Assembly (NCBI RefSeq): GCF_900102265.1
Contig: NZ_FNBH01000002.1
Coordinates: forward strand, 124,001 to 188,000
Source: Epilithonimonas hungarica
GTDB taxonomy: Bacteria; Bacteroidota; Bacteroidia; Flavobacteriales; Weeksellaceae
DNA length: 64,000 nucleotides
Direction of reading: 5' to 3'
The notes under the pieces were generated by a model. It was given only the letters and a program-made list of their open reading frames with translations. It had not been told where the DNA came from and made no database searches. The translations under genes were made by a program, and so were the position numbers. Below, piece after piece: positions 1 to 64,000 of the stretch; the stretch's first letter is position 1; each line of letters begins with the position of its first letter.

Positions 1-925
1 GAACGCAGCACTTAGAGCCGTTGTAAGAACAGCAAATCACTACAATATAGAATGCTATGGGATCCGCGAAGGATATAATGGATTGATTGCAGGTGATGTA
101 ATAAAAATGGGACCTCGTTCCGTGAAAAATATAATCAATCAAGGTGGAACCATTCTAAAGTCTGCCAGATCCAAGGAATTTATGACTCCGGAAGGGAGAA
201 AAAAAGCTTTCGAGCAATGTCAAAAATTAGGCGTGGATGCATTGGTTTGCATAGGCGGGGACGGAAGTTTCACTGGTGCAAAAGTTTTCAATGAAGAGTT
301 TGGGATCAAAGTGATCGGTGTTCCGGGGACTATTGATAATGATATATTTGGTACAGATAAAACCATTGGTTATGATACAGCTCTTAACACAGCAATGGAC
401 GCCATAGACAAAATCCGCGATACAGCAACATCTCACAACCGAGTTTTCTTCGTAGAAGTAATGGGAAGGGATGCTGGATTCATCGCCCTTAACAGTGGGA
501 TTGCAACAGGAGCTCTTGACATCTTGATCCCTGAAAGAAAAGACAGTCTAGATGATCTTTTTGAAACCTTCAATACGGCTGAAAAAGTGGGTAAATCATC
601 AAGCATTGTTGTGGTTGCAGAAGGTGAAGAATTAGGAAATATCTATGACCTTGCAAAAGCAACAAAAGAAAAATTCCCAAATTATGACATCCGTGTAACA
701 ATTCTTGGACACATCCAAAGAGGAGGCTCACCAAGTTGTGCAGATAGAGTTCTGGCCAGTCACTTAGGATATGGAGCTGTCATCGGTCTGATGGAAGGCA
801 AAAACAAAGTGATGGTTGGGATGCAATCTAACAAGATCACTTATACGCCGATAGAAGAAGCTATCAAAAAACATAACGAAATAGATAAAGACCTGCTTCA
901 GATCGCTGAGATCTTAGCAATGTAA
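1..925 (+). CDS. pfkA: 6-phosphofructokinase, 3' part (5' end outside window)
   Basis: ATP-dependent 6-phosphofructokinase, which phosphorylates fructose 6-phosphate to fructose 1,6-bisphosphate in cytoplasmic glycolysis. The reading frame is open from base 2 (first residues NAALRAVVRTAN), so the gene starts upstream; about 307 residues are present and only about 20 N-terminal ones are missing compared with the usual 325-330. The internal TTG at 83 is not the start. Seen motifs are the nucleotide loop GGDGSFTGA, the catalytic PGTIDND block, MGRDAGF and the C-terminal GHIQRGGSPSCADR. Glycine after GGD and PGTID (rather than PKTID) are the residues known to mark ATP-using rather than pyrophosphate-using enzymes. 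gapA follows after 48 bp with no terminator or clear promoter, so the two glycolytic genes are probably co-transcribed. Confidence 0.96.
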   Translation, partial: NAALRAVVRTANHYNIECYGIREGYNGLIAGDVIKMGPRSVKNIINQGGTILKSARSKEFMTPEGRKKAFEQCQKLGVDALVCIGGDGSFTGAKVFNEEFGIKVIGVPGTIDNDIFGTDKTIGYDTALNTAMDAIDKIRDTATSHNRVFFVEVMGRDAGFIALNSGIATGALDILIPERKDSLDDLFETFNTAEKVGKSSSIVVVAEGEELGNIYDLAKATKEKFPNYDIRVTILGHIQRGGSPSCADRVLASHLGYGAVIGLMEGKNKVMVGMQSNKITYTPIEEAIKKHNEIDKDLLQIAEILAM

Positions 926-943
926 TCCTTTAATAAAAAATAA

Positions 944-1978
<1,035 letters not shown>

Positions 1979-1992
1979 TCTGAAGTTGAAAT

Positions 1993-2026
1993 AAAAAAAC
2001 CTCTGAATTTCTTCAGAGGTTTTTTT
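1993..2026 (+). terminator. Intrinsic terminator after gapA
   Basis: A perfect 15-bp stem (1993-2007 with 2012-2026) with a 4-base loop, core ACCTCTGAA/TTCAGAGGT, continues into a run of T. It begins 14 bp after the gapA stop and should end the pfkA-gapA transcript. Confidence 0.93.
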
Positions 2027-2069
2027 TATTTAAGTAACAGAACTTTTCACAAGAAACCCCTGAAGCTAA

Positions 2070-2109
2070 AAAAACAAGCTTGTTCTTTGATGGAAGCAAG
2101 CTTGTTTTT
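2070..2109 (+). terminator. Second hairpin with T-run downstream of gapA
   Basis: AAAAACAAGCTTG (2070-2082) pairs with CAAGCTTGTTTTT (2097-2109) across a 14-base loop and ends in TTTTT. It may be a backup terminator. A third copy of the palindromic octamer CAAGCTTG lies at 2119-2126, so alternative pairings are possible. The rest of the 230-bp gap before the next gene shows nothing else I can support. Confidence 0.6.
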
Positions 2110-2208
2110 GATCAAAACCAAGCTTGATATTATCTTGCAAAGTTCTATATTCAAAAGTGATAAAACTCACAACCGTTTTATGGAGCAATAATTGTAATTT
2201 TATCTGAG

Positions 2209-3405
2209 ATGGAAAGAACAATTTTAAAGCCTCGATTCAAAGAAGCTCCTCATTTCAAAAATTTTTGGGAAACCGGAAATGGTAAACAACTCATAGAATT
2301 CTCCGGGGCAAAAGTCAGTTTTAAAGATTTCGATAAATTCTCTCATTACTATTATGATGTAGATGAGATCGGAGATCAGGTGGTGAAGGACATCTATTTT
2401 ACCCAATCGTTCCCTAAAGCCTCAAAACAAATTGAAACTTATATCAGAAATGGAATTACAGAGAACGACAAGATCTCTGAAAGTGCAAGATCGCTTTTTG
2501 AACAGACACAAACCATTCCCGAATGGCTTGATCATGATCTGATCAAAAGCGGAGCCGAGCTTTGCATGAGGTGCAATGTAGATTCGTTGATATCTCTAAG
2601 AGATTACTGTTTGATCGGTGGATATGATTATGCCTATCTCAACAAACCGCTTATCGCTACAGAAGCTCTGAAAAAGGGCGCTGTAAAGCGTTTATCGGAA
2701 ACACTGGACTTTTGGGTGAATGTCACAAGAACCGACTCACTTTTAATTCATCAAAAAGGTTACGAATTTGCTATAAAAACAAGATTAATACATTCCTATG
2801 CAAGACTTTCCATAAAGAAGCATTATAAAGACTGGGACACGGAAAACTGGGGCGAACCCATCAATTCCTGGGATATGATGGCGACTTACATCGGTTTTAG
2901 TCTGGTATTTTTATACAGTCTGCACAAATTGGGAAATACATTTTCAGAAAAAGAGGAAAAAGGACTGTTTCATCTTTGGAAATATGTCGGTTATCTTTTA
3001 GGAATTCCCGAAGATCTTTTGCCTAATGATAAAAAACAGGCCACAGAGTATTTTTATCTATGGACCTCTGTACAACCTCCATCAGACAAAGATTCTATAC
3101 TACTGGCTCATTCCCTATTAAATGAATCCTTGGAAAATCCCATTCTCAAATTCAGTTTCCAAAGAAGGAATCTTCGTTATCTGCACATCTGCTGTACTTG
3201 GTTTTTATTGGATGATGACGTCTGTGAAAGATTAGAAATCCCAAAAGTAAAATACAAAAATGTGTTTCCAAGGTCAAAGCAATTATTTAATAAAATCTAT
3301 GAAAGCTTATTAAGCAGAGAAGTCCAAATAAAAAAGGGAAATAAAGATCAAATGAAAGTTTTAAATGATTATCTAAACATAACAAAAAATTCAAATTTTC
3401 ATTAA
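2209..3405 (+). CDS. MpaB-like / DUF2236 family oxygenase-like protein
   Basis: A 398-aa soluble, mostly helical protein that I assign to the DUF2236 'ER-bound oxygenase MpaB/MpaB'/rubber oxygenase' family. That family includes latex-clearing protein, a b-type haem oxygenase. Supporting segments are WLDHDLIKSGAELC (residues near 110), the RLIHSYAR helix with a His and Arg, INSWDMMATYIGFSL, and the KYVGYLLGIPEDLLP helix. No signal peptide or membrane anchor is visible. Family members use haem or metal to oxidise lipids or isoprenoids, but the substrate here is unknown. It stands alone between gapA and recA on the same strand. The family assignment is from motif recall; the biochemical role is not established. 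Confidence 0.72.
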   Translation: MERTILKPRFKEAPHFKNFWETGNGKQLIEFSGAKVSFKDFDKFSHYYYDVDEIGDQVVKDIYFTQSFPKASKQIETYIRNGITENDKISESARSLFEQTQTIPEWLDHDLIKSGAELCMRCNVDSLISLRDYCLIGGYDYAYLNKPLIATEALKKGAVKRLSETLDFWVNVTRTDSLLIHQKGYEFAIKTRLIHSYARLSIKKHYKDWDTENWGEPINSWDMMATYIGFSLVFLYSLHKLGNTFSEKEEKGLFHLWKYVGYLLGIPEDLLPNDKKQATEYFYLWTSVQPPSDKDSILLAHSLLNESLENPILKFSFQRRNLRYLHICCTWFLLDDDVCERLEIPKVKYKNVFPRSKQLFNKIYESLLSREVQIKKGNKDQMKVLNDYLNITKNSNFH

Positions 3406-3444
3406 AATCAAATTGGTAAATTAAAACCTCCGATTAAAATAATA

Positions 3445-3476
3445 TTGGATTTTGATCTTAAAATTCCGTATTTTTG
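3445..3476 (+). promoter_or_regulatory. Bacteroidota-type promoter of recA
   Basis: A -33 element TTG at 3445-3447 and a -7 element TATTTTTG at 3469-3476 (consensus TAnnTTTG), 21 bp apart, within the known 17-23 bp range. Transcription would start near 3481-3484, which rules out the upstream in-frame start at 3452 and fixes translation at the ATG at 3497. Confidence 0.78.
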
Positions 3477-3496
3477 AGAATAATTTTTTTGAAATA

Positions 3497-4498
3497 ATGA
3501 GTACGAACGACGATAAGAAAAAAGCCCTCCAGCTGGTGCTTGAAAAACTAGATAAAACCTACGGAAAAGGAACTGTTATGACCTTGGGAGAGGACTCTGT
3601 AGATACAACTATAGAAGTAATTCCTTCCGGATCTCTAGGTATCGACCTTGCTTTGGGTGTCGGTGGATATCCTAGAGGAAGGATCATAGAGATCTACGGT
3701 CCTGAATCTTCCGGTAAAACCACATTAACCCTTCACGCTATTGCGGAAGCCCAAAAAGCGGGCGGGATCGCGGCCTTCATAGATGCAGAACATGCATTTG
3801 ACAGAAACTATGCTGCAAAATTAGGAATCGATCTGGAAAACCTGATCATCTCTCAGCCAGACAATGGAGAGCAGGCTTTGGAAATTGCCGACAACCTTAT
3901 CAGATCAGGAGCTATTGACATTGTTGTAATTGACTCTGTTGCAGCATTGACGCCAAAAGCAGAGATCGAAGGCGAAATGGGAGATTCCAAAATGGGACTT
4001 CATGCAAGACTAATGTCACAGGCTTTAAGAAAACTGACGGCTACTATCTCCAGGACTAAATGTACTGTGATCTTCATCAATCAATTACGTGAAAAAATCG
4101 GTGTGATGTTCGGAAACCCAGAGACTACAACAGGAGGAAACGCTCTTAAATTCTACGCTTCTGTAAGAATTGATATCAGAAAAGCAAGTGCTCCGATCAA
4201 AAATGGGGACGAAGCTGTCGGAAGCCGTGTAAAAGTAAAAATTGTTAAAAACAAAGTTGCACCACCTTTCAAACAAGCAGAATTCGATATTATGTACGGA
4301 GAAGGCGTTTCTAAAGTTGGAGAGATTTTAGATACTGCTGTAGATCTTGCTGTGGTCAAGAAAAGTGGATCTTGGTTCAGTTATGAAGACACTAAATTAG
4401 GACAAGGTCGCGATGCCGTAAAAGAGGTATTGCGAGACAATCCGGAATTAGCAGAAGAAATTGAAGGTAAGATCAAAGAACTGATCAAACAAAAATAA
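3497..4498 (+). CDS. recA: Recombinase RecA
   Basis: The DNA recombinase that forms ATP-dependent filaments on single-stranded DNA, drives homologous strand exchange and triggers LexA-type SOS cleavage where that system exists. It is 333 aa from the ATG at 3497. An in-frame start at 3452 would add 15 hydrophobic residues absent from the family and would lie inside the promoter. Walker A GPESSGKT is at residues 68-75. The Walker B strand [10 protein letters not shown], the MSQALRKL segment and the [20 protein letters not shown] block (DNA-binding loop 2) are all conserved. It is monocistronic, with its own promoter and a bidirectional terminator. No LexA-like operator was recognisable. Confidence 0.98.
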
Positions 4499-4532
4499 AA
4501 AAAAGGCTGTGAATTGTTCACAGCCTTTTTTT
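4498..4532. terminator. Bidirectional terminator between recA and the barrel protein gene
   Basis: The stem AAGGCTGTGAA / TTCACAGCCTT has a 3-base loop (4514-4516), with a poly-A run on one side and a poly-T run on the other. It serves recA on the plus strand and the convergent gene on the minus strand, whose stop codon (4531-4533) lies within the T-run. Confidence 0.92.
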
Positions 4533-5208
4533 ATTTGAAGAAATAAGTCACTCCAAGACTTATAACCTGCTCTGATTTTTTCTTTTGCGCATCCGGATCT
4601 AATGTCCAAGACTCAACCAGATTGGGATATGTATTGGATAATCCTATATCATACTTCAAAGCAATTTCCAACTGGCGCTTATAACTATACCCTACGCCTG
4701 CTCCTAACCCAAAGTTAAAGGAATTAGCCTTCCCATTGATATTAGGATACTGTGGATTCACAACGTTTGGGTCATAATAATCCCTACCTGTAGGAAGATT
4801 TTTTACTTTTTGATCGATCAAAAAGTTGAACCTTGGTCCAATCAATCCAAAAAACTCCGATTCGGCTTCTGAAAAATAAGCCTTAAAGTTAAGTGGGACA
4901 CTTAGGTAATTATTGGCATATACAGCATCATAACCAGACCTGCCTTTAGCTTCTTTGGTCTTTCCTGTTTCTCCCGCCCCATAATATAAGACCTCACCTT
5001 GTATATAAAACTGTTGAGTAATACCAACTGGTACTTGTGCTACAACACCTCCTAAAACAGAGAATCTAGGTCCCGAAGGGTTGTGTGCATTTCTAACTCT
5101 GGAATAAGTTCCTCCTACAACAAGACCAAATTCAGTAGATCTGAAATCGATCTGCGCCTGAGAGAACGATGAAATTAACAATAAAGACCCGAAAAGGATT
5201 TTTTTCAT
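4531..5208 (-). CDS. Outer-membrane beta-barrel protein (PorT-like family)
   Basis: A 225-aa exported protein. A Sec signal peptide occupies about residues 1-18 (MKKILFGSLLLISSFSQA), with cleavage before QIDFRS. The mature part is rich in alternating hydrophobic and aromatic residues and glycine (LVVGGTYSRV, FGLGAGVGYSYKRQLEIALKYDIGLS) and ends in VTYFFK, as outer-membrane barrels do. This fits the 'outer membrane beta-barrel / PorT family' domain common in Bacteroidota. PorT itself is a T9SS component, but family membership does not show that this copy is. A -7-like CAAATTTA (TAAATTTG on the minus strand) at 5240-5247 may be its promoter. Function unknown. Confidence 0.75.
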   Translation of the reverse strand: MKKILFGSLLLISSFSQAQIDFRSTEFGLVVGGTYSRVRNAHNPSGPRFSVLGGVVAQVPVGITQQFYIQGEVLYYGAGETGKTKEAKGRSGYDAVYANNYLSVPLNFKAYFSEAESEFFGLIGPRFNFLIDQKVKNLPTGRDYYDPNVVNPQYPNINGKANSFNFGLGAGVGYSYKRQLEIALKYDIGLSNTYPNLVESWTLDPDAQKKKSEQVISLGVTYFFK

Positions 5209-5250
5209 ATTAGTGTTTTTTATAAATATTTTTATGTTCCAAATTTAAAT

Positions 5251-5282
5251 AAAAAAAATGAGAAGCCCAGATAGAGCTTCTC
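5251..5282 (-). terminator. Intrinsic terminator after sucD
   Basis: On the minus strand GAGAAGC pairs with GCTTCTC (5276-5282 with 5260-5266) and is followed by eight T. It lies 32 bp past the sucD stop. Confidence 0.88.
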
Positions 5283-5314
5283 AAAATATATTTAAGAACG
5301 TAATCTTAGTTCTA

Positions 5315-6187
5315 TTATGCTAAAACCGCTGCAACAGTTTTTCCAATCTCAGCAGGAGAATCTACAACGTGAATCCCGTTTTCTTTCATAATGGCCATTT
5401 TTGCCTGGGCAGTGTCATCAGCTCCACCAACAATAGCTCCAGCGTGTCCCATTGTTCTACCTTTTGGTGCGGTTTGCCCAGCGATAAAACCTACAACTGG
5501 TTTTGTTGACCCACTAGCTTTGTACCATCTTGCAGCTTCAGCTTCCAAAGATCCACCGATCTCTCCGATCATTACTACAGCTTCAGTTTCAGGATCGTTG
5601 ATGAACAATTCCAAAGCTTCCTTTGTAGTAGTTCCAATAATTGGATCTCCACCGATTCCAATAGCTGTAGAAACTCCAAAACCAGCTTTTACAACCTGAT
5701 CAGCAGCTTCATAAGTCAAAGTTCCAGATTTTGAAACGATACCGACCTTTCCTTTTTTGAAAACGAAACCTGGCATGATTCCTATCTTAGCTTCATCAGA
5801 AGTGATGATACCAGGACAATTTGGACCGATCAAACGGACATCTCTATCTTGGATATAATCCTTAACTTTTACCATATCAGCAACAGGGATACCTTCTGTG
5901 ATACATACAATAACTTTGATACCTGCTTCAGCAGCTTCCATCACGGCGTCTGCAGCAAATGCAGGTGGAACGAAAATAATACTCACATTAGCTCCTGCTT
6001 TTTCTACAGCTTCAGAAACTGAGTTGAAAACCGGCTTACCAAGATGCTCTGTCCCTCCTTTTCCTGGAGTCACACCTCCAACTACGTTGGTTCCGTAATC
6101 AATCATCTGACCTGCGTGGAAAGTACCTTCGTTACCTGTAAATCCTTGTACGATAACTTTAGAATCTTTGTTTACTAATACTGACAT
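5315..6187 (-). CDS. sucD: Succinyl-CoA ligase (ADP-forming), alpha subunit
   Basis: The alpha subunit of succinyl-CoA synthetase, which makes succinate and a nucleoside triphosphate from succinyl-CoA in the TCA cycle. It is 290 aa, the family norm. An N-terminal CoA-binding Rossmann domain ([24 protein letters not shown]) is followed by the ligase domain with [11 protein letters not shown] and [10 protein letters not shown]. The phosphorylated histidine lies in [13 protein letters not shown] near residue 245. The beta subunit gene sucC is not adjacent, as is usual in Flavobacteriia where the two are unlinked. A TATTTTTG -7 element (minus strand, 6230-6237) lies about 45 bp upstream, and a terminator follows, so it is probably transcribed alone. 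Confidence 0.97.
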
Positions 6188-6229
6188 TTTATATTATAAT
6201 TTATTGATTTTATAAACATTTGTTATTCG

Positions 6230-6237
6230 CAAAAATA
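6230..6237 (-). promoter_or_regulatory. -7 element upstream of sucD
   Basis: On the minus strand this reads TATTTTTG, a perfect TAnnTTTG match 43 bp upstream of the sucD start. No TTG at the right distance was found, so the call rests on the -7 box alone. Confidence 0.45.
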
Positions 6238-6296
6238 ACGATAATAATCCAAAAATTTCTTGGAATTAAAGATTTTTTGAAGATTTAAAATATGAT

Positions 6297-7199
6297 TTAC
6301 TTCAGATTTTTGATTTTGACTTCCTTTCTAAGATAATCTCTGAATTCTTCTGCAATTGGTCCAAAATAAGTTCCTTTTTTAAGATCTCTGTTCACTCCTA
6401 CCTTGGCAAGAAGAACAGTTCCTTTTTCGATTCTTACACCAGAAGCCATTCCCACCTGTCCCCAAATTGTCACTTCATCTTCAATTATACAGCAGCCTGC
6501 AATTCCGGTTTGAGAAGCGATCAGACATTTTTTTCCAATGACTGTATCGTGACCGATCTGTATCTGATTATCGAGAATACTTCCTTCCCCAATTCTGGTA
6601 GAATCTGTTACACCTCTGTCAATCGTACAACTATTCCCTATTTCCACATTATTTTCAATGACAACGTTTCCCACAGAGATCAATCTATCAAAGCTCCCAT
6701 TTAGCTTTCTGTAATAAAATGCATCTCCTCCAATAACTGTATTCGCCTGAATGACAACATTATCTCCGATGATTGTTCTGTCTCCGATAACAACATTAGG
6801 AAAAATGTGGCAGTTTTTTCCAATCCTCACATCATTTCCAATAACAACAGAAGGGTGAATGAATGTTCCATCGCCTACTTCCAGATCATGAAGTTCTTCC
6901 TTAAAATTTGAAATTCTTGTGAAATGGGTATTGATCTTATTAAAATCCCTGAATGGATCATCAGAGATCAAAAGAGCCTTTCCTTCCGGGCATTCTACTT
7001 CTTTGTCAATTAATATGATTGTTGCTGCAGAATTAAGTGCTTTATCATAATATTTTGGATGGTTGACGAAAACAATTTCTCCCGGCTTTATCATATGAAT
7101 TTCATTAGTTCCAAGAACCGGAAAATTCTCGTCTCCGATATATTTTGCACCAATGATATCTGCAATAACTTTGAGTGTTTGAGGTTGATTGAAAGTCAT
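6297..7199 (-). CDS. LpxD-like acyltransferase paralogue
   Basis: A 300-aa left-handed beta-helix protein related to UDP-3-O-(3-hydroxyacyl)glucosamine N-acyltransferase (LpxD). The N-terminal domain (residues 1-100) resembles the LpxD uridine-binding domain. Hexapeptide repeats (VIGNDVRIGKNCHIFPNVVIG and similar) run from about 115 to 270. The LpxD catalytic histidine is kept (NQIQIGHDTVIG), but the canonical GGDGFGF loop is changed to GGDAFYYRK, so substrate preference may differ. A second, fully canonical lpxD lies 3 kb away in the same cluster. It sits between efp and sucD, a position I recall as common in flavobacteria. It may modify a different acyl chain or sugar nucleotide; this is inference. 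Confidence 0.82.
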   Translation of the reverse strand: MTFNQPQTLKVIADIIGAKYIGDENFPVLGTNEIHMIKPGEIVFVNHPKYYDKALNSAATIILIDKEVECPEGKALLISDDPFRDFNKINTHFTRISNFKEELHDLEVGDGTFIHPSVVIGNDVRIGKNCHIFPNVVIGDRTIIGDNVVIQANTVIGGDAFYYRKLNGSFDRLISVGNVVIENNVEIGNSCTIDRGVTDSTRIGEGSILDNQIQIGHDTVIGKKCLIASQTGIAGCCIIEDEVTIWGQVGMASGVRIEKGTVLLAKVGVNRDLKKGTYFGPIAEEFRDYLRKEVKIKNLK

Positions 7200-7270
7200 A
7201 ACTGGATGTTATAATTTAAAAATTTGATTTTAAACTGCGATTCGTTTATTTTGAAAATGACGAATTGCAC

Positions 7271-7348
7271 GCAGCCCGACCTGAGTGGAGCTCTTTTTCT
7301 TTTTTGGAAAAAAGAAAAAAGCGGGAACGGAGGGCGGAAATAGCTGCC
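7271..7348. repeat. Palindromic intergenic repeat (family B)
   Basis: A GC-rich island in AT-rich intergenic DNA. GCAGC at 7271-7275 is mirrored by GCTGC at 7343-7347. The centre is a long hairpin in which CTTTTTCTTTTTT pairs with AAAAAAGAAAAAAG around GG at 7306-7307. Its flanks (GCCCGACCTGAGTGGAGCTC and GCGGGAACGGAGGGCGGAAA) recall repeats seen in Chryseobacterium intergenic regions. Only one copy is in this window. It probably explains the 199-bp gap between the LpxD-like gene and efp. Confidence 0.65.
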
Positions 7349-7349
7349 A

Positions 7350-7387
7350 TAAAAAATGAAAGCTGGAAAACTTAATGCTTCCAGCTT
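7350..7387 (-). terminator. Intrinsic terminator after efp
   Basis: On the minus strand AAGCTGGAA (7379-7387) pairs with TTCCAGCTT (7360-7368) over a 10-base loop, followed by TCATTTTTTAT. It lies 12 bp beyond the efp stop, so the LpxD-like gene downstream may be transcribed separately. Confidence 0.8.
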
Positions 7388-7398
7388 CCTGCTATAAT

Positions 7399-7962
7399 TT
7401 ATTTTACTCTTTCTAAGTAAGAGCCGTCTTCTGTACTGATCTTGATCTTGTCACCTGGCTCGATAAACAAAGGAACCATTACTCTCGCACCTGTTTCCAC
7501 GATTGCATTTTTAAGAGCGTTGGTTGCAGTGTTTCCTTTCACACCTGGATCCGCTTCGATAACTTCCAGGTAAACAGATTGTGGAAGTTCCGCAGAAAGT
7601 GGTGTTTCATCCGCCTCTTTCAAAATGATGGTCACTTCTTCTCCCGCTTTCATCAGGTTAGAATTCTCGATCATTTCCTTGTTAAGATAAAGTTGAGAGA
7701 AGTCTTCGTTATTCATAAAGTGGAAACCGTTCTCATCATCATAAAGATATTGGAATTTTCTGGTAATCACCTTTACTTCGTCGATTTTGTGACCTGCGGA
7801 GAACGTATTGTCCAATACCTTTCCGTTGGTTACAGATTTTAGTTTTGTTCTTACGAATGCAGGACCTTTACCTGGTTTTACGTGTAGAAATTCGATTACT
7901 TTGAAAATATCATTGCTGAATTCTATGCAAAGTCCTTTTCTTATATCGTTGCTTGTTGCCAT
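7399..7962 (-). CDS. efp: Elongation factor P
   Basis: Translation factor that binds between the P and E sites of the ribosome and rescues stalling at polyproline stretches. It is 187 aa with the three beta-barrel domains expected. The domain I loop is KPGKGPAF (residues about 29-36), with the lysine that is post-translationally modified in many bacteria. The C-terminal signature GDKIKISTEDGSYLERVK is intact. It is placed at the end of the lpxD-lpxC/fabZ-lpxA cluster, 27 bp after lpxA, and so is probably co-transcribed with lipid A synthesis genes. No modifying enzyme gene (epmA-type) is in this window. Confidence 0.97.
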   Translation of the reverse strand: MATSNDIRKGLCIEFSNDIFKVIEFLHVKPGKGPAFVRTKLKSVTNGKVLDNTFSAGHKIDEVKVITRKFQYLYDDENGFHFMNNEDFSQLYLNKEMIENSNLMKAGEEVTIILKEADETPLSAELPQSVYLEVIEADPGVKGNTATNALKNAIVETGARVMVPLFIEPGDKIKISTEDGSYLERVK

Positions 7963-7989
7963 TAGTTATATATAAACTTATATTATTTT

Positions 7990-8778
7990 TTATTCTTTGT
8001 TGGACCCGTATCCTTTTACGATACCTCTTGGGGAATTCTGTATAAAGGTAATTATCTCATCCCTTTCTACAGTAGGAAGCATTTCTTTCTCTATGTATTC
8101 TATTGCCTGGGTGGTGTTCATTTTCATCTGGAAAATGGCCCTGTATATCTTTTGGATCTCGAAGATCTTATCATTGGTAAAGCCTCTTCTCCTTAATCCT
8201 ACGGAATTGATACCGGCATAAGAAATTGGCTCTCTGGCTACCTTCACATAAGGCGGAATATCCTTTCTAATTAATGAACCTCCGGAAACCATTACATGCT
8301 TACCTATTTTTCCGAATTGCTGAACAGCAGAAAGACCTCCCATCACAACAAAATCACCAATTTCTACATGACCTGCAATCCCACATCCATTTGCAATAAT
8401 TACATTATCACCAACGATACAGTCGTGTGCAATGTGAGAAGTTGCCATGATCAAACAATTATTCCCGACTTTTGTATAGCCAAGGGCTTTGGTTCCTCTG
8501 TTGATAGTAACACATTCTCTAAGCGTAGTACCATCACCAATGATGACCTGCGTATCTTCTCCATCAAATTTAAGATCTTGAGGTACTGCCCCAATCACGG
8601 TTCCGGGGAAAATTTTACAATTCTTACCAATCCTCACGTTTTCCATTATGGTTACATTAGGACCAATCCAAGTATCTGCACCTACTACGACATTTGCACC
8701 GATAGTTGTAAATGGTTCGATTGTTACATTTTTGCCAATTTTGGCGCGCGGATCTACTGCTGTAAGCTGGTGAATCAT
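7990..8778 (-). CDS. lpxA: Acyl-ACP--UDP-N-acetylglucosamine O-acyltransferase
   Basis: First enzyme of lipid A synthesis; it transfers a 3-hydroxyacyl chain from acyl-ACP to the 3-OH of UDP-GlcNAc. It is 262 aa. Left-handed beta-helix hexapeptides (VTIEPFTTIGANVVVGADTW and following) fill residues 15-185, and a helical C-terminal domain follows. The catalytic histidine lies in SHIAHDCIVGDN (about residue 120), and the GGLSAVQQFGKIG segment that shapes the acyl-chain ruler is present. Only 3 bp separate it from lpxC-fabZ upstream, so the genes are in one operon. Together with lpxD and lpxC-fabZ it supplies the early steps of lipid A assembly at the cytoplasmic face of the inner membrane. Confidence 0.97.
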   Translation of the reverse strand: MIHQLTAVDPRAKIGKNVTIEPFTTIGANVVVGADTWIGPNVTIMENVRIGKNCKIFPGTVIGAVPQDLKFDGEDTQVIIGDGTTLRECVTINRGTKALGYTKVGNNCLIMATSHIAHDCIVGDNVIIANGCGIAGHVEIGDFVVMGGLSAVQQFGKIGKHVMVSGGSLIRKDIPPYVKVAREPISYAGINSVGLRRRGFTNDKIFEIQKIYRAIFQMKMNTTQAIEYIEKEMLPTVERDEIITFIQNSPRGIVKGYGSNKE

Positions 8779-8781
8779 AAA

Positions 8782-10176
8782 TTAAATTTTAGTTTTTGCT
8801 ACTTGAGCCATCAGTTCTGCCTCTACAACAACACTGTCTCCGACATAACCGTAACCTTGCATATGCACAATTCCTCTTCTGATAGGTTCTATCAACTCGA
8901 TTTTGAAAATCACCTGATCTCCCGGAACTACTTTTTTCTTGAATTTCACATTATCCATTTTCACAAAATAAGTAGAATAATTTTCAGGATCCGGAACATT
9001 GGCCAATACCAGAATCCCTCCAACCTGGGCCATAGCTTCTATCTGTAAAACACCTGGCATAACTGGCTCTTTTGGAAAATGTCCTACGAAGAAAGGTTCA
9101 TTCATAGAAACATTTTTAAGTCCCACAACATGGGTATCTGATAATTCCAAAATCTTATCTACCAACAAAAACGGAGGCCTGTGCGGTAATAATCTCATGA
9201 TCCCGTTGATATCGAAAACAGGCTCCGCTTTCAAATCAAAATCTGGAACGTTCTTTCTTTTTTGCAATTTGTATTGTCTGTTTAGTTTTTTAGCAAACTG
9301 AGTGTTTACAAAGTGTCCCGGTTTGTTAGCAATAACTCTACCTTTGATCCTAACTCCAACCAAGGCCAGATCGCCAATAACATCAAGTAATTTATGACGA
9401 GCAGCTTCATTGGTATAATTAAGGGTCAGATTATCCAGAATACCATTTGGACGAATAGAAACTTCGTCTTTTCCGAAAGCAACCTTCAGTTTTTCCAAAG
9501 TTTCTGGCGTCAATTCTTTATCAACATAGACAATAGCATTACTAATATCTCCACCTTTGATAAGATTGGCATCCAAAAGTTGTTCTAATTCATGTAAAAA
9601 GCTGAATGTTCTTGCAGACGCAATCTCATCCTTGAATTCTGATAGATTTTTCATACTGGCATTTTGGGTCCCCAATACTTTGGTCCCAAAATCCACCATT
9701 GTTGTAATCTCATAATCGTCAGCAGGAATCACTGTCAGTTCAGAACCTGTAGAAGGGTCGATGTAATTCATCACTTCTTTGATGACAAGATATTCTCTTG
9801 GAAGTTCCTGCTCCTGAACTCCAACTTTCTCTATTGCTTCTACAAAAAACTTGGAAGAACCATCCAAAATAGGTGGTTCAGCACTGTTCATCTCAAGAAT
9901 AGCATTATCAACATCCATCCCAACCAAAGCGGCCAAAAGATGCTCACAAGTATGGATTTTAACACCCAGCTTTTCAAGTGTAGTTCCTCTTTCCGTAGTG
10001 GTTACATAATTGACATCAGCCTCTACCTGAGGGTGACCTTCGAGATCTGTTCTTACAAATACAAATCCGGTGTTTTCTTTCGCCGGTTTGATTGTCAAAT
10101 TAACCTCTTTTCCTGTGTGAAGACCTATTCCAGATAACTGGATCTCTTCTTTGATTGTTTTTTGTTTATCACTCAT
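8782..10176 (-). CDS. lpxC/fabZ: Bifunctional LpxC deacetylase / FabZ 3-hydroxyacyl-ACP dehydratase
   Basis: A 464-aa fusion typical of Bacteroidota. Residues 1 to about 305 are LpxC, the zinc-dependent UDP-3-O-acyl-GlcNAc deacetylase that commits material to lipid A. Zinc and catalytic residues are visible in HTCEHLLAAL, in HKLLDVIGDLAL and in the final GH before FVNT. From about residue 325 the FabZ domain begins: MRLLPHRPPFLLVDKI, then the active-site His in GHFPKEPVMPGVLQIEAMAQ with its Glu. FabZ dehydrates 3-hydroxyacyl-ACP for fatty acid elongation, so one protein handles both fates of the shared 3-hydroxyacyl-ACP pool. It lies between lpxD and lpxA. Confidence 0.97.
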   Translation of the reverse strand: MSDKQKTIKEEIQLSGIGLHTGKEVNLTIKPAKENTGFVFVRTDLEGHPQVEADVNYVTTTERGTTLEKLGVKIHTCEHLLAALVGMDVDNAILEMNSAEPPILDGSSKFFVEAIEKVGVQEQELPREYLVIKEVMNYIDPSTGSELTVIPADDYEITTMVDFGTKVLGTQNASMKNLSEFKDEIASARTFSFLHELEQLLDANLIKGGDISNAIVYVDKELTPETLEKLKVAFGKDEVSIRPNGILDNLTLNYTNEAARHKLLDVIGDLALVGVRIKGRVIANKPGHFVNTQFAKKLNRQYKLQKRKNVPDFDLKAEPVFDINGIMRLLPHRPPFLLVDKILELSDTHVVGLKNVSMNEPFFVGHFPKEPVMPGVLQIEAMAQVGGILVLANVPDPENYSTYFVKMDNVKFKKKVVPGDQVIFKIELIEPIRRGIVHMQGYGYVGDSVVVEAELMAQVAKTKI

Positions 10177-10221
10177 TGTATTAGTTTTGAGGTGGAAGAA
10201 TGACTTCTTTGCCTGATACCT

Positions 10222-11241
10222 TTACTCTGATTTTTTATTTTCTAAATCGTTTATTCTCTTAACTATCTCTGTAAAATTACGGAAATGCACATAGTTTCTT
10301 CTGTAATCGCTGTAATTGATTGCAGGCGAACCATAGAGCGTTTCCCCGTCTTTTGCAGAAGAATTGACGCCACTCTGGGCCTGAATTTTAACTTGATTCC
10401 CTATTTTGATATGACCGACAATTCCTACTTGTCCGCCAATCTGATTCCAATCTCCGATAACTGTAGAACCTGCTATTCCTGCCTGGGAAGCAATCACATT
10501 GTTCTGACCGATCTTCACGTTATGTGCGATTTGAATCAAATTATCGATCTTAGTTCCTTTTCCAATAATCGTAGAACCTATTGTGGCTCTATCAATACTG
10601 CAATTGGAACCGATCTCTACATCATCTTCGATAATGACATTTCCTAATTGAGGAATTTTCTTGAAACCTTCAGCAGTTGGCTGGAAACCGAATCCATCTC
10701 CCCCAACAACCGTATTGGAATGAATGACACAATTATCACCAACAATACAATAATCATATATTCTTGCGCCGCTGTCAATTTTGCAATTTTTTCCGATCTT
10801 CACACCTTTTCCGATGTAAACGTGTGGAAAAATCTGTGTTCCGTCTCCAATAATTGCTTTCTCAGAAACATATGTAAATGCACCAATATAAACATCCTCG
10901 CCTACTTTTGCAGTCTCATGGAAAAATGAACCAGCTTCTATCCCTGTCCTTCTCCCTTGCATCTCTTGATAAAGATTCATCAAAACCTGAAAGGAAAGAT
11001 AAGCATCTTCCACAACAATGATCACAGGTTTGTAATCTCTGTCCTCTATAAGATTTTCAGAAACTATCAAAACCGCACATTCCGTCGTATCGATATGATT
11101 GGAAAAACGACTTTGACCAACGAAAGACAAATGTCCCTGCTGACCATTTTCTATCGGCGAAACTCCTGTAATAACAGTCTTTCCATCGCCGATTATTTTG
11201 CCGTTTATTAATCCTGCAATTTGTTCTGCGCTAAATTCCAT
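10222..11241 (-). CDS. lpxD: UDP-3-O-(3-hydroxyacyl)glucosamine N-acyltransferase
   Basis: Third step of lipid A synthesis, N-acylation of UDP-3-O-acyl-glucosamine. From the ATG at 11241 it is 339 aa. A TTG three codons upstream (11250) is excluded because it lies inside a perfect -7 promoter box. The N-terminal uridine-binding domain covers about residues 1-100. Beta-helix hexapeptides then run to about 320, with the canonical GGDGFGFQPT loop and the catalytic His in NLIQIAHNVKIG. A helical tail ends in FRNFTEIVKRINDLE. It heads the lpxD-lpxC/fabZ-lpxA-efp operon. Its mRNA leader would be only a few bases long. Confidence 0.95.
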   Translation of the reverse strand: MEFSAEQIAGLINGKIIGDGKTVITGVSPIENGQQGHLSFVGQSRFSNHIDTTECAVLIVSENLIEDRDYKPVIIVVEDAYLSFQVLMNLYQEMQGRRTGIEAGSFFHETAKVGEDVYIGAFTYVSEKAIIGDGTQIFPHVYIGKGVKIGKNCKIDSGARIYDYCIVGDNCVIHSNTVVGGDGFGFQPTAEGFKKIPQLGNVIIEDDVEIGSNCSIDRATIGSTIIGKGTKIDNLIQIAHNVKIGQNNVIASQAGIAGSTVIGDWNQIGGQVGIVGHIKIGNQVKIQAQSGVNSSAKDGETLYGSPAINYSDYRRNYVHFRNFTEIVKRINDLENKKSE

Positions 11242-11247
11242 AGTTTG

Positions 11248-11255
11248 CAAAGATA
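11248..11255 (-). promoter_or_regulatory. -7 element immediately upstream of lpxD
   Basis: The minus strand reads TATCTTTG followed by CAAACTATGG, where the ATG is the lpxD start. Transcription from this box would begin within a few bases of the ATG, making a leaderless or nearly leaderless mRNA. No TTG at the correct -33 distance was found. Confidence 0.5.
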
Positions 11256-11314
11256 AATATTTTATTAATTATCTTTTAATTTTTTATAACGAATCAAGGT
11301 TACTTTTACCTTAC

Positions 11315-12529
11315 TTATAATATTTCCCGGGGGAAATAAATGATATATTTCTTGGTTGCATTCTCCATACAGCCGAATAATATCTGATTTTCAGATTCTT
11401 CAAGCTTCATAGTCTGTCCGGTTTTGTCCATCAGATAAATCGGCTGTTTCTCTGTATCATAAGGCAGTAATGAACGAGAAATCTGCCCGACCAATTCTTC
11501 TCCGTTCTTTATATTGAAGTATTGGTTGACTTTTTCTACCTTTTGTTTCAAAAAATCTTCAGAAAATGGTTTTGATGAAATAATACTTTTCGGAAACTCT
11601 CTGTAAATAACTGTTCTGCAAAGTTTTGACAAAATAAAATCTTCATTCTCCGTCCAGACTTTTATAGCCTGGAAAACATCCATATCATCCAGCATTGTAA
11701 ATCTTCTGATGTCTTCTTCCGTTGCTTCATCGAATTTATTCTTAACCAAGAAATATTTCAAATTTGAAGGCGCTTCCAAATCGAAGTTTTTTGAAACCAG
11801 ATATTTGGCCCTGTTAAGGATCTGAACCAAAATATGTTCTCCCAAAGCCGCAGTCTTATGATAATAAACCTGCCAATACATAAACATTCTTGCTGTCAGA
11901 TAATTTTCTATCGAATAAATTCCTTTTGCGTCGATGACGAGTTTTTCATCACTTACATTCATCATAGAAATGATTCTTTCCACATTCACGCTTCCTTCGG
12001 AAACTCCTGTATAGAAACTGTCACGTTTGAGATAATCCATTCTGTCAACGTCCAATTGAGATGAGATCAACTGATTGAAAAACGGCCTGTGATATTTCCC
12101 TTGAAACATTTCGATTGCCAGATCCAGTTTTCCTTTGAATTCCTTGTTCAAACGGTTCATTAACAGAATCGAAATTTTCTCGTGATGCCAATCATCCATC
12201 AACATATTTTCCAAAGCGTGCGAGAACGGACCGTGCCCAATATCGTGAAGCAAAATCGCCAGCATCGCTGCTTTTTCTTCTTCTTTTGACACTTTCACAC
12301 CTTTCAATTTCAAGGTTTCCAATGCTTTGAACATTAGATTCATGGCGCCAAGAGCATGGTGAAATCTTGTATGTTTTGCACCGGGAAAAATAAGGGAAAG
12401 AAGTCCGGTTTGGGAAATCCTTCTGAGTCTTTGGAAATAAGGATGTTCTATAATATCGAACAAAATCTCGTGAGGAATTTTGATAAAACCGTGAACCGGG
12501 TCGTTGATGATCTTGAGTTTATTCTGCAC
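11315..12529 (-). CDS. HD-domain phosphohydrolase (dGTPase-like)
   Basis: A 404-aa cytoplasmic metal-dependent phosphohydrolase. HD-superfamily residues are visible as HTRFHHALGAMNL, then HDIGHGPFSHALE (the HD pair) and LDVDRMDYLKRDSFYTG carrying the last Asp. The family resembles deoxynucleotide triphosphohydrolases; the substrate is unproven. The start is GTG at 12529 because an in-frame TAA lies two codons upstream and the conserved KLKIINDPVHGFI segment begins four residues later. A -7 box on the minus strand (12552-12559) supports this start. It lies 64 bp upstream of the lpxD operon, a neighbourhood I recall as conserved in Bacteroidota. It is divergent from the orphan gene at 12692. 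Confidence 0.9.
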   Translation of the reverse strand: MQNKLKIINDPVHGFIKIPHEILFDIIEHPYFQRLRRISQTGLLSLIFPGAKHTRFHHALGAMNLMFKALETLKLKGVKVSKEEEKAAMLAILLHDIGHGPFSHALENMLMDDWHHEKISILLMNRLNKEFKGKLDLAIEMFQGKYHRPFFNQLISSQLDVDRMDYLKRDSFYTGVSEGSVNVERIISMMNVSDEKLVIDAKGIYSIENYLTARMFMYWQVYYHKTAALGEHILVQILNRAKYLVSKNFDLEAPSNLKYFLVKNKFDEATEEDIRRFTMLDDMDVFQAIKVWTENEDFILSKLCRTVIYREFPKSIISSKPFSEDFLKQKVEKVNQYFNIKNGEELVGQISRSLLPYDTEKQPIYLMDKTGQTMKLEESENQILFGCMENATKKYIIYFPREIL

Positions 12530-12551
12530 CTTTTATAGTTGATGATTGATA

Positions 12552-12559
12552 CAAAAATA
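12552..12559 (-). promoter_or_regulatory. -7 element for the HD-hydrolase gene
   Basis: The minus strand reads TATTTTTG, a perfect TAnnTTTG match 22 bp upstream of the GTG start. No good -33 TTG was found. Confidence 0.45.
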
Positions 12560-12628
12560 AGGAAATTAAAATGGTTTTATGTAATAAATAATAGGATGAA
12601 AATTTAATTTTAAACAATCAATTTCAAA

Positions 12629-12658
12629 TTGAAATTTTAAAATATGTTTGTATATTTG
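12629..12658 (+). promoter_or_regulatory. Promoter of the orphan gene at 12692
   Basis: TTG at 12629-12631 and TATATTTG at 12651-12658, 19 bp apart, match the Bacteroidota -33/-7 pattern. The transcript would begin about 25-30 bases before the ATG. Confidence 0.62.
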
Positions 12659-12691
12659 AAAGTAACTATAATCATAAAACTCACAATATAA

Positions 12692-13258
12692 ATGGGATTA
12701 TACATTTCTTCATTACAGCATATTCCAGAAAATGCAAATCGAAATTATTTTATTTACTTATTAGATTATGGATGGAATGAACCTTTAATTGAAGCTTTAG
12801 AAAAAAATTATGATAGAATGGCTCAATTTGCTGCAGAAAATAATGCTGTTGTAATTAAGGGAACTAGAAAAGTACACTTTGAAGATGAAGTACTATCTTG
12901 GCATAATATAAATGGTGAAAATGCAGAAAAAATATTACCTGCAATTTTAATAACAAATAGACATCCAGCAAAATTTAAGGAGTCTTTCGGTACAAATCGT
13001 TCAGAGGAAATCGAAAATGATTTAAAAATGATTTTAATTCCATTAAAAAAGTTTTGTCAAACCACTACAGATGTAACTGAATTAATATCAAAATTATTCA
13101 ATGATATCCGTCAACAAAAAGATTTGAATGATTTTAAAATAGCGAAAGAGGTAAAAAAGGGATTTGGAAAAGCTTTGGCTGACTCATTAATATTAGAGCC
13201 TAATTTTAATGGTTTAGGAATTGATTTCAAAAAGATTATTGAATATTTCAAAAAATAA
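12692..13258 (+). CDS. Hypothetical protein, AT-rich orphan gene
   Basis: A 188-aa protein I do not recognise. It has no signal peptide or membrane segment, is charged and mostly helical in its C-terminal half, and has a hydrophobic core start (RNYFIYLLDYGWNEPL). Recognisable but unassigned features are NAVVIKGTRKVHFEDEVLSWH (residues 50-70) and ITNRHPAKF near residue 93, both with histidines that could bind metal or act in catalysis. The C-terminus has FKIAKEVKKGFGKAL and ILEPNFNGLGID. Codon use is strongly A/T-ending and the gene is visibly more AT-rich than the genes on either side. It also faces the opposite strand to its neighbours and has its own promoter. These are signs of lateral acquisition. 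Function unknown. Confidence 0.85.
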   Translation: MGLYISSLQHIPENANRNYFIYLLDYGWNEPLIEALEKNYDRMAQFAAENNAVVIKGTRKVHFEDEVLSWHNINGENAEKILPAILITNRHPAKFKESFGTNRSEEIENDLKMILIPLKKFCQTTTDVTELISKLFNDIRQQKDLNDFKIAKEVKKGFGKALADSLILEPNFNGLGIDFKKIIEYFKK

Positions 13259-13270
13259 TAATTGAAATTC

Positions 13271-14119
13271 TCAAACCAAAATCCTCAAACTCTTCGGCAA
13301 CACTTTAATATGAATCGGCGATTTTATTTTCTTGAATTCACCATCAATATGCCAGGTTTTTGTATTCACTTTGAACTCGATTTCTGAAACCGGAAGATAG
13401 GTCACATAATCATCATCTTTCAGACGTTTTGTAAACATCCTGAAAGCAAAAAACGGAGAATAGGTCAAAGGAAATTTCTTCACCAAAACTAAATCTACTA
13501 AACCATCGCTTTTACTAGCCATCGGTGCAATATAAGCGTTGTTGCCAAATTGACGCGTGTTGGCGATATTCAGCATCAGATATTTACCGTTGTATTGTTT
13601 GTAATTTTCTTCTAAGAATTTGATTTTGATCGGCTTGTATTTGAAAAAAGTCTGGATAGAAACTTTGATATAATTCTTGAAACCACGGCTTGTCTTTTCA
13701 AATTCCTTTACTACTTTCCCGTCAAATCCAGTTCCTGAAACATTGATGGAAAAATTATCATTCACCATAAACGTGTCAATACTTCTGAATTTTTTCTGGT
13801 CTAATTTTTCTAAAAGAATTGAAATATTCTTGTTAAAATTGGTCTCATTGGAAAATCCATTTCCTGAACCTGCCGGAAAAACAGCTAGAATTTTATCTGT
13901 ATTGATGAGCTTTTGCGCCACAACAGAAATAGTTCCGTCACCACCAACAGCCACAAAAACATCCACATCATTCCAATATTTTCTGATGAAATTATCTGTA
14001 TCCTCCAAAGATTTTGAAACGATATAGAGTGGATTTTCAACTTTCTTGGAAAGGCTATCCAAAAAAGGCTGATAGTTTTTCTTTGCAGAATAAGGATTGA
14101 TGATGAAAGCAAACTTCAT
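13271..14119 (-). CDS. Diacylglycerol kinase-family lipid kinase
   Basis: A 282-aa protein of the diacylglycerol kinase catalytic-domain family (YegS/BmrU/DgkB-like), which phosphorylates diacylglycerol or a related lipid with ATP at the inner face of the membrane. The nucleotide-binding motif VGGDGTISVVAQKL is near residue 70. The second conserved block FPAGSGNGFSNE follows at about residue 88. The C-terminal beta-sandwich domain includes GTGFDGKVVKEF and DGLVDLVLVKKF, both characteristic. The N-terminus FAFIINPYSAKK is the usual first strand. It is convergent with the orphan gene (12-bp gap). The lipid substrate cannot be told from sequence. Confidence 0.9.
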   Translation of the reverse strand: MKFAFIINPYSAKKNYQPFLDSLSKKVENPLYIVSKSLEDTDNFIRKYWNDVDVFVAVGGDGTISVVAQKLINTDKILAVFPAGSGNGFSNETNFNKNISILLEKLDQKKFRSIDTFMVNDNFSINVSGTGFDGKVVKEFEKTSRGFKNYIKVSIQTFFKYKPIKIKFLEENYKQYNGKYLMLNIANTRQFGNNAYIAPMASKSDGLVDLVLVKKFPLTYSPFFAFRMFTKRLKDDDYVTYLPVSEIEFKVNTKTWHIDGEFKKIKSPIHIKVLPKSLRILV

Positions 14120-14130
14120 TTTCCAAAAAT

Positions 14131-14162
14131 AAAAATACTCTGAGGATTTCAGAGTATTTTTT
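14131..14162. terminator. Bidirectional hairpin terminator upstream of the lipid kinase
   Basis: AATACTCTGA (14134-14143) pairs with TCAGAGTATT (14149-14158), flanked by poly-A and poly-T. It most likely ends the minus-strand transcript coming from the DUF6526/lipoprotein pair. Confidence 0.8.
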
Positions 14163-14184
14163 TATGAATTATTTTTTATTTGTT

Positions 14185-14299
14185 GGGCTTCGAGAGCCTC
14201 AGCCTGACTGAGATAAAATGACTTCGAGAACTTCAACCTAACAACGTTCGTAATTAAACGTTCATTATTCGAGCTGTCATCCTGAGACTCTTGAAGGAT
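14185..14299. repeat. Dispersed intergenic repeat remnants (family C)
   Basis: The segment GGCTTCGAGAGCCTCAGCCT (14186-14205) recurs almost unchanged at 56584-56603. A second half at 14270-14299 (GTCATCCTGAGACTCTTGAA) has the look of the widespread flavobacterial GTCATCCTGAG...AAGGAT repeats. The 189-bp gap holds these and the terminator; I see no gene in it. Confidence 0.55.
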
Positions 14300-14308
14300 T
14301 TTTAAAGT

Positions 14309-14758
14309 CTAAATTCTTTTATCGTCCGCTTTCCAGTTTTTGATATTCCGTTTGATTTTTGATGATGACCAATCGTTCTGTGCCGTTTGATGCATCAATT
14401 CCATCAAATCTTCATCTTCTGCAAATCTCAATGCAAAAATCTGAGCATAGGAAAATTGATAAGTTGAATTTTCCAATCTATTTCCAGTAAGAGCAAAATA
14501 TCGGAATTTAAATTCATTAATAATAATTCTATCCTGAAGTCCCAAAGCATAATGCTGGCGAAGCATAAATGATAAAACAATCATCAAAACTACAACTGCT
14601 GAAATTGCGCTCCAAATCATTACAAATGAACTGTTATGATTGATATTTTTGAAAACTTGAAATAAAGAAACTATTAACAGGACTAATGAAACAGGATAGA
14701 AAATAAAATGATGTAAAGGATAATACTTCCTGTGATTCTTCAAATTTTGATGACTCAT
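14309..14758 (-). CDS. DUF6526 family membrane protein
   Basis: A 149-aa small inner-membrane protein. Two adjacent transmembrane helices are clear: about residues 18-37 (HFIFYPVSLVLLIVSLFQVF) and 45-66 (FVMIWSAISAVVVLMIVLSF). A cytoplasmic, charged C-terminal half follows with RHYALGLQDRIIINE-like content, FRYFALTGNR and the tail DWSSSKIKRNIKNWKADDKRI. This arrangement matches DUF6526 from recall; no function is known. It follows the lipoprotein gene by a single base (stop TAA then AATG), so the two are translationally coupled and probably functionally linked. Confidence 0.72.
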   Translation of the reverse strand: MSHQNLKNHRKYYPLHHFIFYPVSLVLLIVSLFQVFKNINHNSSFVMIWSAISAVVVLMIVLSFMLRQHYALGLQDRIIINEFKFRYFALTGNRLENSTYQFSYAQIFALRFAEDEDLMELMHQTAQNDWSSSKIKRNIKNWKADDKRI

Positions 14759-14759
14759 T

Positions 14760-15548
14760 TTACTTGATGTTATATTGTTTGACGAACTCTGGTTTCAATT
14801 GGTCTTTGATGTCTTTGAAATTTAAAGTGATGTAAACCACACCCGCTGCATAAGCCGTAATCTCATATTGATTGTATGCAAATGTAATTTTGTCTTGGTC
14901 AAAATAGAAATTATTATTCAGTTCGATCTTATCTACCAAAAGCATTTCTTTTTGCTCAGGTTCATCAAAATGATCTTGAAGAATTTTGTTCCAATTGGCA
15001 CCAGCCGGATCTTTGAAAATATCGGCTTGAGAAATCACTTTGTTATTTTTCAGATCGAAAACTTTATAATTTTCAAAATAATAGCCGTGTGCGCCACCAG
15101 AATATCCACTTCCGGAATATTGCAAAGTCAAGACATCATTTTGATGAGATATCAATTTCATTCCCGAAACCTCATCCCAAGTCTGTTTGAATTCCGGTAA
15201 ATAATCATTCGAATCATCTTTTTTCAACGATTCTTTTTTCAATTTATCAAGAACATCCATCAAAGCTTTCCTGGAATAATCTGCGGAGGTGATATTTGCA
15301 GGTTTGTAGATACTATCCAAGATCGTTTTGTTCGTAATGTTTGGGAATACCAGAACTTGCTTTTCGAAAGACAAGGTCAAAGTTTTCGCGACCTGTAAAG
15401 AATCCTGAACTCTGATAGAATCCACAGTGAATTCATTTTTTGTAACGAGACTGTCAGATTTGGGAGATTCGGAAACATTTTTGTTTTCTGTTTTGTTGCA
15501 AGAGAAAAGCAGAACTCCAAAAGATAAAATTGCGATCAGGTTTTTCAT
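14760..15548 (-). CDS. DUF3298/RsiV-type lipoprotein
   Basis: A 262-aa lipoprotein. The signal sequence MKNLIAILSFGVLLFSC ends in a lipobox with Cys17, so the mature protein is lipid-anchored in the periplasm or outer membrane. After a Ser/Lys-rich linker, the body resembles the DUF4163/DUF3298 pair found in PdaC and RsiV proteins. Supporting segments are LTLSFEKQVLVFPNI, LTLQYSGSGYSGGAHGYYFE (the conserved glycine-rich GGAHG turn) and FAYNQYEITAYAAGVVYI near the C-terminus. The domain may bind lysozyme or peptidoglycan in other species, but no such role is shown here. It is coupled to the DUF6526 gene. Confidence 0.82.
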   Translation of the reverse strand: MKNLIAILSFGVLLFSCNKTENKNVSESPKSDSLVTKNEFTVDSIRVQDSLQVAKTLTLSFEKQVLVFPNITNKTILDSIYKPANITSADYSRKALMDVLDKLKKESLKKDDSNDYLPEFKQTWDEVSGMKLISHQNDVLTLQYSGSGYSGGAHGYYFENYKVFDLKNNKVISQADIFKDPAGANWNKILQDHFDEPEQKEMLLVDKIELNNNFYFDQDKITFAYNQYEITAYAAGVVYITLNFKDIKDQLKPEFVKQYNIK

Positions 15549-15600
15549 AATGATATTAATTTTGCGTGAAGGAAAATTAAAAATAATTTCTGATTGAGTA

Positions 15601-15630
15601 ACAAAAAACCTTCCAAAATTGGAAGGTTTG
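15601..15630 (-). terminator. Intrinsic terminator after gyrB
   Basis: On the minus strand AAACCTTCC (15621-15629) pairs with GGAAGGTTT (15606-15614) around a 6-base loop and continues into T6. It is 16 bp beyond the gyrB stop. Confidence 0.9.
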
Positions 15631-15645
15631 ATCTATTAATCTGAT

Positions 15646-17592
<1,947 letters not shown>

Positions 17593-17762
17593 TCAAGATA
17601 TAAAACTCAAATTTTCAAATAGTTAGCTTGAGAATTTTCCTTGTTATTTTTCTGTTAATTATTTTATTAAAGCTTACAAATATCGTTAAAATAATCGAGA
17701 TATGAAAGCTTTAAAAGCTACTAAAAAAGATAAGTTTTTAACAGTGATGTTTGAAAATTTTG

Positions 17763-17803
17763 AATAAAAAAAATCGAACTATAAAAAGCTCGATTCTTTA
17801 ATT
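17763..17803 (-). terminator. Intrinsic terminator after gltD
   Basis: On the minus strand AATCGAGC pairs with GTTCGATT across an 8- to 9-base loop, followed by T7. It ends the gltB-gltD transcript. The remainder of the 17581-17820 gap is AT-rich and should hold the gyrB promoter, though I see no perfect -33/-7 pair. Confidence 0.82.
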
Positions 17804-17820
17804 TAATATTTACAAAAGTT

Positions 17821-19248
17821 TTAACTCTTCAAAAACTCATCCACTTTTTTTGCACAATCTCTTCCTTCCGCAATGGCCCAAACAACAAGACTCTGTCCTT
17901 TTCTTGCATCACCACAAGAGAAATATTTGGTTTGATTGGTTCGGAATTCTTTATTATTTCCAATCAGGTTTCCTTTTGGGTCAAGATTGATATCCAAAGC
18001 TTCCACCAAACCTTTCTGCTCTACGTGCGTATAACCTAAAGCAATGAAAGCATAATCACATTCGATGACAAATTCCGAGTTCGGTTTTTCTGTGTAGAGA
18101 TTCCATTTTCCGTCGGCATCTTTTGTCCATTCAGCCTCTACTAAGCGAACACCTTTAAGATTTCCTTTCTCATCTTTCACAAATTCTTTTGAGTTGACAG
18201 ACCATCTTCTTTCACAACCTTCTTCGTGAGACGACGTAACCTGCAAAGTCATCGGCATTGTTGGCCAGGGCATTGTCTCATCACGTTTTGTGGGCTGCAT
18301 CGGCTTGTAATAGATCTGATAAACAATTTCCGCACCTTGACGATTCGAAGTTCCGATACAATCCGAACCCGTGTCTCCACCTCCAATCACAACCACTTTT
18401 TTTCCTTTGACATTCAGTTCTTCTTCATCAAAATCAATCCCGCTTACTTTTTTATTATTCTGGACCAGAAAATCCATTGCGTAATGTACACCTTTCGCAT
18501 CACGATTCGGGAGCATCAGATCTCGCGGAACCGTACTTCCCAAAGCCAAAACAACCGCATCAAAATTCCTGTTCAATTCTTCGATGGAATAATTGACACC
18601 AACATTGACATTAGTTTTAAACTCAACACCTTCCTGCTGCATCCACTGAACACGGCGTTCAACAATATTTTTATCGAGTTTAAAATCGGGAATTCCAAAC
18701 CTCAACAAACCACCAATCTCAGAATCTCTTTCAAAAACCGTCACCTGATGACCAGCCTGATTCAACTGATAAGCTGAGGCCAGACCAGCTGGGCCAGAAC
18801 CAATAACCGCGACCTTTTTATCTGTTCTAAACTGAGGTACTATTGGTTTTGCAAATCCTTGTTCAAAAGCTATTTCGATAATATTTTTTTCAATTTCCTC
18901 AATCGCGACTGGGAGATTATTAATTCCCAAAACACAAGCCCCTTCGCAAGGCGCAGGACAAATTCTTCCCGTAAATTCAGGGAAATTATTAGTTGAAGTT
19001 AAAATATGATAGGCCTTTTCCCATTGCTTTTTATAAACTGCATCATTGAATTCCGGAATCACATTTCCCAACGGACAACCGCTCTGACAAAACGGAACAC
19101 CACAATCCATACATCTTGCGGACTGCTCTGCTAGAAGCTTTTCAGAAGTCGGTTCATAGAATTCTTTATAATTCTTCAACCTTTCTGAAACCGGAAGTTT
19201 CGCTGGCAAACTTCTGTCATATATCAAAAAACCATCCGTCTTTCCCAT
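17821..19248 (-). CDS. gltD: Glutamate synthase small subunit
   Basis: The beta subunit of NADPH-GOGAT, which feeds electrons from NADPH to the large subunit for glutamate synthesis. It is 475 aa. The N-terminal iron-sulfur cysteines are in CMDCGVPFCQSGCPLGN and RICPAPCEGACVLG. The FAD-binding GSGPAGLASAYQL is at about residues 150-162, and the NADPH-binding VVIGGGDTGSDCIGTSNRQGA is near 290-310. The C-terminal FSCGDARKGQSLVVWAIAEG closes the FAD domain. It overlaps the gltB stop by one base (TAATG), giving tight translational coupling and the equal amounts of subunits the complex needs. Confidence 0.97.
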   Translation of the reverse strand: MGKTDGFLIYDRSLPAKLPVSERLKNYKEFYEPTSEKLLAEQSARCMDCGVPFCQSGCPLGNVIPEFNDAVYKKQWEKAYHILTSTNNFPEFTGRICPAPCEGACVLGINNLPVAIEEIEKNIIEIAFEQGFAKPIVPQFRTDKKVAVIGSGPAGLASAYQLNQAGHQVTVFERDSEIGGLLRFGIPDFKLDKNIVERRVQWMQQEGVEFKTNVNVGVNYSIEELNRNFDAVVLALGSTVPRDLMLPNRDAKGVHYAMDFLVQNNKKVSGIDFDEEELNVKGKKVVVIGGGDTGSDCIGTSNRQGAEIVYQIYYKPMQPTKRDETMPWPTMPMTLQVTSSHEEGCERRWSVNSKEFVKDEKGNLKGVRLVEAEWTKDADGKWNLYTEKPNSEFVIECDYAFIALGYTHVEQKGLVEALDINLDPKGNLIGNNKEFRTNQTKYFSCGDARKGQSLVVWAIAEGRDCAKKVDEFLKS

Positions 19249-22200
19249 TATTTCATTGCATTTATTTGATTCTCCATTACTTTTTTATATTCACGAGGAT
19301 AGACTTTCACAAAGTGTTTCAGATTATTTTCAAAATCACTTAGAAGATATTCCGCCAAATAACTTCCCGTTATTTCAAAATGTTCTTTGATCAAATCCAA
19401 AACCAATTCAACATCTTTCTCCGTCAAGTTTTCTAAATCCGCCATATCAGGATTGAAATTTTTTTCCAGATCTTTTCCTACATCCCAGACATAAGCAATT
19501 CCGCCACTCATTCCCGCTCCGAAATTTCGACCAACTTCACCCAGAATCACAACCGTTCCACCTGTCATATATTCGCATCCGTGGTCACCGATTCCTTCGA
19601 CAACAGCCGTTGCTCCGGAATTACGAACACAGAACCTTTCACCCGCCATTCCGTTGATAAAAACCTTTCCGGAAGTTGCTCCATAAAGCGCCACATTTCC
19701 GATAATGCTATTTTCATTCGCTTTGATCACCGCTTCTTCATCCGGAAAAACCGCGAGCTTCGCTCCCGACAAACCTTTCCCGAAATAATCATTCGCATCC
19801 CCTTCCAAAATCATTGTGATCCCTTTATTACAAAAAGCGCCAAAACTTTGCCCAGCCGTTCCTTTAAAATTGAACTTCAAAGAATCTTCCTGCATTCCGT
19901 CTGAATGATAGATTTTCGTCAATTCGTGAGAGAGGATTGTCCCAACCGTCCTGTCCGTATTTTTAATTAAGAAAGAAGTTTCCACTTTTCCATTATTTTG
20001 CAAAGCTGATTTTGAAGCTTCCAGCATTTTCCACGACAGGGATTCACCCAAACCATTATCCTGTTCTTCGGCTTTTATAATAGGCAAATCCGTTTCCATT
20101 TTATAAAGCAATCCACTCAAATCAATATTCTGATGTTTCCAGAATTTGATCTCTTTTTTCTTTTCCAGACACTGGGATTGACCAACCATTTCATCAATCG
20201 TTCTAAAACCAAGACTCGCCATTATCTCACGGACTTCCATCGCCAAAAAGGTAAAATAACTTACCAAATGTTCCGGTTTTCCTGTGAATTTTTTACGCAA
20301 CTCTTCATTCTGAGTCGCAATCCCAACAGGACAAGTATTAAGATGACATTTCCTCATTAAGATGCAACCTTCCACAATCAGAGCGGACGTTGCAATTCCC
20401 CATTCTTCCGCCCCAAGCAAAGTTGCCATTACCAAATCACGTCCGGTTTTCATCTGTCCGTCGACCTGAACCGTTACTCTTTGTCTTAATTTATTTTTGA
20501 TTAAAGTCTGATGCGTTTCCGCTAATCCCAATTCCCAAGGCAAACCTGTATGACGAACCGAACTCAAAGGAGAAGCACCCGTTCCGCCATCATAACCGGA
20601 AATCAAAATATGGTCGGCTTTTGCTTTTGCCACACCTGAAGCAATCGTTCCAACTCCGGCTTTTGAAACCAATTTAACAGAAATCCTTGCGTGTCGATTG
20701 GCATTTTTCAAATCAAAAATCAACTGCGCCAAATCTTCTATTGAATAAATATCGTGATGAGGAGGCGGAGAAATCAATCCGACTCCCGGCGTTGAATGTC
20801 GTGTTTTTCCAATCCAAGAATCCACTTTTTCACCAGACAACTGCCCGCCTTCTCCTGGTTTTGCACCTTGAGCCATTTTGATTTGAAGCTCTTCCGCTTC
20901 AGCCAAATACCTAGCTGTTACTCCAAATCTACCCGAAGCAACCTGTTTGATTGACGAACGCAAACTATCACCGTTTTCATTGATAATATACCTGTTTTCA
21001 TCTTCGCCACCTTCTCCCGTATTACTCTTAGCTCCAATTCTATTCATCGCAATCGCTAATGTCGTGTGTGCTTCCCAAGAAATCGAACCAAAAGACATTG
21101 CTCCGGTCGCAAAACGTTTCAGGATATTTTCAATCGGTTCAACTTCGGATAAAGAAATGGATTGACGGTCATTTTTGAACTCAAGCAAGCCCCTTAACAA
21201 CGATGCGTTTTCAGTTTGACGATTGACCACTCGGGAATATTTTTTGAATATTTCATAATTATCATTCCAAGTTGCCTGTTGCAAAAGATGAATGGATTGA
21301 GGATTGAACTGATGATATTCGCTGTCTTTTCTCCATTGATAAATCCCACCAGAATCCAAAACTCCAAACGCCGAATCTTTCTCGAATGCTTGATAATGTT
21401 TCGCTAAAGCTTCTCTTGCAATTTCATCAAAACCAATTCCGTTGATCCTGGAAATCGCGCCTGTAAAACAAGTATTGACCAAAGGCTTATTAAGCCCGAT
21501 AATTTCAAAAATCTGCGCACCGTGATAAGATTGCAAAGTCGAAATTCCCATTTTGGAAAAAATCTTCAGCAAGCCATCACCAACCGCTTTTTTATAATTG
21601 TATTTGAGTTGTTCCAAATCCGCATCCTGCTTGAACTCGCCATCATAAAACATTTGTCTGATACTCGCCAAAGCCAAATAAGGATTAATCGCAGTTGCTC
21701 CAAAACCAAGCAGACTTGCGAAATGATGAACTTCCCAAACATCACCAGCTTCAATCACCAAACCAACTCTTCGTCGAACACCTTTTCTTATCAAATGATG
21801 ATGAACAGCCGAACAAGCCAGCAAAGAAGGAATCGATGCGTGTTGGGAATCCAAAGAACGGTCGGAAAGAATAATCACCTCAAAACCATCTTCTACGGCA
21901 TCCATTGCATAACGGCAAATCCTGTCCAAAGCTTTCTTCAGACTACCTTCTTTTTCGTCTGCCTTGAAATAAGTGTAAATTGTTTTTGACTGGAATTTCC
22001 CAGTATCAACACTTCTCAATTTTTCCAATTGTTCATTGTTCAGAATCGGATGTTCAAGTTTTATAGAATGTGCAAAGTTTTTATCATCCTCCAGAAGATT
22101 TCCGTTTCCACCGATAATCGTTGTTAATGACATTACCAGTTTTTCACGAATCGGGTCGATTGGCGGATTCGTAACCTGCGCAAACAACTGCTTAAAATAA

Positions 22201-23780
22201 GAACTGAAATGCTGTGGCTTCTCACTCAAAACAGCCAAAGGCGCATCAAATCCCATCGAACCAATCGGTTCTTTACCATGAACCGCCATTTCTTTGATGA
22301 TTTTATCCAAATCTTCCCTGGAATAGCCAAAAGCTTTCTGATATTTGAAAATATCTTCGGATTGTAATTTGTTAAATCTAATTTTCGGACTTGGCAATTC
22401 CTTCAGATTGATATTCATTTTATCCAGCCAATCGCGATAAGGCTGTGACGTACAGATCTCTTTTTTCAGTTCGTCATCACTCACAATAACGCCTTTTTTC
22501 ATATCAACCAGGAACATTTTCCCTGGCTGAAGACGGCCTCTTTTGATCACATTTTTTGGATTAACAGGCAAAGCCCCTGATTCCGAAGCCATAATCACCA
22601 AATCATCTGAGGTCACACAATATCTCGAAGGTCGAAGTCCGTTTCTATCCAAAGTCGCCCCAATCATTTCACCATCTGTAAAAGAAATAGAAGCCGGACC
22701 ATCCCAAGGCTCCATCATACAAGCGTGAAATTCATAGAAGTCTTTTTTGTAATCTTCCATTTGTTTGTTGCCGTCCCAAGCTTCAGGAATCAGCATCATC
22801 ATTGTATGAGGCAAAGAACGACCTGAATGGTAAAGCAATTCCACCATATTATCAAGATAGGAAGAATCGGATTGATTGGGTTTTGTCAACGGCAAAATCA
22901 TATCCATTTCCTGAGGTGTGAAATTCGGGTTTGAAAATGTTTTTTCTGAAGATTTCAACCAATTGAGATTTCCACCGATTGTATTGATTTCCCCATTATG
23001 CGCCAAAAAACGGAACGGTTGCGCCAAACTCCAAGTCGGAGACGTATTGGTCGCGAATCTGGAATGGATCATCCCAAACGCAGAACGTGTTTTAGGATTT
23101 GTAAGGTCTTTGAAATAGTTACGAATCTGAACACTTCTCAATTGCCCTTTATAAATCAACTTCTTACAAGAAAACGAAGCCACATAAAAACCAATCGGGT
23201 CATTGCTCGTCACACTCGTAATCTGATGCGAAATATAATTGCGGAAAACAAACAATTTACGCTCGAAATCTTTATCCGTTTCCACATCGAAAGGACGTTC
23301 CACAAAAAGCATCTCCATTACCGGCTCTACACTTTTTGCCAAATCTCCCAAATCAATATTGCTTACAGGAATCGGACGGTAACCCAAAATCTTAAGCCCA
23401 AGCTTTTCTGCGGACTGCTCAATAATCTCCTTGCATTCTTCTCGGATGAAATTATTCTGAGGAAAGAACAACATTCCCACCCCGTAATAACCAGGTTCCG
23501 GCAAATCAAAACCGAAATTGAGTGCCTCATCATACAACAGCTCGTGCGGAATCTGAATCTGCAAACCTGCACCGTCACCTGTATTACTTTCGTAACCTGT
23601 CGCGCCACGATGTTCCATATTTTCGAGCATTGTAATGGCGTCGCTGACGATTTTGAAACTTTTGATTCCTTTTATATTAGCCACAAAGCCGACTCCGCAG
23701 GAGTCGAATTCTGTTTCAGGCAAATAAAGTCCTAGATTTTCGGGAATGGATTTTTGGGAAATTTTCCTTGCTCTTTTCAT
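19248..23780 (-). CDS. gltB: Glutamate synthase large subunit
   Basis: The 1510-aa alpha subunit of GOGAT, making two glutamate from glutamine and 2-oxoglutarate. A propeptide precedes Cys28 (EFDSCGVGFVANI), the N-terminal nucleophile of the class II glutaminase domain. A central domain follows, then the FMN-binding synthase domain (GEGGEDENRY, GQLSGEKVDSWIG, SPPPHHDIYSIEDL, YDGGTGASPLSS). The 3Fe-4S cysteines lie in CILMRKCHLNTCPVG. The C-terminal beta-helix of glycine repeats ends the protein. It is upstream of gltD in one operon. A minimal start-stop ATGTAG sits immediately before the gltB ATG (23781-23786), and a TAAGTTTG -7-like box lies at 23803-23810. Confidence 0.98.
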   Translation of the reverse strand: MKRARKISQKSIPENLGLYLPETEFDSCGVGFVANIKGIKSFKIVSDAITMLENMEHRGATGYESNTGDGAGLQIQIPHELLYDEALNFGFDLPEPGYYGVGMLFFPQNNFIREECKEIIEQSAEKLGLKILGYRPIPVSNIDLGDLAKSVEPVMEMLFVERPFDVETDKDFERKLFVFRNYISHQITSVTSNDPIGFYVASFSCKKLIYKGQLRSVQIRNYFKDLTNPKTRSAFGMIHSRFATNTSPTWSLAQPFRFLAHNGEINTIGGNLNWLKSSEKTFSNPNFTPQEMDMILPLTKPNQSDSSYLDNMVELLYHSGRSLPHTMMMLIPEAWDGNKQMEDYKKDFYEFHACMMEPWDGPASISFTDGEMIGATLDRNGLRPSRYCVTSDDLVIMASESGALPVNPKNVIKRGRLQPGKMFLVDMKKGVIVSDDELKKEICTSQPYRDWLDKMNINLKELPSPKIRFNKLQSEDIFKYQKAFGYSREDLDKIIKEMAVHGKEPIGSMGFDAPLAVLSEKPQHFSSYFKQLFAQVTNPPIDPIREKLVMSLTTIIGGNGNLLEDDKNFAHSIKLEHPILNNEQLEKLRSVDTGKFQSKTIYTYFKADEKEGSLKKALDRICRYAMDAVEDGFEVIILSDRSLDSQHASIPSLLACSAVHHHLIRKGVRRRVGLVIEAGDVWEVHHFASLLGFGATAINPYLALASIRQMFYDGEFKQDADLEQLKYNYKKAVGDGLLKIFSKMGISTLQSYHGAQIFEIIGLNKPLVNTCFTGAISRINGIGFDEIAREALAKHYQAFEKDSAFGVLDSGGIYQWRKDSEYHQFNPQSIHLLQQATWNDNYEIFKKYSRVVNRQTENASLLRGLLEFKNDRQSISLSEVEPIENILKRFATGAMSFGSISWEAHTTLAIAMNRIGAKSNTGEGGEDENRYIINENGDSLRSSIKQVASGRFGVTARYLAEAEELQIKMAQGAKPGEGGQLSGEKVDSWIGKTRHSTPGVGLISPPPHHDIYSIEDLAQLIFDLKNANRHARISVKLVSKAGVGTIASGVAKAKADHILISGYDGGTGASPLSSVRHTGLPWELGLAETHQTLIKNKLRQRVTVQVDGQMKTGRDLVMATLLGAEEWGIATSALIVEGCILMRKCHLNTCPVGIATQNEELRKKFTGKPEHLVSYFTFLAMEVREIMASLGFRTIDEMVGQSQCLEKKKEIKFWKHQNIDLSGLLYKMETDLPIIKAEEQDNGLGESLSWKMLEASKSALQNNGKVETSFLIKNTDRTVGTILSHELTKIYHSDGMQEDSLKFNFKGTAGQSFGAFCNKGITMILEGDANDYFGKGLSGAKLAVFPDEEAVIKANENSIIGNVALYGATSGKVFINGMAGERFCVRNSGATAVVEGIGDHGCEYMTGGTVVILGEVGRNFGAGMSGGIAYVWDVGKDLEKNFNPDMADLENLTEKDVELVLDLIKEHFEITGSYLAEYLLSDFENNLKHFVKVYPREYKKVMENQINAMK

Positions 23781-23810
23781 CTACATCAATTTTGGATACT
23801 AACAAACTTA

Positions 23811-24324
23811 ATGAAAAAAGAGTCAAAAATGATTTTAAATTACTGAATTAGCAATTATAAAAACCACAAATGATATTTAAAACAAATAAAACATCTTTTA
23901 TTTATCGATAATTTACATTAATTTAATATTAAACAAACATTCGTTAAAATTAAATTAATATTAAAAATAATTAAAACATTAGTAATCAGAACATTAATTA
24001 GAATAAACATTTCAATAAAGGCTTGGAAAAGCTCAGAATTAAATCCAGTTTTCAAAAACTGAACATTGACTTGAAATTCAATACATAAAATAAAAACACC
24101 CCTAAAATTTTTAGGGGTGTAATATCTCAAAATATAATTTAAAACTAAGCCATATTAATTTTTCTATACAACTATTTATCTAAAGCAATTTTAACTAATT
24201 GAATTTTAAAATTTAAAAACAAAATCAAACTTTAATAATTTATTAATAATAATTAAAATCACTTAAACAATTAATAAATTAAATTTTATTATAAATAATT
24301 TTCAATAACAATTTGAAGAAAACA
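23811..24324. other. Extremely AT-rich intergenic stretch between gltB and lysS
   Basis: About 510 bp made almost entirely of A and T with many ATTTAA/TTAAT runs and no convincing coding potential. The one long reading frame here (23918-24130, minus) is low-complexity (I, N, L, F) and runs through a terminator hairpin. The stretch holds that hairpin at 24096-24120 and, near 23811, probably the gltB promoter region. I see nothing else. Confidence 0.7.
24091..24120 (-). terminator. Isolated intrinsic terminator 200 bp past lysS
   Basis: On the minus strand ACACCCCTAA (24111-24120) pairs with TTAGGGGTGT (24096-24105) over a short loop and runs into TTTTATTTTA. The T-run is only on the minus-strand side, so it should end the lysS transcript, leaving a 3' untranslated region of about 205 nt, or end an unseen small RNA. 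Confidence 0.8.
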
Positions 24325-26025
24325 TTAAATCAACTTCATTAATAAAACCTCATCAATTTTCTCAACCTTCACCAAATTATTTTTAGTTAAAGTTTTAGAA
24401 GCTTTGTCCCATTTTTTTCCGGAAAGCTGAGAACGGGTTTTTACTTCATTCAATTCCAGCGCATCTTCTTGAGAATTAAGAATCTCAAGGATTACTTTTT
24501 CATCTTCTCCTAATTCAACGGTTGGAGTTTTCTTTTCTGGTCTCATTTGAGGGAAGAAAAGAACTTCCTGGATTGATGGATTATTGGTCAAGAACATTAT
24601 CAATCTGTCCATTCCTACACCTAAACCAGAAGTTGGAGGCATTCCGTATTCCAAAGCTCTAAGGAAATCTTCATCGATAAAGCCTGTTGCTTCATCGTCT
24701 CCTTTTTCTGATAATAACAATTGATGTTCAAAACGTTGTCTCTGGTCAATCGGGTCATTCAATTCCGAATAAGCATTCGCAATTTCTTTTCCGCAAACCA
24801 TTAATTCGAAACGCTCTGTCAAACCTTCCTGGCTTCTGTGTTTTTTGGTCAAAGGCGACATCTCAACAGGATAATCTGTAATGAAAGTTGGCTGAATGAA
24901 GTTCCCTTCGCACTTTTCTCCAAAAATCTCATCAATCAATTTTCCTTTGCCCATTGTTTCGTTCACCTCTATTCCGATAGATTTCGCGAAGTCGAATAAT
25001 TCCCGCTCCGTTTTTCCAGTGATGTCAAATCCTGTATATTTCAAAATCGCTTCTGTCATAGAAACCCTTGGATAAGGCGCTTTCCAGTTGATCGTATGTT
25101 CTCCGAAAACAGATTCCGAAGTTCCGTTGACCGAAGTCGCACAGAATTCTAACAATTTCTCTGTGAAATCCATCATCCAGTTGTAATCTTTGTAAGCTAC
25201 ATAGATCTCCATTGCCGTGAATTCCGGGTTGTGTGTTCTGTCCATCCCTTCATTTCTGAAGTTTTTCGAGAATTCATAAACACCATCAAATCCACCAACA
25301 ATCAATCTTTTCAGATATAATTCGTTTGCAATTCTAAGATATAGAGGAATATCCAAAGCGTTGTGATGCGTAATAAATGGTCTCGCTGCTGCTCCACCAG
25401 GAATTGATTGCAAAATCGGCGTCTCAACTTCAAAATATCCGGCATCGTTGAAGAACGTTCTCATCGCATTGAACAATTTTGTTCTTTTTACAAAAATTTC
25501 TTTCACGTGAGGATTCACGACCAAATCTGCATAACGCTGTCTGTAACGCAATTCTGCATCTGTAAAACCATCAAAAACATTACCTTCTGCATCTACTTTT
25601 GGAAGTGGAAGCGGACGAAGAGATTTTGTAAGCAAAGTGAAATTTTTCACCATTACTGTCATCTCTCCAACCTGGGTTTTGAACAACTCACCCTCGATTC
25701 CGATGATATCACCGATATCTAAAAGATGCTTGTAAACCTCGTTGTATAAAGTTTTGTCTTCACCAGTACAAATCTCATCACGGTTAAAATAAACCTGAAT
25801 CCTACCTTCAGAATCCTGCAATTCTGCAAAACTTGCCTTCCCCTGAATTCTCCTGGACATCAAACGTCCGGCAATCACCACCTTCTTCCCTTCTTCGAAA
25901 TCCTGTTTTATAGATTTTGTGGAATCTGTGATTTTGTATTCAGCGGCTGGGAACGCATCGATTCCCAAATCGGTCAATTTCTGTAGTTTTTCGCGACGGA
26001 TAATTTCCTGTTCTGATAATGACAT
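24325..26025 (-). CDS. lysS: Lysyl-tRNA synthetase, class II
   Basis: Charges tRNA-Lys. It is 566 aa. The N-terminal OB-fold anticodon-binding domain (VVIAGRLMSRRIQGKASFAE) covers about residues 45-165. Class II motif 2 is FRNEGMDRTHNPEFTAMEIY and motif 3 is GLGVGMDRLIMFL. Typical bacterial LysS ends soon after motif 3, near residue 500. Here about 65 more residues follow (VELGEDEKVILEILNSQEDA to LLMKLI), resembling a winged-helix, an extension I recall in flavobacterial LysS. A TATTTTTG -7 box is at 26049-26056 on the minus strand. The transcript appears to end at the distant terminator near 24100. Confidence 0.96.
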   Translation of the reverse strand: MSLSEQEIIRREKLQKLTDLGIDAFPAAEYKITDSTKSIKQDFEEGKKVVIAGRLMSRRIQGKASFAELQDSEGRIQVYFNRDEICTGEDKTLYNEVYKHLLDIGDIIGIEGELFKTQVGEMTVMVKNFTLLTKSLRPLPLPKVDAEGNVFDGFTDAELRYRQRYADLVVNPHVKEIFVKRTKLFNAMRTFFNDAGYFEVETPILQSIPGGAAARPFITHHNALDIPLYLRIANELYLKRLIVGGFDGVYEFSKNFRNEGMDRTHNPEFTAMEIYVAYKDYNWMMDFTEKLLEFCATSVNGTSESVFGEHTINWKAPYPRVSMTEAILKYTGFDITGKTERELFDFAKSIGIEVNETMGKGKLIDEIFGEKCEGNFIQPTFITDYPVEMSPLTKKHRSQEGLTERFELMVCGKEIANAYSELNDPIDQRQRFEHQLLLSEKGDDEATGFIDEDFLRALEYGMPPTSGLGVGMDRLIMFLTNNPSIQEVLFFPQMRPEKKTPTVELGEDEKVILEILNSQEDALELNEVKTRSQLSGKKWDKASKTLTKNNLVKVEKIDEVLLMKLI

Positions 26026-26048
26026 TTTAATTCAATTTTTTGGAACTG

Positions 26049-26056
26049 CAAAAATA
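26049..26056 (-). promoter_or_regulatory. -7 element for lysS
   Basis: The minus strand reads TATTTTTGCA, 24 bp before the lysS ATG. A clear -33 TTG is not visible. Confidence 0.45.
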
Positions 26057-26180
26057 GTGATTTTAAAATGTTTATGGAAGTTAAATTTTACTGGGTGATT
26101 TAAACGCAAAGTCCACAAAATTCTTTTTGACAATCTTAGATATTTATCGCAAAAGTTAAACTTTGATTTAATGGAGAAAA

Positions 26181-26205
26181 CTTTCAAAGTTTGAAACCTT
26201 GAAAG
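26181..26205. repeat. Small imperfect inverted repeat
   Basis: CTTTCAAAGT (26181-26190) and ACCTTGAAAG (26196-26205) form a 10-bp stem with one mismatch. It lies in the 226-bp gap between lysS and the T9SS gene and has no T-run, so it looks like a dispersed repeat rather than a terminator. I see nothing else in the gap besides the lysS promoter. Confidence 0.45.
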
Positions 26206-26251
26206 AATGAATTGAAAACAGCCTTCAAACCCAGACTATTAGTATAAAGTT

Positions 26252-27676
26252 TTAAAGGTAATTTTTGATTAATTTTTTAGTTACAATGTTTCCATTTTCA
26301 AATTTGATTTTTGCAACATATACACCTTTTAATAATTCGGTAATGTTTTGGTTATTTTCTTTAATCGTTTTAATGAGTTTACCTTCTGCTGAATAAAGTT
26401 CAATGACAGAGATCTTTTCTTTTGTCTTATAAACAAAATTTGATCTCAACGGGTTCTCAAACCATATTGATTCTTTAGAATCTACTTCTGAAACTGCAAG
26501 ATCTGGCGTAACATCAAATTTACCAACATAAATATCATTGTTGGTTCCGCTGATCTCTCCTGCAACAATGATAGAAGAAGGCGATAATATATTGAAACTC
26601 TCAGCCCATTCTGATGAAGCATTCGTGTTATAAATATAGATACCATCGTTATCAAATGAATTATCCAAAGTGCCATCAGAATTTAGTCTTCCCAATAAAA
26701 GATTTGCTGTTCCACCTTCGAGACTTAAGCCACTAAAATAAATTTGATTTGACAGCGTTTTTAGTCCCGAGATTATAGCATTTGCTAAAACGTAACTTCC
26801 ATTGTTTGCAAAACCTGTCGCTAGAGAACCATTCGAAGAATATTTTTTAAACGTTACCGTAAAGGCATTATCATTCGATAAAGCATAAATGATATTTTGG
26901 GCATCGTCTGTTGAAATATAGTCGTAAGTATGTTCAAGTTCATTCAAAGAGCCAACAGAACTTACAACCATACTACCATTTGTGCCAAACGCCGTATCCA
27001 AATTGCCATCCGTATCCACAAGTGTTATTGATGTAGTCAGGGATTGATAATTAGTTGATTTAACGATTAGTTTTCCATTTGGTCCGGAATAAACTCCTCT
27101 TGATTGTGTAAGCCCGGAAATTGTTGATGAAGAGATAACCGATCCTGAATTGATATCAATCTTATCCAAAATCACCTGTGAAGAAACATTTTTGACAGCA
27201 TACAAATAATTTCCAATCAGCACATCTTTGGTCTGGTATGATGTGGAAGCCAAAGTTATCATACCGTTTGTCCCGAATGAATTATCAATACTACCATCGT
27301 TATTAAATTTAATCATTACTCCTTGTTCCGGATAAAAAATCAATATTTTGTTTCCATTCAAATATAAATTAGCAGAGTAAGCATTGGGATCCTGATAAGA
27401 TGTAAAATATCCCGAATTTGCAAATGTTGTATCAAGAGTTCCATTTGCATTAAATCTTGCTGTAAAAACCTCTTCGTTATTAGCACCGTTAATTCGCATT
27501 CCTGTAACAACAATTTTTCCATCAGTCTGGACAATGGAATTTATAACAGAATTACCATTGGTCTGATGGCTTAATACAGAGATACCGTTTGTTCCAAATG
27601 TATTGTCAGTGGTGACGGTTTGCGCATGAAGACACAAGGCTACGATACAGCCCAAAGTTGTAATAATTTTTTTCAT
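26252..27676 (-). CDS. Secreted delta-60 repeat protein with T9SS C-terminal sorting domain
   Basis: A 474-aa secreted protein. A signal peptide covers about residues 1-19 (MKKIITTLGCIVALCLHA, cleavage before QTVTT). The body is built of delta-60-type repeats of about 50-60 aa with the pattern (F/L)NxDGxLDxxFxxxG: NANGTLDTTFANSGYF, NNDGSIDNSFGTNGMI, DGNLDTAFGTNGS and NSDGTLDNSFDNDGIY. Such repeats form blade-like beta folds. The last 80 residues are a type A T9SS sorting domain (SVIELYSAEGKLIKTI, LLKGVYVAKIKFENG, KKLIKNYL). It should be moved through the type IX system across the outer membrane and either attached to the surface or released. Its ligand or role is unknown. Confidence 0.9.
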   Translation of the reverse strand: MKKIITTLGCIVALCLHAQTVTTDNTFGTNGISVLSHQTNGNSVINSIVQTDGKIVVTGMRINGANNEEVFTARFNANGTLDTTFANSGYFTSYQDPNAYSANLYLNGNKILIFYPEQGVMIKFNNDGSIDNSFGTNGMITLASTSYQTKDVLIGNYLYAVKNVSSQVILDKIDINSGSVISSSTISGLTQSRGVYSGPNGKLIVKSTNYQSLTTSITLVDTDGNLDTAFGTNGSMVVSSVGSLNELEHTYDYISTDDAQNIIYALSNDNAFTVTFKKYSSNGSLATGFANNGSYVLANAIISGLKTLSNQIYFSGLSLEGGTANLLLGRLNSDGTLDNSFDNDGIYIYNTNASSEWAESFNILSPSSIIVAGEISGTNNDIYVGKFDVTPDLAVSEVDSKESIWFENPLRSNFVYKTKEKISVIELYSAEGKLIKTIKENNQNITELLKGVYVAKIKFENGNIVTKKLIKNYL

Positions 27677-27828
27677 TATGTGTGTTTTTAAAATCCTTAT
27701 ACTTCATTTCATACGAAGCATAAAAACAATTTATTTAATTTGCAAAATAAGTAAATTTATTAACATTTTACAAACTTATTTATATAATTTTTAACATTAT
27801 CGCTTACAAAAACGAATTTACTCCTTCA

Positions 27829-28752
27829 TCAAGACCAATCATTTCTACTTTTTTTCGGTACAAATGTCCAAGCCAAAATCCTGCTGATCTTCTGACCTTG
27901 CGCCATATCAATGGTTTTGAATTCCGGCACATTGAGATTTTTGAGAAGCGTGGTCAGTTGATGGAGATTGTCTTTTTTGGAAACCAAAGTCGTGAACCAC
28001 AAAACCTGGGATTTGAACTGTACACTTTCGTTTATCATTTTTTTTATGAAAGCTTCTTCGCCACCTGCACACCAAAGCTCGGACTGGCTGCCACCAAAGT
28101 TGAGAATCGGTTTTTGAACTTTGTTGTGTCTAAGATTTTTGGTTTTTCTGCGATTGCCTTGCAAAGCGTCCTCTGCGGATTCGTGGAAAGGCGGATTGCA
28201 CATTGAGAATGTGAATTTGTCATCGGACGACAATATATTTTTAAAGGTAAAATCAGAATCTGGTTGGAATTTTAAATGAATATTTTCTGATAAATCTGGA
28301 TTACTGTCTAAGATTTTCTGAGCGTTTTCCAGAGAATTTTTATTAATATCTGTTCCCAAAATTTTCCAGCCATAAGAACTATTGGCAATCAAGGGATAAA
28401 CGAGATTCGCACCAGTTCCAATATCCAAACCTTTAATCGAATTTCCAGTTGGAATCTCGCCATTCTCTTCTGCTAATAAATCCGCCAAATAATGGACGTA
28501 ATCTGCACGTCCAGGAATCGGAGGACAGAGACTGCCTTCCGGAATATCCCACTCTTTAACATTGTAATATTTCAAAAGCAACGCTTTGTTGAGTAATTTT
28601 ACCGCTTGTGGAAGACTGAAATTAATCGTCAACGTATCATAATCATTTTTGAAAACGTAATGTTTAAGTTCAGGAACTGAGGCCATCAGTTCTTCGAAGT
28701 CGTAGGAAGTTCGGTGGATATTTCTGGGGTGAAGACTGGATTTTTCGGTCAT
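27829..28752 (-). CDS. rlmF: 23S rRNA (adenine(1618)-N6)-methyltransferase
   Basis: Methylates A1618 of 23S rRNA using S-adenosylmethionine. From the ATG at 28752 it is 307 aa, matching the family (about 308). The same frame is open 48 codons further upstream but that part overlaps the glucanase gene, so the internal ATG (start MTEKSSLHPRN) is chosen. Conserved parts are HPRNIHRTSYDFEEL, the SAM loop LDIGTGANLVYPLI and the N6-adenine methylase motif CNPPFHES. The C-terminus has LWFTTLVSKKDNL and MAQGQKISRILAWTF. Its ATG overlaps the stop of the upstream secreted glucanase by one base (TAATG), an unexpected partnership. Confidence 0.94.
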   Translation of the reverse strand: MTEKSSLHPRNIHRTSYDFEELMASVPELKHYVFKNDYDTLTINFSLPQAVKLLNKALLLKYYNVKEWDIPEGSLCPPIPGRADYVHYLADLLAEENGEIPTGNSIKGLDIGTGANLVYPLIANSSYGWKILGTDINKNSLENAQKILDSNPDLSENIHLKFQPDSDFTFKNILSSDDKFTFSMCNPPFHESAEDALQGNRRKTKNLRHNKVQKPILNFGGSQSELWCAGGEEAFIKKMINESVQFKSQVLWFTTLVSKKDNLHQLTTLLKNLNVPEFKTIDMAQGQKISRILAWTFVPKKSRNDWS

Positions 28753-30890
28753 TATTTTTCTTTCTCTAATTTTTGGATTCCGGTTTTCACATCCGGGTGG
28801 CTCATAAATAAGTTCCAAATCAAACCTGTTCTGTGGTTTTCTATCATCACGGTCATTGGCGCCTGATTCAGTCCCATAAATATTGGCGAACACCAATTGT
28901 TATTGAGGTCAAACGAATCCCTGAAACCATATTCTCCCCAAAGGAAATCGCCGTAATTGAGATAGAAATTCTTCAGAACTGCCATAGATTCGGTTGGTGT
29001 GTACGGAAAAGACGCGATTGCGCCGGTTGGCGTCAGCTTTCCTGTATCTTCTCTTTCCACAGGCTCGTCCGGATTGTAGCCATTTGGCCCGTCGGAAGCC
29101 GTTAAACCCCAACCATCTTTGCCGTAACCTTTTTGTTTTTTCGGATTTTCGACGCAATATAGATAATTAATTTTGGCAATGTTTTGATTGTTCTTAAAAT
29201 AGTTGGTGTATCTATCCGTCAAACCGTGCGGGTCATAACCCATAAATGAATAATGAGCGAAAAACAGCGGTCCACCTTTGTTCACGCCGACATCCAGCTT
29301 GATTCCATAATAGGAATTTCCGTTAGTGTACATCGCACCTTCATCGGATTTTCCCCAATCTTTTCTGTAATCCTGCGCAATTTTATCCTGACTTGCCCAA
29401 CCGGAATAATACATACTTGCCGGAACGGAATGTGTCGGCGAAGCAATTGCCATAAGATAAGTTACCATTGTCTCGTTCCAGCCAATCAGATTATGATTGA
29501 TAACCCAGCCTTGGTCAGGCGACCAATGCCAATACAGATATTTGCTATCTGGTGTTTGTTTAAACCAATTCCACTCGATTCCTTTCCAGAATTTATCAAT
29601 CTTTTGTCTGATGTTTTTTTCTTCGGCATTGTCTTTATTGAAATATTGATGAGCAGCGAGCAAGCCTTGAACTAAAAAAGAAGTTTCCACCAAATCTGCT
29701 CCGTTGTCTTTTTTTCCAAAAAACGGTTCGGTTTTCCCTGTTTTTCCATCGATGAAATGAGCAACTGCGCCGTGATATTTGTCGGCTTTTTCGATGAAGT
29801 TCACGATTTTTGTAAAACGTTCAACCGATTCTTTTCTTGAGATAAAACCTCTTTCTGTTCCTGCAATCAAAGCCATAATTCCGAAACCTGAAGCTCCGGT
29901 TGCAATCATATTCTGTCTTCCGTTCGTATTTTCTTTTGACAAACCGCTTTCCGTTTCTGCGCCATCCCAATAATAATTGAAAGAAGCTTCCTGAACCATC
30001 GTCATCAATTCCTCATCCGACATATTTTTGGTTTCGGTAGAAATAATTTCTGATAATTTGGATTCATTGAAAAGCTTGTCTAGGAAACTTATTTTATAAG
30101 AATATTTCTTTCCGGTTTCATTGGTAAAATCTGCAAATCTGTCAATATAAGAATCCTGAATTCCGACCGGTTTGAAGTCTTTTCCATTTTCGGAACGGTA
30201 GATTTTTACGTATCGGACATTGTCATTTGCTAATGGATTCCATTTTAAGTCCACGTGTTTCATATAACCTTTGGCTGATGAAATTTTCGGAGTTTCAGCA
30301 ATCGTTTTCTTTTCTTTTGAATCGATGAAGGCAATATCATCAAGCCAAATTTTATTATTTGATTCAGAATTTTCGGGTTGAGAGAAAATGACGGCTTTTA
30401 CTAATTTTGGGTCATTTATAACAGAAATATCAAGGTTTGAAATATCGATTAGAATATTTTCCCATTGATTCTTTTTCGTCAACTTAAGTGTAATTGATTT
30501 TGAAACGCTTCCGTCTGTTTTTTGAAGTTTTACCGTTGGTAGAATATTAGAACCGTTTTTTTCTGATTTAATCCAAAAGCTTAGAAAATTAGCTTTATTG
30601 AAAAAATCCTTTCCTCTTACTTCTTCGTATTCTATAGATGCTTCCCATTTTCCGTTTTTTGCGTTTTTATAATCCAGCAAGATAGAATTTCCCGGAGAAT
30701 GAAATTCATTTCTATCAACCAATAATTTATTGTTCTGATTTTTGACAGAAGAGCTTCCGGAAGACTTTATATTTCCATAAAAGAAATTATCTTTCATCAA
30801 ACTGTTCGTGAAAAAAGTATAATCATATTGATGTTCCTGAGCACATAACGATGCGGAAAGAAATAAAGCAGAATATAAGATAGACTTCAT
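28752..30890 (-). CDS. Exported glucoamylase-like / GH144-type beta-glucanase
   Basis: A 712-aa periplasmic or secreted protein with a signal peptide at about 1-17 (MKSILYSALFLSASLCA). Residues about 20-195 are a beta-sandwich carbohydrate-binding-like domain (WLDDIAFIDSKEKK at its end). About 200-285 is a fibronectin type III-like domain (KHVDLKWNPLANDNVRYVKI). About 290-705 is the 'glycoamylase-like' domain, with ASFNYYWDGAETESGLSKE, TGASGFGIMALIAGTERGF, GWVINHNLIGWNETMVTYLM and GLTASDGPNGYNPDEP. Proteins of this domain type include GH144 endo-beta-1,2-glucanases, so a beta-glucan substrate is plausible, while the 'glucoamylase' name is historical. Its stop overlaps the rlmF start. Confidence 0.82.
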   Translation of the reverse strand: MKSILYSALFLSASLCAQEHQYDYTFFTNSLMKDNFFYGNIKSSGSSSVKNQNNKLLVDRNEFHSPGNSILLDYKNAKNGKWEASIEYEEVRGKDFFNKANFLSFWIKSEKNGSNILPTVKLQKTDGSVSKSITLKLTKKNQWENILIDISNLDISVINDPKLVKAVIFSQPENSESNNKIWLDDIAFIDSKEKKTIAETPKISSAKGYMKHVDLKWNPLANDNVRYVKIYRSENGKDFKPVGIQDSYIDRFADFTNETGKKYSYKISFLDKLFNESKLSEIISTETKNMSDEELMTMVQEASFNYYWDGAETESGLSKENTNGRQNMIATGASGFGIMALIAGTERGFISRKESVERFTKIVNFIEKADKYHGAVAHFIDGKTGKTEPFFGKKDNGADLVETSFLVQGLLAAHQYFNKDNAEEKNIRQKIDKFWKGIEWNWFKQTPDSKYLYWHWSPDQGWVINHNLIGWNETMVTYLMAIASPTHSVPASMYYSGWASQDKIAQDYRKDWGKSDEGAMYTNGNSYYGIKLDVGVNKGGPLFFAHYSFMGYDPHGLTDRYTNYFKNNQNIAKINYLYCVENPKKQKGYGKDGWGLTASDGPNGYNPDEPVEREDTGKLTPTGAIASFPYTPTESMAVLKNFYLNYGDFLWGEYGFRDSFDLNNNWCSPIFMGLNQAPMTVMIENHRTGLIWNLFMSHPDVKTGIQKLEKEK

Positions 30891-30944
30891 TAGATTTTGT
30901 TTTTGAAAAGATAATCAAATTCTCCGAAAGAGACATAAACAGGA

Positions 30945-30968
30945 AAAGACAGTCAAAAAACTGTCTTT
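30945..30968 (-). terminator. Hairpin between cytochrome c gene and glucanase
   Basis: AAAGACAG pairs with CTGTCTTT over an 8-base loop. The minus-strand T-run is short, so this is at best a weak terminator of the cytochrome gene. Confidence 0.45.
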
Positions 30969-30994
30969 AAATCTTATATTCAGAATATATAATT

Positions 30995-31372
30995 CTATTT
31001 CGAGGACAAAATATATTGCGCCATAAATTTCGCATTTTCTTTACTGAATCCGTGAGCCGGCATCGGAACATCGCCCCAAACGCCAGAACTTCCTTTGAGG
31101 ATTTTTTCTGCCAGCATTTCTACATTTTCTGGTGTATTCTCATATTTTTCCGCCACTTCCTTGTAAGACGGGCCAATCATTTTCTCATCTAACTTGTGAC
31201 AACCAAGACAATCAGAACCTTCTATCAAAGATTTCCCTTCTGCGATTGGGTCGGTTACAACTTTTGGTGCAGCTTCTGGCTCAGTTGCAATTACATCTTT
31301 ATTACCGGAACTTTCATTTTTGGAACAGGAAAATATCATTACCAAAACGACTGTTAGAAATACTCTTTTCAT
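30995..31372 (-). CDS. Lipoprotein cytochrome c, class I
   Basis: A 125-aa monohaem c-type cytochrome. The signal sequence MKRVFLTVVLVMIFSC ends in a lipobox Cys16, so the protein is anchored by lipid on the periplasmic face. A linker of about 30 residues follows. The haem-binding motif CLGCH has the fifth ligand His, and the methionine ligand is probably in VPMPAHGFS. The segment DEKMIGPSYKEVAEKY after the haem site and the last helix NAKFMAQYILSSK are typical of cytochrome c-551/c-552 types. It may carry electrons to an oxidase. The neighbours give no redox partner. It is divergent from dusB. Confidence 0.93.
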   Translation of the reverse strand: MKRVFLTVVLVMIFSCSKNESSGNKDVIATEPEAAPKVVTDPIAEGKSLIEGSDCLGCHKLDEKMIGPSYKEVAEKYENTPENVEMLAEKILKGSSGVWGDVPMPAHGFSKENAKFMAQYILSSK

Positions 31373-31445
31373 ATCGATTATTATATCACAAATTTATTAA
31401 ATAAGGAATTAAGACTGATTTTAAATTAGTCCGAACAGGAATTAT

Positions 31446-31453
31446 TATCTTTG
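31446..31453 (+). promoter_or_regulatory. -7 element immediately before dusB
   Basis: TATCTTTG followed by CAGAATG, where the ATG (31458) starts dusB. Transcription would begin at or within a few bases of the start codon, giving a leaderless or nearly leaderless mRNA. The -33 region shows TTA rather than TTG. Confidence 0.5.
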
Positions 31454-31457
31454 CAGA

Positions 31458-32447
31458 ATGGTAAAAATTGGCAACATAGAACTTCCAGATTTCCCGCTTT
31501 TGTTGGCACCAATGGAAGATGTAAGTGACCCACCGTTCAGAAAATTATGTAAAATGCACGGCGCAGACCTGATGTATTCGGAGTTTATCTCTTCGGAAGG
31601 ATTGATTCGTGACGCGATCAAGAGTCGTAAAAAATTGGATATTTTCGATTACGAAAGACCTGTCGGAATTCAGATTTTTGGCGGTGATGAAGAAGCGATG
31701 GCCATGTCAGCAAGAATTGTGGAGACTGTAGAACCAGATTTGGTGGATATCAATTTCGGTTGCCCTGTAAAAAAAGTGGTTTGTAAAGGAGCCGGAGCCG
31801 GTGTTTTGAAAGACATCGATTTGATGGTTCGATTAACGAAAGCTGTCGTAAGTTCTACACATTTACCCGTGACTGTAAAAACAAGATTGGGCTGGGACAA
31901 TGATTCTATTAATATCGATGAAGTTGCAGAAAGATTACAGGATGTTGGAATCAAAGCGTTAACTATCCACGCCAGAACACGTGCTCAAATGTACAAAGGC
32001 GAAGCTGATTGGGAACATATTTCCAGAATCAAAAACAATCCGAATATCGAAATCCCAATTTTTGGAAATGGCGACATTGATTCTCCCGAAAAAGCTTTGG
32101 AATATAAAAACAAATACAACTGTGACGGCATTATGATTGGCCGTGGTGCGATTGGCTATCCTTGGATATTTAATGAAATCAAACATTTTTTCGAGACCGG
32201 AGAAATCTTACCCGAACCAACCATTGCAGAAAGATTGGACGCCGTAAAAAACCACGCACTCTGGTCTGTGGAATGGAAAGGCGAACGTCCGGGAATTGTG
32301 GAAATGAGACAGCATTACAGCAATTACTTCCGTGGCATTCCGCATTTTAAAGAATTTAAAACCAAGTTTCTTCAGGCTTTGACACTTGAACAAATTGACG
32401 AAATTATTGAAGAGACAAAACATTTTTATGCTGAAAATGTGAATTAA
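31458..32447 (+). CDS. dusB: tRNA-dihydrouridine synthase
   Basis: Flavoenzyme that reduces specific uridines in the D-loop of tRNA using NADPH and FMN. It is 329 aa. The TIM-barrel N-terminal part starts with LLAPMEDVSDPPFRKLC. The conserved DINFGCPVKKVVCKGAGAGVL contains the catalytic cysteine. Next come VTVKTRLGWD, ALTIHARTRAQMYKG and the FMN phosphate-binding IFGNGDI and GIMIGRGAIGYPWIF. The C-terminal helical domain binds tRNA (MRQHYSNYFRGIPHFKEFK). The family is clear; the DusB subtype is the usual assignment for this architecture. A terminator follows. Confidence 0.94.
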   Translation: MVKIGNIELPDFPLLLAPMEDVSDPPFRKLCKMHGADLMYSEFISSEGLIRDAIKSRKKLDIFDYERPVGIQIFGGDEEAMAMSARIVETVEPDLVDINFGCPVKKVVCKGAGAGVLKDIDLMVRLTKAVVSSTHLPVTVKTRLGWDNDSINIDEVAERLQDVGIKALTIHARTRAQMYKGEADWEHISRIKNNPNIEIPIFGNGDIDSPEKALEYKNKYNCDGIMIGRGAIGYPWIFNEIKHFFETGEILPEPTIAERLDAVKNHALWSVEWKGERPGIVEMRQHYSNYFRGIPHFKEFKTKFLQALTLEQIDEIIEETKHFYAENVN

Positions 32448-32472
32448 ACAAACATTCTTAGTAAAACAAATC

Positions 32473-32509
32473 AAACCCTTTCTGAGTATTGAACTTTGAA
32501 AGGGTTTTT
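32473..32509 (+). terminator. Intrinsic terminator after dusB
   Basis: AAACCCTTTC (32473-32482) pairs with GAAAGGGTTT (32498-32507) over a 15-base loop and ends in TTTTT. Confidence 0.85.
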
Positions 32510-32540
32510 GTCTTAATCAAAATACTTTTATTTAATTTTG
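32508..32540 (+). promoter_or_regulatory. Promoter of the M1 peptidase gene
   Basis: TTG at 32508-32510 and TAATTTTG at 32533-32540, 22 bp apart, match the Bacteroidota pattern. The -33 TTG lies at the end of the dusB terminator. The start at 32589 then has a leader of about 45 nt. Confidence 0.55.
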
Positions 32541-32588
32541 TAACGTTTCATTTCATCAGTGAAACTAATCCTAAAGAAAAAATTAAAA

Positions 32589-34217
32589 ATGAAAAAATTA
32601 TTACTTCTCTCCATATTAATCTCCGGAGTTTCACAAGCCCAGTTTTTCGAGGATGCAAAGCCTACAAAAGCAGACACGCTGAAAGGTTCGAATACGGAAT
32701 TCAGGAACTTTTGGGATGTCAAGAAATATGATATTGTTCTGGAGCCAGATTTTGAAGCGAAAAGTATCAAAGGAAGTAATAAAATTACTTTTGAAATTGA
32801 GAAAGATATTTTGAATCCTGTTTTTCAAATCGATTTGCAAAAACCGATGAAAGCGGACAAAATAGCGGCCAGTTTTCCTATTGTTGATAAAAAAATAGAA
32901 GACGATTTTATTTTTATTTCAGCAAAAAAGAAATTCAAGAAAGGCGAAAAATATACGATTGACGTCGATTATTCCGGAAATCCTGTAATTGCAAAACACG
33001 CACCTTGGGACGGTGGATGGATTTTCACCAAAGATAAAAATGGCAATCCGTGGATGACGGCTGCTGACGAGGGAATCGGAGCAAGTATTTGGCTGCCTGT
33101 AAAAGATATCTGGAGCGACGAACCAGACAACGGGATCACTTTCAAAATCATTACACCGAAAGACCTTATAGGTGTTGGAAACGGAAAATTGATCAAAGAA
33201 GAAAATCTTGGTGATAAAAAATCATGGCTTTGGGAAGTGAAAAATCCGATCAATGATTATTCCATCATTCCTTCCATTGGAAAATATGTGAATTTCAAAG
33301 ATACCTTTAATGGTGAAAAGGGAAAACTGGACCTCGATTATTGGGTTTTGGATTATAATCTTGAAAAAGCTAAAAAACAATTTGAGCAAGTAAAACCAAT
33401 GATGAAAGCTTTTGAGCATTGGTTTGGACCTTACCCTTTTTATGAGGATTCTTACAAATTGGTAGAGTCTCCGCACCTTGGAATGGAACATCAAAGTAAT
33501 GTCGCATACGGAAACAAATATCAGAACGGTTATCTCGGCAGAGACCTTTCCGGAACAGGAATTGGCTTGAAATGGGATTACATCATCATCCACGAAACCG
33601 GACACGAATGGTTTGCGAACAACATCACGGCAAAAGACCAGGCTGATATGTGGGTTCACGAGAGTTTTACAACTTATTCTGAAACTTTGTTTGTGGATTA
33701 TGTTTTTGGAAAAGCTGATGGTAATAAATATCTCCAAGGATTAAGAGGAAATATCCAAAATGACAAACCAATCATCGGAACATACGGAATCCGAAATGAA
33801 GGTAGTGGCGATATGTATCCAAAAGGAGCGAATATGATTCACACAATCCGACAGGTAATCAATAATGATGAGGAATTCCGCCAAATCCTGAGAGGTCTGA
33901 ACAAAGATTTCTATCATCAAACGGTAACAACGAAACAAATCGAAGATTATTTCATCCAAAAATCCGGCTTCGATTTACAATCGATTTTTGATCAATATCT
34001 GAGAACGGTAAAAATCCCGACTTTGGAATATAAACAAAATGGAAATCAGCTGACTTACAAATGGACGAATGTGGTTCCGAATCTGAAACTTCCAATCCGA
34101 TTGGCTGATGGACAAGAATTGAAACCAACAGAACAGAATCAGACCACGACTTTGAAATCTGACAAACCGGTTGAGTTCGATAAAAATTATTACATCAACG
34201 TAAAGCAGGTTAACTAA
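32589..34217 (+). CDS. M1 family zinc metallopeptidase, exported
   Basis: A 542-aa aminopeptidase-like enzyme. The ATG at 32589 is preferred over one at 32559 because it begins a clean signal peptide (MKKLLLLSILISGVSQA, cleavage before QFFED). An N-terminal beta-saddle domain spans about residues 20-230. The catalytic domain has LGMEHQSNVAYG in place of the GAMEN exopeptidase motif. The zinc site HETGHEWF is followed 18 residues after the second His by the third ligand in WVHESFTTYSE. The downstream catalytic Tyr would lie in the PKGANMIHTI region. Known relatives are periplasmic and digest peptides from the N-terminus. It stands alone between two terminators. Confidence 0.93.
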   Translation: MKKLLLLSILISGVSQAQFFEDAKPTKADTLKGSNTEFRNFWDVKKYDIVLEPDFEAKSIKGSNKITFEIEKDILNPVFQIDLQKPMKADKIAASFPIVDKKIEDDFIFISAKKKFKKGEKYTIDVDYSGNPVIAKHAPWDGGWIFTKDKNGNPWMTAADEGIGASIWLPVKDIWSDEPDNGITFKIITPKDLIGVGNGKLIKEENLGDKKSWLWEVKNPINDYSIIPSIGKYVNFKDTFNGEKGKLDLDYWVLDYNLEKAKKQFEQVKPMMKAFEHWFGPYPFYEDSYKLVESPHLGMEHQSNVAYGNKYQNGYLGRDLSGTGIGLKWDYIIIHETGHEWFANNITAKDQADMWVHESFTTYSETLFVDYVFGKADGNKYLQGLRGNIQNDKPIIGTYGIRNEGSGDMYPKGANMIHTIRQVINNDEEFRQILRGLNKDFYHQTVTTKQIEDYFIQKSGFDLQSIFDQYLRTVKIPTLEYKQNGNQLTYKWTNVVPNLKLPIRLADGQELKPTEQNQTTTLKSDKPVEFDKNYYINVKQVN

Positions 34218-34239
34218 GATTTAACTAAATTTATTTCAT

Positions 34240-34275
34240 TAAAACCATTTCAAATCTATCTTTGAAATGGTTTTA
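34240..34275 (+). terminator. Intrinsic terminator after the M1 peptidase
   Basis: A perfect 15-bp stem, TAAAACCATTTCAAA (34240-34254) with TTTGAAATGGTTTTA (34261-34275), has a 6-base loop and a TATTT tail. Confidence 0.85.
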
Positions 34276-34302
34276 TATTTAACATAATTTCAAAAACATA
34301 TT

Positions 34303-35811
34303 ATGAGAAACAAATTCATCCTTTGGGGAATCGTTGTATTAATCGTGACCTGGACAACAGCACTGCTGATAAAGGCTCATTATTGGATTCCGATTTTGCT
34401 GACATTCCTCTATCTTTTGGGAATTTACAATACATATCAAACCAAACACGCCATTCTCAGAAACTTTCCCGTTCTAGGCTATTTCCGTTATATTTTTGAG
34501 GAGATTTCTCCCGAGATCCAGCAATATTTCATAGAAAGAGAAACGGACGGAAAACCATTTCCCAGGCATCAGAGATCGGCAGCTTACAGACGTTCGAAAA
34601 ATGTGAGTGATACTGTACCTTTTGGAACTCAGCTGGAAATCAATCACAGAAAATATGAGGGCATCAAACACTCCATCTACGCAAAACATCCTAAAGAAGA
34701 ACTCCCAAGGGTGATAATTGGCGGAGAAGCCTGCAAACAACCTTACAATGCTTCGCTTTTCAATATTTCTGCAATGAGTTTCGGAGCTTTGAGCGATCGT
34801 GCTCAGATGGCTTTGAACCGAGGTGCGAAAAAAGGAAATTTCTATCACAACACGGGCGAAGGCGGGATCTCGCCGCATCATCTGGAAGGTGGTGATCTTT
34901 GCTGGCAGATCGGAACCGGATATTTTGGTTGCAGAAATGAAGAAGGAAATTTCGATGCAGAATTATTTAAGAAATATGCAACTTTGGATAATGTGAAAAT
35001 GATTGAAATTAAATTATCCCAAGGTGCAAAACCGGGTCACGGCGGTGTTTTACCAGCGGTGAAAAATACACCTGAAATTGCCGCAATCCGTCACGTAAAA
35101 CCTGGCGTCACGATTCTTTCTCCGCCATCACACAGCGCTTTTTCTAATGCTGAAGGTTTATTGAAATTTGTACAACAGCTTAGAGATCTGTCCGGCGGAA
35201 AACCAATTGGTTTCAAACTTTGTATTGGCGACACCAAAGAGTTTGAAGATATCTGCGAACAAATGAATATCCTGAATATCTATCCTGATTTTATAACAGT
35301 AGATGGTGCAGAAGGTGGCACAGGCGCAGCACCACCAGAATTCTCAGATGGTGTAGGAATGCCTCTTGAACCTGCATTGATATTTGTGAACAAAACACTG
35401 ATCAATTATGAAGTGAGAGATAAATTAAGGATTATTGCCAGCGGAAAAGTTTTGACATCGCTTGATATTTTAAGGGCTGTCGCAATGGGAGCTGATCTTT
35501 GTAACAATGCAAGAGGATTTATGTTCTCTTTAGGTTGCATCCAAGCTTTGCGATGTAATACAAACACTTGTCCGACAGGCGTTGCAACTCAGGACAAAAT
35601 GTTAATCAAAGGTCTTGACACCAATGACAAAACGGAACGTGTCTATCAATTCCATAAAAATACATTGCACACCTGCAATGAACTGATCGCTGCTGCAGGA
35701 CGAGAATCTTACGACCAAGTTGATGCGTCTATGTTTATGCGAGGCGATGAGTTTGAACATCTTTCCGATACTTATTTCCCGGATATTTTGGAGAATGTGA
35801 GAAAACGATAA
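34303..35811 (+). CDS. Membrane-anchored FMN-binding glutamate synthase-like protein
   Basis: A 502-aa protein that is the FMN-binding synthase domain of GltB standing alone. Two transmembrane helices occupy about residues 5-22 and 26-42 (FILWGIVVLIVTWTTALLIK and WIPILLTFLYLLGIY). The soluble part has FNISAMSFGALSDRAQMALN, NTGEGGISPHHLEGG, QGAKPGHGGVLPAVK, DGAEGGTGAAPPEF and the iron-sulfur CIQALRCNTNTCPTGVATQ. There is no glutaminase domain, so it cannot take ammonia from glutamine by itself. Related archaeal-type proteins have been proposed as GOGATs or as oxidoreductases of unknown substrate. True gltB and gltD are 10 kb away. Confidence 0.88.
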   Translation: MRNKFILWGIVVLIVTWTTALLIKAHYWIPILLTFLYLLGIYNTYQTKHAILRNFPVLGYFRYIFEEISPEIQQYFIERETDGKPFPRHQRSAAYRRSKNVSDTVPFGTQLEINHRKYEGIKHSIYAKHPKEELPRVIIGGEACKQPYNASLFNISAMSFGALSDRAQMALNRGAKKGNFYHNTGEGGISPHHLEGGDLCWQIGTGYFGCRNEEGNFDAELFKKYATLDNVKMIEIKLSQGAKPGHGGVLPAVKNTPEIAAIRHVKPGVTILSPPSHSAFSNAEGLLKFVQQLRDLSGGKPIGFKLCIGDTKEFEDICEQMNILNIYPDFITVDGAEGGTGAAPPEFSDGVGMPLEPALIFVNKTLINYEVRDKLRIIASGKVLTSLDILRAVAMGADLCNNARGFMFSLGCIQALRCNTNTCPTGVATQDKMLIKGLDTNDKTERVYQFHKNTLHTCNELIAAAGRESYDQVDASMFMRGDEFEHLSDTYFPDILENVRKR

Positions 35812-35851
35812 TTTGTTTTAGCAATTTCCCACTGAAATTGATCTAAAATCA

Positions 35852-35877
35852 AAAACCAGCAATTAATTGCTGGTTTT
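35852..35877. terminator. Bidirectional terminator between the GltB-like gene and guaA
   Basis: AAAACCAGCAATT (35852-35864) pairs perfectly with AATTGCTGGTTTT (35865-35877). It serves convergent genes on both strands. Confidence 0.85.
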
Positions 35878-35894
35878 GATATTTATTAAAGAAA

Positions 35895-37424
35895 TTACTC
35901 CCACTCAATCGTTGCTGGTGGTTTTGAACTGATGTCATAAGCCACTCTATTGATCCCTCGCACTTCATTGATGATCCTGCCGGAAACGGTGTCCAAAAAC
36001 TCATAAGGCAATCTACTCCATGTTGCGGTCATAAAATCGATCGTGTTGGCAGAACGGACTACGGCTGTATATTCATAAGTTCTTTCGTCTCCCATCACGC
36101 CTACAGATTTCACAGGAAGAAGAACCACGAATGCCTGAGAAACTTTCTCATACAAATCATTTTTATATAATTCCTCGATGAAGATATCATCAGCTTCCTG
36201 CAAAATTTTCACTTTTTCTGTGTCCACTTCTCCCAAAACTCTGATTCCTAAACCAGGTCCAGGAAACGGATGTCTGTAAACCAACTCGTGTGGAATGCCT
36301 AATTCCTCTCCTACTTTTCTCACCTCATCTTTGAACAATTCTCTCAAAGGCTCCAACAGTTCGAATTTCATTTCTTCCGGAAGTCCGCCCACATTGTGAT
36401 GTGATTTGATAACAGCAGAAGGCCCTTTTACGGATTGAGATTCGATGACATCTGGATAGATTGTTCCTTGAGCAAGGAATTTTGCACCTTCGATCTTATG
36501 AGATTCTTCATCAAAGACATGAACAAACTCATTACCGATGATTTTACGTTTTTCTTCTGGGTCACCAACGCCTGCCAATTTAGAAAGAAATCTTTCGGAA
36601 GCTTCTACCAATTTGATATTCATTTTGAAGTGCTTGCCGTAGTTCTCCATTACTTTTTTGCCTTCGTCCTTTCTCAAAAGTCCCGTATCAACAAAAATAC
36701 AATTCAGTTGGTCACCGATTGCTTTATGGATCAAAACAGCCGCAACAGAAGAATCTACGCCACCGGAAAGCCCAAGGATCACCTTATTATCTCCAACTTT
36801 TTCTTTGATCTCAGCAACAGTTTTTTCAATATAATTGGTCAATAACCAATTTTTATCGGCTTTACAAATTTCGAAAACGAAATTTTCCAGCATTTTCCCG
36901 CCTTCTTCAGAATGCGAAACTTCCGGATGAAACTGAACGCAATAGATTTTTTTCTCAGGATTGGAAATCGAAGCGATAACGCCGGATTTTGCATTGAGTT
37001 CGAAACCTTCCGGCAATTCTGCAACCTCATCAAAATGGCTCATCCAAACGATTGAATTCTGATAAACACCTTTCAATAATTCGTTTTCTTTAATGATTTC
37101 CAAGTGTGCTTTTCCATATTCTCCTTTTTCGCCTTTTGCTACTTTTCCGCCCAAAAGGTGTGCGGTTAATTGCATTCCGTAGCAGATTCCTAAAACCGGA
37201 ATTCCTTGCTCGTAAAGTTCTTTTTCTACCAGATGTGCGTTTTCTGCATTCACAGAACTTGGCCCTCCGGAAAGGATGATCCCTTTTGGTTTTTTAGCTA
37301 TGATTTCTGATAATGGTGTGTTGAATGGTACTATTTCCGAATAGACTTCCATTTCACGGATTCTTCTTCCAATCAATTGGTTGTACTGTGAACCGAAGTC
37401 TAAAATGATAATTCCGTTTTGCAT
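35895..37424 (-). CDS. guaA: GMP synthase (glutamine-hydrolysing)
   Basis: Converts XMP to GMP using ATP and glutamine in purine synthesis. It is 509 aa. The N-terminal class I glutaminase has ILSGGPSSV, the nucleophile elbow LGICYGMQ and the His of VQFHPEVSHSEEG. The ATP pyrophosphatase P-loop is LGLSGGVDSSVAAVL. The C-terminal dimerisation and XMP-binding domain has HPFPGPGLGIRVLGE and ends SSKPPATIEWE, both invariant. tam starts only 18 bp upstream on the same strand and purD is 1 kb upstream, so two purine genes lie close together. Confidence 0.98.
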   Translation of the reverse strand: MQNGIIILDFGSQYNQLIGRRIREMEVYSEIVPFNTPLSEIIAKKPKGIILSGGPSSVNAENAHLVEKELYEQGIPVLGICYGMQLTAHLLGGKVAKGEKGEYGKAHLEIIKENELLKGVYQNSIVWMSHFDEVAELPEGFELNAKSGVIASISNPEKKIYCVQFHPEVSHSEEGGKMLENFVFEICKADKNWLLTNYIEKTVAEIKEKVGDNKVILGLSGGVDSSVAAVLIHKAIGDQLNCIFVDTGLLRKDEGKKVMENYGKHFKMNIKLVEASERFLSKLAGVGDPEEKRKIIGNEFVHVFDEESHKIEGAKFLAQGTIYPDVIESQSVKGPSAVIKSHHNVGGLPEEMKFELLEPLRELFKDEVRKVGEELGIPHELVYRHPFPGPGLGIRVLGEVDTEKVKILQEADDIFIEELYKNDLYEKVSQAFVVLLPVKSVGVMGDERTYEYTAVVRSANTIDFMTATWSRLPYEFLDTVSGRIINEVRGINRVAYDISSKPPATIEWE

Positions 37425-37442
37425 ATAATGTTGTAATATTTT

Positions 37443-38207
37443 TTAAAATTGTGCGTAAATAAATGTTCTTTTGAACGGATAAAAAACCGGCGAGCCAGTA
37501 AAGACCTTCCTCAGTTCTTCTTTATAATCCTGTTTGTATTGATCTTTCAGATCGTCCGGAAGCTTTTCTAAGAATGGAATTATTGCAGTTCCTGAAGCCC
37601 AATCAAAAATAGCATCTGCATCTTTCATAATGTGCGGATAGACTTTCTCAAAGACGTTGATCTTCTTTCCATCATTGTCGGATAAGATTTTTGCATAATC
37701 TTCTATATTAAGAACTGAATATTCTCTTTTCCAGCCATTGAAATGTTTCTGGTAAACTTCGTGTTCTGCAACTAATGATAATAACTGATGTACGATGAAA
37801 TTATGATTCGATGGAACCTGGATTGCCAATTGTCCTTCGGGATTAATTTTTGAAATCAATTTTGGGAAGAGTTCCTGATGATTCTGACACCATTGCAAAG
37901 ATGCGTTGGCGATAATCAAATCAAATTTTTCATCCAACTCCATTTGTTCTTCAACGCTTCTTTGGAAAAACTGCAATCTTTTGGTTTCGAATTGTTCTGC
38001 CTTCTGAAGCATTTCTGCAGAAGAATCGATTCCGATGATTTGGGAATTTGGGATGAAGTCCAAAAGTCCCGCGGTGAGCTCTCCCGTTCCGCAACCTAAA
38101 TCGATAACGGACATATTGGATTCTATCTCAACCAATTTGAGCAAATCGAAATAAGGCGCTGAGCGCTCTTGTTTGAACTGGTCATATATCTCTGGATTCC
38201 AAGGCAT
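37443..38207 (-). CDS. tam: Trans-aconitate 2-methyltransferase-like SAM methyltransferase
   Basis: A 254-aa class I SAM-dependent methyltransferase resembling Tam, which methylates trans-aconitate, a toxic by-product of aconitate. The N-terminus WNPEIYDQFKQERSAPYFDLL is the Tam signature. SAM motif I is VIDLGCGTGELT (residues about 34-45), followed by IGIDSSAEML and LIIANASLQW. The C-terminal part (FDWASGTAIIPFLEKLP, FYPFKRTFIYAQF) matches the family. The substrate is inferred only. It may share a transcript with guaA (18-bp gap). Repeat-rich DNA lies directly upstream. Confidence 0.85.
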   Translation of the reverse strand: MPWNPEIYDQFKQERSAPYFDLLKLVEIESNMSVIDLGCGTGELTAGLLDFIPNSQIIGIDSSAEMLQKAEQFETKRLQFFQRSVEEQMELDEKFDLIIANASLQWCQNHQELFPKLISKINPEGQLAIQVPSNHNFIVHQLLSLVAEHEVYQKHFNGWKREYSVLNIEDYAKILSDNDGKKINVFEKVYPHIMKDADAIFDWASGTAIIPFLEKLPDDLKDQYKQDYKEELRKVFTGSPVFYPFKRTFIYAQF

Positions 38208-38213
38208 CTTAAT

Positions 38214-38272
38214 AGTTATGAATTATAAGTTATGAATTATGAATTGAACACTTCGACAGGCTCAATGTGACA
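38214..38272. repeat. Family C repeat with simple-sequence flank
   Basis: Near-tandem AGTTATGAATTATAAG/AGTTATGAATTATGAATTG is followed by ACTTCGACAGGCTCAATGTG (38250-38269). The latter resembles CACTTCGACAAGCGCAGTGT at 50933-50952, a type of repeat widespread in flavobacterial intergenic DNA. Confidence 0.5.
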
Positions 38273-38311
38273 AATCTAAGACTGAATTTTTTATTACAGT
38301 GAATTGCAAAC

Positions 38312-38429
38312 TAGCCCCGATTGCAACGGCATCCTTTTTTGTTTTTTTTTGGATTTCTCAATTCATCTGGAATGACAGCTCGTCTAAAAAAACAAAAAAG
38401 ATATAGTGGAAAGCGGGATCAAGCTCCTA
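38312..38429. repeat. Dispersed palindromic repeat, family A, copy 1
   Basis: Left end TAGCCCCGATTGCAACGGCA and right end GGAAAGCGGGATCAAGCTCC, with a long internal hairpin of T-rich (TTTTTTGTTTTT) and A-rich (AAAACAAAAAAG) arms. The outer ends are themselves an imperfect inverted repeat. Copies 2 and 3 are at 43741-43819 and 56550-56683. Confidence 0.75.
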
Positions 38430-38461
38430 AAAAAAAGAGACATTGGTCGCCCAACATCTCT
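38429..38461 (-). terminator. Intrinsic terminator after purD
   Basis: On the minus strand AGAGATGTTGG (38451-38461) pairs with CCAATGTCTCT (38436-38446) with two G-U pairs and a 4-base loop, followed by T8. It directly abuts repeat A copy 1. Confidence 0.78.
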
Positions 38462-38468
38462 CGTTATT

Positions 38469-39707
38469 CTAAAATTTCGCAATATCGTCTCGGAAAAATC
38501 CGTAGTCAAAGTCCACAATATTAGCGTCTTCGTAAACTTTCTTGCGAGCTTCCTCAAACGTGTCTCCAAGAGCTACAAGATTCAGAACTCGACCGCCTGT
38601 GGAAATCACTCGGCCGCCTCTGTAATCTGCTCCGGCGTAGAGCAATGTACTGTTTTTCACTTTTTCTGCGCCAGTTATCTCGTAGCCCGTCTCATGATTC
38701 TGAGGATAACCTCCTGAACAAACCACCAAACAAACTGCTTTTTTATTTTTGAATCTCAATTCCAATTCTTTTCCGTGAAGACAATCCTCGATAACATCTA
38801 CCAAATTGTTTTCCAAAAGTGGCAAAAGAACCTGAGTTTCCGGATCACCCAATCTCATATTGTACTCCAAAAGATAAGCGCCTTTTTCAGTCACCATCAA
38901 TCCGAAGAAAATAAATCCTTTGAAGCTAAGACCTTCTGTTTTCAGACCTTGAACGGTTGGATTCATAATATTATTAACGAAATCCTGGAAATGCTCATCT
39001 TTGAATTCCGGACTTGGCGCCGCAGAACCCATTCCGCCAGTATTTAAACCTTTATCTCCGTTTCCTACTTTTTTGTAATCTTTTGCGGGGATGAAAGGGA
39101 AAATCTTATCTCCGTTGGAAACTGCAATGATCGAAGCTTCGAAACCTTGTAAAAATTCTTCTATAATTACCTGGATCCCAGCATCGCCGAAGATTCTTTT
39201 AATCATAAAATCGTGAATCGTTCCTTCTGCTTCTTCCAGATCTTCTGCAATTACAACACCTTTTCCACCAGCTAATCCACTCGCTTTGATAACAACAGGG
39301 AATTTCTGATTCTGAAGGTATTCTTTAGCATCTGCATAAGAATCAAATGTTACAGACTCAGCAGTTTTGATTCCGTAAGTTTTCATAAATTTCTTAGAAA
39401 ACGCTTTGCTTCCTTCCAATGAAGCCGCTTTTTTTGCAGGACCAAAAACCTTAAGGTCAACTTTTTTGAACTCATCCACGATTCCTTCCACAAGAGGTGC
39501 TTCCGGACCAACAATAGTCAAATCCACCTTATTCTTGATGGCAAAATCTCTAAGTAAGATGATATCCGTCTCGTTGATGTTTTCTCCTAATTTTTCGGTA
39601 GTGGCGTTTCCCGGCGCGAAAAACATCTTTGTAATTCTACTGTCCTCGCTAAGCTTGGTTGCTAAAGCCGAAGCACGACCACCGTTTCCTACAATAAGTA
39701 ATCTCAT
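38469..39707 (-). CDS. purD: Phosphoribosylamine--glycine ligase
   Basis: Second step of purine synthesis, joining glycine to phosphoribosylamine with ATP. It is 412 aa, slightly shorter than the common 420-430. The N-terminal domain opens with LLIVGNGGRASALATKL and contains LTIVGPEAPLVEGIVD. The ATP-grasp domain has VVIKASGLAGGKGVVIAEDLEEA and the metal-binding FIFFGLMVTEKGAYLLEYNMRLGDPETQVLLP region. The C-terminal beta-barrel ends in DFDYGFFRDDI. A TAAATTTG -7 box on the minus strand (39737-39744) lies 30 bp upstream. Its own terminator suggests it is monocistronic. Confidence 0.97.
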   Translation of the reverse strand: MRLLIVGNGGRASALATKLSEDSRITKMFFAPGNATTEKLGENINETDIILLRDFAIKNKVDLTIVGPEAPLVEGIVDEFKKVDLKVFGPAKKAASLEGSKAFSKKFMKTYGIKTAESVTFDSYADAKEYLQNQKFPVVIKASGLAGGKGVVIAEDLEEAEGTIHDFMIKRIFGDAGIQVIIEEFLQGFEASIIAVSNGDKIFPFIPAKDYKKVGNGDKGLNTGGMGSAAPSPEFKDEHFQDFVNNIMNPTVQGLKTEGLSFKGFIFFGLMVTEKGAYLLEYNMRLGDPETQVLLPLLENNLVDVIEDCLHGKELELRFKNKKAVCLVVCSGGYPQNHETGYEITGAEKVKNSTLLYAGADYRGGRVISTGGRVLNLVALGDTFEEARKKVYEDANIVDFDYGFFRDDIAKF

Positions 39708-39736
39708 TATGTTTTCAGTTTAACTTTTTAAAGTGC

Positions 39737-39744
39737 CAAATTTA
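39737..39744 (-). promoter_or_regulatory. -7 element for purD
   Basis: The minus strand reads TAAATTTG, a TAnnTTTG match 30 bp before the ATG. No -33 TTG lies at the right distance. Confidence 0.42.
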
Positions 39745-39814
39745 AGTTTTTTTGAGGACAAATCTTATACCGCTCCTGATGTATTTTTCTTAAAAATTTA
39801 TTAAAAGATTAATA

Positions 39815-40528
39815 TTACGGCAACTGCATTGGAACTTCCATCAATAAAATTTCGGAATTTTCTTCAGCTTCCAAAACGAAACTTTCTATATCCCAAATCC
39901 CGAAACCGTCTCTGTCATTAAGAATCTGGTCACCGATCTTCGCTTTTCCTTTGATGACGAAAGCATAGACTCCGTTTCCTGATTTGTGAATTTTATATTC
40001 CTTAGAAAAACCCTTATCAAATTTCGCCAAGTTGAACCAAGCATCCTGATGAATCCACACGCCAGCATCATCCTGATTTGGGGAAAGAATCTGCTGGAAA
40101 TCATTTTGAACTGAGTTTTCTTCTATGCTGATCTGGTCATATCTTGGAGTAACATCAGTTTTGTTTGGGATGATCCAGATCTGTAGAAATTTCACTGGTT
40201 GCTCGGTCGCATTTTCCTCGCTATGCATAATTCCTGTTCCGGCTGACATTACCTGGATATCACCTTTTTTGATAATTCCGGAATTCCCCATATTATCGCC
40301 GTGACGCAAATCGCCTTCCAACGGAATAGAAATAATCTCCATATCGCGGTGCGGATGTCTCCCGAATCCCATTCCGCCTTCTACGAAATCGTCATTCAAA
40401 ACTCTGAGAACGCCGAAATGTGTTCTTTCCGGATTGTGATAATTAGCAAAACTAAAAGAATGATGACTTTTCAACCAACCGTGGTTTGCGTAACCTCTGC
40501 TGTCGGATTTGTGATATACTGTTTTCAT
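39815..40528 (-). CDS. Pirin family protein
   Basis: A 237-aa bicupin. The N-terminal cupin has HSFSFANYHNPERTHFGVLRVLNDD, the metal ligands HPHRDMEIISIPLEG and RHGDNMGNSG, and HSEENA, the standard set of three His and one Glu. The C-terminal cupin is degenerate. Bacterial pirins such as YhhW can have quercetin 2,3-dioxygenase activity and others modulate metabolic enzymes, but the physiological role is generally unclear. It lies between purD and ilvA on the same strand with gaps of over 100 bp on either side, so it is likely a single-gene unit. Confidence 0.92.
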   Translation of the reverse strand: MKTVYHKSDSRGYANHGWLKSHHSFSFANYHNPERTHFGVLRVLNDDFVEGGMGFGRHPHRDMEIISIPLEGDLRHGDNMGNSGIIKKGDIQVMSAGTGIMHSEENATEQPVKFLQIWIIPNKTDVTPRYDQISIEENSVQNDFQQILSPNQDDAGVWIHQDAWFNLAKFDKGFSKEYKIHKSGNGVYAFVIKGKAKIGDQILNDRDGFGIWDIESFVLEAEENSEILLMEVPMQLP

Positions 40529-40600
40529 TTTTAAATTGATTTTATTATTAACACAAATTTCCAGCTTCTAAAATCCTTATGCATTGATGTACGGTAAGAA

Positions 40601-40629
40601 CGAAAAACCTCGACAATTGCCGGAGTTTT
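40601..40629 (-). terminator. Terminator at the end of the ilv operon
   Basis: On the minus strand AAAACTCCG (40621-40629) pairs with CGAGGTTTT (40604-40612), eight of nine positions including one wobble, over an 8-base loop, then TTTTTC. It lies 19 bp past the ilvA stop. Confidence 0.6.
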
Positions 40630-40647
40630 ATTTATTTGAATTGATAA

Positions 40648-41916
40648 TTAAACCAACATATTAAGAACATCAGGATTATCATTAAGGTAAGATTCAAAAT
40701 AGCCAAGTTGTTGCATTCTTTGTTTCAGACCATTAAAATCGGAAGGATTAGAAAGTTCGATTCCGACGATTGCCAAAGCCGTTTCTCGTGAGTTTTTCTT
40801 GGTATATTCGAAATGAGTGATATCGTCGTTTTCTCCTAAAACATTCAGAACGAAATCTTTCAGAGAACCTGGACGCTGCGGAAATTTCACCATAAAATAA
40901 TGCTTCAAACCATTGTAAAGCAAAGCCCGTTCTTTGATTTCCTCCATTCTCGTAATGTCGTTGTTACTGCCGCTGACGATGCAAACTACATTTTTGGCTT
41001 TGATTTGATCTCGATACTGCTCTAAAGCTGAGATAGAAAGCGCTCCTGCCGGTTCCAAAACGATTGCATCTTTGTTATATAATTGTAGAATCGTTTCACA
41101 AATCTTACCTTCATCCACAGAAATACAATCTTCCAGCGCGTTTTTACAAATCTCAAAAGTCAAATCTCCCACTCTTTTTACAGCCGCACCATCCACAAAA
41201 CCATCGACTTCTGAAAGTTCTGTATTAAGATTATTATCGATGGAAGTTCTCATAGAAGATGCTCCTTTTGGTTCAACTCCAATCAATTTTGTCTCTTGTG
41301 ATAATTTGCCAAAAACCGTTGCAATTCCGGATGCCAAACCACCGCCGCCAATCGGAATAAACACAAAATCGATTGCTTCTTTTTGTTGTTCTAAAATTTC
41401 CAAAGCCAAAGTTGCCTGACCTTCTATAATCTGAACATCGTCAAATGGATGGATAAACTCAGCTCCCGAAGTTTTTGCAAATTCCAAAGCCGCATTTTTC
41501 GACGCATCGAAAGTATCGCCGGCCAATCGTATTTCAACGAAATTTCCGCCAAACATTTCGACTTGTTCCAGCTTTTGTTTCGGAGTCGTCACAGGCATAA
41601 AAATCGTTCCTTTGATTTGAAGTTGCTTGCAGGAAAAAGCCACACCTTGCGCATGATTTCCCGCGCTGGCACAAACTATCCCTTGAGAAACTTTGCCTTC
41701 GTTAAAAAGAGTTTTAATTTTATTGTAAGCACCTCGCAATTTATACGACCTCACAGGTTGCAGGTCTTCTCTTTTGAGAAAAATATTTGCTCCAAATTTA
41801 TCTGACAAGCGAGAATTGTATTGCAAAGGCGTGTAATTAACCACATTTTCTATACTTTTTCGGGCTTCTTTTACCGCTTCCAAGGTTGGAAATATAAGCG
41901 TTGCGTTCATCTTCAT
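40648..41916 (-). CDS. ilvA: Threonine ammonia-lyase (threonine dehydratase), biosynthetic
   Basis: PLP enzyme that deaminates threonine to 2-oxobutanoate, the first committed step to isoleucine. It is 422 aa. The PLP lysine is in SYKLRGAYNKI (about residue 60), the phosphate-binding glycine loop is PIGGGGLASGIA, and a serine-rich CIVSGSNND binds the pyridine nitrogen. The C-terminal 85 residues (HYFMVKFPQRPGSLKDFVLNVL and following) form a single ACT-like regulatory domain; the long proteobacterial form has two. It is last in the ilv series but separated from ilvC by an ABC ATPase gene flanked by repeats. Confidence 0.96.
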   Translation of the reverse strand: MKMNATLIFPTLEAVKEARKSIENVVNYTPLQYNSRLSDKFGANIFLKREDLQPVRSYKLRGAYNKIKTLFNEGKVSQGIVCASAGNHAQGVAFSCKQLQIKGTIFMPVTTPKQKLEQVEMFGGNFVEIRLAGDTFDASKNAALEFAKTSGAEFIHPFDDVQIIEGQATLALEILEQQKEAIDFVFIPIGGGGLASGIATVFGKLSQETKLIGVEPKGASSMRTSIDNNLNTELSEVDGFVDGAAVKRVGDLTFEICKNALEDCISVDEGKICETILQLYNKDAIVLEPAGALSISALEQYRDQIKAKNVVCIVSGSNNDITRMEEIKERALLYNGLKHYFMVKFPQRPGSLKDFVLNVLGENDDITHFEYTKKNSRETALAIVGIELSNPSDFNGLKQRMQQLGYFESYLNDNPDVLNMLV

Positions 41917-41976
41917 TTATATTACAGATTCTTTGTTATTTATTTTAAACTTAATTGTTTTAATAATTTTTATAAT

Positions 41977-42044
41977 TCTCGCAGATTTTGCTGATTGGGC
42001 AGATTTAGAATTGTAAATCAGCTAAATTTGCTAAATCTGCGAGA
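41977..42044. repeat. Inverted repeat between ilvA and the ABC gene
   Basis: TCTCGCAGATTT (41977-41988) and AAATCTGCGAGA (42033-42044) form a perfect 12-bp inverted repeat; the inside has partly complementary TGCTGAT and ATCAGC. There is no T-run, so a terminator role is unlikely. It lies 12 bp beyond the ABC gene stop. Confidence 0.7.
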
Positions 42045-42056
42045 GTAAATTATCCT

Positions 42057-43523
42057 TCAATACTTTATTAATTCTACCCGACTATTAATTTTCACTTTTC
42101 CGTTTTCCAGAACAAGTTTGTGATTGAGTTTTTTTGGTAATTGAGATTCAAAATGCCCAACGTAAATCAATGATTGTCCCTGACCTGCCAAATCATCAAT
42201 TACCCGATTAAAATATTGTGCCTGCTCGTTGTCCATTCCCTGACAAGGCTCGTCCAGAATCAGGAGTTTTGGTTTTTTAATCAATGTTCTTGCGAGTAAA
42301 GCCAAACGTTGTTTCCCAAGCGGTAAAGTATTTAACTTCTTATTTTTATCATCTTTTAAATCGAAGAAATACAGCATCTGCTCCAATTGTTGTTGCTGAC
42401 TAAAACTCAGTTTCTGATACAAACTCATCGAATCAAAAAATCCAGAAGCTATGGTTTGTCCGACATTGGCATTCATATCAAAATACCAGTGTAATTCGGG
42501 CGAAATCATTCCGATTTTTTCTTTGATGTCCCAGATACTTTCACCGCTTCCCCGCTTTTGCCCGAAAAGATAAATTTCATTGGCATAAGCTTGTGGATGG
42601 TCGCCATTCAACAAACTCAACAAGGTTGATTTCCCAGAACCATTGTGACCCTCCAACAACCATTGTTCGCCGGAATTCACTTCCCAATCGATGTTTTTCA
42701 GGACCTGTTTTTCGCCGTAGGAAATATTGATATTTTCTAATTTGATTAAGTTTTCTCTCTGATTTTCATTATTTTTTTGAAGGAAAAAAGGAAGTGATTT
42801 TGATGTTCTTTCTTCGCCTTTGGAAAAGTCTTTTGGTGAATTTCTATGAACTAATTTTCCATTTTCTATCTCAACAAAATATTGAACATTTTCAGGATGT
42901 TCGTCGTCATTATTAATGAAAATCAGTGTGACATTTTCTTTGATTAAATCATCAAAAGCCTGATTCAAAAACTGTCTCGATTTGGTATCCAATCCTGTGT
43001 AAGGCTGGTCGATAATCAGAACCTGAGGTTTTAGCCAGAGTGCTTTCAGTAATTGTAATTTCTTGTGTTCGCCGCTTGACAATTCTATCAATTGCTGATT
43101 TTTAAAATTTTCAAATCCAAACGGTTCTAAATAGGATTCTAATATTCTGAAATCCAGATTTTTTTCTTTCCCGAAATGATTAAGCTCTGCAAAAACAGTT
43201 AGGGTATCATTTTTAGCAAATTGATTATATCGCTGTTGATAATAAAAATTGCGGTCGCCTTCCAGATTAGTGAACTGAAACCAATTGGAAACGTAAAGAA
43301 TTTTCCTCTTCAAGTTTAAATTTTCATTAAAATTGACCTCAAATTTTCCTTCAAAATTTTTGATTTCTCCGGAAATGATTTTGGCCAAGGTTGTTTTCCC
43401 GCTTCCGCTTAATCCGCCCAACATCCAACATTCTCCGGAAGATATTTCCCAGTTGAAATTGTTCAGTATGGGTTTGTCATACTGGAAATTCAGGTTTGAA
43501 ATGTGGATGATTGGGATTGACAT
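42057..43523 (-). CDS. Duplicated ABC ATPase (ModF/PhrA-like)
   Basis: A 488-aa soluble protein with two complete ABC nucleotide-binding domains and no membrane segment. Domain 1 has Walker A GGLSGSGKTTLAKI (about residue 36), signature ELSSGEHKKLQLLKAL and Walker B VLIIDQP. Domain 2 starts near residue 255 with Walker A LEGHNGSGKSTLLSLL, a degenerate signature TLPLGKQRLALLAR and Walker B LLILDEPCQGMD. The layout resembles ModF, often loosely named a molybdate ABC ATPase though its role is unclear. It lies between ilvC and ilvA, flanked by inverted repeats on both sides, and has no evident metabolic link to isoleucine synthesis. Confidence 0.85.
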   Translation of the reverse strand: MSIPIIHISNLNFQYDKPILNNFNWEISSGECWMLGGLSGSGKTTLAKIISGEIKNFEGKFEVNFNENLNLKRKILYVSNWFQFTNLEGDRNFYYQQRYNQFAKNDTLTVFAELNHFGKEKNLDFRILESYLEPFGFENFKNQQLIELSSGEHKKLQLLKALWLKPQVLIIDQPYTGLDTKSRQFLNQAFDDLIKENVTLIFINNDDEHPENVQYFVEIENGKLVHRNSPKDFSKGEERTSKSLPFFLQKNNENQRENLIKLENINISYGEKQVLKNIDWEVNSGEQWLLEGHNGSGKSTLLSLLNGDHPQAYANEIYLFGQKRGSGESIWDIKEKIGMISPELHWYFDMNANVGQTIASGFFDSMSLYQKLSFSQQQQLEQMLYFFDLKDDKNKKLNTLPLGKQRLALLARTLIKKPKLLILDEPCQGMDNEQAQYFNRVIDDLAGQGQSLIYVGHFESQLPKKLNHKLVLENGKVKINSRVELIKY

Positions 43524-43635
43524 TATTTTATTTTTAAACGCAAAGGGCGCAAAGTTTTTATAATCTTATTGAAAATATTTTAAGGCCCGCAAAGGTGCTT
43601 CGCTCAACAAAGAACACAAACCAAATAACAGTTAG

Positions 43636-43704
43636 TTTGTCATTCTGTAGGAATCTAAACAATTTACGTTAAATTCATTGCTGAGATTCCTACAGAATGA
43701 CAAA
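43636..43704. repeat. Perfect 21-bp inverted repeat
   Basis: The arm 43636-43656 (TTTGTCATTCTGTAGGAATC then T) is exactly complementary to 43684-43704, with a 27-bp spacer. This sequence type recalls widespread Chryseobacterium intergenic palindromes. No T-run suggests termination. Confidence 0.8.
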
Positions 43705-43740
43705 TATGATGTTAAATTTTAATTTTTATGACAAATCCCA

Positions 43741-43819
43741 TAGCCCCGATTGCAGCGGCATCCTTTTGTGATGAGGAACGAAGAGCAAAAGATATAGCGG
43801 AAAGCGGGATTAGCTCCTA
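43741..43819. repeat. Dispersed palindromic repeat, family A, copy 2
   Basis: The shortest and cleanest copy: left end TAGCCCCGATTGCAGCGGCA, right end GGAAAGCGGGATTAGCTCCT, and a 25-bp centre (GTGATGAGGAACGAAGAGC) between CCTTTT and AAAAGATATAGC. It ends three bases before the ilvC stop. With the palindrome at 43636-43704 it fills most of the 299-bp gap. The first part of the gap (43535-43615) has CGCAAAGGGCGCAAAG-type sequence and no gene. Confidence 0.8.
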
Positions 43820-43822
43820 ATT

Positions 43823-45304
43823 TTAAACAGTTTTGATAGACTTCATCGCCGTCATCGCCTGACGCAGTTTTCTACCGACAATTTCTACCGGATGATTTCT
43901 CAAAATATCGTTCACATAAACCAATTGTGCGTTGTCAACCGAAGTTTTTTTGCCCACGTTGAAGTCTTTTCCAACCAAATCCGTATCCACCGACTTCATA
44001 AAATCTGCCAACAAAGGTTTGCAAGCCTGGTCGAACAGGTAACAGCCGTATTCTGCAGTATCGGAAATCACACGATTCATCTCGAACAATTTTTTCCTTG
44101 CGATGGTATTGGCAATCAAAGGGGTTTCGTGAAGCGATTCGTAATAAGCGGATTCCGGCTTGATTCCGGCTTCAACCATCGTTTCAAACGCTAATTCAAC
44201 ACCCGCTCTGATGAAGGCCGACATCAAAAGATAATTGTCAAAATATTCCTGCTCCTCGATTTTCACATCGCCTGCCGGTGTTTTTTCAAAAGCTGTTTCT
44301 CCTGTTTCTGCACGCCATTTCAAAAGGTTGGCATCGCCGTTTGCCCAGTCTTCCATCATTGTTTTGGAAAATTCGCCGGAGATGATATCGTCCTGGTGCT
44401 TTTGGAAAAGCGGACGCATAATATCTTTCAGTTTTTCTGACAACTCAAAGGCTTTTAGTTTCGCAGGGTTAGAAAGTCTGTCCAGCATTCCGCTTACACC
44501 ACCGTGTTTCAAGGCTTCTGTAATGACCTCAACACCGTATTGAACCAATTTGGAAGCGTAACCTGCATCAATTCCTTTTTCGACCATTTTGTCAAACGAA
44601 AGAATAGAACCTGTCTGCAAAAGTCCGCACAAAATCGTCTGTTCTCCCATCAAATCGGACTTCACTTCTGCCACGAAAGAGGATTTCAAAACACCGGCTT
44701 TGTGACCGCCTGTTCCTACACAATATGCTTTTGCTTCTGCCCAGCCTTTTCCCTGAGGGTCATTTTCAGGATGAACGGCAATCAGCGTCGGAACACCGAA
44801 ACCTCGCAGATATTCGGCACGAACTTCGGAACCCGGACATTTTGGAGCGACCATAATCACCGTTAAATCTTTACGAATCTGCATCCCTTCTTCCACGATA
44901 TTGAACCCGTGTGAATAGGACAAAGTCGCACCCTGTTTCATCAAAGGCTGAACCGCATTGATTACCGAAGTGTGTTGCTTGTCAGGCGTTAAATTGATGA
45001 CCAAATCCGCAGAGGGAATCAGTTCTTCGTAAGTTCCGACTTTGAAATTATTTTCGGTTGCGTTTTTCCACGAATCTCTCTTTTGGTCGATAGCTTCCTG
45101 ACGCAATGCGTAAGAAACGTCCAGTCCGCTGTCTCTGAGATTCAGACCTTGATTCAGCCCCTGAGCGCCGCAACCAACCACTACGATTTTCTTTCCTTTC
45201 AATGCAGAAACGCCATCAGAAAACTCTGAACTGTCCATAAATTCCGCCTGTCCTAACTGATGCAACTGGTCTCTGAGTGATAAGGTATTGAAATAATTTG
45301 CCAT
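43823..45304 (-). CDS. ilvC: Ketol-acid reductoisomerase, class II
   Basis: Converts acetolactate and acetohydroxybutyrate to the dihydroxy acids, using NADPH and magnesium. It is 493 aa, the long class II form like that of E. coli. The Rossmann motif [16 protein letters not shown] is near residue 38. [21 protein letters not shown] and [17 protein letters not shown] carry conserved metal-binding acids. The duplicated C-terminal knot domains follow ([15 protein letters not shown] and [18 protein letters not shown]). It is fifth in the ilv series. A 105-bp AT-rich gap with AAGTAAAAAGTA repeats separates it from ilvN. Confidence 0.97.
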
Positions 45305-45409
45305 ATTTTTAAGTAAAAAGTAAAAAGTATGATGTATTAAGTAATGAGTATTACCGCAACTACTTTTTCGGATTAATATTTTTTTTGAATTTTAAATTTC
45401 TCTTTGAAA

Positions 45410-46000
45410 TTACATTGTGAAAACGTCATCTCGTTTGTCCAGGAATTCGTTTTCTACGATTTCGGCGGAAGGTTCTCTTTTTTCAAATTCGAGGACTTTG
45501 TCGTGGATTCCTCTGCTGTTTTTGATGATGGCGATTCTTGCGCCTCGTACAAATTCTATGAGACCGTATTTATTTAATTCTTCGGTTAAGCGGTCGATTT
45601 CTTCACGATGACCTGCCGTTTCAAAAACGATATAATCTTGTCGAATTACAACCGTAGAAGCGCCATATTGACGAAGCAATCTTTCGACGTAAACCTTTTC
45701 TGTCACAACACTTGCTGGAACTTTGTAAAGCGCCTGTTCTTGCCAGACAATTTCGTCATCTGTGTTGAAATAGGCTTTCATAATGTCAATCTGCTTCTCG
45801 AGTTGTCGGCAAAGTTTTCTTACGACCTCATCATTTTCATTAATGACAATCGTGAATCTGTGGATACCATCCACCTCAGAAGGTAACGTGTTCAAACTTT
45901 CAATATTGATTTTTCTTCGTGAGAAAATTCCTGATATTCTTCCGATTAATCCTACAGAATTCTCGGTGTATAGTGTGATGGTAAATTCTTGTTTTTCCAT
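45410..46000 (-). CDS. ilvN: Acetolactate synthase small (regulatory) subunit
   Basis: The regulatory subunit that binds valine and activates or inhibits the IlvB catalytic subunit. It is 196 aa, longer than the E. coli IlvN/IlvH forms. The N-terminal ACT domain reads FTITLYTENSVGLIGRISGIFSRRKINIESLN (residues about 5-36). The C-terminal ALS small-subunit domain (VYVERLLRQYGASTVVIRQDYIVFETAGHREEIDRL) spans about 105-165. A charged tail ends in EFLDKRDDVFTM. It follows ilvB by 7 bp, so the two subunits are coupled. The symbol ilvH is equally possible. Confidence 0.96.
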   Translation of the reverse strand: MEKQEFTITLYTENSVGLIGRISGIFSRRKINIESLNTLPSEVDGIHRFTIVINENDEVVRKLCRQLEKQIDIMKAYFNTDDEIVWQEQALYKVPASVVTEKVYVERLLRQYGASTVVIRQDYIVFETAGHREEIDRLTEELNKYGLIEFVRGARIAIIKNSRGIHDKVLEFEKREPSAEIVENEFLDKRDDVFTM

Positions 46001-46007
46001 TTCCTTT

Positions 46008-47750
46008 TTATTTAAGTCTGATTTCTGAAACCGAAGTTCCTTGTGCTACCATTGGAAAAACGTTGTTTTCTTTTCCAACCATTACTTCCAGAAGATAGGC
46101 GCCGTCATGGTTCAACATTGTTTCCAAAGCAGATTTCAGATTTTCTCTCTCAGAAATTCTTTGTCCATCGATGTAATAAGCTTTCGCCACTGCAACGAAA
46201 TCCGGACTTGTAATATTCACGAAAGAATAACGTCTATCATTGAATAATTGCTGCCACTGCCTTACCATTCCCAGAAATTCATTATTGAGAATCATGATTT
46301 TGACTCTAGCTCCGAATTGCATAATGGTTCCCAATTCCTGCAACGTCATTTGAAATCCGCCGTCTCCGATAATTGCGACAACTGTTTTTTCAGGTGCCCC
46401 ATACCAAGCCCCAATCGCCGCCGGCAAACCAAATCCCATTGTTCCCAATCCACCAGATGTTACGCTGGATTTTGAATTATTGAATTTCGCATATCGGCAA
46501 GTGACCATTTGGTGTTGACCAACGTCTGTTGCGATGATTGCGTCTCCATTAGTCAAATCATTCAGAACTTTGATAACCTCTCCCATAGTCAAAACTTCAG
46601 ATGTGGGATTGAGTTCTTCCTGAATGACTTCTTTGATTTCTTCTTTTTCCAATTCTCGAAATTCATTTAACCAAGCTGAATGGTCATTTTCGTTAAGAAG
46701 CGCAGTTAACATTGGTAAAATCTTTTTGCAATTTCCCCAAACCGGAACTGTGGTTTTCACATTCTTATCGATTTCGGCTGGGTCAATATCAAGATGAATA
46801 ATTTTTGCTTGTTTTGCATATTTGTCCAAACGTCCAGTCACCCTGTCATCGAAACGCATTCCGACTGCAATCAGAACATCACATTCGTTGGTCATTACGT
46901 TTGGTGCGTAATTGCCGTGCATTCCCAACATTCCGACGTGTAAAGGATGGTTGGTTTCCAAAGCACTCAATCCCATTACAGTCGCTGCTGCGGGAAGATT
47001 TGCCTTTTCAATAAACGCTTTGAATTCCCTCTCTGCTTTTCCCAAAATCACCCCTTGTCCAAACAGAACAAATGGTTTTTTTGCCTGATTAATCAATTCT
47101 GCGGCCTGTTCGATATACTCATTTCTGATTTCCGGCTCCGGGCGGTAGCTTCTGATGTGGTTGCATTTTTTGTAACCCAAATATTCAAATAATTGCATTT
47201 GAGCATTTTTGGTAATATCAATCAAAACCGGTCCTGGGCGACCTGTGCTTGCGATGTGAAATGCTTTGGCAATCGCTTCCGGAATTTCCGTAGCATCAGT
47301 CACCTGATAATTCCATTTTGTGACTGGCGTTGTGATGTTGATGACGTCCGTTTCCTGAAAAGCATCGGTTCCCAAAAGTGAGGCGAAAACCTGACCCGTG
47401 ATACAGACAATGGGATTGCTATCTATCATTGCATCTGCCAAACCTGTTACCAAATTCGTAGCACCTGGACCACTTGTTGCAAACACAACACCCGTTTTTC
47501 CCGAAGTTCTCGCAAATCCCTGAGCCGCGTGAATTGCGCCTTGCTCGTGGCGAACCAAAATATGTTTCAGTTTGTCGGAATAGTCGTACAGAGCATCATA
47601 GATTGGCATAATGGCGCCACCAGGATAACCGAAAACAGTATGTACATTTTCCTGCAACAACGCTTCTAAAACAGCTTTTGAACCGGAAATTTCTACCGGT
47701 TTGGGCTGTTCGGTTTCTGCTTTTTTTATTTGTGAAATGGTATTATTCAT
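46008..47750 (-). CDS. ilvB: Acetolactate synthase large (catalytic) subunit
   Basis: Thiamine diphosphate enzyme that condenses pyruvate with pyruvate or 2-oxobutanoate, the first common step of valine, leucine and isoleucine synthesis. It is 580 aa. The Pyr domain has VFGYPGGAIMPIYDALYD, the catalytic Glu in LVRHEQGAIHAAQGFAR and FATSGPGATNLVTGLADA. The central FAD domain follows. The PP domain has the ThDP motif IIGDGGFQMTLQEL (GDG) and ILNNEFLGMVRQWQ. The C-terminus ENNVFPMVAQGTSVSEI is typical. It is between ilvD and ilvN. The 140-bp gap on its upstream side carries three small hairpins. Confidence 0.97.
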   Translation of the reverse strand: MNNTISQIKKAETEQPKPVEISGSKAVLEALLQENVHTVFGYPGGAIMPIYDALYDYSDKLKHILVRHEQGAIHAAQGFARTSGKTGVVFATSGPGATNLVTGLADAMIDSNPIVCITGQVFASLLGTDAFQETDVINITTPVTKWNYQVTDATEIPEAIAKAFHIASTGRPGPVLIDITKNAQMQLFEYLGYKKCNHIRSYRPEPEIRNEYIEQAAELINQAKKPFVLFGQGVILGKAEREFKAFIEKANLPAAATVMGLSALETNHPLHVGMLGMHGNYAPNVMTNECDVLIAVGMRFDDRVTGRLDKYAKQAKIIHLDIDPAEIDKNVKTTVPVWGNCKKILPMLTALLNENDHSAWLNEFRELEKEEIKEVIQEELNPTSEVLTMGEVIKVLNDLTNGDAIIATDVGQHQMVTCRYAKFNNSKSSVTSGGLGTMGFGLPAAIGAWYGAPEKTVVAIIGDGGFQMTLQELGTIMQFGARVKIMILNNEFLGMVRQWQQLFNDRRYSFVNITSPDFVAVAKAYYIDGQRISERENLKSALETMLNHDGAYLLEVMVGKENNVFPMVAQGTSVSEIRLK

Positions 47751-47776
47751 TTTTAATATTTTTTCCTTAGAAAGTT

Positions 47777-47861
47777 GAACCCTTCGGGTTCTGATTTGTT
47801 TGGGTTTATATCTATTCCATAGGTTTCACCTACGGCTATTAATGTTGAATCCTGCGGATTC
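47777..47861. repeat. Three tandem mini-hairpins in the ilvD-ilvB gap
   Basis: GAACCC/GGGTTC (47777-47791), CCATAGGT/ACCTACGG (47817-47835, one mismatch) and GAATCC/GGATTC (47847-47861) follow one another, each with a 3-base loop. They match intergenic repeats I recall from Chryseobacterium. No T-run follows on the minus strand, so termination is not expected. Confidence 0.6.
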
Positions 47862-47890
47862 TAGTTAAAAAATATTTCTTTTTTGAAAAT

Positions 47891-49576
47891 TTATAAATCT
47901 GTGACGCAACCTTGTGATGCATCGGCTACAGACTTGGCGTATTTGTACAGCACGCCACGTTTCACTTTGTATTCCGGTTGTTGGAACTCGGCTTTTCTGT
48001 TGGCAATTTCTTCGTCTGACAAAAGAGCATTGATGGTATTTTTCTCTGCATCCAGTTCTATCACATCGCCATCTTTTATTAAGCCAATCAATCCTCCGGA
48101 AAATGCTTCAGGTGTAATATGACCAACTACAAAACCGTGCGTTCCTCCGGAAAATCTGCCGTCTGTAATCAATGCTACATTTTTTCCTAAACCCGAACCC
48201 ATCAAAGCGGAAGTTGGTTTCAGCATTTCCGGCATTCCGGGTGCACCTTTTGGTCCTTCGTTTTTGATAACGACTACGTTTCCTTCTTTGATTTTTTTGT
48301 CTTCGATGCCTTTGATGAATTCTTTTTCGCCGTCAAAAACGATGGCTGTTCCTTTGAAATATGCGCCTTCTTTACCCGTAATTTTTGCAACTGAACCTTT
48401 CTCGGCAAGATTTCCGTACAGAATTCTGATATGTCCTGTCGCTTTGATTGGGTCTTTGATATCGTGAATAATATTTTGGTCTCTTTCAATAATTGATGTT
48501 ACGTGTTCGAGATTTTCGGCAATCGTTTTTCCTGTTACCGTCAAGCAATCGCCGTGAAGCAGTCCTAAATCCAAAAGATATTTCATCACCGCCGGAATGC
48601 CACCAACATTGTGAAGGTCTTCCATCAAGTATTTTCCACTTGGCTTAAGGTCAGCTAAAAATGGCGTTTCATCACTGATTTTTCGGAAATCATCTAAAGT
48701 CAAATCGTATCCGATAGATTTTGCAATGGCGATAAAATGCAGAACGGCATTGGTGCTTCCACCCAAAATCATAATCAACCTTAAAGCATTTTCGAACGCT
48801 TTAGGTGTCATTATGTCGGATGGTTTGATATCTTTCTCCAAAAGGATTTTAACATAATGTCCAGCGAACCGACATTCTTCTTTTTTCTCTTTGCTTAAAG
48901 CTGGATAAGATGATGAATAAGGCAAACTCATTCCGAGCGCTTCGATTGCTGAAGCCATTGTATTAGCAGTGTACATTCCGCCACACGCACCGGCGCTTGG
49001 ACAGGAATTTTTTATCACGCCTTTGAAATCTTCGTCAGAAATTTTCCCTGCTATTTTATTTCCCAAAGCTTCGAAAGCAGAAACGATGTTCAAATCCTGA
49101 CCTTTGTAATGTCCCGGCGCGATACTTCCGCCATAGACCATAATTGAAGGTCTATCCAACCTAGCCATCGCCATCAAAGAACCCGGCATATTTTTGTCGC
49201 AACCTGGAACGGTAATCAATCCGTCGTAATATTGACCCGCGCAAACGGCTTCAATAGAATCTGCAATGATGTCGCGGCTTACGAGAGAATATCGCATTCC
49301 ATCGGTTCCGTTGGTCATTCCGTCACTGATCCCGATAGTGTGGAACATCAATCCAACTAAGTTTTGTTCTTTGACTCCTTTTTTTACAATCTCAGCCAGA
49401 CCATTAAGGTGCATATTACAAGTATTGCCGTCGTAGCCCATACTTGCGATTCCAATCTGTGCTTTGTCAAAATCTTCTTCTTCAAAACCAATCCCGTAAA
49501 ACATTGCCTGAGTGGCAGGCTGCGTTGGATCTTTTGTCAGGGTTTTGGAATATTTGTTCAGTTCTACGTTACACAT
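47891..49576 (-). CDS. ilvD: Dihydroxy-acid dehydratase
   Basis: Iron-sulfur enzyme that dehydrates dihydroxy acids to the 2-oxo acids preceding valine and isoleucine. It is 561 aa. Cluster cysteines are in [12 protein letters not shown] (about residue 54), [12 protein letters not shown] (about 125) and [14 protein letters not shown] (about 198). [16 protein letters not shown] and the C-terminal [19 protein letters not shown] block are conserved. ilvE lies upstream and its last 8 bases overlap the ilvD start, so the two are coupled. It is the second gene of the ilv operon. Confidence 0.97.
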
Positions 49577-50471
49577 ATTGTAAGTTTGATTTCAAGTATG
49601 AATAATCTTCTTCTAACACCAAATGACGATAAGCTTGCTGAACTTTCGATGCTAAACTCTCTTCCCAATTCAGTTTGAAAGGAACGTCATCAAGAGAACC
49701 TAACGCTACGATTTCGGCGGCTGTCCCACAGAAAAAACCTGCGTCTGCGCCTTTCATTTCTTCCGGTTTGAAGAATTTTTCCTCGTAAGGAATTCCAAGC
49801 TGGTCGCAGATTTCGAAAACTGTCGCTCTTGTAATTCCTGGAAGAATACTGCCTTTTGCAGGCGTGAAAAGTTTGCCGTCTTTTTCGAAGAAGATATTGG
49901 CACCGGAACTTTCGGCTACATTTCCGTCAGCATCCAGAACCAAAGCTTCATCAAAACCTTTGTCTTTCGCTTCCTGACAAGCTAAAATTGAATTCACATA
50001 ATGACCGCTTACTTTTGCTTCTACCTTGAAAGCTTTTGGATTCGGACGTTCAAATGATGATGTCATAATTCTCATTTGGTTGGCCATATAACCATTATCC
50101 CAATTCCAAACCTCGATGACGAGATAACTTTTTTGTCCTTTTGACAAGGCCATATTTGGAGAACAAATGACCAACGGGCGAATGTATGCGTTTGATAAAT
50201 TATTAATTTCCAATAATTTGTATGTTGCTTCCACCATTTCTTCAGTAGAATAATCGAAAGGCATCATCATTGTTTGGGCAGACCTTCTCAGTCTGTTGTA
50301 ATGTTCCTCTGCTTTGAAAATCTTGGTTCCGTTCGCGGTTTTGTAAGATTTAATCCCTTCGAAAACAGCATATCCGTAGTGTAACGATTGACCATACAAG
50401 TCGGTCTTGGCTTCTTTTGCTTTTACATATTCCCCATCAAAAAAGAGAACACTGTCGTCATTGAAATACAT
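49569..50471 (-). CDS. ilvE: Branched-chain amino acid aminotransferase
   Basis: PLP-dependent fold-type IV transaminase that makes valine, leucine and isoleucine from their 2-oxo acids. It is 300 aa, the normal length. The N-terminus ([34 protein letters not shown]) is characteristic. The PLP lysine is in [16 protein letters not shown] (about residue 155). [21 protein letters not shown] and [12 protein letters not shown] follow, then the phosphate-binding [13 protein letters not shown]. It is the first structural gene of the operon, 40 bp after an intrinsic terminator, and so is directly under the control of the upstream leader-peptide attenuator. Confidence 0.97.
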
Positions 50472-50510
50472 TTTGTATTGATTTTATATTTGTTTGTTAG
50501 ATTTAGGAAA

Positions 50511-50540
50511 ATAAAAAACCATCCTCGTGGTGAGAATGGT
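50511..50540 (-). terminator. Attenuator terminator of the ilv operon
   Basis: On the minus strand ACCATTCTC (50532-50540) pairs with GAGGATGGT (50518-50526), one mismatch, over a 5-base loop and is followed by TTTTTTATTTT. It lies after the leader peptide and before ilvE. Its first arm can instead pair with sequence overlapping the leader stop codon, which would block termination. Confidence 0.9.
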
Positions 50541-50585
50541 CTGTATTATTTCAATTCAATAATTATCACAAGCCATCACTCACCA
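50528..50585 (-). promoter_or_regulatory. Antiterminator pairing in the ilv leader
   Basis: TGGTGAGTGATGG (minus strand, 50585-50573), which covers the last sense codon and stop of the leader peptide and the next seven bases, is complementary to CCATTCTCACCA (50539-50528): TGGTGAG/CTCACCA and ATGG/CCAT with a small bulge. This uses the first arm of the terminator, so the two structures exclude each other. A ribosome stalled on the upstream Ile/Leu/Val codons leaves this arm free; one that reaches the stop codon covers it. Confidence 0.78.
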
Positions 50586-50636
50586 TCGGAATCCGATAAT
50601 GACAAGAATGACAAGAATAATGATTGTGTTATTCAT
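50580..50636 (-). CDS. ilv leader peptide
   Basis: An 18-residue peptide, MNNTIIILVILVIIGFRW, begins with ATG at 50636 and ends with TGA at 50580. Residues 5-14 are ten branched-chain residues in a row (six Ile, two Leu, two Val), encoded by common ATC, ATT, CTT and GTC codons. It lies between a -7-like promoter box and the attenuator terminator, 108 bp upstream of ilvE, the first gene of the branched-chain operon. This is the classical arrangement in which ribosome stalling at uncharged tRNA-Ile/Leu/Val lifts termination. The peptide itself is not expected to have another function. Similarity to proteobacterial IlvL is functional; I do not claim common descent. Confidence 0.9.
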   Translation of the reverse strand: MNNTIIILVILVIIGFRW

Positions 50637-50655
50637 CTGTTTATTTTCAACGGTA

Positions 50656-50663
50656 CAAATGTA
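50656..50663 (-). promoter_or_regulatory. -7 element of the ilv operon
   Basis: The minus strand reads TACATTTG, a TAnnTTTG match 20 bp before the leader ATG. No TTG stands 17-23 bp further upstream, so promoter strength or exact identity is uncertain. Confidence 0.5.
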
Positions 50664-50895
50664 TGAACTAATTCCAATAAACATTGTTTTTTTCATAAAA
50701 ATTTCTTTTCAATAATATTAAAAACACATAAAATATACATATTTTTACGATATTCATTAAAACAGAAATCAGGGATAAGGTATTGATTTTCAAGTTGTGA
50801 AAGCTGAAAAAATTACGATGCCTAAAATTTTACTTTGAATCTGCTATTTTGCTTTTGAATTTTAATTTTCGGTCAGATTTTAATCATTAAAACCG

Positions 50896-50920
50896 AAAAA
50901 TCCACCGATTGGTGGATCTA
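50896..50920 (-). terminator. Terminator after the MFS transporter gene
   Basis: ATCCACC pairs with GGTGGAT (50900-50906 with 50911-50917) over GATT; on the minus strand TTTTTCGG follows. It lies about 50 bp past the MFS stop and closes the PUL-side transcription unit. Between here and the ilv leader (50664-50895) the DNA is AT-rich with no gene seen. Confidence 0.75.
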
Positions 50921-50930
50921 ATATTTCAGA

Positions 50931-50956
50931 CACACTTCGACAAGCGCAGTGTGACA
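50931..50956. repeat. Family C repeat downstream of the MFS gene
   Basis: CACACTTCGACAAGCGCAGT then GTGACA; the ends CACACT and AGTGTG are complementary. It is close to the sequence at 38250-38272. Confidence 0.55.
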
Positions 50957-50969
50957 ACTCAATTTATTA

Positions 50970-52349
50970 TTAGAAATGAACCTGCTGGATCTCTTCTTCA
51001 ATTTCTTTTGGAGTTTCGTCTTCTGATCTAATGAAAACCATCGTTACAACAGCACCGATCAACATACAAACTCCGCCAACAACTACATAATCAATCGCCA
51101 TTTTTCCAAAAATGTTTGAAACGATTGGTCCGCCGAAAATCCCATTAATGATTTGAGGAATTACAATGAAGAAATTAAAGATTCCCATATAGACACCCAT
51201 TTTTCTTTGAGGAATTACTTCTATCAACATTGCATAAGGCATCGCTAAAATACTTGCCCAGGCAAATCCTAATCCTATCATAGAAATCCAAAGCAACGAC
51301 GTATCTTTTATAAAATACATCGATATCAATCCCAAACCTCCTGAGAACAAAGCCAAAGCGTGGGTTTGCTTTTTACCAAGGAATTTAGCAATTGGTGTCA
51401 ATAGAAAAGCAAATGGAATTGCCCAAAGATTATACATTCCGAATAATTTCCCAGTCAAATCTCCAGCATTGTTAAACGCTTCCGAATGTGTATCGTCCGG
51501 CGATAATCCAAAATGATGCGTTGCCAAAGCACTTGTTGTGAAAACCCACATTGTAAATAGTGCAAACCAAGAGAAGAACTGAACAATGCCCAATCTTTTC
51601 ATCTGAGTTGGAATGTTCGCAAAATCCTTGAATATATCTGAAAATTTGGAAGGTTCTGCAACTTCTTTCCCATCTTCGAAAGCTGCAAATTCTTCCGGAG
51701 AATATTCCTTAGTTGTGAAAATCGTGTAAAGAATAGTCAGAATCAAAAATCCTGCACCAACATAAAAAGAGAAAATTACGTTATCCGCTACAAATCCCTC
51801 TGGAGCAACATTCGAGATTCCTAATTTGGTCAACCAATCCGGAAGATAAGAACCGATTACAGCTCCGATTCCAATCAAAATTGTCTGAACAGAAAACCCG
51901 ATTGTTCCCTGATGTTTCGGAAGCATATCTCCAACCAATGCACGGAAAGGTTCCATTGCTACGTTGATAGAAGCATCCATCATCGCTAGAAAAATCACTG
52001 CAAGCAATAATACATTAGCAGCGATAAGATTAGTCACAGAAGCAGCGTTGGGAAGTAATACCAATCCAATTGCACAGAGAACCGCACCAATCAGAAAATA
52101 TGGTTTTCTTCTTCCAAGCGGGCTCCAAGTGTTATCTCCCATATGTCCGATAATCGGCTGAACAATTAATCCTGTAACAGGTGCTACAAGCCAGAACCAG
52201 GAAAGTTCGTGGACGTCAGCGCCCAAATTTGCAAGAATACGACTCGCATTCCCGTTTTGTAAACCAAATGCCATTTGGATTCCCAAAAATCCCATACTCA
52301 TATTGATAATCTGAGCCATTGAGAGATTTGGTTTTATTTTTTTTGTCAT
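50970..52349 (-). CDS. MFS sugar transporter (SLC45/maltose type)
   Basis: A 459-aa inner-membrane transporter of the major facilitator superfamily with about 12 transmembrane helices. The N-terminus (LSMAQIINMSMGFLGIQMAFGLQNGNASRIL) and GDNTWSPLGRRKPYFLIGA between helices 2 and 3 are those of SLC45-like transporters. Related bacterial proteins next to amylase genes take up maltose or maltodextrins. A large central loop (about residues 215-245, charged) separates the two halves. Its place at the end of the alpha-glucan PUL supports import of glucose oligomers made in the periplasm by the GH13 and GH97 enzymes. Substrate is inferred from context. Confidence 0.85.
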   Translation of the reverse strand: MTKKIKPNLSMAQIINMSMGFLGIQMAFGLQNGNASRILANLGADVHELSWFWLVAPVTGLIVQPIIGHMGDNTWSPLGRRKPYFLIGAVLCAIGLVLLPNAASVTNLIAANVLLLAVIFLAMMDASINVAMEPFRALVGDMLPKHQGTIGFSVQTILIGIGAVIGSYLPDWLTKLGISNVAPEGFVADNVIFSFYVGAGFLILTILYTIFTTKEYSPEEFAAFEDGKEVAEPSKFSDIFKDFANIPTQMKRLGIVQFFSWFALFTMWVFTTSALATHHFGLSPDDTHSEAFNNAGDLTGKLFGMYNLWAIPFAFLLTPIAKFLGKKQTHALALFSGGLGLISMYFIKDTSLLWISMIGLGFAWASILAMPYAMLIEVIPQRKMGVYMGIFNFFIVIPQIINGIFGGPIVSNIFGKMAIDYVVVGGVCMLIGAVVTMVFIRSEDETPKEIEEEIQQVHF

Positions 52350-52372
52350 TTATTTTTTAAGGTATTTATATA

Positions 52373-52891
52373 TTATTTTAATTTCTGAATCAAAGTATCT
52401 TCAATTGGTGCTTTGATTTTTGTCACTTCATTTACAACCTCATTGGGAACCGTTACCGAAAGAACGTATTGTTTCACTTTCCATTTACCACCGATTTTTT
52501 CGACAACGCCGGAACCTCTACAGATTTTCATTTGGGTGTCAAGGATTTCATCAAACCAAGCGTAATTTCCGTCTTTGCTGAAATAGATATTTCGTTTTAG
52601 AGATTTGAAATTCCAGGTTGATTTCTTATCGAAAAATGGTTTTGCCCAATCTTTGAATTCCTTTTTGTTCCAGACTTCGGTCGCGTCTGTTCCGATGAAA
52701 GTAGATTCTTCTGCAAAGCAATCAAAATATTTATCAAAATCTGCATCAGCTGCAAACGTATTGAAATCATCTAACAGTTTGTTGATATTCTTTTTCTGAA
52801 CATTCTCATAAAAGCCTTTTTTCTGAGCCAGAACTGAATTGGAAAATATTAAGAACGATGACAGTAGAAAGAGTGAAATTATTTTCTTCAT
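52373..52891 (-). CDS. Exported NTF2/SnoaL-like protein
   Basis: A 172-aa protein with a signal peptide (MKKIISLFLLSSFLIFSNSVLA, cleavage before QKKGF). The remaining 150 residues have the pattern of a SnoaL/NTF2-like fold: helices VQKKNINKLLDDFNTFAADADFDKYFDCFAEES, then strands STFIGTDATEVWNKKEF and the long strand pair GNYAWFDEILDTQMKI and SGVVEKIGGKWKVKQYVLSV. Such domains are found in enzymes and in ligand-binding proteins; no catalytic residues can be named. It lies 6 bp downstream of the DinB-like gene, in one run of minus-strand genes with the amylase and MFS transporter. Function unknown. Confidence 0.78.
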   Translation of the reverse strand: MKKIISLFLLSSFLIFSNSVLAQKKGFYENVQKKNINKLLDDFNTFAADADFDKYFDCFAEESTFIGTDATEVWNKKEFKDWAKPFFDKKSTWNFKSLKRNIYFSKDGNYAWFDEILDTQMKICRGSGVVEKIGGKWKVKQYVLSVTVPNEVVNEVTKIKAPIEDTLIQKLK

Positions 52892-52897
52892 TTGATT

Positions 52898-53371
52898 TTA
52901 TTTTTGAGTTTCTATAATTTTTTTAATTAACACAATCTGACCAAGGTGATAGTAGCTATGTTCTATCATACCGTCAAGATTTCTGATGTATGTTCCGTAT
53001 TTTTCATCAACAAAATCTGCATCGAGTTTTTCATCAGGTAAATTTTCTATCAATTTTGCAAATTCCTCAGAATCTTTCCAAAAACCATCAAGAAAATTGT
53101 CCCATTGCTCTTGAGATTCTAGAGGTGGAAAATCAAAACTGAATTTATCTCTTATTTCCAAACCACCACCAAGCAAAACGTTTTTGATTCCTTTGATATA
53201 ATAATGAATATGCTGTGCAAGAACAGAAATCGTATTGAGATTCTGAAACTTAGCCGTAGCCATTTTATAATCCAAATTTTCCAGCTGGTCTTTGAAATTC
53301 GTGTTCGCAATCCAAGTTCCATTCAGGATGACTTCCCTGAAACGATTTGCCAGTTGTAATTGATTTTTCAT
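52898..53371 (-). CDS. DinB/DUF1572-like protein
   Basis: A 157-aa soluble four-helix-bundle protein of the DinB/YfiT type. Probable metal-ligand histidines are in SVLAQHIHYYIKGIK (about residue 53) and in the final helix EHSYYHLGQIVLIKK (about 137 and 141), which matches the three-His metal site of the superfamily. Members are often thiol S-transferases with bacillithiol or similar cofactors, but many have no known role. It lies 72 bp after the GH13 stop and 6 bp before the NTF2-like gene. It shows no link to polysaccharide use other than position. Confidence 0.78.
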   Translation of the reverse strand: MKNQLQLANRFREVILNGTWIANTNFKDQLENLDYKMATAKFQNLNTISVLAQHIHYYIKGIKNVLLGGGLEIRDKFSFDFPPLESQEQWDNFLDGFWKDSEEFAKLIENLPDEKLDADFVDEKYGTYIRNLDGMIEHSYYHLGQIVLIKKIIETQK

Positions 53372-53443
53372 ATCTGAAATATATTAAACTAATGTAAAAA
53401 TTTGTTCGGAAACTCAATTACATTTTCTTGGTTTGGGAAGTTA

Positions 53444-55291
53444 TTATTTCAATTCTAAAATTAATGAAGATTTTCCAGCGACAGATAAATTCGTTTTCAA
53501 ATCAAAATCTTTGTCAGAGATAATATCTTTTCCTGTTCTAAAATTCTTTAACCCTTCAGAAAAACGTTTCAAATCCAGATTTTGAGTTTCTTTATTGTTA
53601 TTGATGACAACCATTACTCTTTTGCTATCCGTATATCGGAAGTAAACGTAAACATTGTTGTTCGGGATGTAATGCAAAGTTTTTCCGGTGTGAACCGCTT
53701 CGTTTGTTTTTCTCCAGTTCAGAAGTTTTTTGGTATAATCGAAATATTCGTTTTGAGATGCTGTTCTTCCTGATTTCGTGAATGCGTTATTTGCGTCGCC
53801 AGGCCAGCCTCCTGGAAAATCTTTACGGATCTCGCCATCGCCACCGTTGTTTTTATCTCCAGCCATTCCGATTTCGGAACCGTAATACAACTGTGGAATT
53901 CCACGAACGGTCAAAATCAAGCTCATTGCCAGTTTGTAATCTTCAACTTTCGGGAAAATCTGATTAAATCTATTCGTATCGTGATTCTCAGCAAAAACCA
54001 AAATATTATTGATATTTGGGTAAAGAAAATCATTAGCAAAATTGTCATAAACTCTCTGCATCCCGGAATCCCAACCAGAATCTTCGCGGAAAACCTGCCC
54101 CAGAGCATCGTGAAGCGTAAAATCCATCACAGATGGCAGATAAGAATTGTAACCTTCTATCGCTGCAATCTTGGAATCCTTTTGCCAATAAGACATCTGT
54201 GCTTGGTCGTGCATCCAGACCTCTCCAACAATATTGAATTTCGGATACTCGTCAGTAATACGCTTTGTCCAATCTGCAATTCCTTTTTTGTCGTTGTAAG
54301 AATACGTATCCACACGGAAACCGTCCAAACCAGCATATTCTATCCACCAAATCGCATTCTGGGCCATATAAGTCACAACCATCGGATTACTTTGGTTCAT
54401 ATCCGGCATTGTGGTATCGAACCAGCCGTCCATACAAGCGGCTTCATCCACTTTTGCAGCGTTGGTATCGAATTGCGTTGTCATTCTGTAATTACTTCTT
54501 TGGAAACCGTTTTCTCCATTCGGCCAAATATGAATCCAATCTTTCGCAGGTAAATCTTTGATAATCCAACTTTTTGAACCCCAGTGATTGGTCACATAAT
54601 CCATCACGAGTTTCATTTTTCTTTTGTGAAGTTCGTCAGCCAAATTTTTGTAATCATCATTGGTTCCGTAACGCGGGTCTATCTTGTAATAATCGCTTTG
54701 GGCATAACCGTGGTAAGAATAACTTGGTTCGTTATCCTCCAGCAAAGGTGTGTTCCAAAGTGTTGTAACACCTAATTCGCTCAGGTAATCCAGATTTTTT
54801 ACAATCCCCGCAATGTCTCCACCATGGCGTCCGCCGTTTTTCGTTCTGTCCGATTTTTCGGCTGTATCAGGTGTATTGTCATTCTTTGGGTTTCCGTTGG
54901 CAAATCTATCCGGCATTATCAGATACATTACATCCGAAGAAGTGTAAGAATCTCTGTTTGCTGAGTTTTGCTGTCTTTGTTTGAATTCGTAATCAATGGT
55001 TTTAACGGTTTTGTTTCCGTTTTTGAAATTCAGTTTTGCTTTCTGTGGCTGAACGCCGTTTGTATCGATTGTTACGAAAAGGTAATTTGGATTTTCGACT
55101 TTTTTGATTTCTTTAATCTTGATCCCGTTTGAGAATTCTGGCTGAAGATTTTGGATATCTTTTCCGTAAACCAACAATTGTAGTTCAGGATTTTTCATTC
55201 CGCTCCACCAGAATGCCGGCTCTACTTTCTGAACCTGAGAATAGAAAATAGAAGAAAATACTATGGCAGAAATCGTTAATATTTTTTTCAT
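53444..55291 (-). CDS. Exported GH13 alpha-glucan hydrolase (cyclomaltodextrinase/neopullulanase type)
   Basis: A 615-aa periplasmic enzyme with a signal peptide (MKKILTISAIVFSSIFYS). Residues about 20-115 form a cyclomaltodextrinase N-terminal domain (VEPAFWWSGMKNPELQLLVYG). The GH13 barrel follows with region I DYVTNHWG, the nucleophile Asp328 in GFRVDTYSYND, the acid Glu357 in VGEVWMHDQ and the transition-state Asp in FAENHDTNRF. The C-terminal beta-domain (YVYFRYTDSKRVMVVINNNKE) ends the protein. It hydrolyses alpha-1,4 links in maltodextrins, cyclodextrins or pullulan; which one cannot be told. It plays the SusA role in this PUL. There is no lipobox, so it is periplasmic rather than a surface SusG. 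Confidence 0.93.
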   Translation of the reverse strand: MKKILTISAIVFSSIFYSQVQKVEPAFWWSGMKNPELQLLVYGKDIQNLQPEFSNGIKIKEIKKVENPNYLFVTIDTNGVQPQKAKLNFKNGNKTVKTIDYEFKQRQQNSANRDSYTSSDVMYLIMPDRFANGNPKNDNTPDTAEKSDRTKNGGRHGGDIAGIVKNLDYLSELGVTTLWNTPLLEDNEPSYSYHGYAQSDYYKIDPRYGTNDDYKNLADELHKRKMKLVMDYVTNHWGSKSWIIKDLPAKDWIHIWPNGENGFQRSNYRMTTQFDTNAAKVDEAACMDGWFDTTMPDMNQSNPMVVTYMAQNAIWWIEYAGLDGFRVDTYSYNDKKGIADWTKRITDEYPKFNIVGEVWMHDQAQMSYWQKDSKIAAIEGYNSYLPSVMDFTLHDALGQVFREDSGWDSGMQRVYDNFANDFLYPNINNILVFAENHDTNRFNQIFPKVEDYKLAMSLILTVRGIPQLYYGSEIGMAGDKNNGGDGEIRKDFPGGWPGDANNAFTKSGRTASQNEYFDYTKKLLNWRKTNEAVHTGKTLHYIPNNNVYVYFRYTDSKRVMVVINNNKETQNLDLKRFSEGLKNFRTGKDIISDKDFDLKTNLSVAGKSSLILELK

Positions 55292-55377
55292 AAGGTTAAT
55301 TTTTAAGGTCTATTTAAAATTAAGGTTTTTATTTTATTATTGATGGTTTTGAACAAACTTTTACAAGTTCTTTTTTT

Positions 55378-55465
55378 ACCACATAGATACATAGTAGTCG
55401 CAATCTATAAGGTAAAATAGAAGTTGTTACCATTTAATTTTAATATTTCTATGTGTTTATGTGGT
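55378..55465. repeat. Imperfect inverted repeat between GH13 and the SBF-like gene
   Basis: ACCACATAGATACATAG (55378-55394) and CTATGTGTTTATGTGGT (55449-55465) pair at 15 of 17 positions. This 'CATAGATACATAG' type is common in flavobacterial intergenic DNA (recall). Nothing else is seen in the 190-bp gap. Confidence 0.6.
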
Positions 55466-55481
55466 TTTAATAATTTTGTAA

Positions 55482-56477
55482 TTAATCTTCATCAACATTC
55501 GCTCTTTTTGCTATTTTATTTGCCAGCCAACTTACATAGAATAATTGAAAACTATGGTATATCATTATAGGTAACAAAAACAAGACTTTCTGGTCATCCG
55601 GAATTCCTAAAACCAAGAGAAATAAACTCCCGTGAACTAAGGATTTCTTTGAACCACAGAAGGTTGTTGTAATGACATCTTTTGGTTTGAAATTCAGTTT
55701 TTGTGCTATGAATTTCAGGATGTAATAGGTTGCAAAAAACAAAAAGACAACACTAAAAGCCAAAGCTACAAACACAAATAAAGGCACAGCTACAAAAATA
55801 TTCTCAATAAACGCTGTTGAAAAACTTTCGTAAACGATGAGTAAAATAATCAGTCGGTCAAATTCGGAAATGATGCTTGCATATTTTATTATCCATTTTT
55901 TGAAGATCGGATTAAGTAAAATCCCTAAAATGATCGGTAACAAAACTTTGAGCAACAACTGCTGAATGATTTCAGATTGGTTTCCAGATTCTCCATTTGC
56001 TGTCAAGAAAGAACTCATCAAAAGCGGCGTCATTACGATCCCGATAATTCCGGAAATCGATGCATTGAAAATAGCTGAAGTGACATTCCCTTTTGCAATC
56101 GAAACCATTACTACCGATGAAGAGACCGTAGAAGGTAAACTTGCCAGAAAAAAAACAGAAAGCCAAATATTGTAATACGGCGTGTCTTTCAGGAACGGAT
56201 AAAACATCAATGTCAACAAAGGAAAAATAATGAACGTTCCCGACTGAATCAGCAGATGCAGTTTCCAGTTGGAGACATCTTTTACGACTTCTTTAAGATT
56301 CAGCTTCAATCCATACAACAGAAAAATCCCGGCAATTCCCCAATCAATAAATCCTGCGAGGTTGAAATATTCATTATAGGACTCGTGAAAAGGAACGACT
56401 TTCGCCAACAAGACCATTCCTATCAGCAGGAACAGAAAGGTATTTTGTTTGTTGAAAATCTTGGAAATCCAATGCAT
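55482..56477 (-). CDS. Bile acid:sodium symporter-like (SBF-type) membrane protein
   Basis: A 331-aa inner-membrane protein with nine to ten transmembrane helices. It resembles the SBF-like PF13593/YfeH group of the BART superfamily: FIDWGIAGIFLLYGLKLNLKEV, the cross-over helix SLPSTVSSSVVMVSIAKGN and the second conserved CGSKKSLVHGSLF. Family members are Na+-coupled transporters of organic anions; its substrate is unknown. It sits between GH13 and GH97 but has repeats on both sides (55378-55465 and 56550-56683) and no clear link with glucan use, so it may be a later insertion. Confidence 0.85.
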   Translation of the reverse strand: MHWISKIFNKQNTFLFLLIGMVLLAKVVPFHESYNEYFNLAGFIDWGIAGIFLLYGLKLNLKEVVKDVSNWKLHLLIQSGTFIIFPLLTLMFYPFLKDTPYYNIWLSVFFLASLPSTVSSSVVMVSIAKGNVTSAIFNASISGIIGIVMTPLLMSSFLTANGESGNQSEIIQQLLLKVLLPIILGILLNPIFKKWIIKYASIISEFDRLIILLIVYESFSTAFIENIFVAVPLFVFVALAFSVVFLFFATYYILKFIAQKLNFKPKDVITTTFCGSKKSLVHGSLFLLVLGIPDDQKVLFLLPIMIYHSFQLFYVSWLANKIAKRANVDED

Positions 56478-56549
56478 TCTTTAGGATTTTGGAGAAAACT
56501 TTGTCAAAGCCTTAAACTCTGACAAAGTTTTGATTGATGTAGAAACCCA

Positions 56550-56683
56550 TAGCCCCGATTGCAGTGGAAATCCTTTTTTGCATGGGCTTCGAGAACCTCA
56601 GCCTGACAAAACGTTTTGCAAAAAGATTGACTTCGTCGAACCACTTCGCTAGGTCTGCAACGGAAAGCGGAATCAAGCTCCTA
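56550..56683. repeat. Dispersed palindromic repeat, family A, copy 3, with inserted family C segment
   Basis: Left end TAGCCCCGATTGCAGTGGAA, right end GGAAAGCGGAATCAAGCTCC. The centre is expanded by about 70 bp that includes GGCTTCGAGAACCTCAGCCT (56584-56603), nearly the same as 14186-14205. The copy therefore carries a second repeat type inside it. Confidence 0.75.
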
Positions 56684-56690
56684 ACAACTA

Positions 56691-56737
56691 CCCCGTTTTC
56701 CGAACAAGTTCGGAACCCACCAATTCGGAGAAGGGGA
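56691..56737. repeat. Nested hairpin before the GH97 stop
   Basis: TTCCGAAC (56698-56705) pairs with GTTCGGAA (56708-56715), and outer CCCC...GGGG segments add a second pairing. There is no T-run on the minus strand; it appears to be more repeat-derived DNA, filling the rest of the 265-bp gap. Confidence 0.5.
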
Positions 56738-56742
56738 AATTG

Positions 56743-58899
56743 TTACTTTACGGGTTTCACAGAAATAGCATAACCGCCACTTCTTACCAAGTGAACCGGC
56801 AGTTTTGTTTTGCTGTCAATTGTCTTTTTGTAGATATGATAACTCTGCGGATTATTGATATAATCGGCATTTTTTCCATCTTCGTAGATAGTAGCCTCGT
56901 ATTTTCTTCCTTTGTCAAGGAATGAGAAATCTACAGTAAAATCTCTGGCATTCTCATCGGTAATTCCTCCAACAAACCAGTTATCTGTTCCTTTGGCTTT
57001 TCTTGCGGTATGAATGTAATCTCCAGGTTCTGCCGAAAGGATTTTGGTATCGTCCCAATCTGCAGCTACATCTTTGATAAACTGGAAAGCATCCATGTGT
57101 TTTGCGTAATTTTCCGGTAAATCAGCAGCCATCTGCAACGGTTGATACATGACGACATATAATGCTAATTGTTTTGCTAAGGTTGTTTTCACAAAACGAT
57201 TATCCCCAGGGAAATAGTAATCTAATTTGGTTTGGAAAATACCCGGTGTGTAATCCATCGGTCCGCCCATCCATCTTGTAAACGGAAGAATCGTCTGATG
57301 GTCTGGGTTATTTCCTGCAAAAGCTTCGAACTCTGTTCCTCTAGCTGCTTCAGCTGCGATCCAGTTAGGATAAGTTCTGCTTTCTCCACTTGGACGAACA
57401 GACTCGTGGGAGTTAACCATGATCTTATATTCCGCTGCTTTTTCTATAATTCTCCTGTAATGATTGATCGTCCATTGGCTGTAATGATGCTCACCTCTTG
57501 GAATAATATTTCCTACATAACCTGTTTTAACGGCATCATATCCATATTTATTCATCAACTGGAATGCTTTATCAGCCCATCTTTCGTAGTTGGATGCAGA
57601 ACCAGAAGTCTCATGATGCATGATCAGCTTGATACCTTTTGAATGTGCATAATCGTTCAGCATTTTGATATCGAAATCCGGATAGGGTGTAATGAAATCA
57701 AAAACAAATTCTTTGGAATGACCGAACCAATCTTCCCAACCAATGTTCCAGCCTTCAATTAAAAGTCCCTGGAAACCATTTGCTGCAGCAAAGTCGATAT
57801 ATTCTTTAACTTTTGTATTGTTGGCAGCGTGTTTCCCATTAGGTGTCAATTTGGAAAAGTCCGTTTTTCCAATATGAACATTATCCGCTGTAGAATAGGC
57901 CCATTGAGATTTCCCGATAATCATCTCCCACCAGACACCCATATATTTGGTCGGATGGATCCAGGAAGTGTCTTTATATTTTGTAGGCTCATTCAGATTA
58001 AATAACATTTTGGAATCCAAAACCTCTTCCGCTTTTGGAGAAACAATAATTGTTCTCCAAGGTGTCACAGATGGCGTCTGGATATACCCTTTCGCGCCTT
58101 GAGCATCTGGTGTAAGATGCGTTTTGAATTTGAAATTGGTTGCATCCAACTCCAGATTAGCAGCAGGATAATCAATTACTGCAGCTTCTGCAATATTGAC
58201 ATACAGTGGGTTTGTGCCTTCTTTCTTCATCATCAATGGCATCTGAACACCATTTTTCACCAAATTCTGAGAAGCGTTTCCTTCGTAAGAAGTCGGCCAT
58301 TTTGCAGGAATTTCAGATAATTTTGAAGTCTGGGTAACATACTCTTCCGTATCATAATCTCCGGCGAGCCACCAGGCTTTCATATCTGTAGGAAGATCAA
58401 TTTCTGAGTCTTCTTCTTTAATGATGAAATAGTTAAGATTTTTCTGTTGAGGAAACTCATATCTGAATCCTAAACCATCATTGAATAATCTGAATTTTAC
58501 AATAATGCTTCTGTCGTTTTCTTTTTGGTTAAGGGTAACCGCTAATTCGTTGTAATTATTAATATAGTTTTTCTTTTCTCCAAGAACCGGCTGCCAAGTT
58601 TCATTTTTTGAATCCCTTTTTTCAGCAGTTTTCTCAAATCCATAATCAAGGTTTTTACCTTCATTATTTTTATTCTCGATTTCTGAAGCAAACTGGATAT
58701 CGCCGTCTTTCAACAATCTTAATCCCAATTTGGAATCCTCTACGACAATGCCGCCGTTATATTTTAAATTGTAATAAGGAACACCACTTTTCAACTGGAA
58801 ATTCATTTCGAATTTTCCGTCCGGCGATTTCAAACTTTGGGCATTGAGCCCCGTAAACATCAAAGAGAACAATACTGCTCCAATGGTGATTTTTTTCAT
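56743..58899 (-). CDS. susB: Exported GH97 alpha-glucosidase (SusB-like)
   Basis: A 718-aa periplasmic enzyme with a signal peptide (MKKITIGAVLFSLMFTGLNA). It has the three GH97 parts: N-terminal beta-super-sandwich (about 25-290), a TIM barrel (about 300-610: KYMGVWWEMIIGKSQWAYST, GLLIEGWNIGWEDWFG, MHHETSGSASNYERWADKAF, VKTGYVGN, NSHESVRPSGESRTYPNWIAAEAARGTEFEAF) and a C-terminal beta-sandwich. The glutamates in HESVRPSGE and AAEAARGTE fit the inverting SusB branch, which cleaves alpha-glucosidic links from non-reducing ends, rather than the retaining alpha-galactosidase branch. The symbol is by analogy. It follows two SusE/F-like genes but with a terminator between. Confidence 0.9.
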   Translation of the reverse strand: MKKITIGAVLFSLMFTGLNAQSLKSPDGKFEMNFQLKSGVPYYNLKYNGGIVVEDSKLGLRLLKDGDIQFASEIENKNNEGKNLDYGFEKTAEKRDSKNETWQPVLGEKKNYINNYNELAVTLNQKENDRSIIVKFRLFNDGLGFRYEFPQQKNLNYFIIKEEDSEIDLPTDMKAWWLAGDYDTEEYVTQTSKLSEIPAKWPTSYEGNASQNLVKNGVQMPLMMKKEGTNPLYVNIAEAAVIDYPAANLELDATNFKFKTHLTPDAQGAKGYIQTPSVTPWRTIIVSPKAEEVLDSKMLFNLNEPTKYKDTSWIHPTKYMGVWWEMIIGKSQWAYSTADNVHIGKTDFSKLTPNGKHAANNTKVKEYIDFAAANGFQGLLIEGWNIGWEDWFGHSKEFVFDFITPYPDFDIKMLNDYAHSKGIKLIMHHETSGSASNYERWADKAFQLMNKYGYDAVKTGYVGNIIPRGEHHYSQWTINHYRRIIEKAAEYKIMVNSHESVRPSGESRTYPNWIAAEAARGTEFEAFAGNNPDHQTILPFTRWMGGPMDYTPGIFQTKLDYYFPGDNRFVKTTLAKQLALYVVMYQPLQMAADLPENYAKHMDAFQFIKDVAADWDDTKILSAEPGDYIHTARKAKGTDNWFVGGITDENARDFTVDFSFLDKGRKYEATIYEDGKNADYINNPQSYHIYKKTIDSKTKLPVHLVRSGGYAISVKPVK

Positions 58900-58930
58900 T
58901 TTTTCTAAGGTTTATATATGTGTTACAATA

Positions 58931-58962
58931 TAAAAAAAGTGTTGCGGTTTCGCAACACTTTT
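58931..58962 (-). terminator. Intrinsic terminator between susE-like gene and GH97
   Basis: AAAAGTGTTGCG (58935-58946) pairs with CGCAACACTTTT (58951-58962) over four bases; the minus strand continues with T-runs. It comes 19 bp after the second SusE-like gene, so the binding-protein genes may be transcribed more than the enzyme genes. Confidence 0.85.
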
Positions 58963-58980
58963 CCTGATTGATTTGATGAT

Positions 58981-60441
58981 TTATATCTTAACAATTGTGT
59001 AAGTTCCCATTTTAAGATCTACAGTAATTGTATAGAAACTGCCTCCTCCGTCAAACGTGATATTACTATTATCATCATTGATTCCAAGGAAACCAGAGTT
59101 ACCTTCATTGTTTTTATGAATATTTCCCCATTCTTTTCCGGTCCAATCTTGCTGACCTAAGAATTTAAATTGCGCACCATCTGGAAGCTCTCTAATCATT
59201 TGAAATTTTCCATTCCCTATAGAATTAAACTCTTCTGCTACATTAGCTTGCCATCCTTGGATTGAACCTACTAAATAAAGTTTCGGAATATCCCAAACAG
59301 ATTCTGTAGGCGTCACAGTAATTGATTTTTTAGAAAAATCTGCATCGATTACAATTTTATAAATACCCGCTACTCCTGTAAATTTCATATTTTCCGCATC
59401 ACCAAATTCTACATTAGAAGATGTTGTCTTGAAATATCTGTTTGAAGCATTAGTTCTGGGATCATCAATACTATAGTTCAATGGGTTCCAATCTGCTTGT
59501 CCTAGGAATCTGAAATTATCTGGTTGCAGATAAGTATAAATCTCAGAAATGTTATCTTTTTTATACAATTTTGGCGCAGCTCCCGGAGTCCATCCCGCTG
59601 CTGTTGCCCCTCCGACCAAGAAGAAGTCGGGATAGTCTACTTGGTAAGGAGTCACTTTAAAAGTAACAACAGCAGATTGAAGTACTATAGAACCTCCTGT
59701 AGATGTAGTTGTAGCTGTAATCCTAATATCAATATCATTTGCTTGATTAATAGTTGCTCCGGTATTAACAACGGCTGTATTCAAATCCTTATTTGTCACC
59801 TTCAATGACCTTGTAATATTATCAGGATTAGGGTTAGGAATAGTAACTTCTCCTATTGAAACAAAAGATGTTGTTCCTGTTTTTGCAACCTCTACTAAAT
59901 ATTTGACATTTACACCATAGGAAGAATAGTCATTCCAAGTAATAGTTGTAGCTATTGCAGACTGGTCTGCTGAGTTTAAGACCAGAGAAGATCCTGCTGT
60001 AGGAGCAGTAACGATTGGACCAGCTATTGGGTATGTAGTAAGATCTAAACTTATGCTATTAGATATTTCCGCTCCTGACTCAATTCTAATATAAACTTTT
60101 GTGGGAGAATATGGGGAAAATCCAGCCTGTAATAATGCTGTATTTATAGCTCCTATTGTAGTGATATAATTATTGGTATTTGATGTACCTAATTTAATCT
60201 TATTTGCAAAATCTTCGGTCGCGGAAAAAACGACATCATAATTTGAACTTCCTGTCTTATCCCAATTCAGAATAAAAGGATTATCTTTCATTGTTTCATA
60301 TAGGATATTACTACCCAACGTAGTGTCGTATAGTTTGAAACTGGCTTCTGGTGTTGTCCAGTCTCTGTCTGCATCATTATCGCAAGCAAATATTACTGTC
60401 AAAAGAAAAGACGCTAATAATAATTTGAATATATTTTTCAT
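58981..60441 (-). CDS. SusE/SusF-like outer-membrane starch-binding lipoprotein
   Basis: A 486-aa lipoprotein with lipobox Cys20 (LLTVIFACDND). Residues about 25-130 are a SusE-type N-terminal Ig-like domain (ASFKLYDTTLGSNILYETMKDNPFILNWDK). A second Ig-like domain covers about 140-265. Two C-terminal SusE/F carbohydrate-binding domains follow: YPDFFLVGGATAAGWTPGAA (about 275-370) and PKLYLVGSIQGWQAN (about 390-486), both with the FLGQxDW aromatic binding motif. Such proteins sit on the cell surface and bind alpha-glucans next to SusCD. It is the last of susC-D-E-E and precedes a terminator. It may be the SusF counterpart. Confidence 0.88.
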   Translation of the reverse strand: MKNIFKLLLASFLLTVIFACDNDADRDWTTPEASFKLYDTTLGSNILYETMKDNPFILNWDKTGSSNYDVVFSATEDFANKIKLGTSNTNNYITTIGAINTALLQAGFSPYSPTKVYIRIESGAEISNSISLDLTTYPIAGPIVTAPTAGSSLVLNSADQSAIATTITWNDYSSYGVNVKYLVEVAKTGTTSFVSIGEVTIPNPNPDNITRSLKVTNKDLNTAVVNTGATINQANDIDIRITATTTSTGGSIVLQSAVVTFKVTPYQVDYPDFFLVGGATAAGWTPGAAPKLYKKDNISEIYTYLQPDNFRFLGQADWNPLNYSIDDPRTNASNRYFKTTSSNVEFGDAENMKFTGVAGIYKIVIDADFSKKSITVTPTESVWDIPKLYLVGSIQGWQANVAEEFNSIGNGKFQMIRELPDGAQFKFLGQQDWTGKEWGNIHKNNEGNSGFLGINDDNSNITFDGGGSFYTITVDLKMGTYTIVKI

Positions 60442-60477
60442 AAATTTTTTAATTAGTAATTAAAGAATATTTTAAAA

Positions 60478-61569
60478 TTATTCTGTAGGAATTAAAGTGT
60501 AATGTCCGGTCGAATCATTAAAATAAACATTATAAGTCCATTCTGCCGATACAGGAATATCCGCTCCACCAGATGTACCAACTCCGAAATATTCAGAATT
60601 TGTTCCCCAGTTTACATCCCAAGAGTTATTAGCTCTGAATTTTACAACTCCAGTTTTCAGGCTTACTGCCTGAGCAGACTTCCATAGGTGTTGATCAAAA
60701 GTAGACTTCGTAAGCTGAATATCAACATTGTCTGTAGCTGTACCATATAAAGATATTGCATCATATGTAGTTACTGGATTATCAATTTTCACCAAAGTAT
60801 AAGTAAGATCGGATGTATTCACGGATAATTTGTAATACCCTTCTGTAGCAATGCTAATATCACCAGAACCACCATCAGTACTTAATTGTCCATCAGCAGC
60901 TCCTTTTCCAAACTGTGCATCCCAAGAACCTTTCACTTTAATCATTTTGAAGCCTCCTGCTTTGAAAAGACCGGTAAACTCATAAACAGATGAATTAGAA
61001 GTTTTTAACATCGGTAATAAATTAACATTTGTGGCTAAATTATCCCAGCCTGCTGCTGTTGCATTTCCAATAAGGTATAAATCCACATAGCTATAGATTG
61101 GCCTTGCTAAATATGGAGTAATTGTAAGATTAGTCACATTGGATACTTGAGCCAAATCTTTGTTTGCACCCAAATAAGAAGAAACCCTAAAGTACATTTT
61201 CTGTGCAACATCGGGAACCAGACCTATTAATTTGGCTGCATTATTCATCTCTAAAGTTGTGAATGCAGAATAATTCTGTGAACGTACTACTGGACCTAAA
61301 TTTTTAGAATTTTCAAAACTTTCACTAGCACTTATTTCTAATTGATAGGTAATTTCCACAGGAACAGAGTATTCTCCTTTATTCCAAGTAACAGTAAGTG
61401 CTGGATTTGAAGGAAAATTTGAATCTAACTCTAGTTTTTTTGTGGAAAGATCCATTAAAATAGGAGCAGATTGAGTATCTATATTAATAATCTCACGATC
61501 TTCACACGATATTATTCCTAAAAATAACCCAGTCGCAAGAAAAAAGTGTTTAAATATATTATTTTTCAT
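60478..61569 (-). CDS. SusE-like starch-binding lipoprotein
   Basis: A 363-aa lipoprotein with a signal sequence and lipobox Cys22 (LFLGIISCEDRE). The N-terminal SusE Ig-like domain (LDSNFPSNPALTVTWNKGEYSVPVEITYQLEIS) covers about residues 30-145. Two C-terminal binding domains follow: YVDLYLIGNATAAGWDN (about 160-255) and ISLYGTATDNVDIQL (about 270-363), each with a conserved Trp and an FKxxGSWDxxFG or FRxNNSWDxNWG motif. It should be a surface glucan-binding protein of the PUL. It lies 19 bp downstream of susD, and 36 bp separate it from the next SusE/F-like gene. Confidence 0.88.
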   Translation of the reverse strand: MKNNIFKHFFLATGLFLGIISCEDREIINIDTQSAPILMDLSTKKLELDSNFPSNPALTVTWNKGEYSVPVEITYQLEISASESFENSKNLGPVVRSQNYSAFTTLEMNNAAKLIGLVPDVAQKMYFRVSSYLGANKDLAQVSNVTNLTITPYLARPIYSYVDLYLIGNATAAGWDNLATNVNLLPMLKTSNSSVYEFTGLFKAGGFKMIKVKGSWDAQFGKGAADGQLSTDGGSGDISIATEGYYKLSVNTSDLTYTLVKIDNPVTTYDAISLYGTATDNVDIQLTKSTFDQHLWKSAQAVSLKTGVVKFRANNSWDVNWGTNSEYFGVGTSGGADIPVSAEWTYNVYFNDSTGHYTLIPTE

Positions 61570-61588
61570 TGTTATTTAAAATTAAGGA

Positions 61589-63151
61589 TTAATAACCTGG
61601 ATTCTGTTTAAGATTTGGATTTACCACTAATTCATCATTAGGAATCGGGAATAGATTTCTATATTCTCCAACTGCAACTCCATCTTTTACATTACCTTTC
61701 CAGGGCCATAAATAAGCTGAAGATGTAAATTTACCATAACGAATAAGATCTGTTCTTCTTGTCATTTCCCAAGATAATTCCCTAGATCTTTCATCAAGAA
61801 TAAAATCAAGATTAATCACAGAGATTGAAGAAGCCTTCGCTCTTAGCCTCAAAGCATTCACATAACCAACAGCTGTGGACATACTTCCGCCACCACCACG
61901 TAGAACAGCTTCCGCATACATTAGGTAAACATCTGCTAATCTATACAATGGCAAATCTGTTTCTACCCAGTTGTCATGAACACCTGCCGCTCCATTACTC
62001 TTTATATTCTTATATTTTATAAAAGCATAACCATCATTGAAGTTACCTAAATCATTAATTTCTAAATTTTGTCCACTTGTATAGAATCTACCTCTAACAT
62101 CAGATGTCTCAAACCTTTGTACAAATGGCTTGGTTGTTCTAAGTCCCCCCCAACCACTATTTACACCAAAATCTTTCGGGTCCATTGTACCTCCAATTGC
62201 GGCATGAACCAAATATGTTGTTCCTCCGTTGGTTTGTGTATTATTTCCATCATAAACAACTGAAAAAATATTTTCAGGGTTATTAAGATTATTATCAGCT
62301 AAAAATAGATTTGCATAACTAGGATTTAAACTATAACCTGCATTAATTATTTTTTCACAATTTGCAATAACATCAGCATATCTTTCAGTATTATTATAAA
62401 CTTTTGAATTAAGATATAATCTTGCAAGCAAAGACCAAGCAGCCGCCTTATCTAATCTTCCATATTCATTAGTCCTTGGAGATTTAAGTTCTGTTTCGGC
62501 TTCTTTTAACTGTGTTTCCACATAGTTAAAGAGGTCCGCCCTCGTCATTTGTTTTGGAATTGTGCCAAAAGTAGTTTCGTCTACAAATGGTACATTTCCA
62601 TACATGTCTAATAAATGATAGTAAGCTTGTGCTCTAAGGAGTTTTGCTTCAGCCCTCATTACTTTTGCTTCATCTAAATTTGCTCCTGAGATGCCATTTT
62701 GTGCTAACATCGCATCACTAGTGTTCTTTATGAATTCATTACAATAAGCAATTTCTGTGTATAATCTATAATACATCGCTTTACTAAAATCATTTGCTGG
62801 TGTCCAAATCATTTTATGAAATTCATGTAAAGTACCATCATTCCATCCTATTACTGCCTCATCAGTTGTAATAACTTGCATGGTATATAGTAAACGGGTA
62901 TAAATAGAGAAACCTCCATCAATATCAGCAATATCTCCATTTCCATCACCACTTGATTGTCCCCCTAAAGCCAAACCACCATATAATTTAGCTAATAGAT
63001 TTTTATAATTTCCAAAATCTTTATAAAGACTTGCTGCCGTAACTTCTGTAATAGGTTCTTGTTTCAAATCATCGACACAAGAAGTAATAATAAGTGATGC
63101 ACCTAAAATTGCTGTTGCAATTACACTATTTTTTATTCTGAATAATTTCAT
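61589..63151 (-). CDS. susD: SusD/RagB nutrient-binding outer-membrane lipoprotein
   Basis: A 520-aa surface lipoprotein that forms the lid over the SusC channel and captures oligosaccharides. The signal peptide ends in lipobox Cys25 (GASLIITSCVDDLKQEP). The tetratricopeptide-like helices characteristic of SusD are visible, with EAKVMRAEAKLLRAQAYYHLLDMYGNVPFVDE as the most typical. The N-terminal SusD-like domain and the C-terminal RagB domain (YRLADVYLMYAEAVLRGG, FILDERSRELSWEMTRRTDLIRYGKF) are complete, ending in FPIPNDELVVNPNLKQNPGY. It lies 10 bp after the susC stop. Alpha-glucan is the likely ligand because SusE, GH13 and GH97 genes follow. The symbol is by family. Confidence 0.96.
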   Translation of the reverse strand: MKLFRIKNSVIATAILGASLIITSCVDDLKQEPITEVTAASLYKDFGNYKNLLAKLYGGLALGGQSSGDGNGDIADIDGGFSIYTRLLYTMQVITTDEAVIGWNDGTLHEFHKMIWTPANDFSKAMYYRLYTEIAYCNEFIKNTSDAMLAQNGISGANLDEAKVMRAEAKLLRAQAYYHLLDMYGNVPFVDETTFGTIPKQMTRADLFNYVETQLKEAETELKSPRTNEYGRLDKAAAWSLLARLYLNSKVYNNTERYADVIANCEKIINAGYSLNPSYANLFLADNNLNNPENIFSVVYDGNNTQTNGGTTYLVHAAIGGTMDPKDFGVNSGWGGLRTTKPFVQRFETSDVRGRFYTSGQNLEINDLGNFNDGYAFIKYKNIKSNGAAGVHDNWVETDLPLYRLADVYLMYAEAVLRGGGGSMSTAVGYVNALRLRAKASSISVINLDFILDERSRELSWEMTRRTDLIRYGKFTSSAYLWPWKGNVKDGVAVGEYRNLFPIPNDELVVNPNLKQNPGY

Positions 63152-63161
63152 TGTCTAATTT

Positions 63162-64000
63162 TTAAAATTGAATATTTAATCCAAGAGAATATATTTTTGG
63201 TCTTTGGTAAAAACCATTATCAATATTCCCAAACACTTCAGGATCAACACCAGAGTAATCTGTAATTACAAAAACATTTTGAGCCATTCCATATACTCTA
63301 AGATTACTTCCCTTACCAAACGCATCACCAAAATTGTAACCTAGAGTAAGATTATCCATTCTGATAAAAGAAGCATCTTCTACAAAAATATCACTCCAAT
63401 ATTGAGGAGAATTGAATCCATAGTTTGCTGTAACACTAGAAATATTCTGTAGATAATTATTCGTAGAAATACTTTGAGCATTAGCTTGTGATGCAAAGTT
63501 GTTATATACATAATTCCCTACCACAGCTCTAAGTGACGTTGACAAATCCCATTTTTTATAATTTAATCTAGTAGAAAAACCAAATGTTGCATCGGGCGTA
63601 GTAGATTTATAGAAATATTTATCTGCAATAGAAATCGTACCATCTCCATTTCTATCTACATAAACTCCGTCTAATGGTTTTCCATTATTGTCATAAACCT
63701 GTTGATATACAAGGAACCCAAGAGGTGTAAAGCCTACTTGATTAGCTTGCACCTGATTTCCTACACCTCCAGCAATGACATTACCTGCAGGCATAATATA
63801 TCCAGCCTCCACTTCTCTAAAAGAAGTTACTTTTGGATTATAATGAGCTACATTGAAGCTGAAATCCCAATTAAAGTCTTGTGTCTTGATAGGATTTACA
63901 TTAATCAAAAATTCTATACCATCAGTTTCCATTTCCCCAACATTTTTCCAATTTTTGTTACTAAATTCTCCTGCTGGAACTCCTACATAACCCAATAAAT
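63162..64000 (-). CDS. susC: SusC/RagA TonB-linked outer-membrane transporter, C-terminal part
   Basis: The last 279 residues of a SusC-type TonB-dependent transporter; the frame is open to the window edge (64000), and a full protein would be about 1000 aa. Barrel-strand sequences are visible: GVEFLINVNPIKTQDFNWDFSFNVAHYNPKV-like alternation, DGTISIADKYFYKSTTPDATFGFSTRLNYKKWDLSTSLRAVVGNYVYN, FVEDASFIRMDNLTLGYNF and the final GNIDNGFYQRPKIYSLGLNIQF, ending in the aromatic residue required for barrel insertion. It is the channel partner of SusD and imports oligosaccharides into the periplasm. The plug and N-terminal domains lie outside the window. Confidence 0.94.
   Translation of the reverse strand, partial: LLGYVGVPAGEFSNKNWKNVGEMETDGIEFLINVNPIKTQDFNWDFSFNVAHYNPKVTSFREVEAGYIMPAGNVIAGGVGNQVQANQVGFTPLGFLVYQQVYDNNGKPLDGVYVDRNGDGTISIADKYFYKSTTPDATFGFSTRLNYKKWDLSTSLRAVVGNYVYNNFASQANAQSISTNNYLQNISSVTANYGFNSPQYWSDIFVEDASFIRMDNLTLGYNFGDAFGKGSNLRVYGMAQNVFVITDYSGVDPEVFGNIDNGFYQRPKIYSLGLNIQF

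Follow-up and report, generated by a model that had tools for sequence, protein, structure and literature searches.

A probable leader-peptide attenuator of the ilv operon in Epilithonimonas hungarica, with related branched-chain leaders in other Bacteroidota

Results

A leader gene upstream of the ilv operon

The window analysed here is a 64,000-nucleotide stretch of the Epilithonimonas hungarica genome (contig NZ_FNBH01000002.1, positions 124,001 to 188,000), and all coordinates are those of the window unless another contig is named. Its minus strand carries five consecutive genes, ilvE, ilvD, ilvB, ilvN and ilvC, which were identified with NCBIfam models. On the same strand, 165 bases upstream of ilvE, lies the ATG of a very short gene:

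50898..50919, minus strand: terminator-like hairpin, seen in the sequence, behind the upstream transporter gene (50970-52349)
50656..50663, minus strand: -7 promoter element TACATTTG (TAHHTTTG type), assigned from the sequence by the consensus and spacing in PMC6847099
50580..50636, minus strand: leader peptide gene MNNTIIILVILVIIGFRW, 18 amino acids, stop codon TGA (UGA in the RNA)
50595..50624, minus strand: run of ten Ile/Leu/Val codons (codons 5-14), in which codons 9-14 are the predicted stall sites for antitermination
49569..50471, minus strand: ilvE, branched-chain aminotransferase, first structural gene (TIGR01122, 255.8 bits, above the cut-off)
47891..49576, minus strand: ilvD, dihydroxy-acid dehydratase, overlapping ilvE by 8 bases (TIGR00110)
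46008..47750, minus strand: ilvB, acetolactate synthase large subunit (TIGR00118)
45410..46000, minus strand: ilvN, acetolactate synthase small subunit (TIGR00119)
43823..45304, minus strand: ilvC, ketol-acid reductoisomerase (NF003557), where the operon presumably ends

An earlier sequence-only reading had picked out this peptide, with ten consecutive Ile/Leu/Val codons among its 18, as a leader. Its coordinates and peptide are right and the ten codons are present; it had left out the strand, which is minus (the plus strand at this position reads SPSESDNDKNDKNNDCVIH). The ilv operon is thus preceded by a small ORF in which codons for the operon's own end products stand in a row. We shuffled the 426-base intergenic stretch (50472-50897) 20,000 times with dinucleotides preserved, and in none of the shuffles did an ATG ORF reach ten in a row; the maximum was nine, reached in 5 shuffles. 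Among the 593 short ATG ORFs of the window (9-60 residues after the Met, both strands), the leader alone has a run of ten and one other has nine. Three further candidates were discarded: a longer in-frame start at 50696, which lies upstream of the -7 element; a run of nine at 10757, dropped after inspection by eye; and a run of ten at 40467, likewise dropped by eye, which lies inside ORF 39815-40528 in another frame.

TAHHTTTG is the -7 consensus for Flavobacterium johnsoniae, whose probable promoters have 4-5 bases between the -7 box and the start (PMC6847099). Because of this spacing, we infer that transcription starts some 4-5 nucleotides downstream of the box, near 50651. What had earlier been called a promoter-like box fits the Bacteroidetes -7 consensus, and it is conserved: TA.ATTTG stands 16-21 nucleotides before the leader ATG in all 33 rows of the alignment described below, with no -33 element evident upstream of the leader. 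Bacteroidota mRNAs lack Shine-Dalgarno sequences, according to the same paper. Because the transporter gene has its own terminator-like hairpin at 50919-50898, the leader and operon look like a separate transcription unit, and the leader probably needs its own promoter. The same hairpin was considered as part of a second leader in the window, a candidate that we rejected since the hairpin ends the upstream gene. The window also holds two Flavo-1 RNAs (RF01705) on the plus strand, one at 38309-38424 (70.8 bits; 116 bases long against a 76-position model) and one at 43738-43815 (60.1 bits), just beyond the end of ilvC and on the opposite strand to it; PMC9723704 offers no real functional clue to these RNAs.

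Three competing, conserved hairpins

The leader codons and the bases that follow them can form three mutually exclusive stems:

50572..50612, minus strand: protector hairpin 1:2, with its 5' arm in codons 9-15 and its 3' arm taking in the RW-stop codons and the bases immediately after them
50573..50584, minus strand: segment 2 (GGTGAGTGATGG), which partners segment 1 or segment 3
50529..50539, minus strand: segment 3 (CCATTCTCACC), which partners segment 2 (antiterminator) or segment 4 (terminator)
50513..50542, minus strand: intrinsic terminator 3:4 with T run, including an 11-pair hairpin at 50542-50516

The leader RNA folds at -40.9 kcal/mol, as compared with a shuffle mean of -29.1 (z -3.4; none of 200 shuffles was as low), and its predicted structure is a long hairpin that takes in the Ile/Leu/Val codons and the stop-codon region, followed by the terminator. 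When the first arm is removed, GGTGAGTGATGG is predicted to pair with CCATTCTCACC and so to occupy an arm of the terminator. In this folding model, the three stems correspond to those of a classical attenuator: a protector, an antiterminator and a terminator. The terminator at 50542-50516 and the competing hairpins had been overlooked in the sequence-only reading; both the sequence and its conservation place an intrinsic terminator between the leader and ilvE.

We assessed the stems, as drawn from the window, in an alignment (A1) of 33 distinct sequences: the window and 32 relatives. The terminator is paired in 99.3% of its pair cells, the antiterminator in 96.4% and the protector in 97.7%, with slid controls reaching at most 56.3%, 64.2% and 73.0%, respectively. 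The observed proportion of paired cells was equalled by 0, 1 and 0 of 500 column shuffles (in the order 3:4, 2:3, 1:2), and the observed covariation score by 0, 19 and 0. Just 2, 1 and 2 pairs have changed on both sides, counts that 178, 262 and 160 of the 500 column shuffles matched. Such a low number is to be expected with many letters taking part in two stems, but it leaves the proportion of paired cells as the main support for the stems. No Rfam 15 family exceeds its gathering score at the leader, where the best weak match is RF01859 (Phe_leader; 26.5 bits, with 55 needed). The relative from Chryseobacterium arachidis (L029) has lost the leader stop codon (TGG), giving a peptide of 26 amino acids, and its RNA still aligns with the stems.

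Pairing also accounts for a near-tandem repeat in the run, which the sequence-only reading had taken as a possible mark of how the run grew. CTTGTCATT is present twice, and its two GTCATT copies each find a partner among the two GATGG copies of the 3' arm. We therefore rejected the repeat as evidence of run growth, while growth by duplication is still compatible with it. Codon 11 is the free one, in an internal loop between the two stems, and reads CTT, TCT, TTT or ATT.

Modelled consequences of a stalled ribosome

To model a stall, we counted 13 nucleotides onward from the first base of the codon in the A site, masked the RNA up to that point and folded the remainder. At equilibrium and without a ribosome, the probability of the terminator is 0.99. 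An A site placed on any of codons 9-14 (V I L V I I) lowers this probability to 0.03 or less and brings that of the antiterminator to at least 0.96; from Gly15 to the stop codon, the terminator is back at 0.98 or more. Because codons 9-14 flip the switch and those from Gly15 to the stop do not, the end of the Ile/Leu/Val run coincides, in the model, with the end of the stall-sensitive stretch. A stall at codon 5 also flips the switch, and codons 6-8 still terminate, in this full-transcript equilibrium model. Codons 10-13 flip at all footprints from +10 to +16 nucleotides. When the stretch between run and terminator was shuffled, a flip was seen in 4% of 300 cases. The folding model and the conservation of the stems thus agree on an antiterminator that excludes the terminator and would be freed by a stall within the run.

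The same calculation was applied to 106 of 119 leader-terminator systems, which leaves aside 12 far-upstream ones and one spurious ORF. At equilibrium, a flip at an Ile/Leu/Val codon is predicted for 39 of the 42 type I leaders (all except L086, L094 and L095) but for only 21 of the 64 that belong to other types. When the transcript was folded as it would be before its second terminator arm is made, the first arm was occupied under stall, with medians of 0.80-0.98 in each of six groups, and mostly free with the ribosome at the stop codon (medians 0.00-0.17). With a shuffled middle, the medians under this fold were lower, at 0.48-0.65, and shuffled controls above 0.7 numbered 17 of 43 in type I and 0-1 per group elsewhere. 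Outside type I, the switch mostly becomes visible only under this earlier fold, which ends short of the second terminator arm.

Conservation within the genus and family

Our genus sample comprised 23 genomes. A covariance model of the leader element (R1) finds it before ilvE in all 16 that have ilvE (E <= 3.2e-21) and in none of the seven that do not; these seven also have no ilvD at E <= 1e-60 (one is 88% complete, and the query does find the window's own genome). In the window's own genome, R1 has a single match. The element is thus conserved in relatives and tied to the ilv operon. Short ORFs are common in AT-rich DNA, and this one might be a chance ORF before a plain operon with a stray terminator; the 16 of 16 occurrences, with the 0 of 20,000 shuffles above, already contradict such an origin, to which we give practically no weight. 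At E <= 0.01, R1 matches 100 of 296 family-sample genomes and 32 of 196 order-sample genomes, weak and presumably false matches included. Two weak matches (L239 and L241) were taken as false, since they stand before unrelated-looking genes with no convincing leader.

Could the gene instead exist for its peptide, conserved as a small hydrophobic protein? It has a hydrophobic segment, and its IIIxVIxVIIGFRW part is strongly conserved in the genus. However, it is only 18 amino acids long, and behind the Gly both the reading and the C-terminus vary (FRW, LPVMSNGS, SVMGNGL, or the lost stop of L029) while the RNA stays alignable and paired. Furthermore, the peptides of other lineages, described below, are dissimilar and share their Ile/Val content. 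We regard a protein function as most improbable.

Residue content follows the gene behind the leader

The sequence-only reading held that Ile, Leu and Val are sensed together, which stands for the codons of this species and fails as a conserved property. Leu8 is found in 11 of 17 distinct Epilithonimonas sequences versus 5 of 25 other type I leaders, and Leu11 in 12 of 17 versus 6 of 26; the replacements in the other type I leaders are mostly Ile, Ser or Phe. Nearly invariant among type I leaders are Ile10 (39/42), Ile13 (43/43) and Ile14 (42/43). We therefore rejected Leu sensing as a conserved function on the variation at Leu8 and Leu11: these sequences point to Ile and Val as the conserved signal, with Leu at most a local addition.

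Other amino acid genes carry leaders with other residues. The genome's own hisG (PF01634) is preceded by a histidine leader, MTTQFMHHHHHFLAQTGR, with a TACATTTG box (C5:596412-596356, minus strand; L223), whose RNA folds at -29.3 kcal/mol (z -4.7) and includes a terminator-like hairpin with a T run. Lone ilvA genes in two genomes of family f2 (L234 and L235) follow an Ile-only run and a terminator-like hairpin, the L234 peptide being MTNFNNIIIAIISIIAIQQ. Genus g16, which belongs to the window's own family, has two genomes (L236 and L237) with the leader MSLFTNIISIILILGQ.QGE before leuA. In these sequences, leader residue content follows the pathway of the gene behind it.

We also looked before other branched-chain genes of the genome. 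In a plus-strand scan of the 9.5-kb stretch with leuACDB (leuB assigned by PF00180, leuC and leuD by eye), two Ile/Leu/Val-rich short ORFs lie inside leuA and none before it, and a leader there was rejected. None was seen by eye in the 140-base gap before the genome's own ilvA. That gap (41917-42056) contains an imperfect inverted repeat (TCTCGCAGATTTAGC ... AATCTGCGAGA), and a similar CACAGATT-type repeat precedes ilvA in L234; these may perhaps be a REP-like element. In another genome of the same family (L240), a second his-type leader, MKPNFLTVHHYHHHLC, begins at about position 225 on the plus strand before a hisG-like gene, which was called by eye, has no NCBIfam match at 1e-60 and coincides with a weak R1 match.

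Leaders across Bacteroidota, single and in tandem

We also used a homology-free detector that calls an ATG ORF if it is 10-45 codons long, has 8 or more Ile/Leu/Val in 12 and is followed by a terminator within 110 bases. Upstream of ilvE, 83 of 105 distinct 600-base regions were positive (shuffles, 1/105; opposite strand, 0/105), many of these regions coming from the window's own genus and Chitinophaga and not being independent. The 105 are what remained of 125 regions when identical ones were collapsed, with L043 and L070 left out at contig ends; they were read for 70 of the 137 family genomes with ilvE (30 loci and 40 fetched), plus named loci. At least 209 genomes of the phylum have ilvD, and we read 90 places in 89 of them (30 loci and 60 fetched), chosen to spread over families: 40 of the 90 regions were positive (shuffles, 0, 1 and 0 of 90; opposite strand, 1/90). 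The other 50 had no such leader by this detector, and among the 25 distant ilvD regions L195-L219, only L200 has one; a leader may also fall beyond the region covered if another gene comes ahead of ilvD. The stem finder accepts unbroken stems only. It passed over the his terminator, which was seen by eye and in the fold, and likewise over the first terminator in 12 of the tandem cases described below.

The peptides differ widely among lineages. In g20, a large genus of the family that we take to be Chryseobacterium, other genomes have MYQLLSVIIIVIIIPLRL; Chitinophaga has MWVNKDNIKLNHIVPQLNWAITKVVIIVVVIISHQYGG, and family f2 of the same order, taken as Flavobacteriaceae, has MQISIIITSVVVVNVIHTSASGML. 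This bears on the idea that the locus is a cis RNA switch (a riboswitch or protein-bound leader) whose hairpins answer a metabolite or protein, the ORF being incidental. A structured, conserved 5' region with a terminator is what one would see in that case, and the absence of any Rfam family above its gathering score at the leader is compatible with it. Ile/Leu/Val-rich ORFs nevertheless recur before the operon despite differing RNA, which an aptamer would not need; the leader residues match the downstream gene (Ile alone in front of ilvA, His in front of hisG); and the model flips at the later Ile/Leu/Val codons and not from Gly15 on. An RNA switch of this kind is, in our judgement, very unlikely.

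The window element is a single leader, and doubled ones were found only in relatives. Two leader-plus-terminator units follow one another within 150 bases in 11 of the 105 ilvE regions and 6 of the 90 ilvD regions. In 12 further ilvE regions, the first leader is accompanied by a GCCTCCCGAGAAATC[A/T]GGAGGC hairpin, and a second leader was found in 11 of these (not in L117).

Tandem Ile/Val-rich leaders, upstream of ilvE or ilvD in several lineages: L103-L109, L125, L126, L127, L129; L110-L113, L115, L116, L118-L122; L134, L136, L150, L163, L174, L179

In L163, the two units are near-identical, as a recent duplication would leave them. In three further regions, L040, L041 and L044 (from about 600 to 0 bases before ilvE), a leader and terminator are followed by a decayed duplicate of the start of ilvE, with some hundreds of bases between this duplicate and the true ilvE. 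To judge from the sequences, this resembles a remnant of an incomplete tandem duplication, a possible route for leader duplications.

Discussion

We conclude, with a probability of about 0.93, that the window element is a classical ribosome-mediated transcription attenuator of the ilv operon. Leader-peptide attenuation, as first proposed from the sequence, finds support in the element's conservation and its occurrence together with the operon, in the conserved competing hairpins and the terminator, and in the stall model. In the mechanism that we propose, RNA polymerase would start about 15 nucleotides before the leader ATG. When charged tRNA-Ile and tRNA-Val (here also tRNA-Leu) are ample, the translating ribosome would reach the UGA and cover segment 2, so that 3:4 could form and transcription would stop before ilvE. 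A ribosome stalled on codons 9-14 for lack of these amino acids would cover segment 1 instead, allowing the 2:3 antiterminator to form and the ilv genes to be transcribed. With no translation at all, hairpin 1:2 would form and transcription would also be expected to stop.

More tentatively, and at somewhat less than even odds, the element may belong to a Bacteroidota-wide, largely unrecorded branched-chain attenuator system in which the leader residues track the gene (Ile alone with ilvA, Ile/Val with ilv, His with hisG) and which has undergone doubling more than once, with the same signal, in series. If this is true, two Ile/Val leaders in series would multiply partial terminations and give a steeper response to starvation. 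A limited literature search found no same-signal tandem Ile/Val leaders in published work. Lopatovskaya et al. (2010) may already have predicted Bacteroidetes attenuators.

Until its own Firmicutes case, and apart from the ermC leader, a 2010 survey knew leader peptide systems from Proteobacteria and Actinobacteria only (PMC2965389). The sequence-only reading had seen new ground in a flavobacterial case, which it is not: leader-peptide attenuation was proposed in 2021 at amino acid operons of Flavobacterium psychrophilum, where structured elements upstream of hisG and pheA are reported as conserved in the family (PMC9723704). The mechanism proposed there is the same as ours, and the main text contains no word that starts with ilv. 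In Corynebacterium, the ilvB-II uORF motif of ilvBNC gave a reporter response to rich versus minimal medium; it resembles the window element in its Ile/Leu/Val-rich uORF, terminator and antiterminator, and differs in phylum and gene order (PMC10272879). We therefore regard the kind of mechanism, a textbook one, as known, and the phylum-wide spread and the tandem versions as the newer part.

For the tandem versions, the closest likeness that we can offer is the mgtCBR leader of Salmonella, in which two leader ORFs on one transcript respond to different signals (ATP and proline), and which its authors call a singular example of a response to different signals (PMC3641672). Both arrangements have two leaders, whereas in the Bacteroidota pairs both are Ile/Val-rich.

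The window element would be a clean, testable branched-chain attenuator in a phylum with few attenuators described. Its codon-level prediction (codons 9-14 count and 15-18 do not), together with the tandem relatives, lends itself to tests of how attenuator sensitivity is tuned, and unannotated leader genes of this type are candidates for genome annotation. Close counterparts are the leader attenuators of ilvGMEDA and ilvBN in Enterobacteria, which have a short leader peptide with an Ile/Leu/Val run and protector, antiterminator and terminator hairpins. The likeness lies in the run, the three hairpins and the pathway; the differences are that the element described here has a -7 promoter of the Bacteroidota type, precedes an operon that begins with ilvE, and carries Leu codons that are dispensable in its relatives.
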